Position numbers and translations under genes: made by a program
Shown: positions 1 through 44,401 of the stretch, one piece after another
Position numbering within the stretch: position 1 is the stretch's first letter
Layout: each line of letters begins with the position of its first letter
Source: Pirellulaceae bacterium
GTDB lineage: Bacteria; Planctomycetota; Planctomycetia; Pirellulales; Pirellulaceae
Reading direction: 5' to 3'
Assembly (NCBI GenBank): GCA_026989685.1
Contig: JALSIV010000390.1
Location: forward strand, 1 to 44,401
DNA: 44,401 nt
Notes under the pieces: model-generated
The model's input: only the letters and a program-made list of their open reading frames with translations
Databases searched by the model: none
Told to the model about the DNA's origin: nothing

Positions 1-276
1 CCGTCCGGCGCCGAGTCGACCGGCCGCGCATCTCAACAGGACAACGCACGGGTCACTCATACGGATTGGCTCACGCCCGACCAGTGGATGTTCGTCAACG
101 GAGATTTGCGTTCGGTGTTGCTCGATGCCCGCGACTTGCCGAATGCAGTGGACCGGAACAGTGCCGGTTCCGCCGGTGTGGATGGCCGTTCGTTTGACAA
201 GCCCGGGGAAACCGGTGGCGGTTTCAACTGGCTGGAGGGCATCGGAAATGGGACGGATGGGAAATGGGACGGATAA
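1..276 (+). CDS. 3' end of an unidentified gene (5' part outside window)
   Basis: The frame is open from base 1 to a TAA at 274-276, giving the last 91 residues of a protein whose start lies left of the window. I do not recognise it. The visible part is hydrophilic and rich in Gly, Asp and Asn, has a short segment TDWLTPDQWMFVNGDLRSVL and ends in a low-complexity GNGTDGKWDG tail. That tail is encoded by the second half of a 16-bp tandem duplication (244-275) that also creates the stop codon, so the present C-terminus may be recent. No membrane segment is visible. The ORF track starts it at an internal ATG (88), but the frame is open upstream, so 88 is probably not the start. It is also possible that this is untranslated sequence that happens to be open. 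Confidence 0.5.
   Translation, partial: PSGAESTGRASQQDNARVTHTDWLTPDQWMFVNGDLRSVLLDARDLPNAVDRNSAGSAGVDGRSFDKPGETGGGFNWLEGIGNGTDGKWDG
244..275 (+). repeat. 16-bp perfect tandem duplication at gene end
   Basis: GGAAATGGGACGGATG is followed directly by GGAAATGGGACGGATA. The unit length is not a multiple of three, so the duplication changes the reading frame at the end of the upstream gene and supplies its TAA stop. Confidence 0.8.
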
Positions 277-353
277 GACCGAGACGACCGATCGGACACG
301 GCCTTGGCCGCATTCATGGCGACAACGACAGAGAGACACATACATGGCATTGT

Positions 354-486
354 GCCTCACACCTCACACTTCACCCCTCACACCTCACCCCTCACCCCTC
401 ACACCTCACACCTCACCCCTCACACCTCACACCTCACCCCTCACCCCTCACACCTCACACCTCACCCCTCACACCTCACACCTCAA
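354..486 (+). repeat. 19-copy heptamer array, unit (A/C)CCTCAC
   Basis: Read in steps of seven from 354, nearly every unit is ACCTCAC or CCCTCAC. The exceptions are GCCTCAC at the left edge, ACTTCAC in unit 3 and ACCTCAA at the right edge. The A and C variants fall partly into an A-A-C 21-bp higher-order pattern. The array occupies most of the gap between the partial gene and the gene starting at 519, ending about 33 bases before that start. It makes the track ORF at 264 look longer by encoding HTSHLTPHPS-like peptide, which I regard as non-coding. Two reverse-orientation units of the same family are at 19868-19881. Confidence 0.95.
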
Positions 487-503
487 AACCGGCATCGCCG
501 GTT
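487..503 (+). other. Short hairpin between heptamer array and start site
   Basis: AACCGGC-ATC-GCCGGTT is a perfect 7-bp stem with a 3-base loop. It sits between the heptamer array and the ribosome binding site GAAGGAG (504-510) of the next gene. In an mRNA crossing the array it would lie directly against the Shine-Dalgarno sequence, so it could influence translation; that role is inference. Confidence 0.6.
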
Positions 504-518
504 GAAGGAGTCTCGATC

Positions 519-2042
519 GTGACTACCCTAATCCGTTATCTGCTGCTCGGCGCGTTGATCGCCGTCGCCTGTCCGGTACTGGAAGCTCAAGTTCGCATCG
601 GGCCCAGGGGTCCGTACCGGATCGATGCCGACGAGGAGGACGCTGGCTCGGAGCGATGGGACATCGAGGCGACACCGGCTGCGGTTCCCGAGCTGGCGTT
701 GGCGTATTCGCTGCTGCCCGATCCGGCGTTGGCTCTTCCCGGAAATGCGGTGGCGTTCTATCGCGAGGCATTGTTGGAGCTCCAGCGCACGTTGGCGATG
801 CGACGGAGTCTGTTGAGCGATATGGCTGCGTGGCAGGATCTTCGCCCGGCCCGGCTGCCCGCCGATCGGGCTCGCCTGGTTGTGCGAGAGTTTTCCGGCG
901 TCCTCGATTTGGTTCGAGCGGGGGCACAGCGGATCGATACCGACTGGGGGATGCTCGAGGACCGGGCGGCCAGCCGATGGCACCCCTCGTTGCCGGCACT
1001 GCGATTTTCCGATGCGATCGAGTTGTCTCGCTGCCTGGCGCTGATCGACCTCGCGTGCCGGCTGGCGATGGCGGAGGGAGACTACGCGGAAGCCGAACCG
1101 TGGCTGCAGTGCGGCTGGCGGCTGGCTAACGACATCGGCCGGCGCCCCCGACTGAATGACCAGATCACGGCGGTAGGCTTGGGAAACCGCATGTTGGTGA
1201 CGGTGCGTCACTGGATCGGTTCCCCCGACTCCCCCAACTTGTTCTGGGCGCTGGCCCGGCTCGAGTTGCCGATCGGCGACTCGAAGCGCGCGTTGGAATA
1301 CGAACTCAGGATTCCCGAGCTATGGATCGGCGCGGGGGATGATGCGCCGTGGACTCGATCAAAAGAAGAGTGGAACGCGATTTATCGGCGCCTGACCCAG
1401 GCGGTGACTGGCGGCGACCGTCGGAATGAGGTCGTGCTGCGGATGACTCTGATCCAGTCATATCCACTGGCGAAGCGCGAACTGCAGTCGTGGGGCTACT
1501 CGCCGGACCAGTTGGCTCGCCTTCCCGCCCGAGGAATGGTGTTATTGCACCAGTATCATGTGGCCAGGCACAACCGCCATGCCTTGGTCAAGTGGCTGGC
1601 ACTGCCCGAGCCTGCTTGCAGCCAGGGGATGCGCCGAACGCTACGGCAACTCCGAGAAGAGGGTTGGATCGGTACCGGTATGACCGCGGAAGGAGTGCCC
1701 CGGCGCGACTGGCTCGACCGAGTAGGCCACTCGGCGGAGCAGGCGACCCGCTACTATTTCACCATTCGCGATTCCCAACAGTTGCTACTTGCCAAGCGCA
1801 ACGCATTGATGGTCGTGGAAGCTCTGCGCCATTTCGCGGCCCGGCACGATGGCAGGCTTCCTCAGAGACTCGAGGAAATCACATCGCTACCCGTTCCCAT
1901 CAATCCGCTGACCCGCCAGGCGTTTGGATATCGGAGGCTCTCCGATCGTGCCGCGGAAGTGTTGATTGACGGGGACGAGAATGCCAAAGAGAATTTGGCT
2001 ACGGGAGCGTGGCGTATCTTACGGATCGACGTTCGGCCGTAG
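519..2042 (+). CDS. Unidentified exported protein (507 aa)
   Basis: The start is the GTG at 519, because GAAGGAG lies 8 bases upstream and the following residues form a signal peptide (TTLIRYLLLGALIAVACPVLEAQ). The upstream extension in the ORF track encodes only heptamer-repeat peptide. The mature part is mostly helical in character and contains a segment like a helical-repeat region (around residues 165-210, ALIDLACRLAMAEGDYAEAE). The C-terminus (about 430-507) has VVEALRHFAARHDGRLPQ followed by INPLTRQAFGYR, an arrangement common at the end of planctomycete periplasmic proteins that resembles the pseudopilin pattern 'DPFTGKPFRY'. I see no catalytic motif, so the function is unknown. It is most likely periplasmic. 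The next gene, on the same strand, is separated by 234 bases containing a dispersed repeat, so the two need not be co-transcribed. Confidence 0.8.
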   Translation: MTTLIRYLLLGALIAVACPVLEAQVRIGPRGPYRIDADEEDAGSERWDIEATPAAVPELALAYSLLPDPALALPGNAVAFYREALLELQRTLAMRRSLLSDMAAWQDLRPARLPADRARLVVREFSGVLDLVRAGAQRIDTDWGMLEDRAASRWHPSLPALRFSDAIELSRCLALIDLACRLAMAEGDYAEAEPWLQCGWRLANDIGRRPRLNDQITAVGLGNRMLVTVRHWIGSPDSPNLFWALARLELPIGDSKRALEYELRIPELWIGAGDDAPWTRSKEEWNAIYRRLTQAVTGGDRRNEVVLRMTLIQSYPLAKRELQSWGYSPDQLARLPARGMVLLHQYHVARHNRHALVKWLALPEPACSQGMRRTLRQLREEGWIGTGMTAEGVPRRDWLDRVGHSAEQATRYYFTIRDSQQLLLAKRNALMVVEALRHFAARHDGRLPQRLEEITSLPVPINPLTRQAFGYRRLSDRAAEVLIDGDENAKENLATGAWRILRIDVRP

Positions 2043-2054
2043 TACGACCGGAGA

Positions 2055-2157
2055 GACTGAAGACTGAAGACTGAAGGCTGTAGGGATGGTGGTGACAACC
2101 GAAAGCCAGTGCAACATGCGCGCACGGCGCGCGGACGTGATAAAGTAAGGCTCCAAC
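2055..2157 (-). repeat. Dispersed heptamer-plus-leader element, copy A
   Basis: On the plus strand, GACTGAA occurs three times from 2055, then GGCTGTA, running straight into GGGATGG and a leader. Read on the minus strand, 2121-2075 matches 12120-12166 without gaps at 38 of 47 positions, with weaker similarity for about 35 more bases. It lies just after the stop of the gene at 519 and before the DUF1559-like gene. Copy B is in the opposite orientation 10 kb away. Confidence 0.8.
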
Positions 2158-2203
2158 ACGATTTTCCAAGGAACCGTTCACCTCTCTTGTGTCCATCCCT
2201 ACA
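2079..2203. repeat. 11-bp inverted repeat flanking the copy A leader
   Basis: TGTAGGGATGG at 2079-2089 has its exact reverse complement CCATCCCTACA at 2193-2203. The left arm is the junction motif of the dispersed element, so the right arm may be the trace of a second, inverted element end. Confidence 0.6.
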
Positions 2204-2276
2204 CCGATTGAAATCCCGACACGTTTCGTCCTTCCGCTTGGGCGGGGACGGTCCCTCTACTTGACAGGAGACTCTC

Positions 2277-3932
2277 ATGCTCTCATCTCGACGGCCCCAC
2301 GATGCGACTCGCACGACAATCCGGCTGGTTCTTCACCTGGTGGTGATTACCGGAACGTTGACCTGCTTGGGAGCGGGCGAGATTGCGGCTCAGCAGCATC
2401 CTCTGGACCGCTTCCTGACAGACTCGACGCTGCTGGTCGCTCGACTCGACCTGGACAAAGCCAGGCTGCCGGAGGCTCTGCAAGCCATCGAGGGATCGAA
2501 CGCCAAAGGGCGGCAGTTGGTCCAAGGATTGCGAAAGTGGCAGCAGAAGTCGTTCCTCCCCTTGTTGAGCGATGCCGGAGTTCGCGAATGCTATCTGGTG
2601 TCGGACATCATGGACGTGCAGCAGGGCCCCGGCTTCCTCGTCTTGCCGGTTCCTGGACCGGACGGAGAGACCAAGGCGGCCAAGTTGGCCGAGTCGCTGC
2701 AGTCGTATTTCGCCGACCGTTCACTGGTGATGCTCAACGATCCCAACTTCCGGACAGTACGGACGTTTGGGAGTCGGGTGTTCATAGGACACCGCCGAAT
2801 GCTGAAACGATTGCAGAGCGCCGAGTCGGCTGCGCGAGAAGACATCTTGAAACGGCTGGCGGCTGACAGCGATGCGGCATTGGATGTGTGGCTGGTTCCC
2901 ACCGCCGAATACCGGGAACTGGTTGCCGAGTTTCCCATCCCTTTTCCGTCTCAAGTGGCCGACACCTGGGATGAAGTATGTGACCGCTTCGAGTGGATCG
3001 GCTTGCATCTGTCCCTGGTTCCCCGCATCGCGTTGCAAGCCGAAATCGCCGCCGCCGACGAGGCCGCGGCGAAGAAGTGGCGGGATCTGCTGCTGGCGCT
3101 CCGAGGCATGCTTGACCGTGAATTCAAGGAAGGTGTGCAACGCGCCGGGCCTCCGGGGCGGTCCAACTATCAGGCGATCATCGTCGGAGCCGTCGCCCAA
3201 GCGTCGGTTCAGCAGAATGGCACGATGGTGCAGGCCACAGCGAAAATCGATTCTCCGCAGGCGAGCACCCGCGTCCTGGCTTACGCGCTGGGGACGATCG
3301 CCGCGGCGCTGGCGAAGACACCGGAAATCGAATCCGGCAACCGACTGAGATATCAGGCGATCGCCATGCACAACTTCCATAATGATCACGGTTCGTTTCC
3401 GCCGTCGGCGAGTTATGATGACAACGGCGAACCGCTGCTCAGTTGGCGGGTTCACCTTCTGCCCTATCTGGGCGATGAAGCGGTCGCGCTATACCAGCGT
3501 TTTCGACTCGACGAACCGTGGAACAGTCCGCACAACAAGGCACTGATCGCGAAGATGCCGAAGGTCTTTCAAGATCCAAGTGGGAAGGTCAAGGAGCCCG
3601 GCATGACGCGGATCGTGGTCCCTATCGGCGAGGGCTTCGTTTTCGATGGCTCGGAGACCGGTGTTCGCATACGCGACATTCGCGATGGTACCAGTAACAC
3701 GATCATGATGATCGAGGCGGCTCCCGAGAGTGCCGTAATTTGGACCCGGCCGCAGGATCTGGTGATCGATCCGAAGGCCCCGCTGAAGGGAGTCGTAGCG
3801 GCGGGCCAATCGCACTTCAACGTGCTGGCGGTCGACGGCGCCCTGCATCGGGTTCTCGGTACGATCGATAAGAAGAAGTTCATGGCGTTGCTGACTCGGG
3901 ACGGACGAGAGGTGATCGGCGGCTGGGAGTGA
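2277..3932 (+). CDS. Exported protein with C-terminal DUF1559-like domain
   Basis: The ATG at 2277 follows AGGAG by 7 bases. An N-terminal hydrophobic stretch (TIRLVLHLVVITGTLTCLG) looks like a signal peptide, so the protein should act outside the cytoplasm. About 300 residues of unassigned sequence come first. From about residue 355 there is the familiar DUF1559 pattern: RYQAIAMHNFHNDHGSFPP, LSWRVHLLPYLG, LDEPWNSPHNKALI, then IRDIRDGTSNTIMMIEA and a late SHFNVLAVDGA motif. DUF1559 proteins of Planctomycetes usually begin with a type IV pilin-like methylation helix followed directly by this domain. Here that helix is absent and a long amino-terminal region takes its place, so it is a variant rather than a pseudopilin. 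The molecular function of DUF1559 is not established. Confidence 0.85.
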   Translation: MLSSRRPHDATRTTIRLVLHLVVITGTLTCLGAGEIAAQQHPLDRFLTDSTLLVARLDLDKARLPEALQAIEGSNAKGRQLVQGLRKWQQKSFLPLLSDAGVRECYLVSDIMDVQQGPGFLVLPVPGPDGETKAAKLAESLQSYFADRSLVMLNDPNFRTVRTFGSRVFIGHRRMLKRLQSAESAAREDILKRLAADSDAALDVWLVPTAEYRELVAEFPIPFPSQVADTWDEVCDRFEWIGLHLSLVPRIALQAEIAAADEAAAKKWRDLLLALRGMLDREFKEGVQRAGPPGRSNYQAIIVGAVAQASVQQNGTMVQATAKIDSPQASTRVLAYALGTIAAALAKTPEIESGNRLRYQAIAMHNFHNDHGSFPPSASYDDNGEPLLSWRVHLLPYLGDEAVALYQRFRLDEPWNSPHNKALIAKMPKVFQDPSGKVKEPGMTRIVVPIGEGFVFDGSETGVRIRDIRDGTSNTIMMIEAAPESAVIWTRPQDLVIDPKAPLKGVVAAGQSHFNVLAVDGALHRVLGTIDKKKFMALLTRDGREVIGGWE

Positions 3933-4115
3933 CGTACTGAGCGGATCTGCGCGCTTGAGCGGATGGGCACTCATCCCGGTCTGTCGCGGCACGCCGCAGG
4001 CGAGGGCCCGCCGCTCAAACGCCGGTTCCCAAAGCAAGGGCTGACTGGCATGATGTGTGCTCGGTGTCTCGACCGTTGAAACAACGGTGTCATCAGGCAA
4101 GAGGAATCGCACATC

Positions 4116-5180
4116 ATGGCCCGCTCCCACGAAATCACGTTCAAGTACTTGTCCCAGGAAGACCTGCTCCGCAGCGGCTGTCTCGATTTCCGCATGGCGA
4201 TCGAGGCGGTCGAATCGGCGTTGCGGGCCCATCGAGCGGGCAAGGTGTTGTTCCCCGAGAAGATCGTGCAGATCTTCAATGAGGAAACCCAGGAGCGGAT
4301 CAATTGTCTTCCCGCCACGCTGCTCGAGGAAGGCGTGTGCGGAATGAAGTGGGTATCGGTATTTCCGCCCAACGTTCGGGAGGGGCTGCAGAACCTGAGC
4401 GCCCTGTTCGTTCTTTCGGAGATCGAGCACGGATTTCCGATCGCGGTGATGGAGGGAACGCTCTGTTCCAACATGCGAGTCGGCGCGGTGGGAGCGACGG
4501 CGGCCAAGTATCTGGCCCCCGAGGATGCCCGAGTGATCGGATTCATCGGTTCGGGCGAACAAGCCAAGATGCACCTGTTGGCCATGAAGACGGTGCGTCC
4601 CGGTCTCGAGGTCTGCAAGGTCTCGGCTGCCACGCCGCCCGAAGAGGAGGCGTTCGTGGAAGAGATGTCGCGGATTCTGCCTCGAATGACGTTCGAAACG
4701 GCGGGCACCGACGGTTCGAAAGCGATGAGCGATGCCGACATTTTGGTTACGGCCACCAGTGCGCAGGCTCCTCTGCTCAAGGCGGCGTGGATGAAGCCGG
4801 GCGCTTTTTATAGCCACATCGGTGGCTGGGAGGACGAATTCGCCGTGGCCGAGCAGTGCGACAAGATCGTTTGCGACGACTGGGAAACGGTCAAACATCG
4901 CACGCAGACGCTCAGCCGCATGTACCAGGCGGGAGAGCTGTCGGACGACGACATCCATGCCAATCTCGATGAGATCGTGACCGGCGAAAAACCGGGCCGG
5001 ACTTCGGCGGAGGAGCGGATCTACTTCAACGCGGTCGGTCTGGCGTTCGTCGACGTGGCCATCGCGCTGGAGATGTACCGCCGAGCCGCTGGCAAGCACG
5101 CCGGGCAGACGCTGACTTTGCAAAAGTGCATGATCTTCGAGCATCCCGAAATCCGGCATTGGGTGCAGTTCGACTTCTAA
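4116..5180 (+). CDS. Ornithine cyclodeaminase / mu-crystallin family protein
   Basis: At 354 residues this is the usual length for the family, whose members are NAD(P)-dependent enzymes such as ornithine cyclodeaminase, alanine dehydrogenase and ketimine reductases. The dinucleotide-binding loop IGFIGSGEQAKMH is at about residues 141-153. The GMKWVSVFP stretch (76-84) carries the lysine conserved at the substrate site, and NMRVGAVGATAAKYLA (119-134) corresponds to the usual RTAAxSALAAK region. The region normally written IGADxxxxxEL reads IGGWEDEFA here, so the substrate-binding acidic residues are shifted and the substrate cannot be inferred. AGAGGAA precedes the ATG by about 10 bases. It stands alone, with no arginine, ornithine or siderophore genes nearby. 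It is cytosolic and the exact reaction is unknown. Confidence 0.88.
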   Translation: MARSHEITFKYLSQEDLLRSGCLDFRMAIEAVESALRAHRAGKVLFPEKIVQIFNEETQERINCLPATLLEEGVCGMKWVSVFPPNVREGLQNLSALFVLSEIEHGFPIAVMEGTLCSNMRVGAVGATAAKYLAPEDARVIGFIGSGEQAKMHLLAMKTVRPGLEVCKVSAATPPEEEAFVEEMSRILPRMTFETAGTDGSKAMSDADILVTATSAQAPLLKAAWMKPGAFYSHIGGWEDEFAVAEQCDKIVCDDWETVKHRTQTLSRMYQAGELSDDDIHANLDEIVTGEKPGRTSAEERIYFNAVGLAFVDVAIALEMYRRAAGKHAGQTLTLQKCMIFEHPEIRHWVQFDF

Positions 5181-5198
5181 CGCGCGTTTCGCCCGCAG

Positions 5199-5219
5199 GG
5201 CCGGAGGCTGGAGACCGGA
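5199..5219 (+). repeat. Three GRCNGRA heptamers
   Basis: GGCCGGA, GGCTGGA and GACCGGA follow one another, fitting the same consensus as the heptamers at 2055 and 12161. No leader sequence follows. It lies 18 bases past the stop of the ornithine cyclodeaminase-like gene. Confidence 0.65.
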
Positions 5220-5385
5220 GCTTCATCTGTTTCGCCGATCGACGGCTTCCGTTCGCAGGTTCCCCTTGGTCTTGCCGGATGTGGAACCGTTCGTCGACGC
5301 CCTCCGGCAGTACTGCGAAGTGGAAGAGAAGACGCGGGCGCCCCGCCGCAAGGGGGGAGTGTATGGTGGCGAGGCGACCAACTAA
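5220..5385 (+). other. Open stretch without start; possible gene remnant
   Basis: Immediately after the heptamers one plus-strand frame stays open to a TAA at 5383-5385. It reads as plausible protein: VLPDVEPFVDALRQYCEVEE followed by a basic tail. The DVEPFVDALR pattern recalls the end of small bacterial PH-like membrane-associated domains, but no start codon with a ribosome binding site precedes it. It may be the tail of a gene whose front was lost at the heptamer array, or just an open frame in GC-rich DNA. The rest of the 243-base gap holds only an AT-rich patch (TAAAATAAATG) before the next gene. Confidence 0.2.
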
Positions 5386-5423
5386 AATAAATGAACTTTG
5401 ATTGGTAAACGGAGGTTGACAGG

Positions 5424-7766
5424 ATGACGGTGCGATGGTGGCTGAGGGCGATCGGGTTGACCGCATGGCTGGCTGCGCCTCTTTGGTCGGGCGAGTCGGA
5501 ATCCGAAAAGCAGATCGTATTTCAACGCGACATCCAGCCGATCTTAAGCGAGCACTGCGCCGCCTGTCACGGCGGTGTCAAACGCGAGGGTGGATTCAGC
5601 GTGGTCAGCCGCGAGCTGCTTTTGAGTGAAACCGACTCGGGAGATCCGGCGTTGGTACCCGGTCGTCCCGACGAGAGTGGATTGCTGCTGCGCGTCGCTT
5701 CCACGGACCCCGATGAACGGATGCCGCCGGAAAAACCGCCGTTGCCGCCCGAGTCGATTGCACGGCTGCGCCGGTGGATCGAGATGGGAGCTCCTTGGCC
5801 CAAGCACTGGTCGTACGCTCCCATCCGCAGGCCGGAGATACCGGCGGGGGAGAAGCGGCATCCGGTCGACTTTTTTGTGCAGCGCCGTTTGAGTGAGCAC
5901 CACGTCGAACCGGCTCCGGCGGCGGACCGCCGCACACTGATCCGCCGGCTGTCACTCGATTTGACGGGACTCTTGCCGACACCGGAAGAGATCGATCAAT
6001 TCCTGAATGACAAGTCGGCCGACGCTTACGAGCGACTGGTCGATCGCTTGCTCGCGTCGCCTCATTTCGGTGAACGGTGGGCTCGCCATTGGCTGGATGA
6101 AGCCCGCTATGCCGACTCGGAAGGTTACGAGAAGGACTCGCCGAAGAAGGACGCCTACCACTACCGCGACTGGGTCATCCGGGCGCTCAACGAGGACATG
6201 CCGTTCGACCAGTTCACGATCCGGCAGATCGCCGGCGATCTGCTGCCGGACGCGACCAACGACGATCTGATCGCCACCAAGTTCCACCTCCAGGCTCAGT
6301 ACAACCTGGAAGGCGGTGTCGATGCCGAAGAGGACCGGACCAAGCGGGTCATCGATCGACTGAACACCGTGGGAACGGTGTGGTTGGGCACGACGATCGG
6401 CTGCTGTCAGTGCCACAACCATCCGTACGATCCGTTCGACATGAGCGACTTCTATGCCATGTATGCTTTTTTCAACAACATGGAGATGGCAGCGGATTTC
6501 TTGAAGGACGAGCCGAAGGATGCACCTCAGCGCCGGGAAGAACGAGCCAAGAGGTGGAAGGAGATTTCCCGACTGCTTGCCGATCAAGTCCACGACAAGA
6601 ACTTGAATACTCGCACGCAGGCGAAGTTGACTCAACTGCGCACCTTCGACAACACCAAGCAGTTCATCCGCTATTTGCGCGAGCGTCCGGGAGAGCGGCG
6701 CAAGACCTACGCGTTTCGTCGGGGCGATTTTTTGCAACCGCTGGTCGAAGCGGGAGAGGTCGAGCCGGATGTTCCCAGCATCCTTCCGCCCCTGAAGGCG
6801 CGAGGCGAACGAGCCGATCGGCTCGATCTGGCTCGGTGGCTGGTCAGTCCGGAGAATCCGCTGACGGCTCGAGTCACCGTCAACAAAGTGTGGATGCACT
6901 TGCTGGGCGAACCGCTGGCGGCTCAAGTCGGCGATTTCGGCTCGCGCGGCGCCGAACCGACGCATCCACGGCTACTCGACTGGTTGGCTCACTGGTTCAT
7001 CCACGATGCGAAGTGGAGTCGGAAAGAGTTGATCCGGTTGATTGTTACGTCGCACACCTACCGTCAGTCTTCGGTCGTGCGCCCCGAGTTGATCGACCGA
7101 GATCCCAACAACCGTTGGTTGGCTCGGCAGAACCGGGTTCGCTTGGAGGCGGAGATCATTCGCGACATCGCTTTGCAAGCGTCCGGTTTGTTGCACCACA
7201 AGGTCGGTGGTCCGAGTGTCTACCCACCGCTGCCGAAGATCGTGGCGCAGCAGACGTATGCAGGAGGCGGAAAGTACAATGTGTCCAAGGGGGCGGACCG
7301 TTACCGCCGCGGGCTCTACACATTCTTTCGCCGTACGGCGATCGATCCCAACCTGGCCACGTTCGACTGTCCCGACTCCAGCATGTCGCGTGCTCAGCGG
7401 GATCGCTCCAACAATCCCCTCCAGGCTCTGGCGCTGTTGCAGAACGAGGTGTTCCACGAAGCGGCTCAGGGATTCGCCGCGAGGCTACTGCAAGAGGTGC
7501 CTGGCGGTGCCGAGGAGACCCGCGACCGGCAGCGGCTGGGTCGGGCGTTTCTCATTGCGTTGGGACGCCCGCTGGAAGAGTTCGAGTACCGGCAACTGGC
7601 CCAACTGTTGAAGGAGGCTCGAGATTACTACCGGCAACACGAGAAAGATGCGGCTGCGGTCGCAGGTAACACGCAGGTAGAGAAAGTCGGCAAGTCGGAG
7701 CAGGCGGCCTGGGTCGCCACGACTCGCACGATTCTCAATCTCGACGAATTCATCACCCGCAACTGA
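5424..7766 (+). CDS. PSCyt1-DUF1549-DUF1553 (PSD1) planctomycete cytochrome-like protein
   Basis: GGAGG lies 8 bases before the ATG, and a signal peptide (WWLRAIGLTAWLAAPLWSGE) is present. Residues 31-115 form the planctomycete cytochrome C domain with a CAACH haem-binding motif at 45-49, followed by the usual RMPPEKPPLPPE loop. DUF1549 follows (about 148-355, LIRRLSLDLTGLLPTPEEI, FGERWARHWLDEARY) and includes a second CxxCH, CCQCH, at 327-331. DUF1553 occupies about 460-715 (LARWLVSPENPLTARVTVNK to the SRAQRDRSNNPLQALALLQN segment). At 780 residues it is a compact form: the laminin-G or carbohydrate-binding insert often found between the domains is absent. It would be exported and may bind one or two haems. 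The biological role of this family is not known; it nearly always precedes a DUF1501 gene, as here, with a 21-base gap that implies co-transcription. Confidence 0.93.
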   Translation: MTVRWWLRAIGLTAWLAAPLWSGESESEKQIVFQRDIQPILSEHCAACHGGVKREGGFSVVSRELLLSETDSGDPALVPGRPDESGLLLRVASTDPDERMPPEKPPLPPESIARLRRWIEMGAPWPKHWSYAPIRRPEIPAGEKRHPVDFFVQRRLSEHHVEPAPAADRRTLIRRLSLDLTGLLPTPEEIDQFLNDKSADAYERLVDRLLASPHFGERWARHWLDEARYADSEGYEKDSPKKDAYHYRDWVIRALNEDMPFDQFTIRQIAGDLLPDATNDDLIATKFHLQAQYNLEGGVDAEEDRTKRVIDRLNTVGTVWLGTTIGCCQCHNHPYDPFDMSDFYAMYAFFNNMEMAADFLKDEPKDAPQRREERAKRWKEISRLLADQVHDKNLNTRTQAKLTQLRTFDNTKQFIRYLRERPGERRKTYAFRRGDFLQPLVEAGEVEPDVPSILPPLKARGERADRLDLARWLVSPENPLTARVTVNKVWMHLLGEPLAAQVGDFGSRGAEPTHPRLLDWLAHWFIHDAKWSRKELIRLIVTSHTYRQSSVVRPELIDRDPNNRWLARQNRVRLEAEIIRDIALQASGLLHHKVGGPSVYPPLPKIVAQQTYAGGGKYNVSKGADRYRRGLYTFFRRTAIDPNLATFDCPDSSMSRAQRDRSNNPLQALALLQNEVFHEAAQGFAARLLQEVPGGAEETRDRQRLGRAFLIALGRPLEEFEYRQLAQLLKEARDYYRQHEKDAAAVAGNTQVEKVGKSEQAAWVATTRTILNLDEFITRN

Positions 7767-7787
7767 ACGATAGCGAAAGTCTCCGCC

Positions 7788-9296
7788 ATGAAGACTGCTG
7801 ATTTGTATCGCCGCGAGTTTCTGACGACGTCGCTTTCCGGTTTGGGGGGAGCCGCGCTCACGGCTCTGCTGGCGGGGGACGGAGCCTTCGCCGACGGCAA
7901 GCCCAAGCGGGTCGGTTCCGCCATCGTCAGTCCGTTGGCGGAGAAGCCGCCTCATTTCGCTCCCAAAGCCAAGCACTGCATCTTCATCCTGATGGCAGGT
8001 GCTCCATCGCAGCTCGATCTGTTCGATTACAAACCGGCTTTGCAGAAGCTCAACGGAAAGCCGATGCCGGCTTCGCTGCTGGAAGGCGTCCGATTCGCCT
8101 TCATTCAGAAAGATACGGCGACGTTGATGGGATCGGATTATCAGTTTCGCCAGTATGGCCAGTGCGGGATGTGGTTCTCGGAGTTGCTGCCGCATATCGC
8201 CACCTGTGCGGACGACATCACGATGATCCGCACCATGTACACGGACCAGTTCAACCATCACCCGGGACAATTGCTGTTGCAGTGCGGACGTCCGGTATTT
8301 GGACTTCCGGCGATGGGTGCGTGGTTGTCGTACGGTCTGGGAACGATCAACCAGAATCTCCCGAGTTATGTCGTGCTTACGGCAGGACGCGGCTCGAGCG
8401 GGGGAGCGACCCTCTGGAGCAGCGGTTTTCTGCCGTCGGTCCATGCGGGGGTGTTGCTGCGCAACCAAGGGCCGCCCATATTGAATCTGGAGAATCCCAA
8501 GGGGATTCCATCGCGTCTGCAACGCAAGGCGCTCGACGTCGTGCGCGAACTGAACCAACAGCGCTACGAAGAGATCCACGATCCGGAAATCGCCAGCCGC
8601 ATCGCCGCGTACGAGTTGGCTTGGCGCATGCAATCGGCGGCGCCCGAATTGACGGATCTTTCGGGCGAGACCAAACAGACCCTGGCGGCCTACGGAGTCG
8701 ATCGCCCCGAGCCGAAATACCGTTCGGGACGTGTGGGGACGGGCGAACAGTACAAGTCGTTCGCCCGCAGTTGTCTGCTCGCGCGGCGCATGGTCGAGCG
8801 AGGCGTCCGGTTCGTCAATTTGATCTTCGCCTCGTGGGATCATCACTCGAACCTCAAGCGGGACCTCGGCTACAACACCGGTATGGTCGATCAGCCGATC
8901 GCCGCGCTGATCCGCGACTTGAAACAGCGGGGGTTGTTGGATGAGACGCTGGTGGTGTGGGGTGGCGAGTTCGGCCGAACGCCGTTGGGCGAAAACCGCC
9001 CCGGCTACAAGGCCGTGACCGGCCGGGACCACCATCCGTACGCTTTTTCGATGTTCATGGCCGGTGGAGGCATGCGGCCCGGATATACTCACGGCGAGAC
9101 CGACGAGATCGGATGGGCTCCCGTACGAGACGGCGTTCACATCAACGATCTGCAGGCGACCATGCTCCACCTGTTCGGTCTGGACCACCTGCGTCTCACC
9201 TACCGGCATCAGGGACTCGATCAGCGCCTGAGCAACGTGACGCGCGATTCGCAGGTGATCCGTGAGCTGTTGGCGGATGGGGGACGGGCAAGCTGA
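7788..9296 (+). CDS. DUF1501 protein, Tat-exported
   Basis: The N-terminus carries a twin-arginine signal (YRREFLTTSLSGLGGAALTA, arginines at 8-9), so the protein is expected to be folded before export. The rest is a typical DUF1501 protein, a family related to sulfatase/alkaline-phosphatase folds. It shows KHCIFILMAGAPSQLDLFDY, then TDQFNHHPGQ, VWGGEFGRTP and a C-terminal HLFGLDHLRLTYRHQGLD. The GEFGRTP and HHPYAFSMFMAGGG stretches are where the metal-site residues of the phosphatase fold would sit. At 502 residues the length is normal. It is the partner of the PSD1 gene 21 bases upstream; this two-gene unit is repeated many times in planctomycete genomes. A stem-loop 36 bases after the stop likely ends the transcript. 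No substrate is known. Confidence 0.93.
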   Translation: MKTADLYRREFLTTSLSGLGGAALTALLAGDGAFADGKPKRVGSAIVSPLAEKPPHFAPKAKHCIFILMAGAPSQLDLFDYKPALQKLNGKPMPASLLEGVRFAFIQKDTATLMGSDYQFRQYGQCGMWFSELLPHIATCADDITMIRTMYTDQFNHHPGQLLLQCGRPVFGLPAMGAWLSYGLGTINQNLPSYVVLTAGRGSSGGATLWSSGFLPSVHAGVLLRNQGPPILNLENPKGIPSRLQRKALDVVRELNQQRYEEIHDPEIASRIAAYELAWRMQSAAPELTDLSGETKQTLAAYGVDRPEPKYRSGRVGTGEQYKSFARSCLLARRMVERGVRFVNLIFASWDHHSNLKRDLGYNTGMVDQPIAALIRDLKQRGLLDETLVVWGGEFGRTPLGENRPGYKAVTGRDHHPYAFSMFMAGGGMRPGYTHGETDEIGWAPVRDGVHINDLQATMLHLFGLDHLRLTYRHQGLDQRLSNVTRDSQVIRELLADGGRAS

Positions 9297-9331
9297 GTCG
9301 GATCGCCTACCCAGGGCGGCGCTTCGCGACT

Positions 9332-9350
9332 GGCAACCGTCTCGGTTGCC
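9332..9350 (+). terminator. Stem-loop after the PSD1/DUF1501 pair
   Basis: GGCAACCG-TCT-CGGTTGCC is a perfect 8-bp stem with a 3-base loop, 36 bases after the DUF1501 stop. No T-run follows, so it may be a terminator without a U tract or a 3'-end stabiliser. The preceding CTACCCAGGGCGGCGC resembles short repeats I associate with planctomycete intergenic DNA, from memory only. Confidence 0.5.
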
Positions 9351-9541
9351 GTGGGTCTGACAGGCTGGAAGCAGATAAGGCCGATTCGGACAGCCACACG
9401 GTCGCCTCGGATCCTGTGGGGCCCGGGAGATGGCAAGTTGACCGACCGGAGCGCTGAGGAACTCGTGCAGTGGCTCGCCCGTCACGGCGTCACTCGCCCG
9501 CTCAAGGAACGAGAGGAACGTCGGCGGTCGTCGGCGCGCAA

Positions 9542-10207
9542 CTAGTCGCTGTCACGCGCGCCGAAAGCTGTCTCGCCGGTCTGCAAGGTCGTAGCTGCGA
9601 TGCTGCGGGCACGGAATACCGAGATCACGTCGGCTTGCCACTGGGGCAAGATTGTGGTGATGGCGATGGCTTCGAGATTGGTGAGTGTCACTCCCAGCAT
9701 GGCCATGCGCAGCGGCCAGAGCGACCATTGGAAGAGCATCGCCCAGAGAGCGAAGATCATCAGCAGCCACGACGTCTTGGCTCCTCGGGTGTGGTAGTTG
9801 GGGATCTTGCCGAACTTCCAGTAGCCGTAGGCACTGCTGGCAAGGTAGGAGACGACGGCGCCGGCGATCCACGGCCACTCGGACAGAAGTGTGTCCCCTT
9901 CGAGTATCATCATGCCAAAGAGGACGGCGCCGTAGAGCAGCACGTCGGCGAGGCTGTCGAGTCGGGCACCGATGACGGTGCGCTGGTGCCAGCGGACCGC
10001 CAGCTTACCATCGAGCCAGTCGGTTGCCGCCAGGAAGAGATACCAGGCGAAGAAGACTCGCGGGAGTTCTCGCCAGGCGATACCCAGCAACACGACCGAT
10101 CCGGCGATGCGGATCAGGCACAGCACATTGGGTACGGTCCAGAATGTGCGGAGCGGCAGGTCGTGATCGGCATCAGGTGGCTCGGCTCGCGGGTTGGGTG
10201 AGGACAT
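9542..10207 (-). CDS. CDP-alcohol phosphatidyltransferase family membrane protein
   Basis: The family transfers a phosphatidyl group from CDP-diacylglycerol to an alcohol such as glycerol 3-phosphate. The signature reads DWLDGKLAVRW followed by GARLDSLAD. Compared with the consensus D-x2-D-G-x2-A-R-x8-G-x3-D-x3-D all four aspartates and both glycines are present, but the A-R pair is A-V with an arginine one step later. Several hydrophobic segments fit an inner-membrane enzyme (VPNVLCLIRIAGSVVLLGIA, VFFAWYLFLAA, WLLMIFALWAMLFQW). I chose the ATG at 10207; a GTG at 10258 would add 17 residues and overlap cdsA, and neither has a good ribosome binding site. It follows cdsA by about 35 bases, so substrate maker and user are probably one operon. 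Whether it is PgsA itself cannot be decided. Confidence 0.85.
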   Translation of the reverse strand: MSSPNPRAEPPDADHDLPLRTFWTVPNVLCLIRIAGSVVLLGIAWRELPRVFFAWYLFLAATDWLDGKLAVRWHQRTVIGARLDSLADVLLYGAVLFGMMILEGDTLLSEWPWIAGAVVSYLASSAYGYWKFGKIPNYHTRGAKTSWLLMIFALWAMLFQWSLWPLRMAMLGVTLTNLEAIAITTILPQWQADVISVFRARSIAATTLQTGETAFGARDSD

Positions 10208-10242
10208 GGGGATTGGGGGGAACTCTCGAGGAACAGTGCGAA

Positions 10243-11232
10243 TCAGAAAGCGGTCCACGAAGCAACGAGCAGATAGAATGTCGTTCCCGTAAACGTCAAG
10301 CTGTCGATGCGATCGATCATGCCTCCCTGGCCGGGCAATAGGTCTCCACTGTCTTTGACTCCCACGTCTCGTTTCATTGCCGAGACGTGGATGTCGCCGA
10401 GGAAGCCGACGGCGCAGAGGAGCGCTCCGGCCGTGAATGCGTTGACGGTGGCGGCCATCGCGGCCGCGCTGTCACGCGAGATCGCGGACCACCAGTTCCA
10501 GGGCGTGAGGCACGGAGCGAGCAATAGCGAGGCCAGACCGGTGAGGATCAGGCCGCCGATGAATCCCTCCCAGGTCTTGTGCGGCGAGACGACCGGGGTG
10601 ATCCGGCGGCGACCCCATTGCCGACCCACCAGTGCCTGAGCAATGTCACTAAAGGGTGTCAGCAGCATGACGTACAGATACCAGCCGGTGGCGGCCGCCG
10701 AGTCGCCGGGGGGGTGATCGGCCAGACGAGCCGCAAGACTGGGAAGGAACCCGAACACGATCAGCCCCCAGTACATGCCACCCACAGCTCGGATGAATCC
10801 GTCGGTGTGTCCCCGTAAGGCTTGCAGGCTGCCGATGACTAGCAAGCTGCCGACCGGGAGCATCAGCCAACCGGCGGGTTCGTAGCCGTGGATGATTGCC
10901 AGATACTGCAGCGGCACCAGTGCCATTGCCGTGACAGCGATGCGGCGGTCGCCTCCATCACGAGCCACCCAGGGAACAAACTCGGTGAGGGCGTACAGCG
11001 TCACCAGTGTGAATAGCAGAGCGATACCGTAGGGACCGACCGCGGCCGATCCGAAGATGGCCAGCAGCAACAGCCACCACACCAGCAGGCTGGCACGGCG
11101 CTCCCGCGACTTCTCGTCGCGGCGGCCTCGCAGCAGCCACAGGCGCACCACCGAACCGGCGGCCAGCGAGATCGAGCCGAACGCGAGGACGCGTAGTGCG
11201 GGAACGTCAAGTTGGCCGGTTGGAATGTCCAT
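10243..11232 (-). CDS. cdsA: Phosphatidate cytidylyltransferase
   Basis: It makes CDP-diacylglycerol from phosphatidate and CTP in the inner membrane. The protein is strongly hydrophobic with about eight to nine membrane segments. The C-terminal family signature is clear (SAMKRDVGVKDSGDLLPGQG, then GMIDRIDS). The nearly invariant histidine of the GHGG core is glutamine here (GQGG). The mid-protein SPHKTWEGFIGG motif is also typical. The ORF track extends to a TTG at 11286; I prefer the ATG at 11232, giving MDIPTGQL, although neither start has a clear Shine-Dalgarno sequence. The TVP38-like gene ends about 75 bases upstream and the CDP-alcohol phosphatidyltransferase follows, giving a three-gene membrane-lipid run. 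Confidence 0.9.
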   Translation of the reverse strand: MDIPTGQLDVPALRVLAFGSISLAAGSVVRLWLLRGRRDEKSRERRASLLVWWLLLLAIFGSAAVGPYGIALLFTLVTLYALTEFVPWVARDGGDRRIAVTAMALVPLQYLAIIHGYEPAGWLMLPVGSLLVIGSLQALRGHTDGFIRAVGGMYWGLIVFGFLPSLAARLADHPPGDSAAATGWYLYVMLLTPFSDIAQALVGRQWGRRRITPVVSPHKTWEGFIGGLILTGLASLLLAPCLTPWNWWSAISRDSAAAMAATVNAFTAGALLCAVGFLGDIHVSAMKRDVGVKDSGDLLPGQGGMIDRIDSLTFTGTTFYLLVASWTAF

Positions 11233-11307
11233 CGATGCGGCGAGCGTCAAGGTTGGCCGTAGCAGTTGCGGGCACGATGTGTCCAATAGGCTGCGAGGTG
11301 AGTTGAT

Positions 11308-12066
11308 TCAGTCCGCATCGGTTTCACCAGTGGCTGGAAACTGCGCCAATTCGTCGATGGCACCCAACTCCTCTTCTACGATGGCCTCGTCCTCGCCGCG
11401 GTGGATGATGCGGACAAACAGTCGCACCAGGACGGGAAGCGCTGCGATCGCCAGCAGTGCCAGCCAGAGCCATGGGTCGAGCAATTCCCGTGCCCCATGT
11501 TGGATCAATTCGTGAATGGTGGGGAGGCGACTCCCCATCCACACGAATACGATGGTGCCCGGCAGCAGTCCGACAACGGTGGTCCACACGAAAGTCACCA
11601 TGGAGATGCGGGAGGCGGCCGCCAGGTAATTCACCAGCGAGTAGGGGACGTGGGCCATGCGGAGGGTCAGCAAGAACCAGGCGCCTTCCCGCTCGAGCCA
11701 TTGTTCCCACAGCCGGAGCCGCTTCCCCAGTTTCGCTTGCACCGCATCCCGAAACACGAAGCGGATGATGACGAACACGATCGACGCCGCCGCGGTGAGG
11801 CCGGAGAGGGCGACGAGCAGGCCGGCCCAGAATCCAAACAGCCAACCGAACACGATCGCTTTTCCCGAGGTGGCGGGCACGAGTGAGATCATGGTGTAGG
11901 CGACGATCCCGATCGCGATCGCCGGCCCCAGGTTGTGTTGGATCCGGTCTCGGAGCTGCCGTTCGTGTTGCGCCAAATTGTGCGGTTCGATGTAGGGCAC
12001 CACGATCGCGGCAATCACGATGACGAGCAAGACGAATCCGGCCAGTGCAAGGAGCTTGGGCTTCAC
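11308..12066 (-). CDS. TVP38/TMEM64 (DedA-superfamily) membrane protein
   Basis: At 252 residues it has an N-terminal membrane anchor (LLALAGFVLLVIVIAAIVV), a VTT-type core with re-entrant character, and a C-terminal membrane segment followed by an acidic tail. VTT hallmarks are SLVPATSGKAIVFGWLFGFW, then an arginine-bearing LTLRMAHVPYSLVNYLAAAS and GLLPGTIVFVWMGS. DedA/VTT proteins are implicated in lipid scrambling or flipping (for example undecaprenyl phosphate recycling) and in membrane homeostasis. Its place upstream of cdsA fits a phospholipid theme, but the transported lipid cannot be read from sequence. The start is a GTG at 12066 without a visible Shine-Dalgarno sequence. The 161 bases upstream contain dispersed element copy B. 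Confidence 0.85.
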   Translation of the reverse strand: MKPKLLALAGFVLLVIVIAAIVVPYIEPHNLAQHERQLRDRIQHNLGPAIAIGIVAYTMISLVPATSGKAIVFGWLFGFWAGLLVALSGLTAAASIVFVIIRFVFRDAVQAKLGKRLRLWEQWLEREGAWFLLTLRMAHVPYSLVNYLAAASRISMVTFVWTTVVGLLPGTIVFVWMGSRLPTIHELIQHGARELLDPWLWLALLAIAALPVLVRLFVRIIHRGEDEAIVEEELGAIDELAQFPATGETDAD

Positions 12067-12084
12067 GGGACAGGAGAACTCGCG

Positions 12085-12188
12085 TTAGGGGTTTGCTTCA
12101 CAACATTCGCACACCGGTCGGGCACGTTGCCGTGGTTTTCGATTGTCAATACCATCCCTACTGCCTCTGGCCTCCCGCCTCCAGCCTC
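12085..12188 (+). repeat. Dispersed heptamer-plus-leader element, copy B
   Basis: The leader GTTGCCGTGGTTTTCG-ATTGTCA-ATACCATCCCTAC (12120-12166) is followed by heptamers CTGCCTC, TGGCCTC, CCGCCTC and CAGCCTC (12161-12188). On the minus strand these read GGCTGGA, GGCGGGA, GGCCAGA and GGCAG, the same consensus as copy A and the run at 5199. The leader is 38/47 identical to copy A. It fills most of the gap between the DAG kinase-like gene and the TVP38-like gene. Confidence 0.8.
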
Positions 12189-12227
12189 GCGGGCGTAGCC
12201 CGCGTCAGGGAGAAAACGGGCGGCCCC

Positions 12228-13139
12228 TCAATCGGCCGGCTTCAACGCGACCGGGTTGGGACCGCTCACGATAGGAAGCACGCCCGGCAGCACTTCGAAA
12301 CAGGCATCCATGGTGCGGTGGGGTTCCCCGTCGAGGCTGAACGGCACATCGGGCTCGGCATGAACGGCGACCCGCCTGGCCTGATAGCCTCGGACGCGTC
12401 CTTCGGCCAAGGTCGGGTTGAGCGAAAAACTGAGTCCGGCGGCCAGCAGCTCCAACGTGGGCAACACGGGAATCACGGTCACGTCGAGCCGCCCGTCGTT
12501 CAGCAGAGCGGAGGGAGCGATGGGAAAACCGCCCCCGACGAAACGGCCGTTGGCGATGGCGATGCCGTACGTCTCTTGGCTGAACTGTTCACCATCCAGC
12601 TTCAAAATCACGTGGTGTTCTTCCAATCGCGTCAGGTGGCTGATCGCCGTCATCCAGTAGGCGAACGCTCCCCAACGCTGTTTGTCGGCGGTTTGGACGT
12701 CGGCCGCCACTTTTCCACCGAATCCTCCGGTGGCCGCATTCACGACGTAGCTCTGTTCGCCGTTATATTCGACGCGGATCAGGTCGATTCGGGTCGCCGG
12801 TCGCTCGAATGCCCACTCGGCGGCGCGATCGAGTTGGTCGGGGGAGAGTCCGAGCGAACGGGCCAGGTCGTTGCCGGTTCCCAGGGGCAAGATCGCCAGC
12901 TCGCAGGCGTCGAAGCGAGGTGCCAAGCCGTTGACGACCTGGCCTACGGTTCCGTCCCCTCCGGCGACAACGATCCGATCGATGGCTCGTTCCGCTGCCA
13001 GTCCTCCCAACCGGGTCGCATCTCCCGATCCGGTGGTCGCCCACAATTCGTACTCGAATTGGCCGGAGAGCTTGGCCAGAACGTCCTTGATGCGTCCCGC
13101 CGTACCGGCCTGGGCATTGAAAACTACCGCCACTCGCAT
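12228..13139 (-). CDS. Diacylglycerol/lipid kinase family protein
   Basis: The family phosphorylates diacylglycerol, sphingosine or related lipids, or has related nucleotide-dependent activity. The nucleotide-binding motif VVAGGDGTVGQV (GGDGT at 60-64) and the PLGTGNDLARSLG motif (85-97) are both intact, and the substrate-side GGGFPIAPSALLNDGRLDVTV region is present. The length is 303 residues, normal for the DagK/YegS/LCB5 group. The start is the ATG at 13139, with AGAGG 9 bases before it; the track's longer start would run into the divergent metallophosphoesterase gene. It is cytosolic or membrane-peripheral. It shares strand and theme with the cdsA block but is separated by a repeat-filled gap, so it is probably a separate transcript. 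Confidence 0.9.
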   Translation of the reverse strand: MRVAVVFNAQAGTAGRIKDVLAKLSGQFEYELWATTGSGDATRLGGLAAERAIDRIVVAGGDGTVGQVVNGLAPRFDACELAILPLGTGNDLARSLGLSPDQLDRAAEWAFERPATRIDLIRVEYNGEQSYVVNAATGGFGGKVAADVQTADKQRWGAFAYWMTAISHLTRLEEHHVILKLDGEQFSQETYGIAIANGRFVGGGFPIAPSALLNDGRLDVTVIPVLPTLELLAAGLSFSLNPTLAEGRVRGYQARRVAVHAEPDVPFSLDGEPHRTMDACFEVLPGVLPIVSGPNPVALKPAD

Positions 13140-13213
13140 GATATTGAACCTCTGCCAGGATCTGATCGAGCCACTTGCCGCCATCCGGCAATCCAATGGG
13201 GGGGAGGACACCG

Positions 13214-14092
13214 ATGAATGAAGAGTTCCATCCGCTGACATTGTTGCATGTTTCCGACCTTCATTTTGGCCCGCCTTATGTTCCTCGCGTGGGCGATGCC
13301 CTCTTGCGGATCGCACCCGAGCTTCACATCGATGCCGTCATCGTCAGTGGGGATTTTACACAACGGGCGACGGAGGCCCAGTTCCGGCAGGCGCGGGAAT
13401 TCCTCGATCGGCTTCCCGACGTGCCGCGAATCACGGTTCCCGGCAATCACGACGTCCCCTTGTATCGCGTGACCGAGCGAATCGTGGATCCTCACCGCAA
13501 TTACTGCAAGTGGATCTCTCCCGAACTCAACTCCGTATTGCGTCTCAAGGGAGCCGTGATCGTGGGGCTCGATTCGACCGCCCCTCACTCCGCCATCACC
13601 AACGGCAGAATTCATGCCGAACAATTGGAATTCTGCAGTCGCGCTTTTGCCGACGTTCCGCCCGAATATGTCCGTATGGTCGTGGCCCATCACCACTTCG
13701 CCCCGGCTCCCGATTACCTGCACGATCAAACCATGCCCAAGGCTAGACGAGCCGTTTCGCGGTTCATCGATTTGGGTGTGGAGATGATCTTGGGGGGACA
13801 CTTGCACCGGGCGTATATCGGGAATTCCCTCGATTTCTTCCCCGGCAACCATCGCGATCGGGGAATTATCATCGTACAATCGGGAACGACGACATCCCGG
13901 CGAGGTCGTGGTCGCGAGCGGGAGAAGAACTCGTTTAATGTGATTCAGATCAGCCACCGCATGATACGAGTTACCCACTATATGTACTTTGACGACGATG
14001 ACGGCTTCGCTCCGCTGAGTCGCCACATATTTCCCCGCCCCGGATTTCGGTTTGTCGACGAAGAGCATGCCCCGCCCAAAGTCGCCGTCTGA
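13214..14092 (+). CDS. Calcineurin-like metallophosphoesterase
   Basis: All the metal-ligand blocks of the family are visible: SDLHFG (D15, H17), SGDFTQ (D47), PGNHD (78-80), VAHHHF and GGHLHRAY. At 292 residues with this order it resembles the CpdA/YfcE-like group that cleaves cyclic nucleotides or other phosphodiesters; the substrate is not predictable. There is no signal peptide, so it is cytosolic. The start is the ATG at 13214 because GGGAGG lies about 6 bases upstream; the track start at 13175 is unsupported. A 6-bp hairpin (TTGCCG-CCATC-CGGCAA, 13175-13191) sits in the 74-base divergent gap to the DAG kinase-like gene. The C-terminus (HIFPRPGFRFVDEEHAPP) has no clear domain. Confidence 0.9.
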   Translation: MNEEFHPLTLLHVSDLHFGPPYVPRVGDALLRIAPELHIDAVIVSGDFTQRATEAQFRQAREFLDRLPDVPRITVPGNHDVPLYRVTERIVDPHRNYCKWISPELNSVLRLKGAVIVGLDSTAPHSAITNGRIHAEQLEFCSRAFADVPPEYVRMVVAHHHFAPAPDYLHDQTMPKARRAVSRFIDLGVEMILGGHLHRAYIGNSLDFFPGNHRDRGIIIVQSGTTTSRRGRGREREKNSFNVIQISHRMIRVTHYMYFDDDDGFAPLSRHIFPRPGFRFVDEEHAPPKVAV

Positions 14093-14124
14093 TCCGCGTT
14101 CCTGCCTACCCGAGGATTCCTGCC

Positions 14125-14283
14125 GTGTCCGTTGCCTCTCGCCGTGATGAGAAGGGAGCCGATTTCCGAGGCGTCTGCTACAGCACGCGTTTGCAGGCAT
14201 TCTTGCGGTCGATGGTATCGGACCGCACCATGCTGAAGAACATCTTTCACGACAATGCGCTGCGGGTCTTGAAAGAGGTGTAG
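14125..14283 (+). pseudogene. Probable C-terminal remnant of an amidohydrolase-family (Amidohydro_2) gene
   Basis: Too short for the ORF track. GTG at 14125 opens a 52-residue frame ending in TAG at 14281. Its last half, MVSDRTMLKNIFHDNALRVL, matches the usual end of TIM-barrel amidohydrolases of the Amidohydro_2 type ('...ILHDNALRLL'). The metal-binding barrel that should precede it is missing. GAGGA lies 8 bases before the GTG, so the fragment could still be translated. It sits between the metallophosphoesterase and pepD. I infer a deleted gene of which only the tail remains; the alternative is a chance short ORF. Confidence 0.45.
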
Positions 14284-14328
14284 GACGCGGGATTCCTCCC
14301 AACTTGCTGTGATGAAAGGAACTCGTTG

Positions 14329-15831
14329 ATGATCGACTGGAGCCAGTTCGAGCCGGCGGCAGTGTGGCGATTGTTCGGGGAGTTGGTTGCCGTGCCGCGC
14401 CCGTCCAAGCAGGAGACTCAAGCCATGCAGTGGGTGCGCGCCTGGGCGGCCAAGCACGGTTACCCCGTCGTCTCGGACGCTGCCGGGAATGTCGTGGTGC
14501 GTGTTCCCGGCAAAGGGAAGCTGCGGAACGGTCCACCGGTGATCTTGCAAGGTCACGTCGACATCGTGGTGGCCGATGCGGAAGACGCTCCCCCCGAAGT
14601 CGACTCGGCAGCCGGCCGCATCCTGGTCGAGTTGGGGGCCCCGGATGCTCAGGGGCATTTTCGTCCTTCGCCCGATGGCGGCTGGATCGGAGCGCCCTAT
14701 AGTACTCTGGGAGCCGACAACGGCATCGGCTGCGCGATGGGGATGGCGATCGCCGAGGATCCCGATGCCGTGCACGGTCCGCTCGAGCTTTTGTTTACGG
14801 TGGACGAAGAACAGGGCATGACCGGAGCGCTCGAACTTGATCCGCAAGCCCTGGGGCTGACCGCCAAGCGTCTGATCAATCTCGACACCGAAGACGACGA
14901 CGAACTGACGATCGGGTGCGCCGGTGGCATGGACACCGAAGTGCGCTTTCCGGGCAGTTGGAGCGAAGTTGCGCCCGGTGAGACGGTCACGTTGCGGGTG
15001 TTGCTCAAGGACCTCCGAGGCGGCCACTCGGGTGTGGAGATCCACTCCGGTCGAGCCAACGCCATCCGCTGTCTGGCTCGAGCCCTCCGTGCCAGCGGAG
15101 TCGAATCGCTGAGGATCGCCGCGATCTGCGGTGGTGAAAAACGCAATGCTATTCCCCGGCGAGCGGAAGCCGTCGTGACGGTTGCCGCTGCCGACCGCTC
15201 GTCGCTCGAGTCTTCACTCCAAGAGGCCGCCTCGGCGATGATGCCTTTGTTTGAAGGGCGTGATTTTCCGCTGCGTTTTCAAGTCGAGCAGGTCGAATCC
15301 GCTTCGCGGACCCTCACGCAGCCGTCGACCGGTCAGCTCCTCGACCTGCTCATAGCACTCCATCACGGCGTGTTCAATGTGACGGCCGAGATTCCCGATC
15401 TGGTCGAGACGAGCAACAACGTGGCGACGGTGGAAGTGCAGGGCGACGACATCGTCATCGGCTGCAACTCGCGCAGTTCGATGGAAGCGGGGATGGACGA
15501 CGTGGCCGATGCCATCGATGCGGCGGCTCGTTTGGCCGGCGCTTCGTCGAAGTCGTTCGGTCGCTATCCCGGCTGGAAGCCCAATCTCGACTCTCCGTTG
15601 CTGAACGTCACCAAGTCCGCCTACGAAAAACTGTTCGGCGAATCGCCTCATGTATCGGCCATCCACGCCGGTCTGGAGTGCGGCGTGTTGGGCGACAAGC
15701 TGCCGGGACTCGACAGCATCTCGTTCGGTCCCAACATCCGAGGCAATCACGCTCCCGGCGAACATGTGGAAATCGCGTCGGTGCAGAAGACCTACCGCCT
15801 GTTGCGAGAAGTTCTGGCCAATCTTACTTGA
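14329..15831 (+). CDS. pepD: Aminoacyl-histidine dipeptidase (M20 family)
   Basis: This is a cytosolic dizinc peptidase that hydrolyses Xaa-His dipeptides such as carnosine. Visible metal and catalytic blocks are QGHVDIV (about 74-80), STLGADNGIG, TVDEEQGMTGA and LINLDTEDDDELTIGCAGG, in PepD order. The lid domain (GGHSGVEIHSGRANAIRCLA) and the late HAGLECG segment are also present. The length is 500 residues. The ATG at 14329 has AAGGA 8 bases upstream; the track's TTG at 14326 adds only one residue. The usual E. coli sequence after GHxDMV differs here (VVADAEDAPPEVDSAAG), but the region still fits the family. The PQQ-protein gene follows after 44 bases, possibly on the same transcript without an obvious functional link. 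Confidence 0.92.
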   Translation: MIDWSQFEPAAVWRLFGELVAVPRPSKQETQAMQWVRAWAAKHGYPVVSDAAGNVVVRVPGKGKLRNGPPVILQGHVDIVVADAEDAPPEVDSAAGRILVELGAPDAQGHFRPSPDGGWIGAPYSTLGADNGIGCAMGMAIAEDPDAVHGPLELLFTVDEEQGMTGALELDPQALGLTAKRLINLDTEDDDELTIGCAGGMDTEVRFPGSWSEVAPGETVTLRVLLKDLRGGHSGVEIHSGRANAIRCLARALRASGVESLRIAAICGGEKRNAIPRRAEAVVTVAAADRSSLESSLQEAASAMMPLFEGRDFPLRFQVEQVESASRTLTQPSTGQLLDLLIALHHGVFNVTAEIPDLVETSNNVATVEVQGDDIVIGCNSRSSMEAGMDDVADAIDAAARLAGASSKSFGRYPGWKPNLDSPLLNVTKSAYEKLFGESPHVSAIHAGLECGVLGDKLPGLDSISFGPNIRGNHAPGEHVEIASVQKTYRLLREVLANLT

Positions 15832-15875
15832 CTTTGGCTGCCGGCCGTGGCGGGGCGGCCTCAGGAGATAATTCG

Positions 15876-18800
15876 ATGTGCGCCGTGATCTCGATCTGCC
15901 TCAAGCGTTTTTTGGGTACCGCCGGTTTGGCATGGTTCGTTTTGTGCGGGACTCGTTTGCTCGGTGGTGAATGGCCCGCTTTCCGCGCCAATGCGGCGCG
16001 GACGGCATCGACGGCAGAGTCGCTTCCACCCGACATGACAGAGCTGTGGCAGATCGACCTGGGAACGCCTCAGCCGGCGTGGCCGCGGAGCGATCGGATG
16101 ACGTTCGACCGCGCCTACCAGCCGGTCGTCGCCGGCGGCCTGGTGCTGGTCGGGAGCAGCCGGGACGACACCTTGCGGGCGTTCGATCTGAGCAGTGGCC
16201 GGCTGAAGTGGCAATTCGCGACCCAGGCTCCCATTCGTTTCGCTCCGGCCGTGATGGAGGGACGGGTTTACTTGGGGAGTGACGATGGTTTTCTGTACGC
16301 CCTGTCGTTGTCCGATGGCCGGTTGTTGTGGACGAAACGAGGCGGTCCCGACGAGTCGCTCGTTTTGGGAAACGGCCGTGCTATTTCCAAGTGGCCGGTG
16401 CGGGGCGGCGTGGTGGCGCTTGACGGAAAGGTCTATTTCGCCGCGGGAATCTGGCCGTCCGACGGGATCTATTTGTACGCGCTGGACGCTGAAAGCGGAA
16501 AGGTGATCTGGTGCAACGACCAGGCGGGTGCCATCTATATGGCACAGCCCCACGGCGGCGCCGAAGCGGAAAGCGGCGTGGCCGCTCAGGGGTACCTGGT
16601 GGCCGATGGGGACTTCCTGCTGGTACCGACCGGTCGGGCCGTTCCCGCGGCGTTTCGCCGTGCCACGGGCGAGTTCGCCTACTTTCATTTGCAGAAGTAT
16701 GGGCAACGCGGCGGAGCCCTGGCCATGCTGGCCGGCGGAGTCTTTTTCAATGGCGGAATCGCTTTTCAAGTCGCAACCGGAGAAGCCATAGCGAGGTTCG
16801 GCCCGGGGCCGCTGGCGGCGGCCGGTGCGACGATCTACCGAGCCGTCAAGGGAAAGGTCTCCACGTACACTTGGAAGGAAGTCACCAAGAGCGATCGTCG
16901 AGGCAACCCGATTGCCGCTCGAGAACTGGCGGCCGGGCTGGCGGCGCCCGGTTTTCCCCAGGTCACATCGATCGCCGTGGCTGGCGGGCATGTCGTGCTC
17001 GGCGCAGCAGGCCGCGTCGGTCGAGTCGTTCCCGGAGAGAAGCAGCTCGCGTGGCAGGCGGAAGTCGAAGGAACCGTGCTGGGGCTGGCGGTTGCCGACG
17101 GGCGTCTGGTGGTCAGCACGGATCAGGGAAAAATCGTCTGCTTTGGAACGCCGGTCGAGCTGTCCGACCGTAGGCCCGACTCGTCGACCATACCGGCTCC
17201 GCGTATCGTTCCGGCAGATATGCTTGGGGCGACGCAGCGATGGAGCAAGCAGCTATCGGTCCCCGCCGGATTCGCCGTGGACTTGGGGACAACCGATGGC
17301 GACTTGGCTCTGGCCATTGCCCAACAGATGCCGCTGCATGTGATTACCGTCACGTCCGATGCGAAGACGGCTGCGCGTTTGCGCGAACGATTTCGCGCGA
17401 TCGGGATGCTGGGACAGCGGATATCGGTTTGGCAACGGTCCCCGGAAAAAACGGGGCTTCCCGCCTGGTGTGCCGATCTGGTGGTGAGCGAGCAAGGATG
17501 GAAGGAGCCGATTGGGCGACTCAAGCCGGAAGCCGAGCGAATCCAGCGTCCCTACGGCGGACTGGTCTGCCTTTCCAATCCGGAGAACTGGGCAGAGACC
17601 CGCCGGCGAGGTCCACTCAAGGGTGCCGGCGAATGGACGCATCAATATGCCGATCCGGCCAATACGCTCAACAGCGGTGATCGACTGGTGGGCGGCCGGC
17701 TGACGATCTCCTGGTTCCGCGACATCGATTTCGACGTTCCGCAGCGCCACGGCCGCGGTCCGGCGCCTCTGTTTTGGCAAGGCATCCTGTTTCACGAAGG
17801 ACTGCACGGCGTCGTTGCGGTGAATGCGTATAACGGCAGTGAGCTGTGGCGATATGAAGTGCCCGAGATTCTGAAGGCGTACAACGGCGACGAACTGATG
17901 GGGACGGCGGGAACCGGTAGCAACATGTGTGTGGCCGGGGGCCGTCTCTATCTGCGGCACGACGAGTTTTGCGACGTGCTCGATGCCCGCACCGGCCGAA
18001 GACTCGACATGTGGAAGACTCCGTTGGATGAGTCCAATCAGCGGCGACCGTGGGGATATCTGGCTGCCGATGGCGAGCGGGTGTACGGGAGCGAGGCCGA
18101 CACCGACCACATCGTGACCTACCGCTACGTCAACCGTGGCGGCGACATGAGCCGATTGTGGACGGAGTCGAAGGCTTTGTTCGCCAAGGACGCGGCGACG
18201 GGGAGACTGCTGTGGCGGTACGCGAGTCAACATTCGATTCGGCACAATGCGATTGCCGTGGCATCGGGGCGCGTCTTCTTGATCGATCGACCGCAAGCCG
18301 AGTTTGATCGGGTGAAGCGGCCCAAGGAACGGCATCATCCGCCGGGGATTGTGCGAGCCCTCGATGCCAAGACGGGCCGTGTCGTGTGGGAACAGGCGAA
18401 GGACGTCTTTGGGACGCTGTTGATTGCCGTGCCGCAGGCCGACCGTTTGATCATGGCCTATCAGCCGACCCGTTTCCGGCTCGACTCGGAGCGAGGGGAT
18501 CGATTGGCCGTGTTTCGGATGAGTGACGGAGAACGATTGTGGGACCAGGCGGTCAAGTACGAGTCGCGACCGTTCGTACGGCAGGGAGTGATTTACACTC
18601 AAGGCGGCGCATGGGACCTGGAAAGCGGGAAAGCGGTTTCGTTCCCGTTTCGCCGATCGTACGGTTGCGGAATCCTGGCGGCGTCGGAGCGGTTGCTCGT
18701 CTTTCGATCGGCCACGTTGGGCTATTACAATATCGGCCAGGATTCCAAAGTGCGGAACTTCGGCGGGATGCGTCCGGGATGTTGGATCAACGCTTTGCCG

Positions 18801-18899
18801 GTAGGCGGAATGGTAGTCGTCCCCGATGCGTCGGCCGGCTGTCGCTGCAGCTACCTCAACCGCTCTTGGATCGCCCTGCAGGGAACGCCTGTCCCATAG
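15876..18899 (+). CDS. Exported PQQ-like beta-propeller protein with embedded methyltransferase-like segment
   Basis: The start at 15876 has AGGAG 8 bases upstream and a hydrophobic signal sequence (FLGTAGLAWFVLCGTRLLGG); the track start at 15678 lies inside pepD. Residues about 30-440 are PQQ-type propeller repeats (RAFDLSSGRLKWQF, LYALDAESGKVIW). At about 465-545 a Rossmann-like stretch interrupts (AVDLGTTDGDLALAIAQQMP, then IGMLGQRISVW). It is shaped like a SAM-methyltransferase core, with the glycine-rich loop reading DLGTTDG. Next comes GEWTHQYADPANTLNSGD, the local version of the DEWTHYLHDASNN motif of large planctomycete propeller proteins, then a second propeller with two more ALDAKTGRVVWEQ-like blades. 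The protein is 1007 residues. It is likely periplasmic; since no SAM is expected there, the methyltransferase-like part is probably non-catalytic. The function is unknown. Confidence 0.87.
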   Translation: MCAVISICLKRFLGTAGLAWFVLCGTRLLGGEWPAFRANAARTASTAESLPPDMTELWQIDLGTPQPAWPRSDRMTFDRAYQPVVAGGLVLVGSSRDDTLRAFDLSSGRLKWQFATQAPIRFAPAVMEGRVYLGSDDGFLYALSLSDGRLLWTKRGGPDESLVLGNGRAISKWPVRGGVVALDGKVYFAAGIWPSDGIYLYALDAESGKVIWCNDQAGAIYMAQPHGGAEAESGVAAQGYLVADGDFLLVPTGRAVPAAFRRATGEFAYFHLQKYGQRGGALAMLAGGVFFNGGIAFQVATGEAIARFGPGPLAAAGATIYRAVKGKVSTYTWKEVTKSDRRGNPIAARELAAGLAAPGFPQVTSIAVAGGHVVLGAAGRVGRVVPGEKQLAWQAEVEGTVLGLAVADGRLVVSTDQGKIVCFGTPVELSDRRPDSSTIPAPRIVPADMLGATQRWSKQLSVPAGFAVDLGTTDGDLALAIAQQMPLHVITVTSDAKTAARLRERFRAIGMLGQRISVWQRSPEKTGLPAWCADLVVSEQGWKEPIGRLKPEAERIQRPYGGLVCLSNPENWAETRRRGPLKGAGEWTHQYADPANTLNSGDRLVGGRLTISWFRDIDFDVPQRHGRGPAPLFWQGILFHEGLHGVVAVNAYNGSELWRYEVPEILKAYNGDELMGTAGTGSNMCVAGGRLYLRHDEFCDVLDARTGRRLDMWKTPLDESNQRRPWGYLAADGERVYGSEADTDHIVTYRYVNRGGDMSRLWTESKALFAKDAATGRLLWRYASQHSIRHNAIAVASGRVFLIDRPQAEFDRVKRPKERHHPPGIVRALDAKTGRVVWEQAKDVFGTLLIAVPQADRLIMAYQPTRFRLDSERGDRLAVFRMSDGERLWDQAVKYESRPFVRQGVIYTQGGAWDLESGKAVSFPFRRSYGCGILAASERLLVFRSATLGYYNIGQDSKVRNFGGMRPGCWINALPVGGMVVVPDASAGCRCSYLNRSWIALQGTPVP

Positions 18900-18947
18900 A
18901 TGCTTGCTGAAAACACCGAATCGGCCCACAACCACGGGAGAACCGCC

Positions 18948-19871
18948 ATGAAACGACGATTCACGAATCTGTTTGCAGCGGACGGTGGCCACCGGCGATG
19001 GAAGAGCGTTATCGAGTTTTGTGCCGTCGGCCTGATGGTATGCGCCGCTTGGGGTCAGGAAGACTTGAACGCGAAGCGTGATCGTGCGGTGGCTCCCAAA
19101 GACGGACCGATCGTATTGTTCGACGGCAAGTCGCTCGATGCGTTTTATGTGTGGCTCAAGGATACCAAGCGGGAAGATCCTCGAGGCGTGTTCCGCGTGA
19201 CCGACGGGATGATTCATGTGTCGGGGGACGGGTTGGGTTGTCTGACGACGAAGCGGGAGTACCGCGATTATCATTTGGTGCTCGAGTACCGCTGGGGCAA
19301 GCGTACTTGGGGAGCACGCGAGAATCGGACTCGCGATTCGGGCCTGCTGATCCACAGTGTCGGTGCGGACGGAGGCTATCACGGGACGTGGATGCCGTCG
19401 CTTGAAGTGCAGATCATCGAAGGCGGCGTGGGGGACTTCATTCTGGTGGCGGGCACCGACGAAAAGGGGAACCCGGTTCCCTTGTCGGTGACGTGCGAAG
19501 TGGGGCGCGACCGGGATGGAGAAGTGATCTGGAAGAAAGGCGGCAAACGCGAGACCTTCGACTTGAAGAACCGCAAGCGAATCAACTGGTACGGCCGGGA
19601 TCCCGACTGGAAGGATGTGCTCGGATTCCGCGGGCGCAACGACGTGGAGAGCCCCGGTTTTCTCTGGACTCGGTTGGACGTCCTCTGCGATGGCGGGCAT
19701 GTGGCCGTTTATGTCAATGGGAAGCAAGTCAACGAAGCATTCGACGTGGTTCCCAGTTTCGGGCGGTTGCAGTTGCAAACGGAGTTGGCGGAGATCTTCG
19801 TGCGCAAGTGGGAGTTGTGGCCTGTCGGCAAAGGGCCGAAACCCGCGCCGGCCATCCAGGACGGCCGGTGA
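18948..19871 (+). CDS. DUF1080 (3-keto-disaccharide hydrolase-like) exported protein
   Basis: GGGAG lies 7 bases before the ATG at 18948; the track start at 18900 is immediately after the preceding stop and less likely. A signal sequence (SVIEFCAVGLMVCAAWGQ) is preceded by an unusually long basic N-region. The mature part shows the concanavalin-like DUF1080 pattern: GPIVLFDGKSLDAFYVWLKD, YHLVLEYRWGKRTW, SGLLIHSVGADG, MPSLEVQIIEGG, then WTRLDVLCDGGHVAVYVNGK. The family includes glycoside hydrolases acting on 3-keto sugars and is abundant in Planctomycetes; catalytic residues are not well enough known to me to check. It follows the PQQ-protein gene by 48 bases and may be co-expressed with it. 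It is probably periplasmic and involved in carbohydrate handling. Confidence 0.88.
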   Translation: MKRRFTNLFAADGGHRRWKSVIEFCAVGLMVCAAWGQEDLNAKRDRAVAPKDGPIVLFDGKSLDAFYVWLKDTKREDPRGVFRVTDGMIHVSGDGLGCLTTKREYRDYHLVLEYRWGKRTWGARENRTRDSGLLIHSVGADGGYHGTWMPSLEVQIIEGGVGDFILVAGTDEKGNPVPLSVTCEVGRDRDGEVIWKKGGKRETFDLKNRKRINWYGRDPDWKDVLGFRGRNDVESPGFLWTRLDVLCDGGHVAVYVNGKQVNEAFDVVPSFGRLQLQTELAEIFVRKWELWPVGKGPKPAPAIQDGR

Positions 19872-19881
19872 GGTGTGAGGG
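19868..19881 (-). repeat. Two reverse-orientation units of the CCTCAC heptamer family
   Basis: GTGAGGT-GTGAGGG overlaps the stop of the DUF1080 gene. Its complement is CCCTCAC-ACCTCAC, the same units as the 19-copy array at 354-486. Confidence 0.6.
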
Positions 19882-19902
19882 AGTGGGCTCGGCGGACACG
19901 CA

Positions 19903-20760
19903 ATGACGAACATCGATCAGTTCGAGAGCGTATTCAAGGCGGCAACGAAGACGCCGTTCGAGCGGATACCGGTGCGGACCGCCTCGGTGATCTTGGTGAC
20001 CGACGTCGATGCCGAGCAGACGGTCGCGTTTCAGCGGCGCGTGGAGTCATTCCTGGAGGAAATGGGAGAGCGGCGTCCGCAGCAATACTGCGTGATCGCG
20101 GGTGACCAGCTAGGAAGCGTGTCGGGCCTGCTGGATGCGATTCGCGAAAGCCGGGCCGACTTGATCTGCACCTACCGCAATCTGCGGATTCCGGCGACCG
20201 AACATCCCTACAGTCTGGGAGTCTACGTGGACGTCATGAGTCAGGTTGCCGAGGCTCCGCTGCTGTTGCTGCCTCGCCCCGAGATTCTCGCCGAGCGTCC
20301 CGATCTGATGCGCAACACTCGAGAAGTGATGGCGGTCACCGATCATCTGACCGGTGACCATCGCCTGGTGAGCTATGCGGCTCATTGCACGGCCGATGGT
20401 GGCAAACTGTTTTTGTCGCATATCGAAGATGCCGCCATCTTTGAACGCTATATGGACGCCATCGCCAAGATCCCTTCGATCGACACCGACGTGGCTCGGC
20501 ATGATCTGCTCGAACGCCTGCTGAAGGACCCTCGAGACTACATTCGTTCGTGCCGCGAGTCTCTGGCGGAAGAAAGCCGGCTTGTCGTGGAAGAAGTCGT
20601 CAAGCTGGGACGGCGGTTGGCGGATTACAAGAACATGGTGACGGACCACGGAATCGACTTGCTGGTACTGCACACCAAGGATGCCGATCAGTTGGCCATG
20701 CACGGTTACGCCTATCCGCTGGCGGTGGAGTTGCGGACGGTACCTCTTTTTCTACTCTGA
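19903..20760 (+). CDS. Tandem universal-stress-protein-like protein
   Basis: Two halves each resemble a UspA fold. The first (about 25-125) runs SVILVTDVDAEQTVAFQRRV to SRADLICTYRNL and ends in EAPLLLLPRP. The second (about 140-285) has VMAVTDHLTGDHRLVSYAAH, a long helical insert (ARHDLLERLLKDPRDYIRSC) and DHGIDLLVLHTKD, ending with AVELRTVPLFLL. The Gly-rich ATP-binding motif (G-2x-G-9x-G-S/T) of ATP-binding UspA proteins is not apparent, so nucleotide binding is doubtful. The stop is 6 bases before the transporter start, so the two are almost certainly translated together, and a regulatory or stress role for that transporter is the best inference. The ATG is at 19903 with only weak Shine-Dalgarno potential. 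Confidence 0.75.
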   Translation: MTNIDQFESVFKAATKTPFERIPVRTASVILVTDVDAEQTVAFQRRVESFLEEMGERRPQQYCVIAGDQLGSVSGLLDAIRESRADLICTYRNLRIPATEHPYSLGVYVDVMSQVAEAPLLLLPRPEILAERPDLMRNTREVMAVTDHLTGDHRLVSYAAHCTADGGKLFLSHIEDAAIFERYMDAIAKIPSIDTDVARHDLLERLLKDPRDYIRSCRESLAEESRLVVEEVVKLGRRLADYKNMVTDHGIDLLVLHTKDADQLAMHGYAYPLAVELRTVPLFLL

Positions 20761-20766
20761 GCCATC

Positions 20767-22338
20767 ATGGATGTTTCCAGCTTTGTGCTCATCGGATCGC
20801 AGACCGAGGTCGCGACATGGGTCACCGTGTTGTTTGCCTGTCTGCTGGTGGGACTGATTACCTGCCTGGCGCTGGAAGAGAAGATCCACGCTAAGAAATC
20901 GGTCATCGCCGGGATTTTCGCTCTGGTGTGCCTCCTGCTGGGCGCCGTGCTGGGCGTGTTGCCGTTCGAGCGTGTGGTGGTGGGGAGTTACGTGGCGGTT
21001 CCGCCGGAGCAGCCGCTGGAAATCGAGGTGATTGACGATGCCGATGGGCACCATCAGAAAGTCGTCGTGGGAGGAGGCGAAGAAGAGGAGAAAAGCGAAA
21101 AGGAACCGCTGACGCTGCACGTGGGAGGGCATCGCCTCTCCATGCCGGTCTACATTCCCGGAATCGATTGGAGTGTGATCGCCATCATTCTCGGGTCGAG
21201 TTTGTTCGTCGACGTCACCAGCCAATCGGGATTGTTCACCTGGATTGCGCTGCGCGTGACCAAACTCTCGCAGGGGGATCCTTTCCGTCTGCTGATTCTG
21301 TACGGAGTGATGACGGTCCTCTTTTCGGCAGTGCTGAACAACGTGACGGCCATGATTATCGTCGGTTCACTCACAGCCGTATCTCTGACCAAGCTGGGAC
21401 AACTCGATAAGTTGCTGGGGTTCCTGCTGGTGGAGGGGCTGCTGACCAATGTCGGCGGTCTGCTGACGTTGATCAGTTCGGTTCCCAATATCATTGTCGG
21501 GACCACCGCCAATATCTCGTTCGTGACGTTCTTCATCAAGGCGGCCCCGTATGTCGTCCTGGCGACGGCCGTCACCATCTTCGTCGGGCTCAAACTATTC
21601 GGCATCCGCAAGCTGGTCACGGAAGAGGAAAAGAAAAGAGCACGGGAATTGGTCGCCAGTTTCGATGAGAACGAAGGAGTGGAGAATTGGGGGTTCTTTT
21701 GGTTCGCTGCGGCCATGCTGATCTTGTTCATCTTGGCGATCGCCACCACGGCCGTACTGCCCTACCGGATCAACCATTTGGGGATGGGATTCATCGCCCT
21801 GCTGTTTGCCGGGATCATGTTGATTCCCTTCAAGTCCGACGTCGATCGTTTTTATAAAACGGTGGACTGGGACTTGTTGGGGTTTTTCATGGCCCTCTTC
21901 GTCGTCATCTATGTCATGGAACAGGCGGAGGTGCTCGCGACCATCGGCCGGGGAATCGAGGCGATCCTGGTTGACAAGGGATTCGAGAATGCGGCCGGCA
22001 ACAAGCTCGACGCGACGATGCTGCTGGCCGGGTCGGCGCTGTTCAGCAGCGTGACCGACAACATCCCGCTGTCGGCGATGCTGGCCAGTATCCTCAAGTC
22101 GCTCGGGGCACCCGATTCGTCGGGGGTATGGTGGTCGGTGGTCTTCGGTGCCAATCTGGGCGGCAATATCACGCCGATCGGATCGGCTTCGACTCTGGTG
22201 GCGGTAACGTTGATTCACAAGCACCGGCTGCACTTGCCGTTTGGTCAATTCGTCAAGGCGGCACTTCCGTACGCTCTGTTGCAGATCGGGTTGGCCATCA
22301 TCTACGTGCTGTTTCTCTTGCCGTGGATTCCCGGATAG
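20767..22338 (+). CDS. NhaD/ArsB/CitMHS-superfamily (SLC13-like) ion transporter
   Basis: The protein is a 523-residue polytopic membrane protein with about eleven hydrophobic segments. Ion-transporter superfamily hallmarks are VLFSAVLNNVTAMIIVGSLT in the first half and SSVTDNIPLSAMLASIL followed by FGANLGGNITPIGSASTLVA in the second: paired re-entrant motifs typical of NhaD Na+/H+ antiporters and ArsB-like permeases. The likely role is export of Na+ (or another ion) against protons at the inner membrane. An odd feature is a hydrophilic, acidic insert at about residues 75-125 (GGGEEEEKSEKEPLTLHVGG) between early membrane segments, which I do not know from typical members. It is paired with the universal-stress-like gene 6 bases upstream. 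The substrate cannot be fixed from sequence. Confidence 0.85.
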   Translation: MDVSSFVLIGSQTEVATWVTVLFACLLVGLITCLALEEKIHAKKSVIAGIFALVCLLLGAVLGVLPFERVVVGSYVAVPPEQPLEIEVIDDADGHHQKVVVGGGEEEEKSEKEPLTLHVGGHRLSMPVYIPGIDWSVIAIILGSSLFVDVTSQSGLFTWIALRVTKLSQGDPFRLLILYGVMTVLFSAVLNNVTAMIIVGSLTAVSLTKLGQLDKLLGFLLVEGLLTNVGGLLTLISSVPNIIVGTTANISFVTFFIKAAPYVVLATAVTIFVGLKLFGIRKLVTEEEKKRARELVASFDENEGVENWGFFWFAAAMLILFILAIATTAVLPYRINHLGMGFIALLFAGIMLIPFKSDVDRFYKTVDWDLLGFFMALFVVIYVMEQAEVLATIGRGIEAILVDKGFENAAGNKLDATMLLAGSALFSSVTDNIPLSAMLASILKSLGAPDSSGVWWSVVFGANLGGNITPIGSASTLVAVTLIHKHRLHLPFGQFVKAALPYALLQIGLAIIYVLFLLPWIPG

Positions 22339-22365
22339 GCGCACTTCGCACGGAGGGTTGCGAGC

Positions 22366-22410
22366 ATGCAGACCGTCTACGTTGCCGGGGCCGAACCGCA
22401 CAGTGGCGAG
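22366..22410 (+). pseudogene. Possible 5' remnant of a P-loop (DRTGG/BioD-like) gene
   Basis: Too short for the ORF track. After a strong ribosome binding site (GGAGG, 8-9 bases upstream) the ATG at 22366 begins MQTVYVAGAEPHSGE. This reads like the first strand and Walker A loop of a BioD/CobB/DRTGG-type protein (...AG-x-EPHSGKS...), with the sequence breaking off exactly where GKS should be. From there the DNA is the tail of the convergent SDR gene, and the frame stops at 22462-22464. It follows the transporter gene by 27 bases on the same strand. The match rests on only about 14 residues. Confidence 0.3.
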
Positions 22411-22411
22411 A

Positions 22412-23224
22412 TCAAATCGTCGTGGACGAGAAGCCGCCGTCGACCACGATGTTCTGACCGGTGACGAAGGAAGAGGCTCGCGGGGAGGCCAGCCAGATTA
22501 CGGCACCGCCGAGTTCGGCCGGCTCGCCAAACCGTCCCATGGGCGTGTGTCCGATGATCTGAGCACCGCGCTCGGTGTAGCCGCCGTCGTCGCGGAACAG
22601 AAGAGTTCGGTTTTGTTCGGCCGGGAAAAAGCCGGGGCTGATCGCATTGACGCGCACGCCGCTGGTCGCCCATTCGCGGGCCAGGAATTTCGTGAGGTTG
22701 ATCACGGCGGCTTTGGCTGCCGAGTAAGCGACGACTCGAGACAGCGGTGTCATTCCCGACATCGATGCGATGTTGATAATGCTCCCCTTGCCGCGATCAA
22801 CCATCCCCTCACCGAATACCTGGCACGGCAACAGGACGCCACCGATCAGGTTCAGGTCGAATACGTCCCGCCATGCTTCGAGGGAGAGTCGGGAGAACGG
22901 GCTTCCCGGCGGTAGTGTGGCATCGGGACGATTGCCGCCGGTGGCGTTGACCAGCACGCTGACCGGCCCCAATTCGGCTTCGATCCGCTTGCAGGCGTCG
23001 GTCAACGACCGGCGGTCGAGCGCATCGGCCTTTTGGAACACGGCTTGCCCTCCTGCTGATTTGATCTCAGCCACACGAGCCGCCCCTCGTTCGGCATTTC
23101 TCCCGACAACGGCCACACGGGCTCCCTGCCCAGCGAGAGCCTTGGCCATTTCACCCCCCAGTACGCCGGTGCCTCCCAGCACCACGGCTGTTTCTTCGCT
23201 CAAGTCGAACAAGTTTCTTTCCAT
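22412..23224 (-). CDS. SDR-family dehydrogenase, closest in pattern to D-mannonate/fructuronate oxidoreductases
   Basis: This is a classical short-chain dehydrogenase of 270 residues. It has the cofactor loop VVLGGTGVLGGEMA (15-27), VNATGGN (92-98) in the NNAG position, IINIASMSGM with the catalytic serine at about 154-156, and Y167-x3-K171 (VAYSAAKAA). The ending is TGQNIVVDGGFSS. The GGTGVLGG and NATGGNRPDAT patterns are those of the SDR subgroup annotated as D-mannonate oxidoreductase, which interconverts fructuronate and mannonate in hexuronate breakdown; that assignment is from memory and no uronate genes are nearby. The cofactor loop lacks the acidic residue that selects NAD (VGRN follows strand 2), suggesting NADP. 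The start at 23224 has no clear Shine-Dalgarno sequence, and both flanks carry truncated gene starts. Confidence 0.85.
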   Translation of the reverse strand: MERNLFDLSEETAVVLGGTGVLGGEMAKALAGQGARVAVVGRNAERGAARVAEIKSAGGQAVFQKADALDRRSLTDACKRIEAELGPVSVLVNATGGNRPDATLPPGSPFSRLSLEAWRDVFDLNLIGGVLLPCQVFGEGMVDRGKGSIINIASMSGMTPLSRVVAYSAAKAAVINLTKFLAREWATSGVRVNAISPGFFPAEQNRTLLFRDDGGYTERGAQIIGHTPMGRFGEPAELGGAVIWLASPRASSFVTGQNIVVDGGFSSTTI

Positions 23225-23278
23225 CCGTTGTAGCGCGTTGTCGTCGTTAGAAGGGTGTCGATGTCACTAACGCAACCT

Positions 23279-23335
23279 GCCGTGCCCCCTGCCAGGTTCC
23301 GGCGTGTTGCTTGCGGCAGGGAGACCTGGCACGGC
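23279..23335 (-). other. 57-base imperfect palindrome upstream of the SDR gene
   Basis: GCCGTGCC pairs with GGCACGGC (8 bp) and, inside it, CCCTGCC pairs with GGCAGGG (7 bp). One 6-base bulge and a 21-base loop complete a long hairpin. It starts about 20 bases beyond the point where the truncated Tat gene stops resembling its family and lies 55-111 bases before the SDR start. It could be a REP/MITE-like inserted element or a leader structure. Confidence 0.6.
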
Positions 23336-23355
23336 CTCTCAGACGTTCCAGGAAT

Positions 23356-23487
23356 CTCGCTCGGCGCCACGGTCCCGTTGCCGCCCAAGCTTGTTGCGGG
23401 AAGAACGGTCGGCAGTGACAGAGCGGTTCCCGCCGCAAATGACTTCGTGACAAATGTACGACGATTGGGGATCTCGCGTGTGGACAT
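23356..23487 (-). pseudogene. 5' remnant of a Tat-exported oxidoreductase gene
   Basis: From the ATG at 23487, with AGGAG 8 bases upstream, the frame reads MSTREIPNRRTFVTKSFAAG, then TALSLPTVLPATSLGGNGTV and APSE. This is a twin-arginine signal (RRTFV) plus the LG-x-PSE junction that precedes the Rossmann core in planctomycete Gfo/Idh/MocA oxidoreductases. After PSE the expected R-I/V-x-x-G-x-I-G-x-G strand is missing: the frame continues as unrelated sequence into the 57-base palindrome and stops at 23200 inside the SDR start. So start signals and signal peptide survive but the enzyme is gone. Confidence 0.55.
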
Positions 23488-23716
23488 CGGATCGACTCCT
23501 GAAGTGCGGTGCGGCTGCCGATCCGCACGCCGGTGAAACGGCCTTAGCGCGCAGTTGCCTGGTCGCACTTACTGTACAACACACTGCCAGCCGTTTCAGC
23601 CCCTGGAAGAACCGTTCCCGAGCTGAACTTGACTTGAGCGGAACGAGTTGGTATTCCCACCCATCGGCCGGAAGAGCCAATCGTTTTATATCGTGAGTTT
23701 CTGAGCGGTTCTTGAC
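23488..23716. other. Upstream half of the 492-base gene-free gap
   Basis: Within the 23225-23716 gap between the SDR gene and the beta-barrel gene, the left part holds the palindrome and Tat remnant. This right part holds the remnant's ribosome binding site and a candidate plus-strand promoter (23629-23657). I see no further ORF with coding character. Confidence 0.5.
23629..23657 (+). promoter_or_regulatory. Candidate sigma-70 promoter for the beta-barrel gene pair
   Basis: TTGACT, 17 bases, then TATTCC. The -35 box is 5/6 to consensus, the -10 only 3/6. A start about 7 bases downstream would give a leader of roughly 50 bases before the GTG at 23717. Confidence 0.3.
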
Positions 23717-24976
23717 GTGAAAACCCGAAATGTCGCCGTTTTGATCGTGTTGACCTGGTGCTGCGGCAGCGTGCGCACCGACGCTCAGGTTCGCGTCCGG
23801 TTCCCCCAATCCGGCTCGGCGGATCTCGCCCAGTTGCCGACTCAGCCGGCTCCCGGCGCCACCACCCCACCGGTGGCGCCACCGGCCGCCCCACCATCGA
23901 TCCCGTCGGCCCCACCGACAACCTCGGCGCCCGCCACCGGTTTCGATCCCTATGGTGCCAGCGGCAGCTCGGTGAATCCTCCTACGCTGCTCGGATCACC
24001 GGCGCCCAGTGCCGGTGGTTGGACCACTGCGCCGGGAACCACCTCGCCACCGGGCGTCGCACCGCCCCCCACGACCTTGGGCACGGTGCAGCCGCAATCC
24101 CCGCCCGCTCTTTTTCCCAACGGCCTGGGAACGTGGAATCCCAACGCTCCAACGACGTACGGTACCGCCCCCATGCGTCTGCTGTACGGTCCGCGTCTGC
24201 GATACACGTGGCTCTACCCCAACAGCGGCGATCGCGAGTTCGGTTCGAACGACTTCGACGTGAGCGTCACCATGACGGTGCCCAACTTCTTCTGGTCGGG
24301 TCGACCACTGTTCCTCACGCCCGCTTTCGGCTTGCACTTGTGGGACGGCCCCAAACCGCCCGTCATGTCGGATCTGCCCTCCAAAGCCTATGACGCCTAT
24401 CTCGACGCCGGATGGTCGACCGACCCGGCGAGGATTCTATCGGGAGAAGTCGGACTGCGACTGGGTGTCTACAGCGACTTCAACACGCTGGCCAGCGAAT
24501 CTCTCCGCTTGCAGGGATTGGGACAGATGCATTTGCAGATGACTCCCACCGTGCGACTGACCGGCGGCGTGCTCTATCTCAACCGCAATAAGTACAAATT
24601 GTTTCCCACCTTCGGGCTGCTGTGGGAACCCAACAGCCGCACGCGGCTCGATTTCTATTTTCCGCGCCCCAAGCTGGCCAAGTACCTGACGACCGTCGGA
24701 AACTACGACGTGTGGGGCTACCTGGGCGCTGAATACGGCGGCGGCTGGTGGTTGATCGAACACCCCGACGGCCTGAACGACAAGATCGACATCAACGACA
24801 TACGGCTCTTCATGGGCGTGGAATGGGGCCAGCAGAGTTCGATGAAGAAGGGGAAACGGATCGCGTTCGTGGAAGCGGGCTGGGTGACCGAGCGCGAGAT
24901 CCTGTATGTGAACCGTCCAGCCGACTCGGTGACACTCAGCGACACCTTCATGGTTCGCGCCGGAGTGGGCTACTAG
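23717..24976 (+). CDS. Outer-membrane beta-barrel candidate with proline-rich N-terminus (paralogue 1)
   Basis: The 419-residue protein starts at a GTG with a short signal peptide (NVAVLIVLTWCCGSVRTDAQ). Residues about 28-145 are low complexity, dominated by Pro, Ala, Thr, Ser and Gly (PPVAPPAAPPSIPSAPPTTS), as in a flexible periplasmic linker. From about 150 to the end alternating aromatic and polar strands (RLRYTWLYPN, FDVSVTMTVPNFFW, LRLGVYSDFNT, TVRLTGGVLYLNR) suggest an outer-membrane beta-barrel. The last residues VRAGVGY end in an aromatic, as barrel proteins often do. The pattern recalls the DUF6268 barrel family, an assignment from memory and uncertain. The following gene is a clear paralogue sharing GGVLYLNRNKYKLFPTFG and DFYFPRPKLAKY. 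No ligand is known. Confidence 0.75.
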   Translation: MKTRNVAVLIVLTWCCGSVRTDAQVRVRFPQSGSADLAQLPTQPAPGATTPPVAPPAAPPSIPSAPPTTSAPATGFDPYGASGSSVNPPTLLGSPAPSAGGWTTAPGTTSPPGVAPPPTTLGTVQPQSPPALFPNGLGTWNPNAPTTYGTAPMRLLYGPRLRYTWLYPNSGDREFGSNDFDVSVTMTVPNFFWSGRPLFLTPAFGLHLWDGPKPPVMSDLPSKAYDAYLDAGWSTDPARILSGEVGLRLGVYSDFNTLASESLRLQGLGQMHLQMTPTVRLTGGVLYLNRNKYKLFPTFGLLWEPNSRTRLDFYFPRPKLAKYLTTVGNYDVWGYLGAEYGGGWWLIEHPDGLNDKIDINDIRLFMGVEWGQQSSMKKGKRIAFVEAGWVTEREILYVNRPADSVTLSDTFMVRAGVGY

Positions 24977-25062
24977 CGACTTGGCAACGTGTGCCATTTG
25001 GGAAGGACTCGAGCGTCCCGGTGTCAGCCGTGCGACCGCAAGACACAGCGAAGCGGACAACC

Positions 25063-26178
25063 ATGCGAAAGTCACAAGCGGCGCTGGCCGGATGGTCGAC
25101 TCTGATTCTCGCCGGTCTGTGGTGGATGCTTCCCACTTCGGCACAGACGCTGCCGGCGACCGTGCCGTCCGGCCTGACTCAGCCAACGGCGCCCGCGGAG
25201 TGGACGGGCCTGCCCCCGATCCATCCGCCGATCGACACGCGCGGTGGCACCGGGATCGCGTCCCAGGGCCTTCCCTTTCGGCCACTTGCTGGTAGGGCGA
25301 CCGTCGCCCCCGATCTGCCGCCACCGCCGCCGGGATGGGACCCGGCCGTTTTCTGGCCCGACGGCGGCGAGCCGGCCGAGCTGCTTCCGCCGCTGACGAC
25401 GCACCGCAAAGGGTTCTTTCAGCGACTCGATGTCTCGGCCGCGTGGCTTCCCCGGTTCGACCGGGACTTGGGAATCACCGAGTTGGTCACGTCGATGACG
25501 ATCGCGCTCCCCGCCCCCACCCGGCAGTTTCCGCTGCTGATCACGCCTTCCTTTCGCTATTTCGGCCTGGACGGCCCGGCCGGCATCGATGTTCCGTCGG
25601 AGGTCTTCGATACCTGGCTGGAAATGATGTGGGTGCCGCAGATCGGTGAAAAATGGCGGGGATTTCTCTCGGTCGCTCCGGGAGTCTACGCCGACTTCGA
25701 TTCCTATGGCTCGGACGCCTTTCGGCTGACGGGCCGAGCCATCGTCAACTACCGCTGGCATCCCGACCAACTGGAACTGTTCGCCGGCATCCTCTATCTG
25801 AACCGAGACGATTATCTGATGTTGCCGGCCGGCGGTGTGTTGTGGGTCCCCAATCGCGACACTCGCCTGGAGATCTTCTTTCCCAAACCCAAATTGGCTC
25901 GGCGCTATCGCTGGGGCCAGCGATTCGAAGACTGGGTCTACCTGGGAGGCGAGTTCGGTGGCAACACCTATTGGGTCCGCCGGGCTGGCGGCGTGGAAGA
26001 CTTGATCACCCTGCGCGATTGGCGACTCTATCTGGGGACCGAGCGCAAGTGGGACGCCGGCAGTGCCGTGCAGCTCGAGGTCGGCTACATCTTCTCTCGC
26101 GTCATCGAGTACCGTTCGCAGGCCGACGATTTCGAACTGGATGACACGTTGATGCTGCGAGTCACGTATCGCCACTGA
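25063..26178 (+). CDS. Outer-membrane beta-barrel candidate (paralogue 2)
   Basis: The true start is most likely the ATG at 25063, beginning MRKSQAALAGWSTLILAGLW, a signal peptide; the track start at 24748 is inside the previous gene. The 371-residue protein has a shorter proline-rich linker (about 30-100), then a barrel-like region aligning with its neighbour: LLITPSFRYFGLDGP, SVAPGVYADFDSYGSDAFRL, FAGILYLNRDDYLMLPAGGV and EIFFPKPKLARRYRWG. It ends DDTLMLRVTYRH. The linker is much less expanded than in paralogue 1, so the two differ mostly in linker length. It is 86 bases downstream of paralogue 1 and probably co-transcribed. It ends 22 bases from the convergent sucD stop with no obvious terminator between. 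Confidence 0.75.
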   Translation: MRKSQAALAGWSTLILAGLWWMLPTSAQTLPATVPSGLTQPTAPAEWTGLPPIHPPIDTRGGTGIASQGLPFRPLAGRATVAPDLPPPPPGWDPAVFWPDGGEPAELLPPLTTHRKGFFQRLDVSAAWLPRFDRDLGITELVTSMTIALPAPTRQFPLLITPSFRYFGLDGPAGIDVPSEVFDTWLEMMWVPQIGEKWRGFLSVAPGVYADFDSYGSDAFRLTGRAIVNYRWHPDQLELFAGILYLNRDDYLMLPAGGVLWVPNRDTRLEIFFPKPKLARRYRWGQRFEDWVYLGGEFGGNTYWVRRAGGVEDLITLRDWRLYLGTERKWDAGSAVQLEVGYIFSRVIEYRSQADDFELDDTLMLRVTYRH

Positions 26179-26200
26179 CGAGACGTTGGCACGGACGCTG

Positions 26201-27076
26201 CTATGCCTTCTCGAGGGCTCGCTGCACCGCGGCACCCATTTCAGCCGGTGTGGCGGCGATTTCGATCCCGGCATCCTCCAAAGCGGCGATCTTCTCGGTG
26301 GCGGTTCCCTTGCCGCCGGAGATGATGGCACCGGCATGGCCCATCCGTTTACCGGGAGGCGCCGTTTGTCCGGCGATGAAGGCCGCCACCGGTTTGCTGC
26401 CGTGCTGCTTCACCCAGGCCGCCGCCTCCTCCTCGGCCGTTCCCCCGATCTCGCCGATCATCAGGATCACTTCCGTCTGATCGTCGTCATGGAAACGCTC
26501 GAGCAGATCGATATACGACGTACCGACGATCGGGTCCCCACCCAAGCCGATGCACGTCGACTGACCGAGCCCGAGATTGCTGGTTTGCCAAACCGCTTCG
26601 TAGGTGAGCGTGCCGCTGCGGCTCATCACGCCCACCTTCCCTTCCCGGTGAATATACCCCGGCATGATGCCGATCTTGCAGGCTCCCGGAGTGATGATTC
26701 CCGGACAGTTCGGTCCGATCAAAGTGACACCTTTGCGTCGCACCGTGTGGTAGACGGGTACCATATCGAGCGTGGGCACGCCCTCGGTAATCGCCGCGAT
26801 CACTTCGATCCCCGCATCGACCGCTTCCAAAATGGCGTCGGCGGTGAAGGGAGCGGGAACGAAAATCATGGTGGCGTTCGCCCCGGTCTCCTGCACGGCT
26901 TGCTCCACGGTGTCGAACACGGGCAGATCGAGAACGGTCTGTCCGCCCTTGCCGGGAGTCACGCCGCCGACCATTTTCGTACCATACTCGAGGCACTTTT
27001 CGGTGTGGAAGCGGCCGGCGGATCCGGTGATCCCCTGGCAGATGACCCGTGTTTCGCTGTTGACCAGAATACTCAT
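26201..27076 (-). CDS. sucD: Succinyl-CoA ligase, alpha subunit
   Basis: It catalyses succinyl-CoA to succinate with nucleotide triphosphate formation in the TCA cycle, as a complex with SucC. At 291 residues it has the CoA-binding Rossmann domain ([14 protein letters not shown]), [25 protein letters not shown] and [12 protein letters not shown]. The phosphorylated active-site histidine is at about 247 in [10 protein letters not shown], and MIGEIGG provides the phosphohistidine-contact glutamate. It is complete and canonical, and cytosolic. It begins 57 bases after the sucC stop, and both should be read from the promoter upstream of sucC. Confidence 0.97.
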
Positions 27077-27133
27077 GATCGTGCATTCCCCGGCATACGG
27101 AGCCGTCTTCGGGCAGGAGTGGGTTGGAGCAAG

Positions 27134-28333
27134 TTAGCTTGTGGAGCGTGCCTGGACGGCCGCAACAACCTTCTGCGCGGCGTCGGCGAGGCTGTCCGCG
27201 GAAATCAAGTCGACGTCGCTTTCGGCCAGCATCCGGCGGCCCTCCTCGACCTCCGTCCCTTCGAGTCGAACCACCAACGGTACGTTGAAGCCGACCACTC
27301 GGGACGCTTCGATGAGTGCCTGAGCGATCGTGGTGCACCGAGCGATCCCGCCGAAGATGTTGACCAGGACGGCCTGCACGTTCGCGTCGTCCAGCAGAAT
27401 GCGGAAGGCCTCCGTCACCTGTTCGGTATTGGCGCCGCCCCCCACGTCGAGAAAGTTGGCCGGTTCGCCGCCGTAGTACTTGATGATGTCCATGGTGGCC
27501 ATCGCCAGACCGGCGCCGTTGACCAGACATCCGATGTTTCCGTCGAGCTTGACGTAGCTCAGCCCGGCACCGGCCGCTCGCAACTCCGCCGGATCTTCCT
27601 CGCTTTCGTCCCGCAGCGTTTCCACATCCGGATGACGGAACAGCGCGTTGTCATCGAAACTCACCTTGGCATCCAGCGCGATCAATTCGTCATGCTCGGT
27701 GATGACCAGTGGGTTGATTTCCACGAGCGAACAATCGTAGCGGGCAAAGAAACGGCACAAAGCGGGAAGAAACTTCGATGCACTCTTGAGTGTCTGTCGG
27801 CTCAAACCCAGCTTGGCTGCCAGCTTGCGAACCTGAAACGGCTGCAGTCCTCGAGCCGGGCAGAAATGTTCCTTGAAGATCAACTCGGGCGTCTCGGCCG
27901 CCACTTTTTCGATCTCGACGCCGCCTTCGGTCGACATCATCAGCACGGGCTGGGCGGTGGCTCGATCGAGCACGATTCCCAGGTAGAGTTCGCGCGCGAT
28001 CCGGCAGCCCTGTTCGATCAAGACCTGCTGCACCGTCTTGCCTTCGGCACCGCTTTGGATCGTCACCAGATGGTTGCCCAACATGCGAGTCGCAACCTCG
28101 CGGACCTCTTCGGCACTGCGCACCAACTGCACCCCATGCTGCCCGGGGTGCTCCTTAAAGGTCCCCTTGCCGCGACCACCGGCGTGAATCTGAGCCTTGA
28201 TGACGGCCAACTCGCCGCCCAGTTGCCGGAATCTCTCGGCCGCCTCGTCCGGAGTGCGAGCCACATAGCCGTCGAGGACGGCGATCCCTGCGTCGCGCAG
28301 CAGTCCCTTCGCCTGGAATTCGTGGATTTTCAT
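27134..28333 (-). CDS. sucC: Succinyl-CoA ligase, beta subunit
   Basis: This is the ATP-grasp subunit (399 residues) that binds the nucleotide and succinate. It begins [17 protein letters not shown] and shows [14 protein letters not shown], the VDYS-type segment reading [14 protein letters not shown], and the glycine-rich [20 protein letters not shown] plus [10 protein letters not shown], which hold the succinate- and phosphate-binding loops. All are standard, so the enzyme should be active. The ATG at 28333 is preceded by a roughly 35-base leader from a strong promoter. sucD follows on the same strand. Nucleotide preference (ATP or GTP) cannot be read reliably. Confidence 0.97.
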
Positions 28334-28374
28334 GCCGGGGTGTCCCCTATCGCGGCGGATCGGTCAAAGCCGCG

Positions 28375-28404
28375 ATTATATGGAGACGCGCCTGCAACGG
28401 TCAA
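28375..28404 (-). promoter_or_regulatory. Strong sigma-70 promoter for sucCD
   Basis: On the minus strand TTGACC (28404-28399), 18 bases, then a perfect TATAAT (28380-28375). The predicted start is about 35 bases before the sucC ATG. It lies in the 89-base gap after the NtrC-type gene, so sucCD need not depend on that gene's transcript. Confidence 0.75.
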
Positions 28405-28422
28405 CGAGGGGCGATCCGCGGG

Positions 28423-29835
28423 TCAACGCGGGGCCTGCTTTGCCGGCGCCATTTCCTCGATCCCCAACCGCTTCATTTTCTTGTAAAGCGTCGTGCGGTT
28501 GATGCCCAGCGTTTCCGCCGTGAGATTGCGGTTCCAATTGCAGGCCTCGAGCACGTCCAGAATGATCTGACGTTCCGGACCGGCCAGAGCTTCCTTGAGC
28601 GTACGGCGGCCGGCGGGGGCCGTAGAGGGGACATATCCTTCTCGCACGGCCGGCGGCAGATCTTCCGGAGTCACGATGGCTCCTCGCCCCAGCAGGACCG
28701 CCCGTTCGATGGCGTTTTGCAATTCGCGGACGTTTCCCGGCCAGGTGTAGCGCTGCAGCAACGTCATCGCTTCGTCGCCGATCGCCTCCACCGGTTTTCC
28801 CGTCTCCTGAACCACTTTCTCGAGGAAATGGTTGGCCAACAGCGGGATGTCGCCGGCACGTTCGCGGAGCGCCGGGAGTTCGATGTTGATCACGTTGATG
28901 CGGTAATACAGGTCCTGCCGGAATCGGCCTTCGTGAACGGCTTTCAGCAAGTCCTCGTTGGTCGCCAACACCACCCGCACGTCCACTGTGCGCGTTTCGC
29001 TGCCACCAACCGGTTCGAACTGCAGTTCTTGCAAAACCCGCAACAGCTTGACCTGCATTCCGGGAGTCGCTGTGCCGATCTCGTCGAGAAAAATCGTGCC
29101 ACCATCCGCCAACTCGAACTTCCCCTTCTTCTCTCCGATCGCTCCGGTGAAAGCCCCGGCCACATGCCCGAACAATTCGCTCTCGAGCAACTGTTCGGGC
29201 AGAGCACCGCAGGCCACTTCGATGAACGGGCCGTCCCGCCGACCGCTCCGCCGATGGATGGCGCGCGCAATCAGACTCTTGCCCGTCCCGCTTTCCCCGG
29301 TAATCAACACGGTGGCGCGCGTGTCGGCCACGCTGTCGATCACATCGAACATCCGCTTCATGCGATAGTCGCTACCGACAATGTTCTCCAGGCCGAACCG
29401 CTCATCCAACTGCTCCTTCAGTTGCCGATTTTCCTCCAGGACTTTGCGCTGCGAAAACGCCCGCTCCAGCGCCATCCACAGTTCCTCGTCGATCAGCGGC
29501 TTGGTGAGCAGATCGAAGGCGCCGGAACGCAGAGCCTCGATTCCCGTTTCCACCGTGCCATAACCGGTCATCAACAGCACCGTGGTCTGAGGAAAATGCT
29601 GGCGACAATAGGCCAGCAGTTCAAAGCCGTCCCCGTCTTCCAAGCGAATATCGGCCAATACCAGGTCGAACGCGTCACGGTCCAGCGCCTCGCGGGCCGA
29701 CCGCACCGTGGAAGCCTGGCAAACCTCCAGTCCCTTCTCCCGCAGCCACTGCCCCATGCACTCCAGCAAGCTGCGGTCATCGTCGACCAGCAGCAACCGA
29801 CCCTTGGTTTCGGTCGTCGGCTGTAAATTCGCCAC
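28423..29835 (-). CDS. NtrC-family sigma-54-dependent response regulator
   Basis: All three domains are complete in 470 residues. A receiver domain (about 13-125) has acidic residues D18-D20, phospho-acceptor D62 (VLADIRLEDG), T90 and K112. An AAA+ domain has Walker A GESGTGKS (180-187), Walker B GGTIFLDEIG and an intact GAFTGA loop (227-232) for contact with sigma-54 RNA polymerase. A FIS-type helix-turn-helix at the C-terminus has LTAETLGINRTTLYKKMKRL. It is therefore a phosphorylation-controlled activator of sigma-54 promoters. The start is the GTG at 29835 with GGGAGG about 6 bases upstream. No histidine kinase is adjacent, so it is an orphan here. It is divergent from the NarL-type regulator gene; its target genes cannot be inferred. 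Confidence 0.96.
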   Translation of the reverse strand: MANLQPTTETKGRLLLVDDDRSLLECMGQWLREKGLEVCQASTVRSAREALDRDAFDLVLADIRLEDGDGFELLAYCRQHFPQTTVLLMTGYGTVETGIEALRSGAFDLLTKPLIDEELWMALERAFSQRKVLEENRQLKEQLDERFGLENIVGSDYRMKRMFDVIDSVADTRATVLITGESGTGKSLIARAIHRRSGRRDGPFIEVACGALPEQLLESELFGHVAGAFTGAIGEKKGKFELADGGTIFLDEIGTATPGMQVKLLRVLQELQFEPVGGSETRTVDVRVVLATNEDLLKAVHEGRFRQDLYYRINVINIELPALRERAGDIPLLANHFLEKVVQETGKPVEAIGDEAMTLLQRYTWPGNVRELQNAIERAVLLGRGAIVTPEDLPPAVREGYVPSTAPAGRRTLKEALAGPERQIILDVLEACNWNRNLTAETLGINRTTLYKKMKRLGIEEMAPAKQAPR

Positions 29836-30295
29836 GGCGCCCTCCCCGATCGCTCGGAATCACCCAATCGCCATGACCGGAAAGGCAGCGAGCGCTAACC
29901 GGTCCGTTATCCGTTTCTGTTCACCCCTTAGGCAACGGCGTCGTCGCTGGGCACGACAATCCCGTCCCTTGGGGTTCTCTAGGTCACCTGTTGCCCAAAG
30001 TCAACAAACGCCCGCTCGCCAAACTCCCACCCCACAACCGATGAGGGCCTATCTGCCACCTATAACAGTACTTCCGGCAAAACCGAGGGACTGCAGACAC
30101 CGGAAAGGACAGTCCGCGTCCCGATGTTTCGCCCCGGAATGGCCGTGCATTGACTATTCAAATCACTCCAAAGGCTGTATTTTCTCTGCCAACGGCGCAA
30201 TAATAGCAGTAGCCAAACAAGCCCTTTTGGGTGGACCGAATTCCCTTGTCCTGCCCATGGCATCGGACCCCGTTTACGTTTGGGAGGTAGTTCGC
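29836..30295. other. 460-base divergent intergenic region between two response regulators
   Basis: This should contain the promoters of both the NtrC-type gene (leftward) and the NarL-type gene (rightward). The part from about 30150 to 30230 is distinctly more AT-rich (TTGACTATTCAAATC, GCAATAATAGCAG) than the surroundings. I found no well-spaced -35/-10 pair and no -24/-12 sigma-54 motif, and no convincing small ORF. Confidence 0.5.
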
Positions 30296-30931
30296 ATGAC
30301 AATTCGAGTCGTAGTTGCCGATGATCACGAGGTTTTGCGGCGAGGGATCGCCATGCTACTGTCGGACGACGAGATTGAAATCGTGGGAGAAGCCGCGACC
30401 GGTGAAGAAGCGGTGGCGGTCAGCGAAGAAACCAAGCCCGACGTCGTGTTGATGGATATCCGTATGCCCGAAGGGGACGGGATCACGGCCGTGCGAACTT
30501 TGCGCGAGCGCTGTCCGGACACCAAAGTCGTGATGCTATCGACGTATGACAACCCGACCTATGTGGCTCGCAGCGCCACGGCGGGCGCCGTCGACTATGT
30601 CTTGAAGGAACGCTCGCGTGAGCATCTAGTGGATGCCGTGCGTCGAGCCGCATCGGGACAGGATCCCTCCACCGACAGCATCATGTACGGCATCAAGAAA
30701 TCGATGAACTCGCGACGGGAGCGTTTGGAAAAGAAGGACTTCTTGTTGACGCACCGCGAGTTCCAGGTGTTGCGCCACATAGCGCTGGGCCTCAGTAATA
30801 AGGAAATCGCCGAATCGCTGGGCATCAGCGTGGAAACGGTGAAAGAGCACGTGCAGAACATCCTGCGCAAGATCAACGCCACCGACCGAACTCAAGCCGC
30901 CGTGTGGGCAGTCAAGGAGAAGCTGGTGTAG
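30296..30931 (+). CDS. NarL/FixJ-type response regulator (LuxR HTH)
   Basis: The ATG at 30296 has GGGAGG 8 bases before it; the much earlier track start (29708) has no support. A receiver domain shows ADDHE (D9, D10), acceptor D54 in LMDIRMPEGDG, and K104 in YVLKERS. A C-terminal LuxR helix-turn-helix reads LTHREFQVLRHIALGLSNKE, IAESLGISVETVKEHVQNIL. The 211-residue length is typical of two-component DNA-binding regulators. No sensor kinase gene is adjacent. It ends 6 bases from the convergent glgC stop, so their transcripts probably run into each other. Regulated genes are unknown. Confidence 0.95.
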   Translation: MTIRVVVADDHEVLRRGIAMLLSDDEIEIVGEAATGEEAVAVSEETKPDVVLMDIRMPEGDGITAVRTLRERCPDTKVVMLSTYDNPTYVARSATAGAVDYVLKERSREHLVDAVRRAASGQDPSTDSIMYGIKKSMNSRRERLEKKDFLLTHREFQVLRHIALGLSNKEIAESLGISVETVKEHVQNILRKINATDRTQAAVWAVKEKLV

Positions 30932-30937
30932 GCGCGG

Positions 30938-32227
30938 CTACGGCAGTTTCCAGCCGTCGGGGATCTGCGAGTCTTTCACCACAACAGGAATGCCGTCGCG
31001 CACAATGCAGGCTCCGTCATCGGGCGTTTGCGCGACGCCGGATGCATTGGCAATGGTGACGTTTCGACCGATGCGGCAGTTCTTGTCGACGATCGCCCCT
31101 TCGATCACCGTTCCGCTCCCGATTCCCAGAGGCTGAGTCACTCCGGCGATTTGGCGGCGAGCCTCGCGCTCATCGGCGCCCATCAAAATCGAATCGCGAA
31201 TGGTCACTCCGTCGGCGATGTGGCACCGCAAACCAATGATGCTGTTTTCGATCACCACGTTTCGTCCGATGCGGCAGCCGTCGGCGATCAGGCTGCCACT
31301 GATCTGGGCGCCCTGCGAAATCGTAGGGGGCAAGAACCGGGCTCGCGAATAAATGGGGGCTCGCGGCGACTCCAGTACGAACGGTGGATCGTCGGATGCC
31401 AGACTGAGATTGGCGTCGTAGAAGGCCCGGATCGTGCCGATGTCCTCCCAGTAGTCGTCGAACAGATAGACCTGGACATGCCGAGTGCGGATGGCCGCGG
31501 GAAAGACCTCTTTGCCGAAGTCGGAGTACGAAGTCTTGGTGAGCACTTCAATGAGAAAATCACGGTTGAACAGGTAGATGCCCATACTGGCCAGACACTC
31601 GCGGCCCCGACTCTCCAATCCTTGAGCATCGAGCCACGACGGCTCCATCGCCACCAGATCGATTTCGTCATCGGTCTGGGGCTTTTCCAGAAACCCTTCC
31701 ACGCGTCCGGTCTCGTCGATTCGCATCACCCCCAACGACCGAGCGGCCTGGCGGTCGACGGGCAGTGATGCAATGGTGGCTTCGGCGCCCGATCGACGGT
31801 GGACCTCGAGCATTTTCCGGTAGTCCATGCGGTAGAGCTGATCGCCCGAGAGAATCAGCACGTACTCGCAGTCGGGCTGCTCCAAATAGCGGAGGTTCTT
31901 CCGCACCGCGTCCGCCGTTCCCTGGTACCAATCCGTTCCCGCGTCGTCGGTCTGCTGTGCGGCCAGCAATTCGACGAAACCACCGCTGAAGGCATCGAAC
32001 CGGTACGTCTGCCGCAGATGCCGATGCAGACTCACGGAGAGGAATTGAGTCAACACGTAGATACGGTTGAGCCCGCTGTTGATGCAGTTGGACAGGGGAA
32101 TGTCGATCAGGCGGTATTTTCCGCCCAACGGCACGGCCGGCTTCGCGCGGAATTTCGTGAGCGGATAAAGACGCGTGCCGCGACCTCCTCCGAGTACCAT
32201 CGTAATGACATTGCTTTGACCGAACAT
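30938..32227 (-). CDS. glgC: Glucose-1-phosphate adenylyltransferase
   Basis: It makes ADP-glucose from ATP and glucose 1-phosphate, the committed step of bacterial glycogen synthesis. The true start is the ATG at 32227 (MFGQSNVITMVLGGGRGTRL); the track's 32581 start is upstream noise. The pyrophosphorylase loop GGGRGTRL (13-20) precedes YPLTKFRAKPAVPLGGKYRL. Also present are ILSGDQLYRMDY, the substrate region VEGFLEKP and YWEDIGTIRAFYDANL. The C-terminus is a left-handed beta-helix of hexapeptide repeats (GCRIGRNVVIENSIIG). The length is 429 residues, standard. No other glycogen gene is in the window. A terminator-like hairpin separates it from leuS, so it is probably transcribed alone. Confidence 0.96.
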   Translation of the reverse strand: MFGQSNVITMVLGGGRGTRLYPLTKFRAKPAVPLGGKYRLIDIPLSNCINSGLNRIYVLTQFLSVSLHRHLRQTYRFDAFSGGFVELLAAQQTDDAGTDWYQGTADAVRKNLRYLEQPDCEYVLILSGDQLYRMDYRKMLEVHRRSGAEATIASLPVDRQAARSLGVMRIDETGRVEGFLEKPQTDDEIDLVAMEPSWLDAQGLESRGRECLASMGIYLFNRDFLIEVLTKTSYSDFGKEVFPAAIRTRHVQVYLFDDYWEDIGTIRAFYDANLSLASDDPPFVLESPRAPIYSRARFLPPTISQGAQISGSLIADGCRIGRNVVIENSIIGLRCHIADGVTIRDSILMGADEREARRQIAGVTQPLGIGSGTVIEGAIVDKNCRIGRNVTIANASGVAQTPDDGACIVRDGIPVVVKDSQIPDGWKLP

Positions 32228-32298
32228 CCGTCCCCCCCGATTCGATTCGAGTCTGCGACGCAACTCCCTGCGTGACCTGCCGTCTGCGAGCATGCGGC

Positions 32299-32323
32299 TT
32301 GCGGCAAAGGATGCTTGCCGCAA
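32299..32323 (-). terminator. Terminator-like hairpin between leuS and glgC
   Basis: TTGCGGCAA, a 7-base loop, then TTGCCGCAA: a perfect 9-bp stem 33 bases after the leuS stop (minus strand). No long U-run follows on that strand. Confidence 0.55.
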
Positions 32324-32355
32324 ACCCCGAACAACCTCGCCATCGCGCTCCGCGA

Positions 32356-35193
32356 TTATTTCACCACGAAATTGACCAGCCTTCCGGGCACCGTAATCAC
32401 TTTGACGATTCGTTTTCCTTCGAGCAACTGGGCGATGCGCGGTTCCGATTTGGCAGCCGCCTCGATGGCATCCCGTCCCGCGTCGGCCGGAACGGTGACG
32501 CGAGCCCGCACTTTGCCGAGAATCTGTACGGGGATCTCCACGGTTTCGTCGCGAGTCCACCGCGGATCGGCCTGCGGCCACCGCTGGTAACTGAGCGTCT
32601 CGGCATGGCCGAGCTGCTGCCAGAGTTCCTCGGCCAAATGAGGCGCGTAGGGCGCCAGCAGAAGCACGAACGACTCGAGGATTTCTCGCGGCCGCGTCGG
32701 CTGGCGGGTAAAGAAGTTCACGAATTCCATCATCCGAGCGATCGCCGTGTTGAACCGCATCGACTCCGTGTCGCGCGTGACCGCCTCGATCGTCTTGTGC
32801 AAGACGCGCCGCTGCTCGTCGTCCGGCTCGGTATCCACCACCGAATCGTGCAACTTCAACTCCTCGGACTCTTCATCGATCACCAATCGCCACACGCGAT
32901 CGAGGAAATTGCGCACACCGTGGACGCCGGCCATGCTCCACGGTTTGGTCGCCTCGAGCGGCCCCATGAACATCTCGTACAGCCGCAGCGCGTCGGCACC
33001 GTAGTCGCGGACGATGGCATCCGGATTGACGACATTTCCGCGGCTCTTGGACATCTTGTAGGACCGGCTCTCCACTTCGATCCGTGGATCGTCCCTCAAA
33101 ACGAACCGGTCGTCCCGCTTCTCGACCTGCTCGGCTTCGACCCGAAGCGGCGTCACGGCCGCCTGATCTTCGCGCCGCCGCCATTGACCGTCGGCAGCCT
33201 TTTCGACAGCGGTTGCCGAAACCCACTCGCCCGCCGATGTGCGGTACGCCGTGTATTCCATCTCGCCCAGAATCATTCCCTGGTTGACCAACTTGCGAAA
33301 CGGCTCCGCCGTGCTGACATAGCCGCGGTCGTAAAGCACCTTGTGCCAGAACCTGGCATACAGCAGATGCAAGACCGCATGCTCGGCACCCCCGACATAC
33401 AAGTCGACCGGCATCCACGCCTTTTCCTTTTCCGCGTCGACAAAGCGATCGTCGTTGTGCGGATCGATGAAGCGAAGATAGTACCAGCAGGATCCCGCCC
33501 ATTGAGGCATGGTGTTGGTTTCGCGACGGTAACGTTTGCCGTCGAGCTCGACGTACAGCCACGAATCGGGTGCTTTTTCCAGCGGCGGCTCGGGGCGACC
33601 GTGAGGCTGGTAGTCTTTCAACACCGGCAGGTCGACCGGCAGCTCCGACTCGGGAACCGCTCGCAACAGGCCGGTCGGCCGCCCTCGATCGTCGAGTTCG
33701 TGCAGAATGGGAAACGGCTCCCCCCAGAAACGCTGGCGGCTGAACAGCCAGTCGCGCAGCTTGTAGTGAACGGCAGGCCGAGCGATCCCCTGACGATGGA
33801 GGTCATCGGTGATTCGCTGTTGGAACTCCGATGTGGGCAGGCCATCGTAGGGCCCCGAGTGGACCGCCACTCCGCTTCCCGTAAAACAGGCCTCTCCCCG
33901 CAGCACCGCCTGACGATCGACGTCGGCCGACTCGCCCGGATCGACCACGGCGACGATCGGCAAACCAAACTGGCAAGCGAAGTCGAAGTCGCGGGTGTCG
34001 TGAGCGGGCACGGCCATGATGGCGCCGGTTCCATAGCCGATCAACACATAGTCGGCAATCCAGATCGGAATGGGGCGGCCCGTGACCGGATTGATGGCGT
34101 ACGCTCCGGTGAATACGCCCGTCTTCTCCCTCGTCCCTTCGGTCCGTTCGCGGTCGCTCTTGGCGGCCGCCTTGCGACAGTAGGCTTCCACTTCGTTCCG
34201 CTGAGCGTCGGTGGTCAGACGCTCCACGAACGGGTGTTCGGGTGCGATCACCATGTACGTTGCACCGAACAACGTATCGGGACGCGTCGTGTAGACTCGC
34301 AGCACATCGTCCCCGGCCCGAGGGGGAAAACCCGACTCACCGCGAGCCGCCTTCCAGCGGCCGAATTCCTGCTCGTCTCCCAGAAAAAAATCCACTTCGG
34401 CTCCCGTACTGCGCCCGATCCAATCTCGCTGGAGTTTCTTGATTCCTTCGGACCACTCGAGTTGATCGAGGTCCTGTTCCAGCCGGTCGGCGTAGGCGGT
34501 GATGCGCAACATCCACTGCCGCAGTGGAATGCGCACTACTTCGTGGCCGCCCCGCTCGCTCTTGCCGTCGATGACCTCTTCGTTGGCGAGCACGGTACCC
34601 AGGGCCGGACACCAGTTGACCAGCGCGTCGGCCTGATAGGCGAGGCGGTGCTGGTCCTGGTAGCGCCGCACCGCCTCCTCCCCCTGCTCCGCAATTTCGT
34701 CCGGGATGGGAAGCTCGGCGATGGGACGTCCCTTCTGCTGGTCGCGATCGAACCAAGTGTCGAACAACACCAGAAAGATCCACTGGGTCCACTTGAAATA
34801 GTCGACGTCCGTCGTGGCGATCGCGCGGCTCCAGTCGTAGCTGAAACCGAGCATCTTCAGTTGGCGAGTGAAATTCTCGATGTTCTTTTCAGTCGACTCG
34901 CGGGGCGGCGTGTTGGTGCGAATGGCATGCTCTTCGGCGGGTAGCCCAAAAGCGTCGAATCCCATCGGGTGCAGTACGCAGCGCCCGTTCATCCGGGCAA
35001 ACCGGCTCACGATGTCCGTCGCCGTGTACCCCTCGGGATGCCCCACGTGCAGCCCATCGCCACTGGGATAGGGGAACATATCGAGTACGTACAGCTTCTC
35101 GCCTCGAGGAAACTCGGGCGTGCGAAACGTCTGCCGCTCTTCCCAGTACGCTTGCCATTTGGGTTCGATTTCAGATGGATTGTAGCGAGGCAT
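32356..35193 (-). CDS. leuS: Leucyl-tRNA synthetase
   Basis: This class Ia synthetase charges tRNA-Leu. The start is the ATG at 35193 ([20 protein letters not shown]); the 102 extra track residues are upstream noise. HVGH at 49-52 (HIGH signature) and KMSKS at 713-717 are both intact. The editing domain is present, with [15 protein letters not shown] and the conserved aspartate in [25 protein letters not shown] is characteristic of bacterial LeuRS. At 945 residues it is longer than the usual 860-880; one clear extra segment lies just before KMSKS ([20 protein letters not shown], then [20 protein letters not shown]). Such extended forms are plausible for planctomycetes. It is divergent from map, with a 184-base gap containing a possible minus-strand -10 box (TACAAT, 35294-35289). 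Confidence 0.97.
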
Positions 35194-35377
35194 GGGGATC
35201 CATTTCAGCAAGATCGGATTCGAAATCGCAACCGGGCGCCGCAGGCTCCGGTCGGCGCGCGGCCTGGACGCGGGGGCGCCGATCTGCGATTGTAGTGGGG
35301 AGGCCTTCTCGGGCCTAGAGCCACGCGATCGAGCGGGCGGATCGCACGCTTCGTTTCCCCTTCTCCACGGGTTTTCC

Positions 35378-36175
35378 ATGTTACACAGTCCACGCTGTCC
35401 CAAACTCGGGAAATACGAACGCGCGGCCATGCGAGCCGCCGGCCAATTCAACGCCCAGTTGATGGATGTGGTGCGCCGGCACATCCGGCCGGGAATCACG
35501 ACGGGAGAAATCGACGAGATCGTGCACGCCTACACGGTGCAACACGGCCACACACCGGCACCGCTGGGATACCAGGGGTTTCCCAAGAGCTGCTGCACGA
35601 GTGTGAACGAGGTGATTTGTCACGGCATTCCCGGCGACTATCGACTGCAGGAAGGTGACATCGTCAACGTCGACATTACCACCATCGTCGACGGGTGGCA
35701 CGGAGATCAGTCCGAAACGTTCCTCATCGGCGAGGTCTCCGACACCGCGCGGGACGTCACTCAGTGCGCCTTCGACTGCCTCTACGCCGCCATCGACGCT
35801 CTCAAGCCAGGATGCCCGGTCGCCACCATCGGAGAAGTGATTACGGCGATTGCGGCCCAGCGAGGATTCAGCGTGGTGCGCGAGTACATCGGTCACGGCC
35901 TGGGAAGACGGTTTCATCAGGATCCCTCGATTCCTCATGTGCCCACCTCCCAGGCGCGGCGGGATCGGCTGGGACCCGGTGTCGCCTTCACCGTCGAACC
36001 GATGATCAACGCGGGCCAGCGGTACACGGAATTGGATCAGCGCGACGGCTGGACCGTGCGGACTCGCGATGCCAGCCTCTCGGCACAGTTCGAACACACC
36101 GTGCTGATGACCGAAGAAGGGCCGGAAATCCTGACACTGACGCAGCACGGCCCCAAGCCGGGACACCGTTTCTAG
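35378..36175 (+). CDS. map: Methionine aminopeptidase
   Basis: It removes the initiator methionine from nascent proteins. The ATG at 35378 begins [20 protein letters not shown]; the track start at 35192 overlaps the leuS start and is unsupported. All five dinuclear metal ligands and the active-site histidine are visible: H82 (VICHGIP), D99 and D110 ([19 protein letters not shown]), H173 ([13 protein letters not shown]), E207 (FTVEPMI) and E239 (QFEHTVLMT). It is a 265-residue type I enzyme without the N-terminal zinc-finger extension. The gene is a single unit facing away from leuS and ends with a double stem-loop. Confidence 0.96.
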
Positions 36176-36193
36176 CGGAGAGCTTCACCCCGC

Positions 36194-36233
36194 GAGTCGG
36201 GTGCCGGCGGCGACCCGCCTCACCGCCCGACTT
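36194..36233. terminator. Double stem-loop between convergent map and lpd genes
   Basis: AGTCGGG (36195-36201) pairs with CCCGACT (36226-36232), and inside it GGCGG pairs with CCGCC around a 4-base loop. It begins about 20 bases after the map stop and could serve both converging transcripts. Confidence 0.55.
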
Positions 36234-36242
36234 CAGCCTCGT

Positions 36243-36345
36243 TTCCGCTCGCGCCGAGGCTTCTAGATTGGCAAGAACATGAAGCATCCCTTGATGGTAC
36301 GCTTCAACTCAGCCTGTCTTCCGCTCGCGCCGAGGCTTATAGATT
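36243..36345. repeat. 27-bp direct repeat; second copy is the 3' end of lpd
   Basis: TTCCGCTCGCGCCGAGGCTT followed by (C/A)TAGATT occurs at 36243-36269 and 36319-36345, with one mismatch. The right copy encodes the final IYKPRRERK residues of lpd (minus strand). In the left copy the change creates a TAG in the same relative frame. Confidence 0.8.
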
Positions 36346-37745
36346 TCCGTGGCCGTGCCCATGTAGGCGTGCCCCGCGTGCATCAGCGTTTCACTCAGGG
36401 TCGGATGAGGATGGATCGACTCGGCCACGTCTTCGATCGTGGCCCCCATTTCCATGGCCAACACGGCCTCGGCGATCAATTCTCCGGCACCGGCACCAAC
36501 GATCCCGCATCCCAGCACTCGCTTACTGCTGGGATCCACCAGGAACTTGGTCATGCCGTCGGTGCGCATGACGGCTTGAGCCCGTCCGCTGGCGGCCCAG
36601 GGATACAGAGCCGTTTCGTAAGCGATCCCGGCCGCTTTGGCCCGGCTTTCACTCAGTCCGCAAGTGGCGATCTCCGGATCGGTGAAGACCACGGCCGGAA
36701 TGGCTTGGACGTCAAACGCCGCCGGTTCTCCCAGCAGCACCTCCGCGGCGATCCTCCCTTCGTGACTCGCCTTGTGCGCCAGCATCGGCTGGCCGGCCGC
36801 GTCCCCGATCGCCAGGATCCGGGGATCGGCCGTGCGCATCTGCGCGTCGTGGAGCATAAAGCCGTCCGAGTCGAGCTCCACGTGGGTGTGCTCCAAACCG
36901 AGCTCTTTCGTGTTGGGACGCCGCCCGACCGCAATCAGGACCCGATCGAAGGTCAGTGCGTGCAACTGGTCTCCGCCGGTCATCACCGTCGCGGTCACCG
37001 AATCGTCATCGGCGGTCAACGTCGTTACACGGCTTCCCAGCAAGATCCCGCCGTCGCACAACTCGGACAAACGGCGGTGGACCGGCTTGACCAGGTCCGC
37101 GTCGATCCCGGGCAGCAGTTGATCGGTGAACTCGACCACGGTGACGGCACACCCCAGCCGCGCGTAGATGGTGGCCATTTCCAATCCGATATATCCGCCG
37201 CCGACTACCAACAGCGACGATGGGAGCGTCTCCAGTTGCAAGGCACCGGCGGAACCGATCACCCTCGGCGACGGACATTTCAGCGCCGCCGGAATCGCGG
37301 GAACCGAACCGGTGGCCACAATGCAGTGATCGAACGTGAGTCTTCCCCCTTCGGGAACGGAAGGATGATCGCCTTCGAGCTTCAGCGTCGAGCTGTCCTG
37401 GAAACGGCCTCGAGCCACGATGCGGGTGACCTTGCGGCGCTTCACCAGTTGGTCGAGACCTCGAGTCAGCTTTCCGATCAGCCGTTCCTGGTGCGAGCGC
37501 AGCGCTTCCAGATCGATCCGGGGCGCACCGAACCGGATGCCCGCTGCCTCCAGTTCTTGGGCTTCGGCGATGACTCGAGCCACATGCAACAGCGACTTGG
37601 AGGGAATACAACCTCGCAGCAGGCAGGTACCTCCGAGCTTCGGCTGGCTCTCCACAAGCACCACCGGGAGACCGCCATCGGCGGCTCGAAAGGCTGCCGC
37701 GTACCCCCCCGGACCGCCACCCAAGACGACCAATGGGGCATGCAT
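36309..37745 (-). CDS. lpdA: Dihydrolipoamide dehydrogenase (E3)
   Basis: This flavoenzyme re-oxidises lipoamide in 2-oxoacid dehydrogenase and glycine-cleavage complexes. FAD-binding LVVLGGGPGGYAAAFRA is at the N-terminus, the redox disulfide is GGTCLLRGCIPSK (C41, C46), the NAD-binding loop is VVGGGYIGLEMA, and the C-terminal catalytic pair lies in HPHPTLSET (H447, E452). The 478-residue length is standard. GAGG precedes the ATG at 37745 by 7 bases. It starts 23 bases after the rpsD stop, so it is probably read with rpsD, an unusual pairing. No E1/E2 genes are in the window. The last residues (KPRRERKTG) lie in a 27-bp repeat also found beyond the stop. Confidence 0.95.
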   Translation of the reverse strand: MHAPLVVLGGGPGGYAAAFRAADGGLPVVLVESQPKLGGTCLLRGCIPSKSLLHVARVIAEAQELEAAGIRFGAPRIDLEALRSHQERLIGKLTRGLDQLVKRRKVTRIVARGRFQDSSTLKLEGDHPSVPEGGRLTFDHCIVATGSVPAIPAALKCPSPRVIGSAGALQLETLPSSLLVVGGGYIGLEMATIYARLGCAVTVVEFTDQLLPGIDADLVKPVHRRLSELCDGGILLGSRVTTLTADDDSVTATVMTGGDQLHALTFDRVLIAVGRRPNTKELGLEHTHVELDSDGFMLHDAQMRTADPRILAIGDAAGQPMLAHKASHEGRIAAEVLLGEPAAFDVQAIPAVVFTDPEIATCGLSESRAKAAGIAYETALYPWAASGRAQAVMRTDGMTKFLVDPSSKRVLGCGIVGAGAGELIAEAVLAMEMGATIEDVAESIHPHPTLSETLMHAGHAYMGTATEIYKPRRERKTG

Positions 37746-37768
37746 GCGGGCACCTCGTTACCAAACGG

Positions 37769-38377
37769 CTATCGCGAGAGGAACTCGATCACCTTTTGGA
37801 CATCGACCGGCAGACTGACGTCCTCGACACTCGGATTCCCCTGCACCGTCGCCCGTAGCGTTTCGGAGTCGAAGGTAATCCAGTCGGGAGTGATCGACTC
37901 AGCCTGGTCGGCCAAGCCGCGATAGAGATTCTGGATGTTCTTGCGGGGCCGGACGGTAATGACGTCTCCCGGTTTCACCAGAAACGACGGCTTCGTGACC
38001 TTCACGCCGTTGACCTGGAAGTGCCCGTGAACGATTCCCTGCCTGGCCTGAGGGCGAGTAAACGTGAATCCGGCTCGGCGGACCACATTGTCCAGCCTCC
38101 GCTCGCACAGCAGCAGCAAGTTGTCACCGGTGTTGCCTCGCTTGCGGGAGGCCATGTCGAAAAACCGCCTGAGCTGACGCTCGAGCAGGCCGTAATAGTG
38201 CTTGATCTTCTGCTTTTCCATCAGTGCCAGCCCGTAGTTCGACGGACGGCGTGGGCGGGTATGCATGCCGGGCGGGGCTTTCCGGCGATCGGCAGCTTTC
38301 GTCGCACCATGATTTTCGTAGACCATCGCACCCAAGCGACGGTTGACACGGGCTTTAGGGCCGGTATACCGAGCCAT
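37769..38377 (-). CDS. rpsD: 30S ribosomal protein S4
   Basis: This primary 16S rRNA-binding protein nucleates the small-subunit body. The true start is MARYTGPKARVNRRLG at 38377; upstream track residues are the leader. S4 features are GMHTRPRRPSNYGLALMEKQ, KIKHYYGLLERQLRRFF and the RNA-binding S4 domain from LLCERRLDNVVRRAGF to VNGVKVTKPSFLVKPGDVIT. No zinc-binding cysteine quartet is seen at the N-terminus, so it is a C-minus form. The length is 202 residues. The gene is outside the usual alpha operon, between the App1-like and lpd genes. GGGAG lies about 10 bases before the start. The 237-base upstream gap contains a 14-bp tandem repeat near the start and could house a regulatory leader. 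Confidence 0.97.
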   Translation of the reverse strand: MARYTGPKARVNRRLGAMVYENHGATKAADRRKAPPGMHTRPRRPSNYGLALMEKQKIKHYYGLLERQLRRFFDMASRKRGNTGDNLLLLCERRLDNVVRRAGFTFTRPQARQGIVHGHFQVNGVKVTKPSFLVKPGDVITVRPRKNIQNLYRGLADQAESITPDWITFDSETLRATVQGNPSVEDVSLPVDVQKVIEFLSR

Positions 38378-38426
38378 GAATAGGTATCTCCCAGCAATTC
38401 GATAAAACCAACTGGCTGTGACAAAA

Positions 38427-38454
38427 CTCCGTGCACGCAACTCCACGCACGCAA
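38427..38454 (-). repeat. 14-bp tandem repeat in the rpsD leader
   Basis: On the minus strand TTGCGTGCGTGGAG is followed directly by TTGCGTGCACGGAG (12/14 identical), 50-77 bases before the rpsD start. It may be a leader element or a binding site pair; its role is unknown. Confidence 0.5.
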
Positions 38455-38593
38455 TCTGTCCGAAATCGGCAAGCGACACGGCGGGCTTTGCTACAAGGTC
38501 TGAAACGTTCGGTCGAAATGACCACTCGGAAAGCGCCATCGTCCGCCGCAAACCGCGGTCAGAATCGGATATCATGGCCGATTTTCGCGTGGC

Positions 38594-38611
38594 GGGCAAG
38601 GGGCATTGCCC
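38594..38611 (-). terminator. Short stem-loop after the App1-like gene
   Basis: GGGCAA-GGGGCA-TTGCCC is a perfect 6-bp stem directly after the App1-like stop at 38615. No U-run follows. The TTGCCC downstream on the minus strand, 17 bases from CATGAT, could double as a weak promoter for rpsD. Confidence 0.4.
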
Positions 38612-38614
38612 AGG

Positions 38615-39748
38615 TTACCGAGCAGATCGCGTCTCCGGCTGGTCCAGCCGTTCGGGAAGCTGGCTGGCGTCTTCGAACAACAGCCAGCGAGACGCCGGGA
38701 GATTACGGAACATTCGTTCGGCTCGCCCGCGCTCGAGCGGTTTTTCGGGCAATTGCCGAATGTAGATCGCGGCAACCTGTCGAGGGAAGCGCCGAGCGGC
38801 AGCCGCATAGAGTTCCGGGTCTCTTTCACCGGAATCGCCGATCAACACAAACCTCCGCCCGGGAAATGACTTGAGCAGTTGACGGATCGCAGCCCCCTTT
38901 CCCATGCGACGGATCAGCAGGACTCGCCGCAACATGTGATCGCGGAGTCGGAAAGAACGCAAGTGAAAGCTGCCGGTGGGAAAACCGTGCTGACCGCACA
39001 ACTCGGTCAACGCGTGGTGAAGTTGCCAGGGACTGGCCGAGACATAATGGAACGCGACTCCCTGGCGCGCCCACTGGCGGTAGCGCTCGGCCATCCCGTC
39101 GATCGTGCGGAACGGCCGCAGGAAGGTGTTGGCGAGCAGTTCCTTCCGATCGGTGACCGAACTGACTTTGATCGTATCGTCGATGTCCGAGATCACCGAC
39201 CAACCGCTGCGCGCCACCAGGTAAACTCGCCCCTCCGATTCAGTCGACTGGCCCAGCGTTCCCACACGCACACTCAAGTAATCGTCGGACGCCGCGCCGC
39301 TGTCGCGCAGCATCTGCAACTCGCTCTCCCCGATCCGAATCACCCCGCGAAACTGCCCGTTGCGCCGACTTCTCTTGGGCAACAGGAATCGCCGATCTCC
39401 CAGACGAACGGTGACTCGATAGCCACGTTCGGTCTTGGCGACGAAATAGCGGACACGCTCGCGGAACAGATGGCTGTCCAACTCGGCTGGCGTCAACTGC
39501 ATCACTTTGCGGAGCAGGCGCAGCAATAACCGCTTCTGCAGCGTCTCAGTCTCCGCCTCATACACGGCGCCTCGGATCACCACGCGCCAGGTCGCGGGAC
39601 GATCCTGCGACGCGACGGTGGAAAAGACCACGACTTCGGGCCGCCGGTTCCGCTTGGGCCGAGGCGAGGCGACACGGACAGCTCCCTGCCGGTCGATTCG
39701 GCCCACCGCCGACTCCACACTCGAGTTGCTCACTTCCGACGATCTCAC
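38615..39748 (-). CDS. App1-family (DUF2183) phosphatidate phosphatase-like protein
   Basis: The catalytic half resembles the HAD-type phosphatase domain of yeast App1, which dephosphorylates phosphatidate. The DxDxT nucleophile motif is SDIDDTIK (D188, D190), followed by FHYVSASPWQLH and the C-terminal acidic pair in FVLIGDSGERDPELY. The N-terminal region (about 38-140, VVVFSTVASQDRPATWRVVI, GAVYEAETETLQKRLLLRLL) is the accessory domain usual in bacterial members. The length is 377 residues. It starts at a GTG (39748) with only a weak TTGGA nearby. No signal peptide is seen, so it is cytosolic or membrane-associated. The gene follows the lipoprotein gene by 58 bases and precedes rpsD. Phosphatidate is also the CdsA substrate, linking it in theme to 9542-13139. 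Confidence 0.85.
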   Translation of the reverse strand: MRSSEVSNSSVESAVGRIDRQGAVRVASPRPKRNRRPEVVVFSTVASQDRPATWRVVIRGAVYEAETETLQKRLLLRLLRKVMQLTPAELDSHLFRERVRYFVAKTERGYRVTVRLGDRRFLLPKRSRRNGQFRGVIRIGESELQMLRDSGAASDDYLSVRVGTLGQSTESEGRVYLVARSGWSVISDIDDTIKVSSVTDRKELLANTFLRPFRTIDGMAERYRQWARQGVAFHYVSASPWQLHHALTELCGQHGFPTGSFHLRSFRLRDHMLRRVLLIRRMGKGAAIRQLLKSFPGRRFVLIGDSGERDPELYAAAARRFPRQVAAIYIRQLPEKPLERGRAERMFRNLPASRWLLFEDASQLPERLDQPETRSAR

Positions 39749-39806
39749 TCCAAGGAAACGATGTCCGACTCCATCACCGGTCAGCCTCGCCCCGACCGGT
39801 GGCGTG

Positions 39807-42170
39807 CTAGTCCCTGGGCATCCAACGTTTCAGAACTTCCAGCCTCTCCTTGGCATCGCCCAGAGAAAGCTGCTCGCCCGGCAGTTTCCCGAGGATCTGC
39901 TGGTAGACTCGAGTGCGCGTGTCGTCATCGATCAGTTGCCGGCTGTAGTAAAACGCGATTTCGGCCAGGATCGGCAGTGGATTGCCGGGCGCCGACGCGT
40001 AGTCGGCTGCCAAGCGTTCCACGCGAGCCTTCGCGTGTTCGGGTTTCAGTCCCGCCGGAAGGTCGGACATGATCAGACCATTGGCCGGATCATCGATCTT
40101 GGCAATGAGATCCTCGATCCACGAATTCACGGGGTCTCCGCCCTTGGCTCGTTCGGTCTGGACTTTGATATTCGAAAGCGACTTCAGCTTGACCACTCCC
40201 GCGTTCTTGTAGACGTCCACGATCGATGCCTTGGTGTTCGTTCGAACGACACCCGTACGACTGTTGCGGACCACGTCGACGTCGAAAATCATCAGCACGT
40301 CGACTCCCTGCTGAGCGGCTTTCCGCTTGAGGGTAGTGGGGCTGCCCGTCCCGAGGAAAATCACGCCCGCGGCAAACTGAGGCGGGCCGCCGGGAGCCGC
40401 CGGCGATCGCCGGGTATCCCTTCGACCGCGATTGTTGCCTCGGTTGCCGGCTGCCGCCGGACCATGCTGGTGGTCGTGACCGTCACCTTGAGCGCCACCG
40501 CCGGCGGGAGCCGCACCACCGGGAGCTCCGCCGCCACCAAACTGAGGCGCCCCCAATCCACCGTCGGCGTCCTCCATCTCTTCACCCTCACCTTCCGGGC
40601 CACCGAATCCGCCCGGGCCTCCCGGGCCCATGCCTCCGGCGCCCAGACCGGCGGGGCCCATCCCGGCAGGTCCTCCCGGTCCGCCCATCCCGCCGGGCCC
40701 CATGCCCATTCCACCGAGTCCGGCAGATGCCCCGCCACCGGCCGTACCGGCCGATTGAGCGTTCACGAACGGCGAAAGCTGTGTAAGGATGTCGCCGAAT
40801 GAACCGCTGTCGACTCGTTCGACCAACACCTCGATCGTCCCACTTCCCAACTCACCGGCGAAGTCGGCCAGTTTCTTACCGCCCCCTCGTGCTCCCGTGC
40901 CACCACCGCCCATTCCCATCCCGGCTCCCATGTCGGCACCGGGGAAGCCGCCGCCGGGGCCGCCGGCACCGGGGAAACCACCGCCGTCGGCGCCCGGAAA
41001 GCCGCCACCGCCGCCACGACCGCGCCGAGAATTCCGAGCGGGCAGGTTCTGGGTCGAACCGATGGGATAGATCGAGCCGTTGTAGCTTCGAGGCGAAATC
41101 TTGATGTTGACCCCGATGGCCCAGCGAACGGCCAGCGTCGGACGTCGCAGCCCGCCGACCCAACCGTACTTGTTGAACAGATCACTTTCGTCATCGCTAA
41201 GAGCCAACGCGTACAAATACTGAAACGCCGCCCCTTCGCGCCCTTCGGCCATCGCCTGCTCGGCTTGCCCCATCAAGCCCTGGCTCCTGGGTTTGGCCTC
41301 GGCTTCTTGCTTCGAATTCCCCGAACCGGGGCCCGCATTTCCGGGAGCAGGTCCGCCGGGACCCTGTCCCGCTCCCAGTCCGGCGGGACCACCGGGGCCT
41401 CCTTCACCCGGATAGCCGCCCTCCTCTTCCATGCCGGGCGCCGACGCGCCGCCACTGGGATCGAAACCACCTTGGCCATAGGGATTCTCATCGCCGACCC
41501 CCGCCGGCGGACCACCCTGCCCGCTGACATCCTCACCGCCGTAGCCGCCATTCTCTTCTCCAAAGCCCTTGGGTGGACCGCCTTGGCCGCTGACATCCTC
41601 ACCGCCGTAGCCGCCGTTCTCTTCTCCAAAGCCCTTGGGCGGACCACCTTGGCCGCTCATGTCGAGCCCGCCACCCGGACCGCCGGGGCCGCCACCAGGC
41701 CCTCCGGCCGGCCCCTGCCCGCCGGCACCAACCGGCCCGCGGCTATCGGCCTCTCCATGCGAATGATTGTGACCATCCGCGGCTGCGTTCTTGTCTTTGC
41801 CTCCGCTCGAAGAAGACTTCCCAGGAGAATCCTCGTCAGCAGACATGATGGTCGGGCCGCGTGAAGCCGCCTGTCCGTGTTGATGCGACTGGCCCCCGCC
41901 GCTCCCGCCCGTATTCCCACCGAATGCTGCCAGCGTGGGGCCACGCTGTTGCGGTTGGCTTTCCTTCGGGCTCGAGGACTCCTGACGGGGCGCCGAATCG
42001 CCGGATGGCGAAGAGCTCTTTTTCGACGGCGCCGACTGTTTGGGTTCCGACTGGTCGGTGGCTTGAGCCACTTCTTGCTTCTTACTGCCGAAGAAACCGC
42101 ATCCCACGGTCGCCAAAGCCAAACAGCACACGGCCGTGCAGATGGTCCAGCAGGTCAGCGACTTTTTCAT
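39807..42170 (-). CDS. Glycine-rich, histidine-clustered lipoprotein of unknown function
   Basis: The start is the ATG at 42170 with GGGAG 7 bases upstream. A lipoprotein signal ends in LALATVGC (C24), so the protein is membrane-anchored outside the cytoplasm. The next 300 residues are disordered-looking: a Ser/Lys/Gln-rich spacer, then three similar blocks ending in RGPT or RGPV separated by His clusters (SHQHGQ, GHNHSHGE). A 22-residue unit GQGGPPKGFGEENGGYGGED follows twice plus a partial copy. A conserved-looking region (LMGQAEQAMAEGREGAAFQY, then SDLFNKYGWVGGLRRPTLAV) is followed by more Gly/Met/Pro-rich sequence and HDHQHGP. The last 190 residues look folded (QFAAGVIFLGTGSPTTLKRK, DVLMIFDVDVVRNSRTGVVR). 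Possible metal binding is inference. It is 787 residues, the largest unknown here. Its promoter is at 42240. Confidence 0.85.
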   Translation of the reverse strand: MKKSLTCWTICTAVCCLALATVGCGFFGSKKQEVAQATDQSEPKQSAPSKKSSSPSGDSAPRQESSSPKESQPQQRGPTLAAFGGNTGGSGGGQSHQHGQAASRGPTIMSADEDSPGKSSSSGGKDKNAAADGHNHSHGEADSRGPVGAGGQGPAGGPGGGPGGPGGGLDMSGQGGPPKGFGEENGGYGGEDVSGQGGPPKGFGEENGGYGGEDVSGQGGPPAGVGDENPYGQGGFDPSGGASAPGMEEEGGYPGEGGPGGPAGLGAGQGPGGPAPGNAGPGSGNSKQEAEAKPRSQGLMGQAEQAMAEGREGAAFQYLYALALSDDESDLFNKYGWVGGLRRPTLAVRWAIGVNIKISPRSYNGSIYPIGSTQNLPARNSRRGRGGGGGFPGADGGGFPGAGGPGGGFPGADMGAGMGMGGGGTGARGGGKKLADFAGELGSGTIEVLVERVDSGSFGDILTQLSPFVNAQSAGTAGGGASAGLGGMGMGPGGMGGPGGPAGMGPAGLGAGGMGPGGPGGFGGPEGEGEEMEDADGGLGAPQFGGGGAPGGAAPAGGGAQGDGHDHQHGPAAAGNRGNNRGRRDTRRSPAAPGGPPQFAAGVIFLGTGSPTTLKRKAAQQGVDVLMIFDVDVVRNSRTGVVRTNTKASIVDVYKNAGVVKLKSLSNIKVQTERAKGGDPVNSWIEDLIAKIDDPANGLIMSDLPAGLKPEHAKARVERLAADYASAPGNPLPILAEIAFYYSRQLIDDDTRTRVYQQILGKLPGEQLSLGDAKERLEVLKRWMPRD
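41523..41654 (-). repeat. 66-bp in-frame tandem repeat (22 aa x 2) in the lipoprotein gene
   Basis: Two near-identical 66-bp units encode GQGGPPKGFGEENGGYGGED plus VS, followed by a diverged third start (GQGGPPAGVGDEN). The nucleotide conservation is high, which suggests recent duplication. Confidence 0.85.
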
Positions 42171-42239
42171 AACAGGGCTCCCATCAGACGTGGCTTCAGC
42201 GCAGGGGCGGCACTCGGTCCGCTCCTTTCCCACTTGATG

Positions 42240-42268
42240 ATTATGCCAGAATCCGGGGAGCCTGTCGA
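42240..42268 (-). promoter_or_regulatory. Sigma-70 promoter for the lipoprotein gene
   Basis: On the minus strand TCGACA (42268-42263), 17 bases, then CATAAT (42245-42240), each 5/6 to consensus, with TGG directly before the -10. The predicted leader is about 60 bases. Confidence 0.65.
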
Positions 42269-42337
42269 GCAAGGGGGGCCGATTTGGCAAGTTGGGCAAC
42301 GAGAGCCGTGGGCCGCGGTAGCACCCGACGGAGCCGA

Positions 42338-43042
42338 TCAGGCCACCAGCGCCCCCAGCAGGCGGCCGCCGCCGCGAGCCGCATCGGAAACCGCGCCGAG
42401 CGCTCGCTCCCGTTCACTCACGCCGCTCTGCAGGACCAGCACCGCGGCGTGGCAACAGCGCTGGAATGCCTCGGTCAGCGGATCGTCCGGAGGCCCGGCC
42501 ACAACCAGCACCAAGCGGTGGCGTCCCACCCGCTGCAACAAATCGGCGATCGCTGAGTGGATTCGCCGACTGTCTCCCAACCAACCGCGGCCGGTGGGTA
42601 GGACATCGAGCCGCTCCCGGACTCGAGGCCGAACCACCGAGTTCGCTGGTCGCCCCACCCCCAAATACTCCGTCAGCCCCGCCTCGGCCTGCAGCCCCAA
42701 TTCGGCAGTGGCGTGCCTGCGGCGCACGTCGGCATCGATCAGCAGCACCGTTTCGTCCCGCAACTCGCTCAACTGCTCGGCCAACTCGATCAGGCGAACG
42801 GCCGCCGATCGGGAAGGATCCAACTGCGCACACAGCAGCGAAGCCGCCTGGCAGACCTGCAGCGAGCGTTGGACGCGGGCGGCCGCGACGCGCACGGGAG
42901 CAGCACCATCGTCACGGCTGGACCGCAGCGACTCCGCGGCTTGCACCATACGTTTTCCATCCTGCTGCTTCACCTCACCCCGCCCCTCCTCTTTCTCGAC
43001 CTGTTCGTTCTCGTACCCTCGCCGCACGACACTCTCGTTCAC
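42338..43042 (-). CDS. Degenerate CpsD/BY-kinase-like (ParA-fold) protein
   Basis: Residues from about 95 onward follow the order of bacterial tyrosine kinases that control exopolysaccharide assembly. ETVLLIDADVRRRHATAELG corresponds to Walker A', GLTEYLGVGRP to the GLSDVL segment and RERLDVLPTGRG to the L-x-VLPAG segment. RLVLVVAGPPDDPLTEAFQR is the Walker B region, but its aspartate is absent. No Walker A (GxxxxGKS/T) and no C-terminal tyrosine cluster exist. The N-terminal 60 residues are charged (NEQVEKEEGRGEVKQQDGKR) and carry no P-loop either. It is therefore probably not a kinase but a scaffold or inhibitor of an EPS system. The start is a GTG at 43042. The reading frame is the same as the upstream ATPase, from which a single TAG and 12 sense codons separate it. 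Confidence 0.65.
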   Translation of the reverse strand: MNESVVRRGYENEQVEKEEGRGEVKQQDGKRMVQAAESLRSSRDDGAAPVRVAAARVQRSLQVCQAASLLCAQLDPSRSAAVRLIELAEQLSELRDETVLLIDADVRRRHATAELGLQAEAGLTEYLGVGRPANSVVRPRVRERLDVLPTGRGWLGDSRRIHSAIADLLQRVGRHRLVLVVAGPPDDPLTEAFQRCCHAAVLVLQSGVSERERALGAVSDAARGGGRLLGALVA

Positions 43043-43078
43043 CGCAACACGGAAACTCGATCGCTGCGTCTTCGAGTC

Positions 43079-44401
43079 CTATTGCCGGTACGCTGCCAGG
43101 GTGATCGGATCTTCGATCAACTGGGCTCGATGGGGACCGCCGGATTCGCCGCCCGGCTCGTGGCGATCGGCCTCGAGTTCGGTGACTTCCAGCATGTCCC
43201 GATCATCACGAGGAAGCTCGGGAATCGTACCAGGCGTCACCCACAGCGTTTCCAGCGGCAGCCAGTTGGTATGGCCACTTACGAATTCGGTGGCATCGCG
43301 GGCCAGCTCGTCCGGTGCCGGCGCGGCAGGAGAACCGTCCGTCATCGGGTGGGCCGGCTGGGGATCCGCCGTTAATGGCACCTCGGTCTCTTCTTGAAAC
43401 GACTGCTCGAACGGATTCTCGGCCGCCGGGGCAGGCGGCAATGGAATTGCATCCGGCTCATCCCCGTTTGCCTCGCCAACCTGCTGGGCCCAGTGATCCA
43501 TCATGGCCGATGCGTTCCATTCGGTGACCTCTTCGGTGGGCTCGTCTTTCGACGTCCGATCCGCTCGCCGGGGTAGTTCGACGATGACCGGGACCTCCTC
43601 ACCGGTTTCCGATTCATCGTCGCAGTCGGACGCGTCCGCTGGAGAGGACTGCCACTGGCCGGTTTCGGGCATGCCGCTACTCCCGTCGGGCTCGTCCAAG
43701 GGGCCGAACTCGATCACCCCGGGTTCGGACTGCGCAGCCGTCTCTTGGGTGTTCCATGGGGCAGGGAGTTGCTGCAAGTCGGCCCATGCCTGTTGAACGT
43801 CTGCGGAACCGAGCGGCTCGGCCACGGGAGCCGCGCAGACTTTGCGCACCAGGGCGTGGTCGGCCAGTTGGTTGATAAGCCGAGGATTGCCGTCAGTGGC
43901 CATGGCGATTGCCGCCACCGCGTCGGGAAGAAAGAGCTGCTCCAAGGCGGCGCCGGCTCGCATCACCTGGTGAGCCAGATAGGGGCCGACTTCGTTGCGG
44001 TCCAGGGGTTGCAGATAGCAACGAGCCGCCAGACGCTGGCTCAGACTTTCCAAACGAGGACTCGCCAAGCGCTCCTCCAGGTACCCATCGGCTGCCAGAA
44101 TCAGCCGCACGCGGGGACGCCCTTGATGGTCGAGGTTGGTCAACAGGCGAAGCTCCTCGATCAACCGAGCCGACATCAGATGCGCTTCGTCCACGACCAG
44201 CAGAATGCCGTCCGTGGGAATTTCGGGGTGCGTGAGTGCATCGGTCACCGCCAGACGCAGTTGGCCTTCGTCCAGGCCCCGACTGGGCAACCGCATCTCG
44301 TGCAACATCGCCTGGTAGAGGTCGCGGCGCCGAGCCAGAGCCATCGAGCCGAGCGACACGACGGAAAACCGCTGACGAAAACTCTCAGCCAGCAGACGGC
44401 A
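43079..44401 (-). CDS. ExeA/GspA-like AAA ATPase (5' end outside window)
   Basis: The frame is open to the right end of the window, so the track's GTG start at 44359 is probably internal; the visible N-terminal part is CRLLAESFRQRFSVVSLGSM. The Walker A loop lies beyond the edge. Walker B is GILLVVDEAHLM, followed by a sensor 1-like RVRLILAADGYLEERLASPR and sensor 2-like DGNPRLINQLADHALV. This matches the ExeA/TniB-like group that includes the exosortase-associated ATPase of polysaccharide loci. The C-terminal 200 residues are an acidic, proline-rich low-complexity tail (AIPLPPAPAAENPFEQSFQE) without a recognisable domain. It is probably membrane-peripheral and linked to assembly of an envelope polymer or secretion system. 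It is followed by the degenerate CpsD-like gene. Confidence 0.8.
   Translation of the reverse strand, partial: CRLLAESFRQRFSVVSLGSMALARRRDLYQAMLHEMRLPSRGLDEGQLRLAVTDALTHPEIPTDGILLVVDEAHLMSARLIEELRLLTNLDHQGRPRVRLILAADGYLEERLASPRLESLSQRLAARCYLQPLDRNEVGPYLAHQVMRAGAALEQLFLPDAVAAIAMATDGNPRLINQLADHALVRKVCAAPVAEPLGSADVQQAWADLQQLPAPWNTQETAAQSEPGVIEFGPLDEPDGSSGMPETGQWQSSPADASDCDDESETGEEVPVIVELPRRADRTSKDEPTEEVTEWNASAMMDHWAQQVGEANGDEPDAIPLPPAPAAENPFEQSFQEETEVPLTADPQPAHPMTDGSPAAPAPDELARDATEFVSGHTNWLPLETLWVTPGTIPELPRDDRDMLEVTELEADRHEPGGESGGPHRAQLIEDPITLAAYRQ

Follow-up and report, generated by a model that had tools for sequence, protein, structure and literature searches.

A probable BY pseudokinase encoded beside an ExeA-like ATPase in a Pirellulaceae bacterium, and recurrent loss of the P-loop lysine among its planctomycete relatives

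Background

BY pseudokinases have been named as a class only recently, and few examples have been described (PMC12004946). In EcpK/EpsV of Myxococcus xanthus and in HfsB/HfsA, which serves holdfast export in Caulobacter, a BY pseudokinase is paired with a PCP-2 and is proposed to work as a scaffold that does not depend on phosphorylation (PMC12004946). ExeA-type AAA ATPases encoded beside a partner gene are known from ExeA/GspA with ExeB/GspB of type II secretion, and the GspA/GspB pair inserts secretins through the peptidoglycan (PMC9239104). The XrtA (PEP-CTERM) trio, on the other hand, brings together a tyrosine autokinase (TIGR03018), an ATPase (TIGR03015) and a chain-length determinant (TIGR03007). 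A literature search that covered planctomycete Wzc and the kinase-ATPase pair of the XrtA system, with most subscription papers outside its reach, found nothing relevant to the module described here.

The planctomycete module that we analyse resembles EcpK/EpsV in its stand-alone BYK fold, which has lost the catalytic Walker motifs and the tyrosine tail, and in the presence in relatives of a PCP-2 without a kinase domain. Unlike that system, it has the gene for an ExeA-like ATPase between those for the PCP and the pseudokinase, it keeps Walker A', a third hydrophobic segment is frequent in its PCP, and the P-loop is still intact in some members of the family. With HfsB/HfsA it shares a pseudokinase and a PCP that are separate proteins, but it has an ATPase partner and shows no evident tie to a holdfast. 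The three protein types are those of the XrtA trio, yet the planctomycete scores fall far under the cut-offs, no exosortase was found at the locus and the kinase motifs are lost. Like ExeA/GspA, the ATPase is of ExeA type (AAA_22, TIGR03015) and has a partner encoded at its side; unlike ExeA/GspA it has neither a C-terminal membrane segment nor a peptidoglycan-binding domain (AAA_22 being its only Pfam match), and its partner, unlike ExeB/GspB, has a BY-kinase fold. BY pseudokinases were already known, and what is new is the recurrent loss of the kinase lysine in linkage with an ATPase.

Results

The window, by which we mean the whole stretch of DNA that was analysed (44,401 nucleotides), is the complete contig C390 of a 4.73 Mb genome assembled into 462 contigs. 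At its right end the sequence reads through the ATPase ORF to a single TAG and then, after 36 nucleotides, into the CpsD-like ORF in the same frame (Table 1); in relatives the ATPase and the CpsD-like product are two separate proteins. Searches of NCBIfam matched the ATPase ORF to TIGR03015 (pepcterm_ATPase, E = 6.8e-26; 91.3 bits against a curated cut-off of 324.5) and Pfam gave AAA_22 (1.6e-9), its named relatives being mostly Pirellulales. The CpsD-like protein had zero Pfam matches, and its assignment needed NCBIfam and profiles: TIGR03018 (pepcterm_TyrKin, 3.1e-11; 43 bits against a cut-off of 230.65) and TIGR01007 (1.3e-5, also under the curated cut-off).

Table 1. Positions in the window of the two reading frames and of the motifs discussed in the text
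Feature	Position	Strand	Details and basis
ExeA/TIGR03015-like AAA ATPase	43079-44401	minus	440 aa; 5' part with Walker A cut by contig end
ATPase Walker B, ILLVVDEAH	44180-44206	minus	sequence; conserved in relatives
CpsD-like BY pseudokinase ORF	42338-43042	minus	234 aa from GTG; folded domain 42341-42949
Probable remnant of family N-terminal helix motif, here GKRMVQAAESLRS	42920-42958	minus	by eye; pattern not passed
P-loop (Walker A) place, AQLDPSRSAAV, without GxGK[ST]	42797-42829	minus	alignments; strand-then-helix in model
Walker A' LLIDADVRR (hhDxDxR), kept	42719-42745	minus	alignments with relatives
Walker B place, LVLVVAGPP, Val for Asp	42488-42514	minus	alignments with relatives

The original prediction had described an ATPase followed by a CpsD-like protein that retains Walker A' and lacks Walker A, the Walker B aspartate and the tyrosine cluster. 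Sequence and NCBIfam agree with that description, which is correct because AQLDPSRSAAV stands at the P-loop, LVLVVAGPP stands at Walker B, the tyrosine cluster is absent (the C-terminal tail has no Tyr at all) and Walker A' is kept. With Walker A, the Walker B Asp and the Tyr tail all absent, the protein is not a catalytic BY-kinase. A frameshift concealing the P-loop is unlikely, since the structural model has a continuous strand-helix unit at that place, in which the beta strand before the site and the helix after it both have pLDDT values of about 96.

The model, built with AlphaFold2 from an alignment of the window protein and 32 relatives, has a mean pLDDT of 90.9 and a pTM of 0.87. Foldseek placed the kinase domain of Wzc first (3la6, E = 1.2e-10, TM 0.79) and further chains of Wzc, Etk, CapAB and VpsO below it, while a profile search of PDB sequences gave BceF (1.3e-28) followed by VpsO, Etk, Wzc and CapB. 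The profile of members lacking the P-loop lysine matched canonical planctomycete BY-kinases with an E value of 7.7e-25, and Soj/ParA with one of 1.6e-10 (reversed control 0.24). A plain ParA/MinD identity can be discarded, the family being nearer to BY-kinases than to Soj. Judged from the predicted structure, the window protein is a relative of BY-kinases with a BY-kinase/ParA-type fold, and the non-ParA fold that would have spoken against the earlier description did not appear.

That description had taken the degeneration for a trait of this particular gene. The motifs are indeed missing from it, but their loss is a trait of the family. Among 66 distinct planctomycete loci with a CpsD-like gene downstream of the ATPase, the lysine of the P-loop GK[ST] is kept in nine partners (L081, L104, L113, L119, L127, L128, L129, L136, L147). 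Much of the P-loop survives in six others, with Thr or Ala in place of the lysine, and in the remaining 51 it is unrecognisable, the glycines having gone too, as they have in the window protein; several members with long disordered N-termini were misplaced by the automatic alignment, and their P-loop column was taken from other alignments. The Walker A' Asp is nearly invariant throughout the CpsD-like family. As a control we took 28 Wzc-type BY-kinases from the same order: the lysine is present in all of them, and also in both of two further, Soj-like, matches of the control search; the partner ATPases carry GxGK[ST] in 134 of 135 cases.

The window genome has a second ATPase/CpsD-like pair on C278 (L157:2840-6388), whose short ATPase matches TIGR03015 at 6.2e-51. 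This second module, which we found in Pirellulales (L157, L158, L159, L236-L255), joins a CpsD-like protein to a short TIGR03015-type ATPase, and in L157-L159 a proline-rich single-TM protein was also seen. The P-loop lysine is replaced in all 22 genomes, mostly by Arg but also by Cys, Thr, Ser or Ala, and nearly all of these partners keep the remaining P-loop, A' and the Walker B Asp. Two separate pairings with an ExeA-like ATPase are thus each accompanied by loss of the kinase lysine. Compared with the control kinases, the loss has Fisher P values of about 2e-16 and about 1e-14 for the two modules, relatedness being ignored in both; the genomes and loci counted are related and non-independent, a number of the loci are MAG fragments, and some came from two collections, duplicates being dropped where counted. 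Mapping the state of the lysine on the ATPase tree, a quick build with many open forks, requires at least three changes, and 5 to 11 losses if regain is disallowed.

Only 0-1 Tyr lies within the last 25 aa in 65 of the 66 family members, and because those with an intact P-loop are already tail-less, the tyrosine tail was probably lost before the P-loop. Of the 66 members, 42 carry the helix motif M[SG]xhLxALxxhE at the N-terminus, whereas shuffled sequences would be expected to give 5.8; this motif persists in members without a P-loop and may be a docking element. At L227 and L228, proteins of about 165-180 aa that the family profile does not match occupy the CpsD-like place, at most 600 bases past the ATPase stop, and are possibly a last stage of erosion.

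We estimated dN/dS in three pairs of relatives. In the pair L211/L218, both members of which lack the P-loop, the CpsD-like core has a dN/dS of 0.099 and the ATPase domain one of 0.105; in L064/L091 the values are 0.305 for the core and 0.212 for the ATPase domain, and in L212/L230 the synonymous sites are near saturation. P-loop-less partners are under purifying selection, as the dN/dS of about 0.10 in L211/L218 indicates. The genus mate of the window genome gave no match for the module. Taking together the BY-kinase fold, the missing motifs and a loss that recurs across the order under constraint, the prediction that the kinase partner is a pseudo-enzyme is supported, and in its computable features, those of sequence and fold, the window protein fits the BY pseudokinase class.

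In Pirellulales the module commonly lies beside parB-parA-DUF1015-ahcY-trpF, and on the opposite strand the order is membrane protein, ATPase and CpsD-like gene, to which some genomes add a GalE-type epimerase and a GT2 gene that is dolichol-phosphate-mannose-synthase-like (all neighbours were named by sequence reading). The membrane protein is Wzz/GumC-like: two hydrophobic segments, the first of them N-terminal, flank a coiled region of about 200-400 aa, and beyond the second comes a loop that carries the Wzc-like LxLPVV motif and is often followed by one more segment, these segments being called by hydropathy, which is a crude guide. In profile comparison the family of this protein aligns with the N-terminal part of Wzc (E = 4.1e-11; reversed control 0.4), and TIGR03007 gives weak matches to two of seven members. 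In the 102 usable loci this protein and the CpsD-like gene occur together in 34, both are missing in 45, the membrane protein alone is present in 8 and the CpsD-like gene alone in 15 (Fisher P = 2.4e-8, relatedness ignored). As PCP and pseudokinase are present or absent jointly and the ATPase occurs without them, the two behave as a pair, one possibly tied to polymer export, and the role of the ATPase may be wider. In L200 (G068, same class) the Wzz-like protein comes after the ATPase and not before it, which means that the arrangement of the genes is variable outside the order.

Of the polysaccharide genes that had been anticipated next to the module, none adjoins it inside the window, and such genes were found at its side in relatives only (epimerase, GT2 and Wzz-like genes); an epimerase lies within 4.5 kb in only 29 of 103 loci and none adjoins the window genes. 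The proposed link to exosortase loci is not supported. At the module loci of the compared genomes we found no exosortase gene, the matches lying on other contigs or far off (the only one of the window genome, where the locus could be read as far as the contig end, is on C66), and the TIGR03015 and TIGR03018 scores are those of sequences far under the cut-offs.

Strong homologues of the ATPase occur in 57 of the 60 order relatives, and of 199 genomes taken from the class, 183 match its profile. The N-terminus of the window ATPase, with Walker A, was sought throughout the genome assembly and not found. The C-terminal tail is long, acidic and variable; within it (window 43079-43720) we observed the short conserved motifs VIEFGxL and NPFxxxFxxE, the former type occurring in 81 of 136 ATPases, and it is possible that these motifs are docking peptides. 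Loci without PCP or pseudokinase often keep the ATPase, in Planctomycetales and also in G003 and G006, two small genomes where the module is reduced to ATPase, epimerase and GT2 and where searches for OPX and exosortase gave no match. This persistence means that the main job of the ATPase may lie elsewhere.

The locus had been expected to continue past the window, and both the synteny of relatives and a matching contig end bear this out. In the window genome trpF starts at base 3 of C179 and runs inward from the contig end, and behind it lie DUF1015, parA and parB (a query for ahcY gave no match at this site), which is near the arrangement expected if the left end of C179 faces the right end of C390. 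By synteny, a short gap between these contigs would hold the PCP gene.

Discussion

We consider it reasonably probable that the module is a bipartite PCP-2/BY-pseudokinase system with a dedicated ATPase giving a nucleotide-driven step. In such a system the pseudokinase, folded like the cytoplasmic tyrosine-kinase domain of Wzc and CapB but presumably unable to use ATP normally, would be co-transcribed with the ATPase and would most likely bind the cytoplasmic face of a Wzz/GumC-like co-polymerase (PCP-2), whose gene immediately precedes that of the ATPase in relatives and is predicted here inside the assembly gap. It would serve as a scaffold for the oligomeric state of the PCP-2, and the ExeA-like ATPase, the P-loop of which appears to be working in relatives, would supply the nucleotide-driven step that replaces the kinase/phosphatase cycling of Wzc systems, with a polysaccharide as the putative substrate. 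Counting against this reading are the many loci in which the ATPase stands without either protein and the small share of loci that have an epimerase nearby. The recurrent loss of the ATP site under selection suggests that the protein is now a scaffold, and the neighbouring ATPase may supply the energy; a non-catalytic control step at the locus, as first proposed from the sequence, is plausible. Extending this to the whole of Planctomycetia, so that ExeA-like ATPases took over the energy step of the co-polymerase from BY-kinases, and lineages with such a pair tended to lose the kinase P-loop lysine (57/66 and 22/22 partners in the two modules) and to keep the ATPase P-loop almost unchanged, in an ATPase-driven and phosphorylation-free export cycle, is a tentative idea that we think somewhat doubtful.

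Whether the CpsD-like gene could instead be a relic that is eroding in Planctomycetia, with the window copy near to a pseudogene, deserves consideration due to the gradient that runs from an intact P-loop through a replaced lysine, a lost P-loop and a core of 160-210 aa to absence of the gene. We regard such decay as unlikely: a P-loop-less pair has a dN/dS as low as that of its ATPase, the window ORF is intact and its model confident, and the gene is retained jointly with the PCP. The same low probability attaches, in our view, to a protein that senses rather than scaffolds, binding nucleotide through Walker A' and the backbone without hydrolysis. The near invariance of the Walker A' Asp would fit such a switch, as would the second module, in which every genome has swapped the lysine and nearly all keep the remaining loop, A' and B; in the window protein and 51 of the 66 loci of the first module, however, the P-loop glycines are gone, and tight nucleotide binding is for that reason unlikely there.

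Lower still is the chance that we would give to an envelope-assembly ATPase of GspA/ExeA type that crosses the peptidoglycan, with the pseudokinase as a GspB-like adaptor and not a partner of the PCP. The ATPase domain is ExeA-like, the partner has an N-terminal helix motif that presumably resembles the N-terminus of GspB, and at L192 (G090, Planctomycetales) a membrane-anchored, LysM-like protein (by eye) is encoded in the place of the partner, 264 bases past the ATPase stop. Against this, the partner has the fold of a BY-kinase and tracks the presence and absence of the PCP, and the ATPase has only an acidic tail where a peptidoglycan-binding or membrane part would be expected. The bipartite PCP-2 system that we favour can be approached through the order-wide set itself, which holds active, lysine-swapped, P-loop-less and absent versions of the kinase beside an ATPase that nearly always keeps its P-loop. 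It allows one to ask directly what purpose the nucleotide cycle of BY-kinases serves and whether a different ATPase can take its place, and it opens a testable way into the assembly of surface polymers in a phylum whose export machinery has received little study.

Flanking genes

On the minus strand beside the module, a large Gly/Pro-rich, lipoprotein-like ORF (39807-42299) contains 66-bp tandem repeats at 41506-41657 and a stretch, MKKSLTCWTICTAVCCLALATVGCGFF, that resembles a lipoprotein signal; no family match to it was convincing. Further along lie a minus-strand gene (38615-39748) for a protein with an APP1 phosphatidate-phosphatase catalytic domain (PF09949, 3.4e-48) and, after it, the gene for ribosomal protein S4 (37769-38599).
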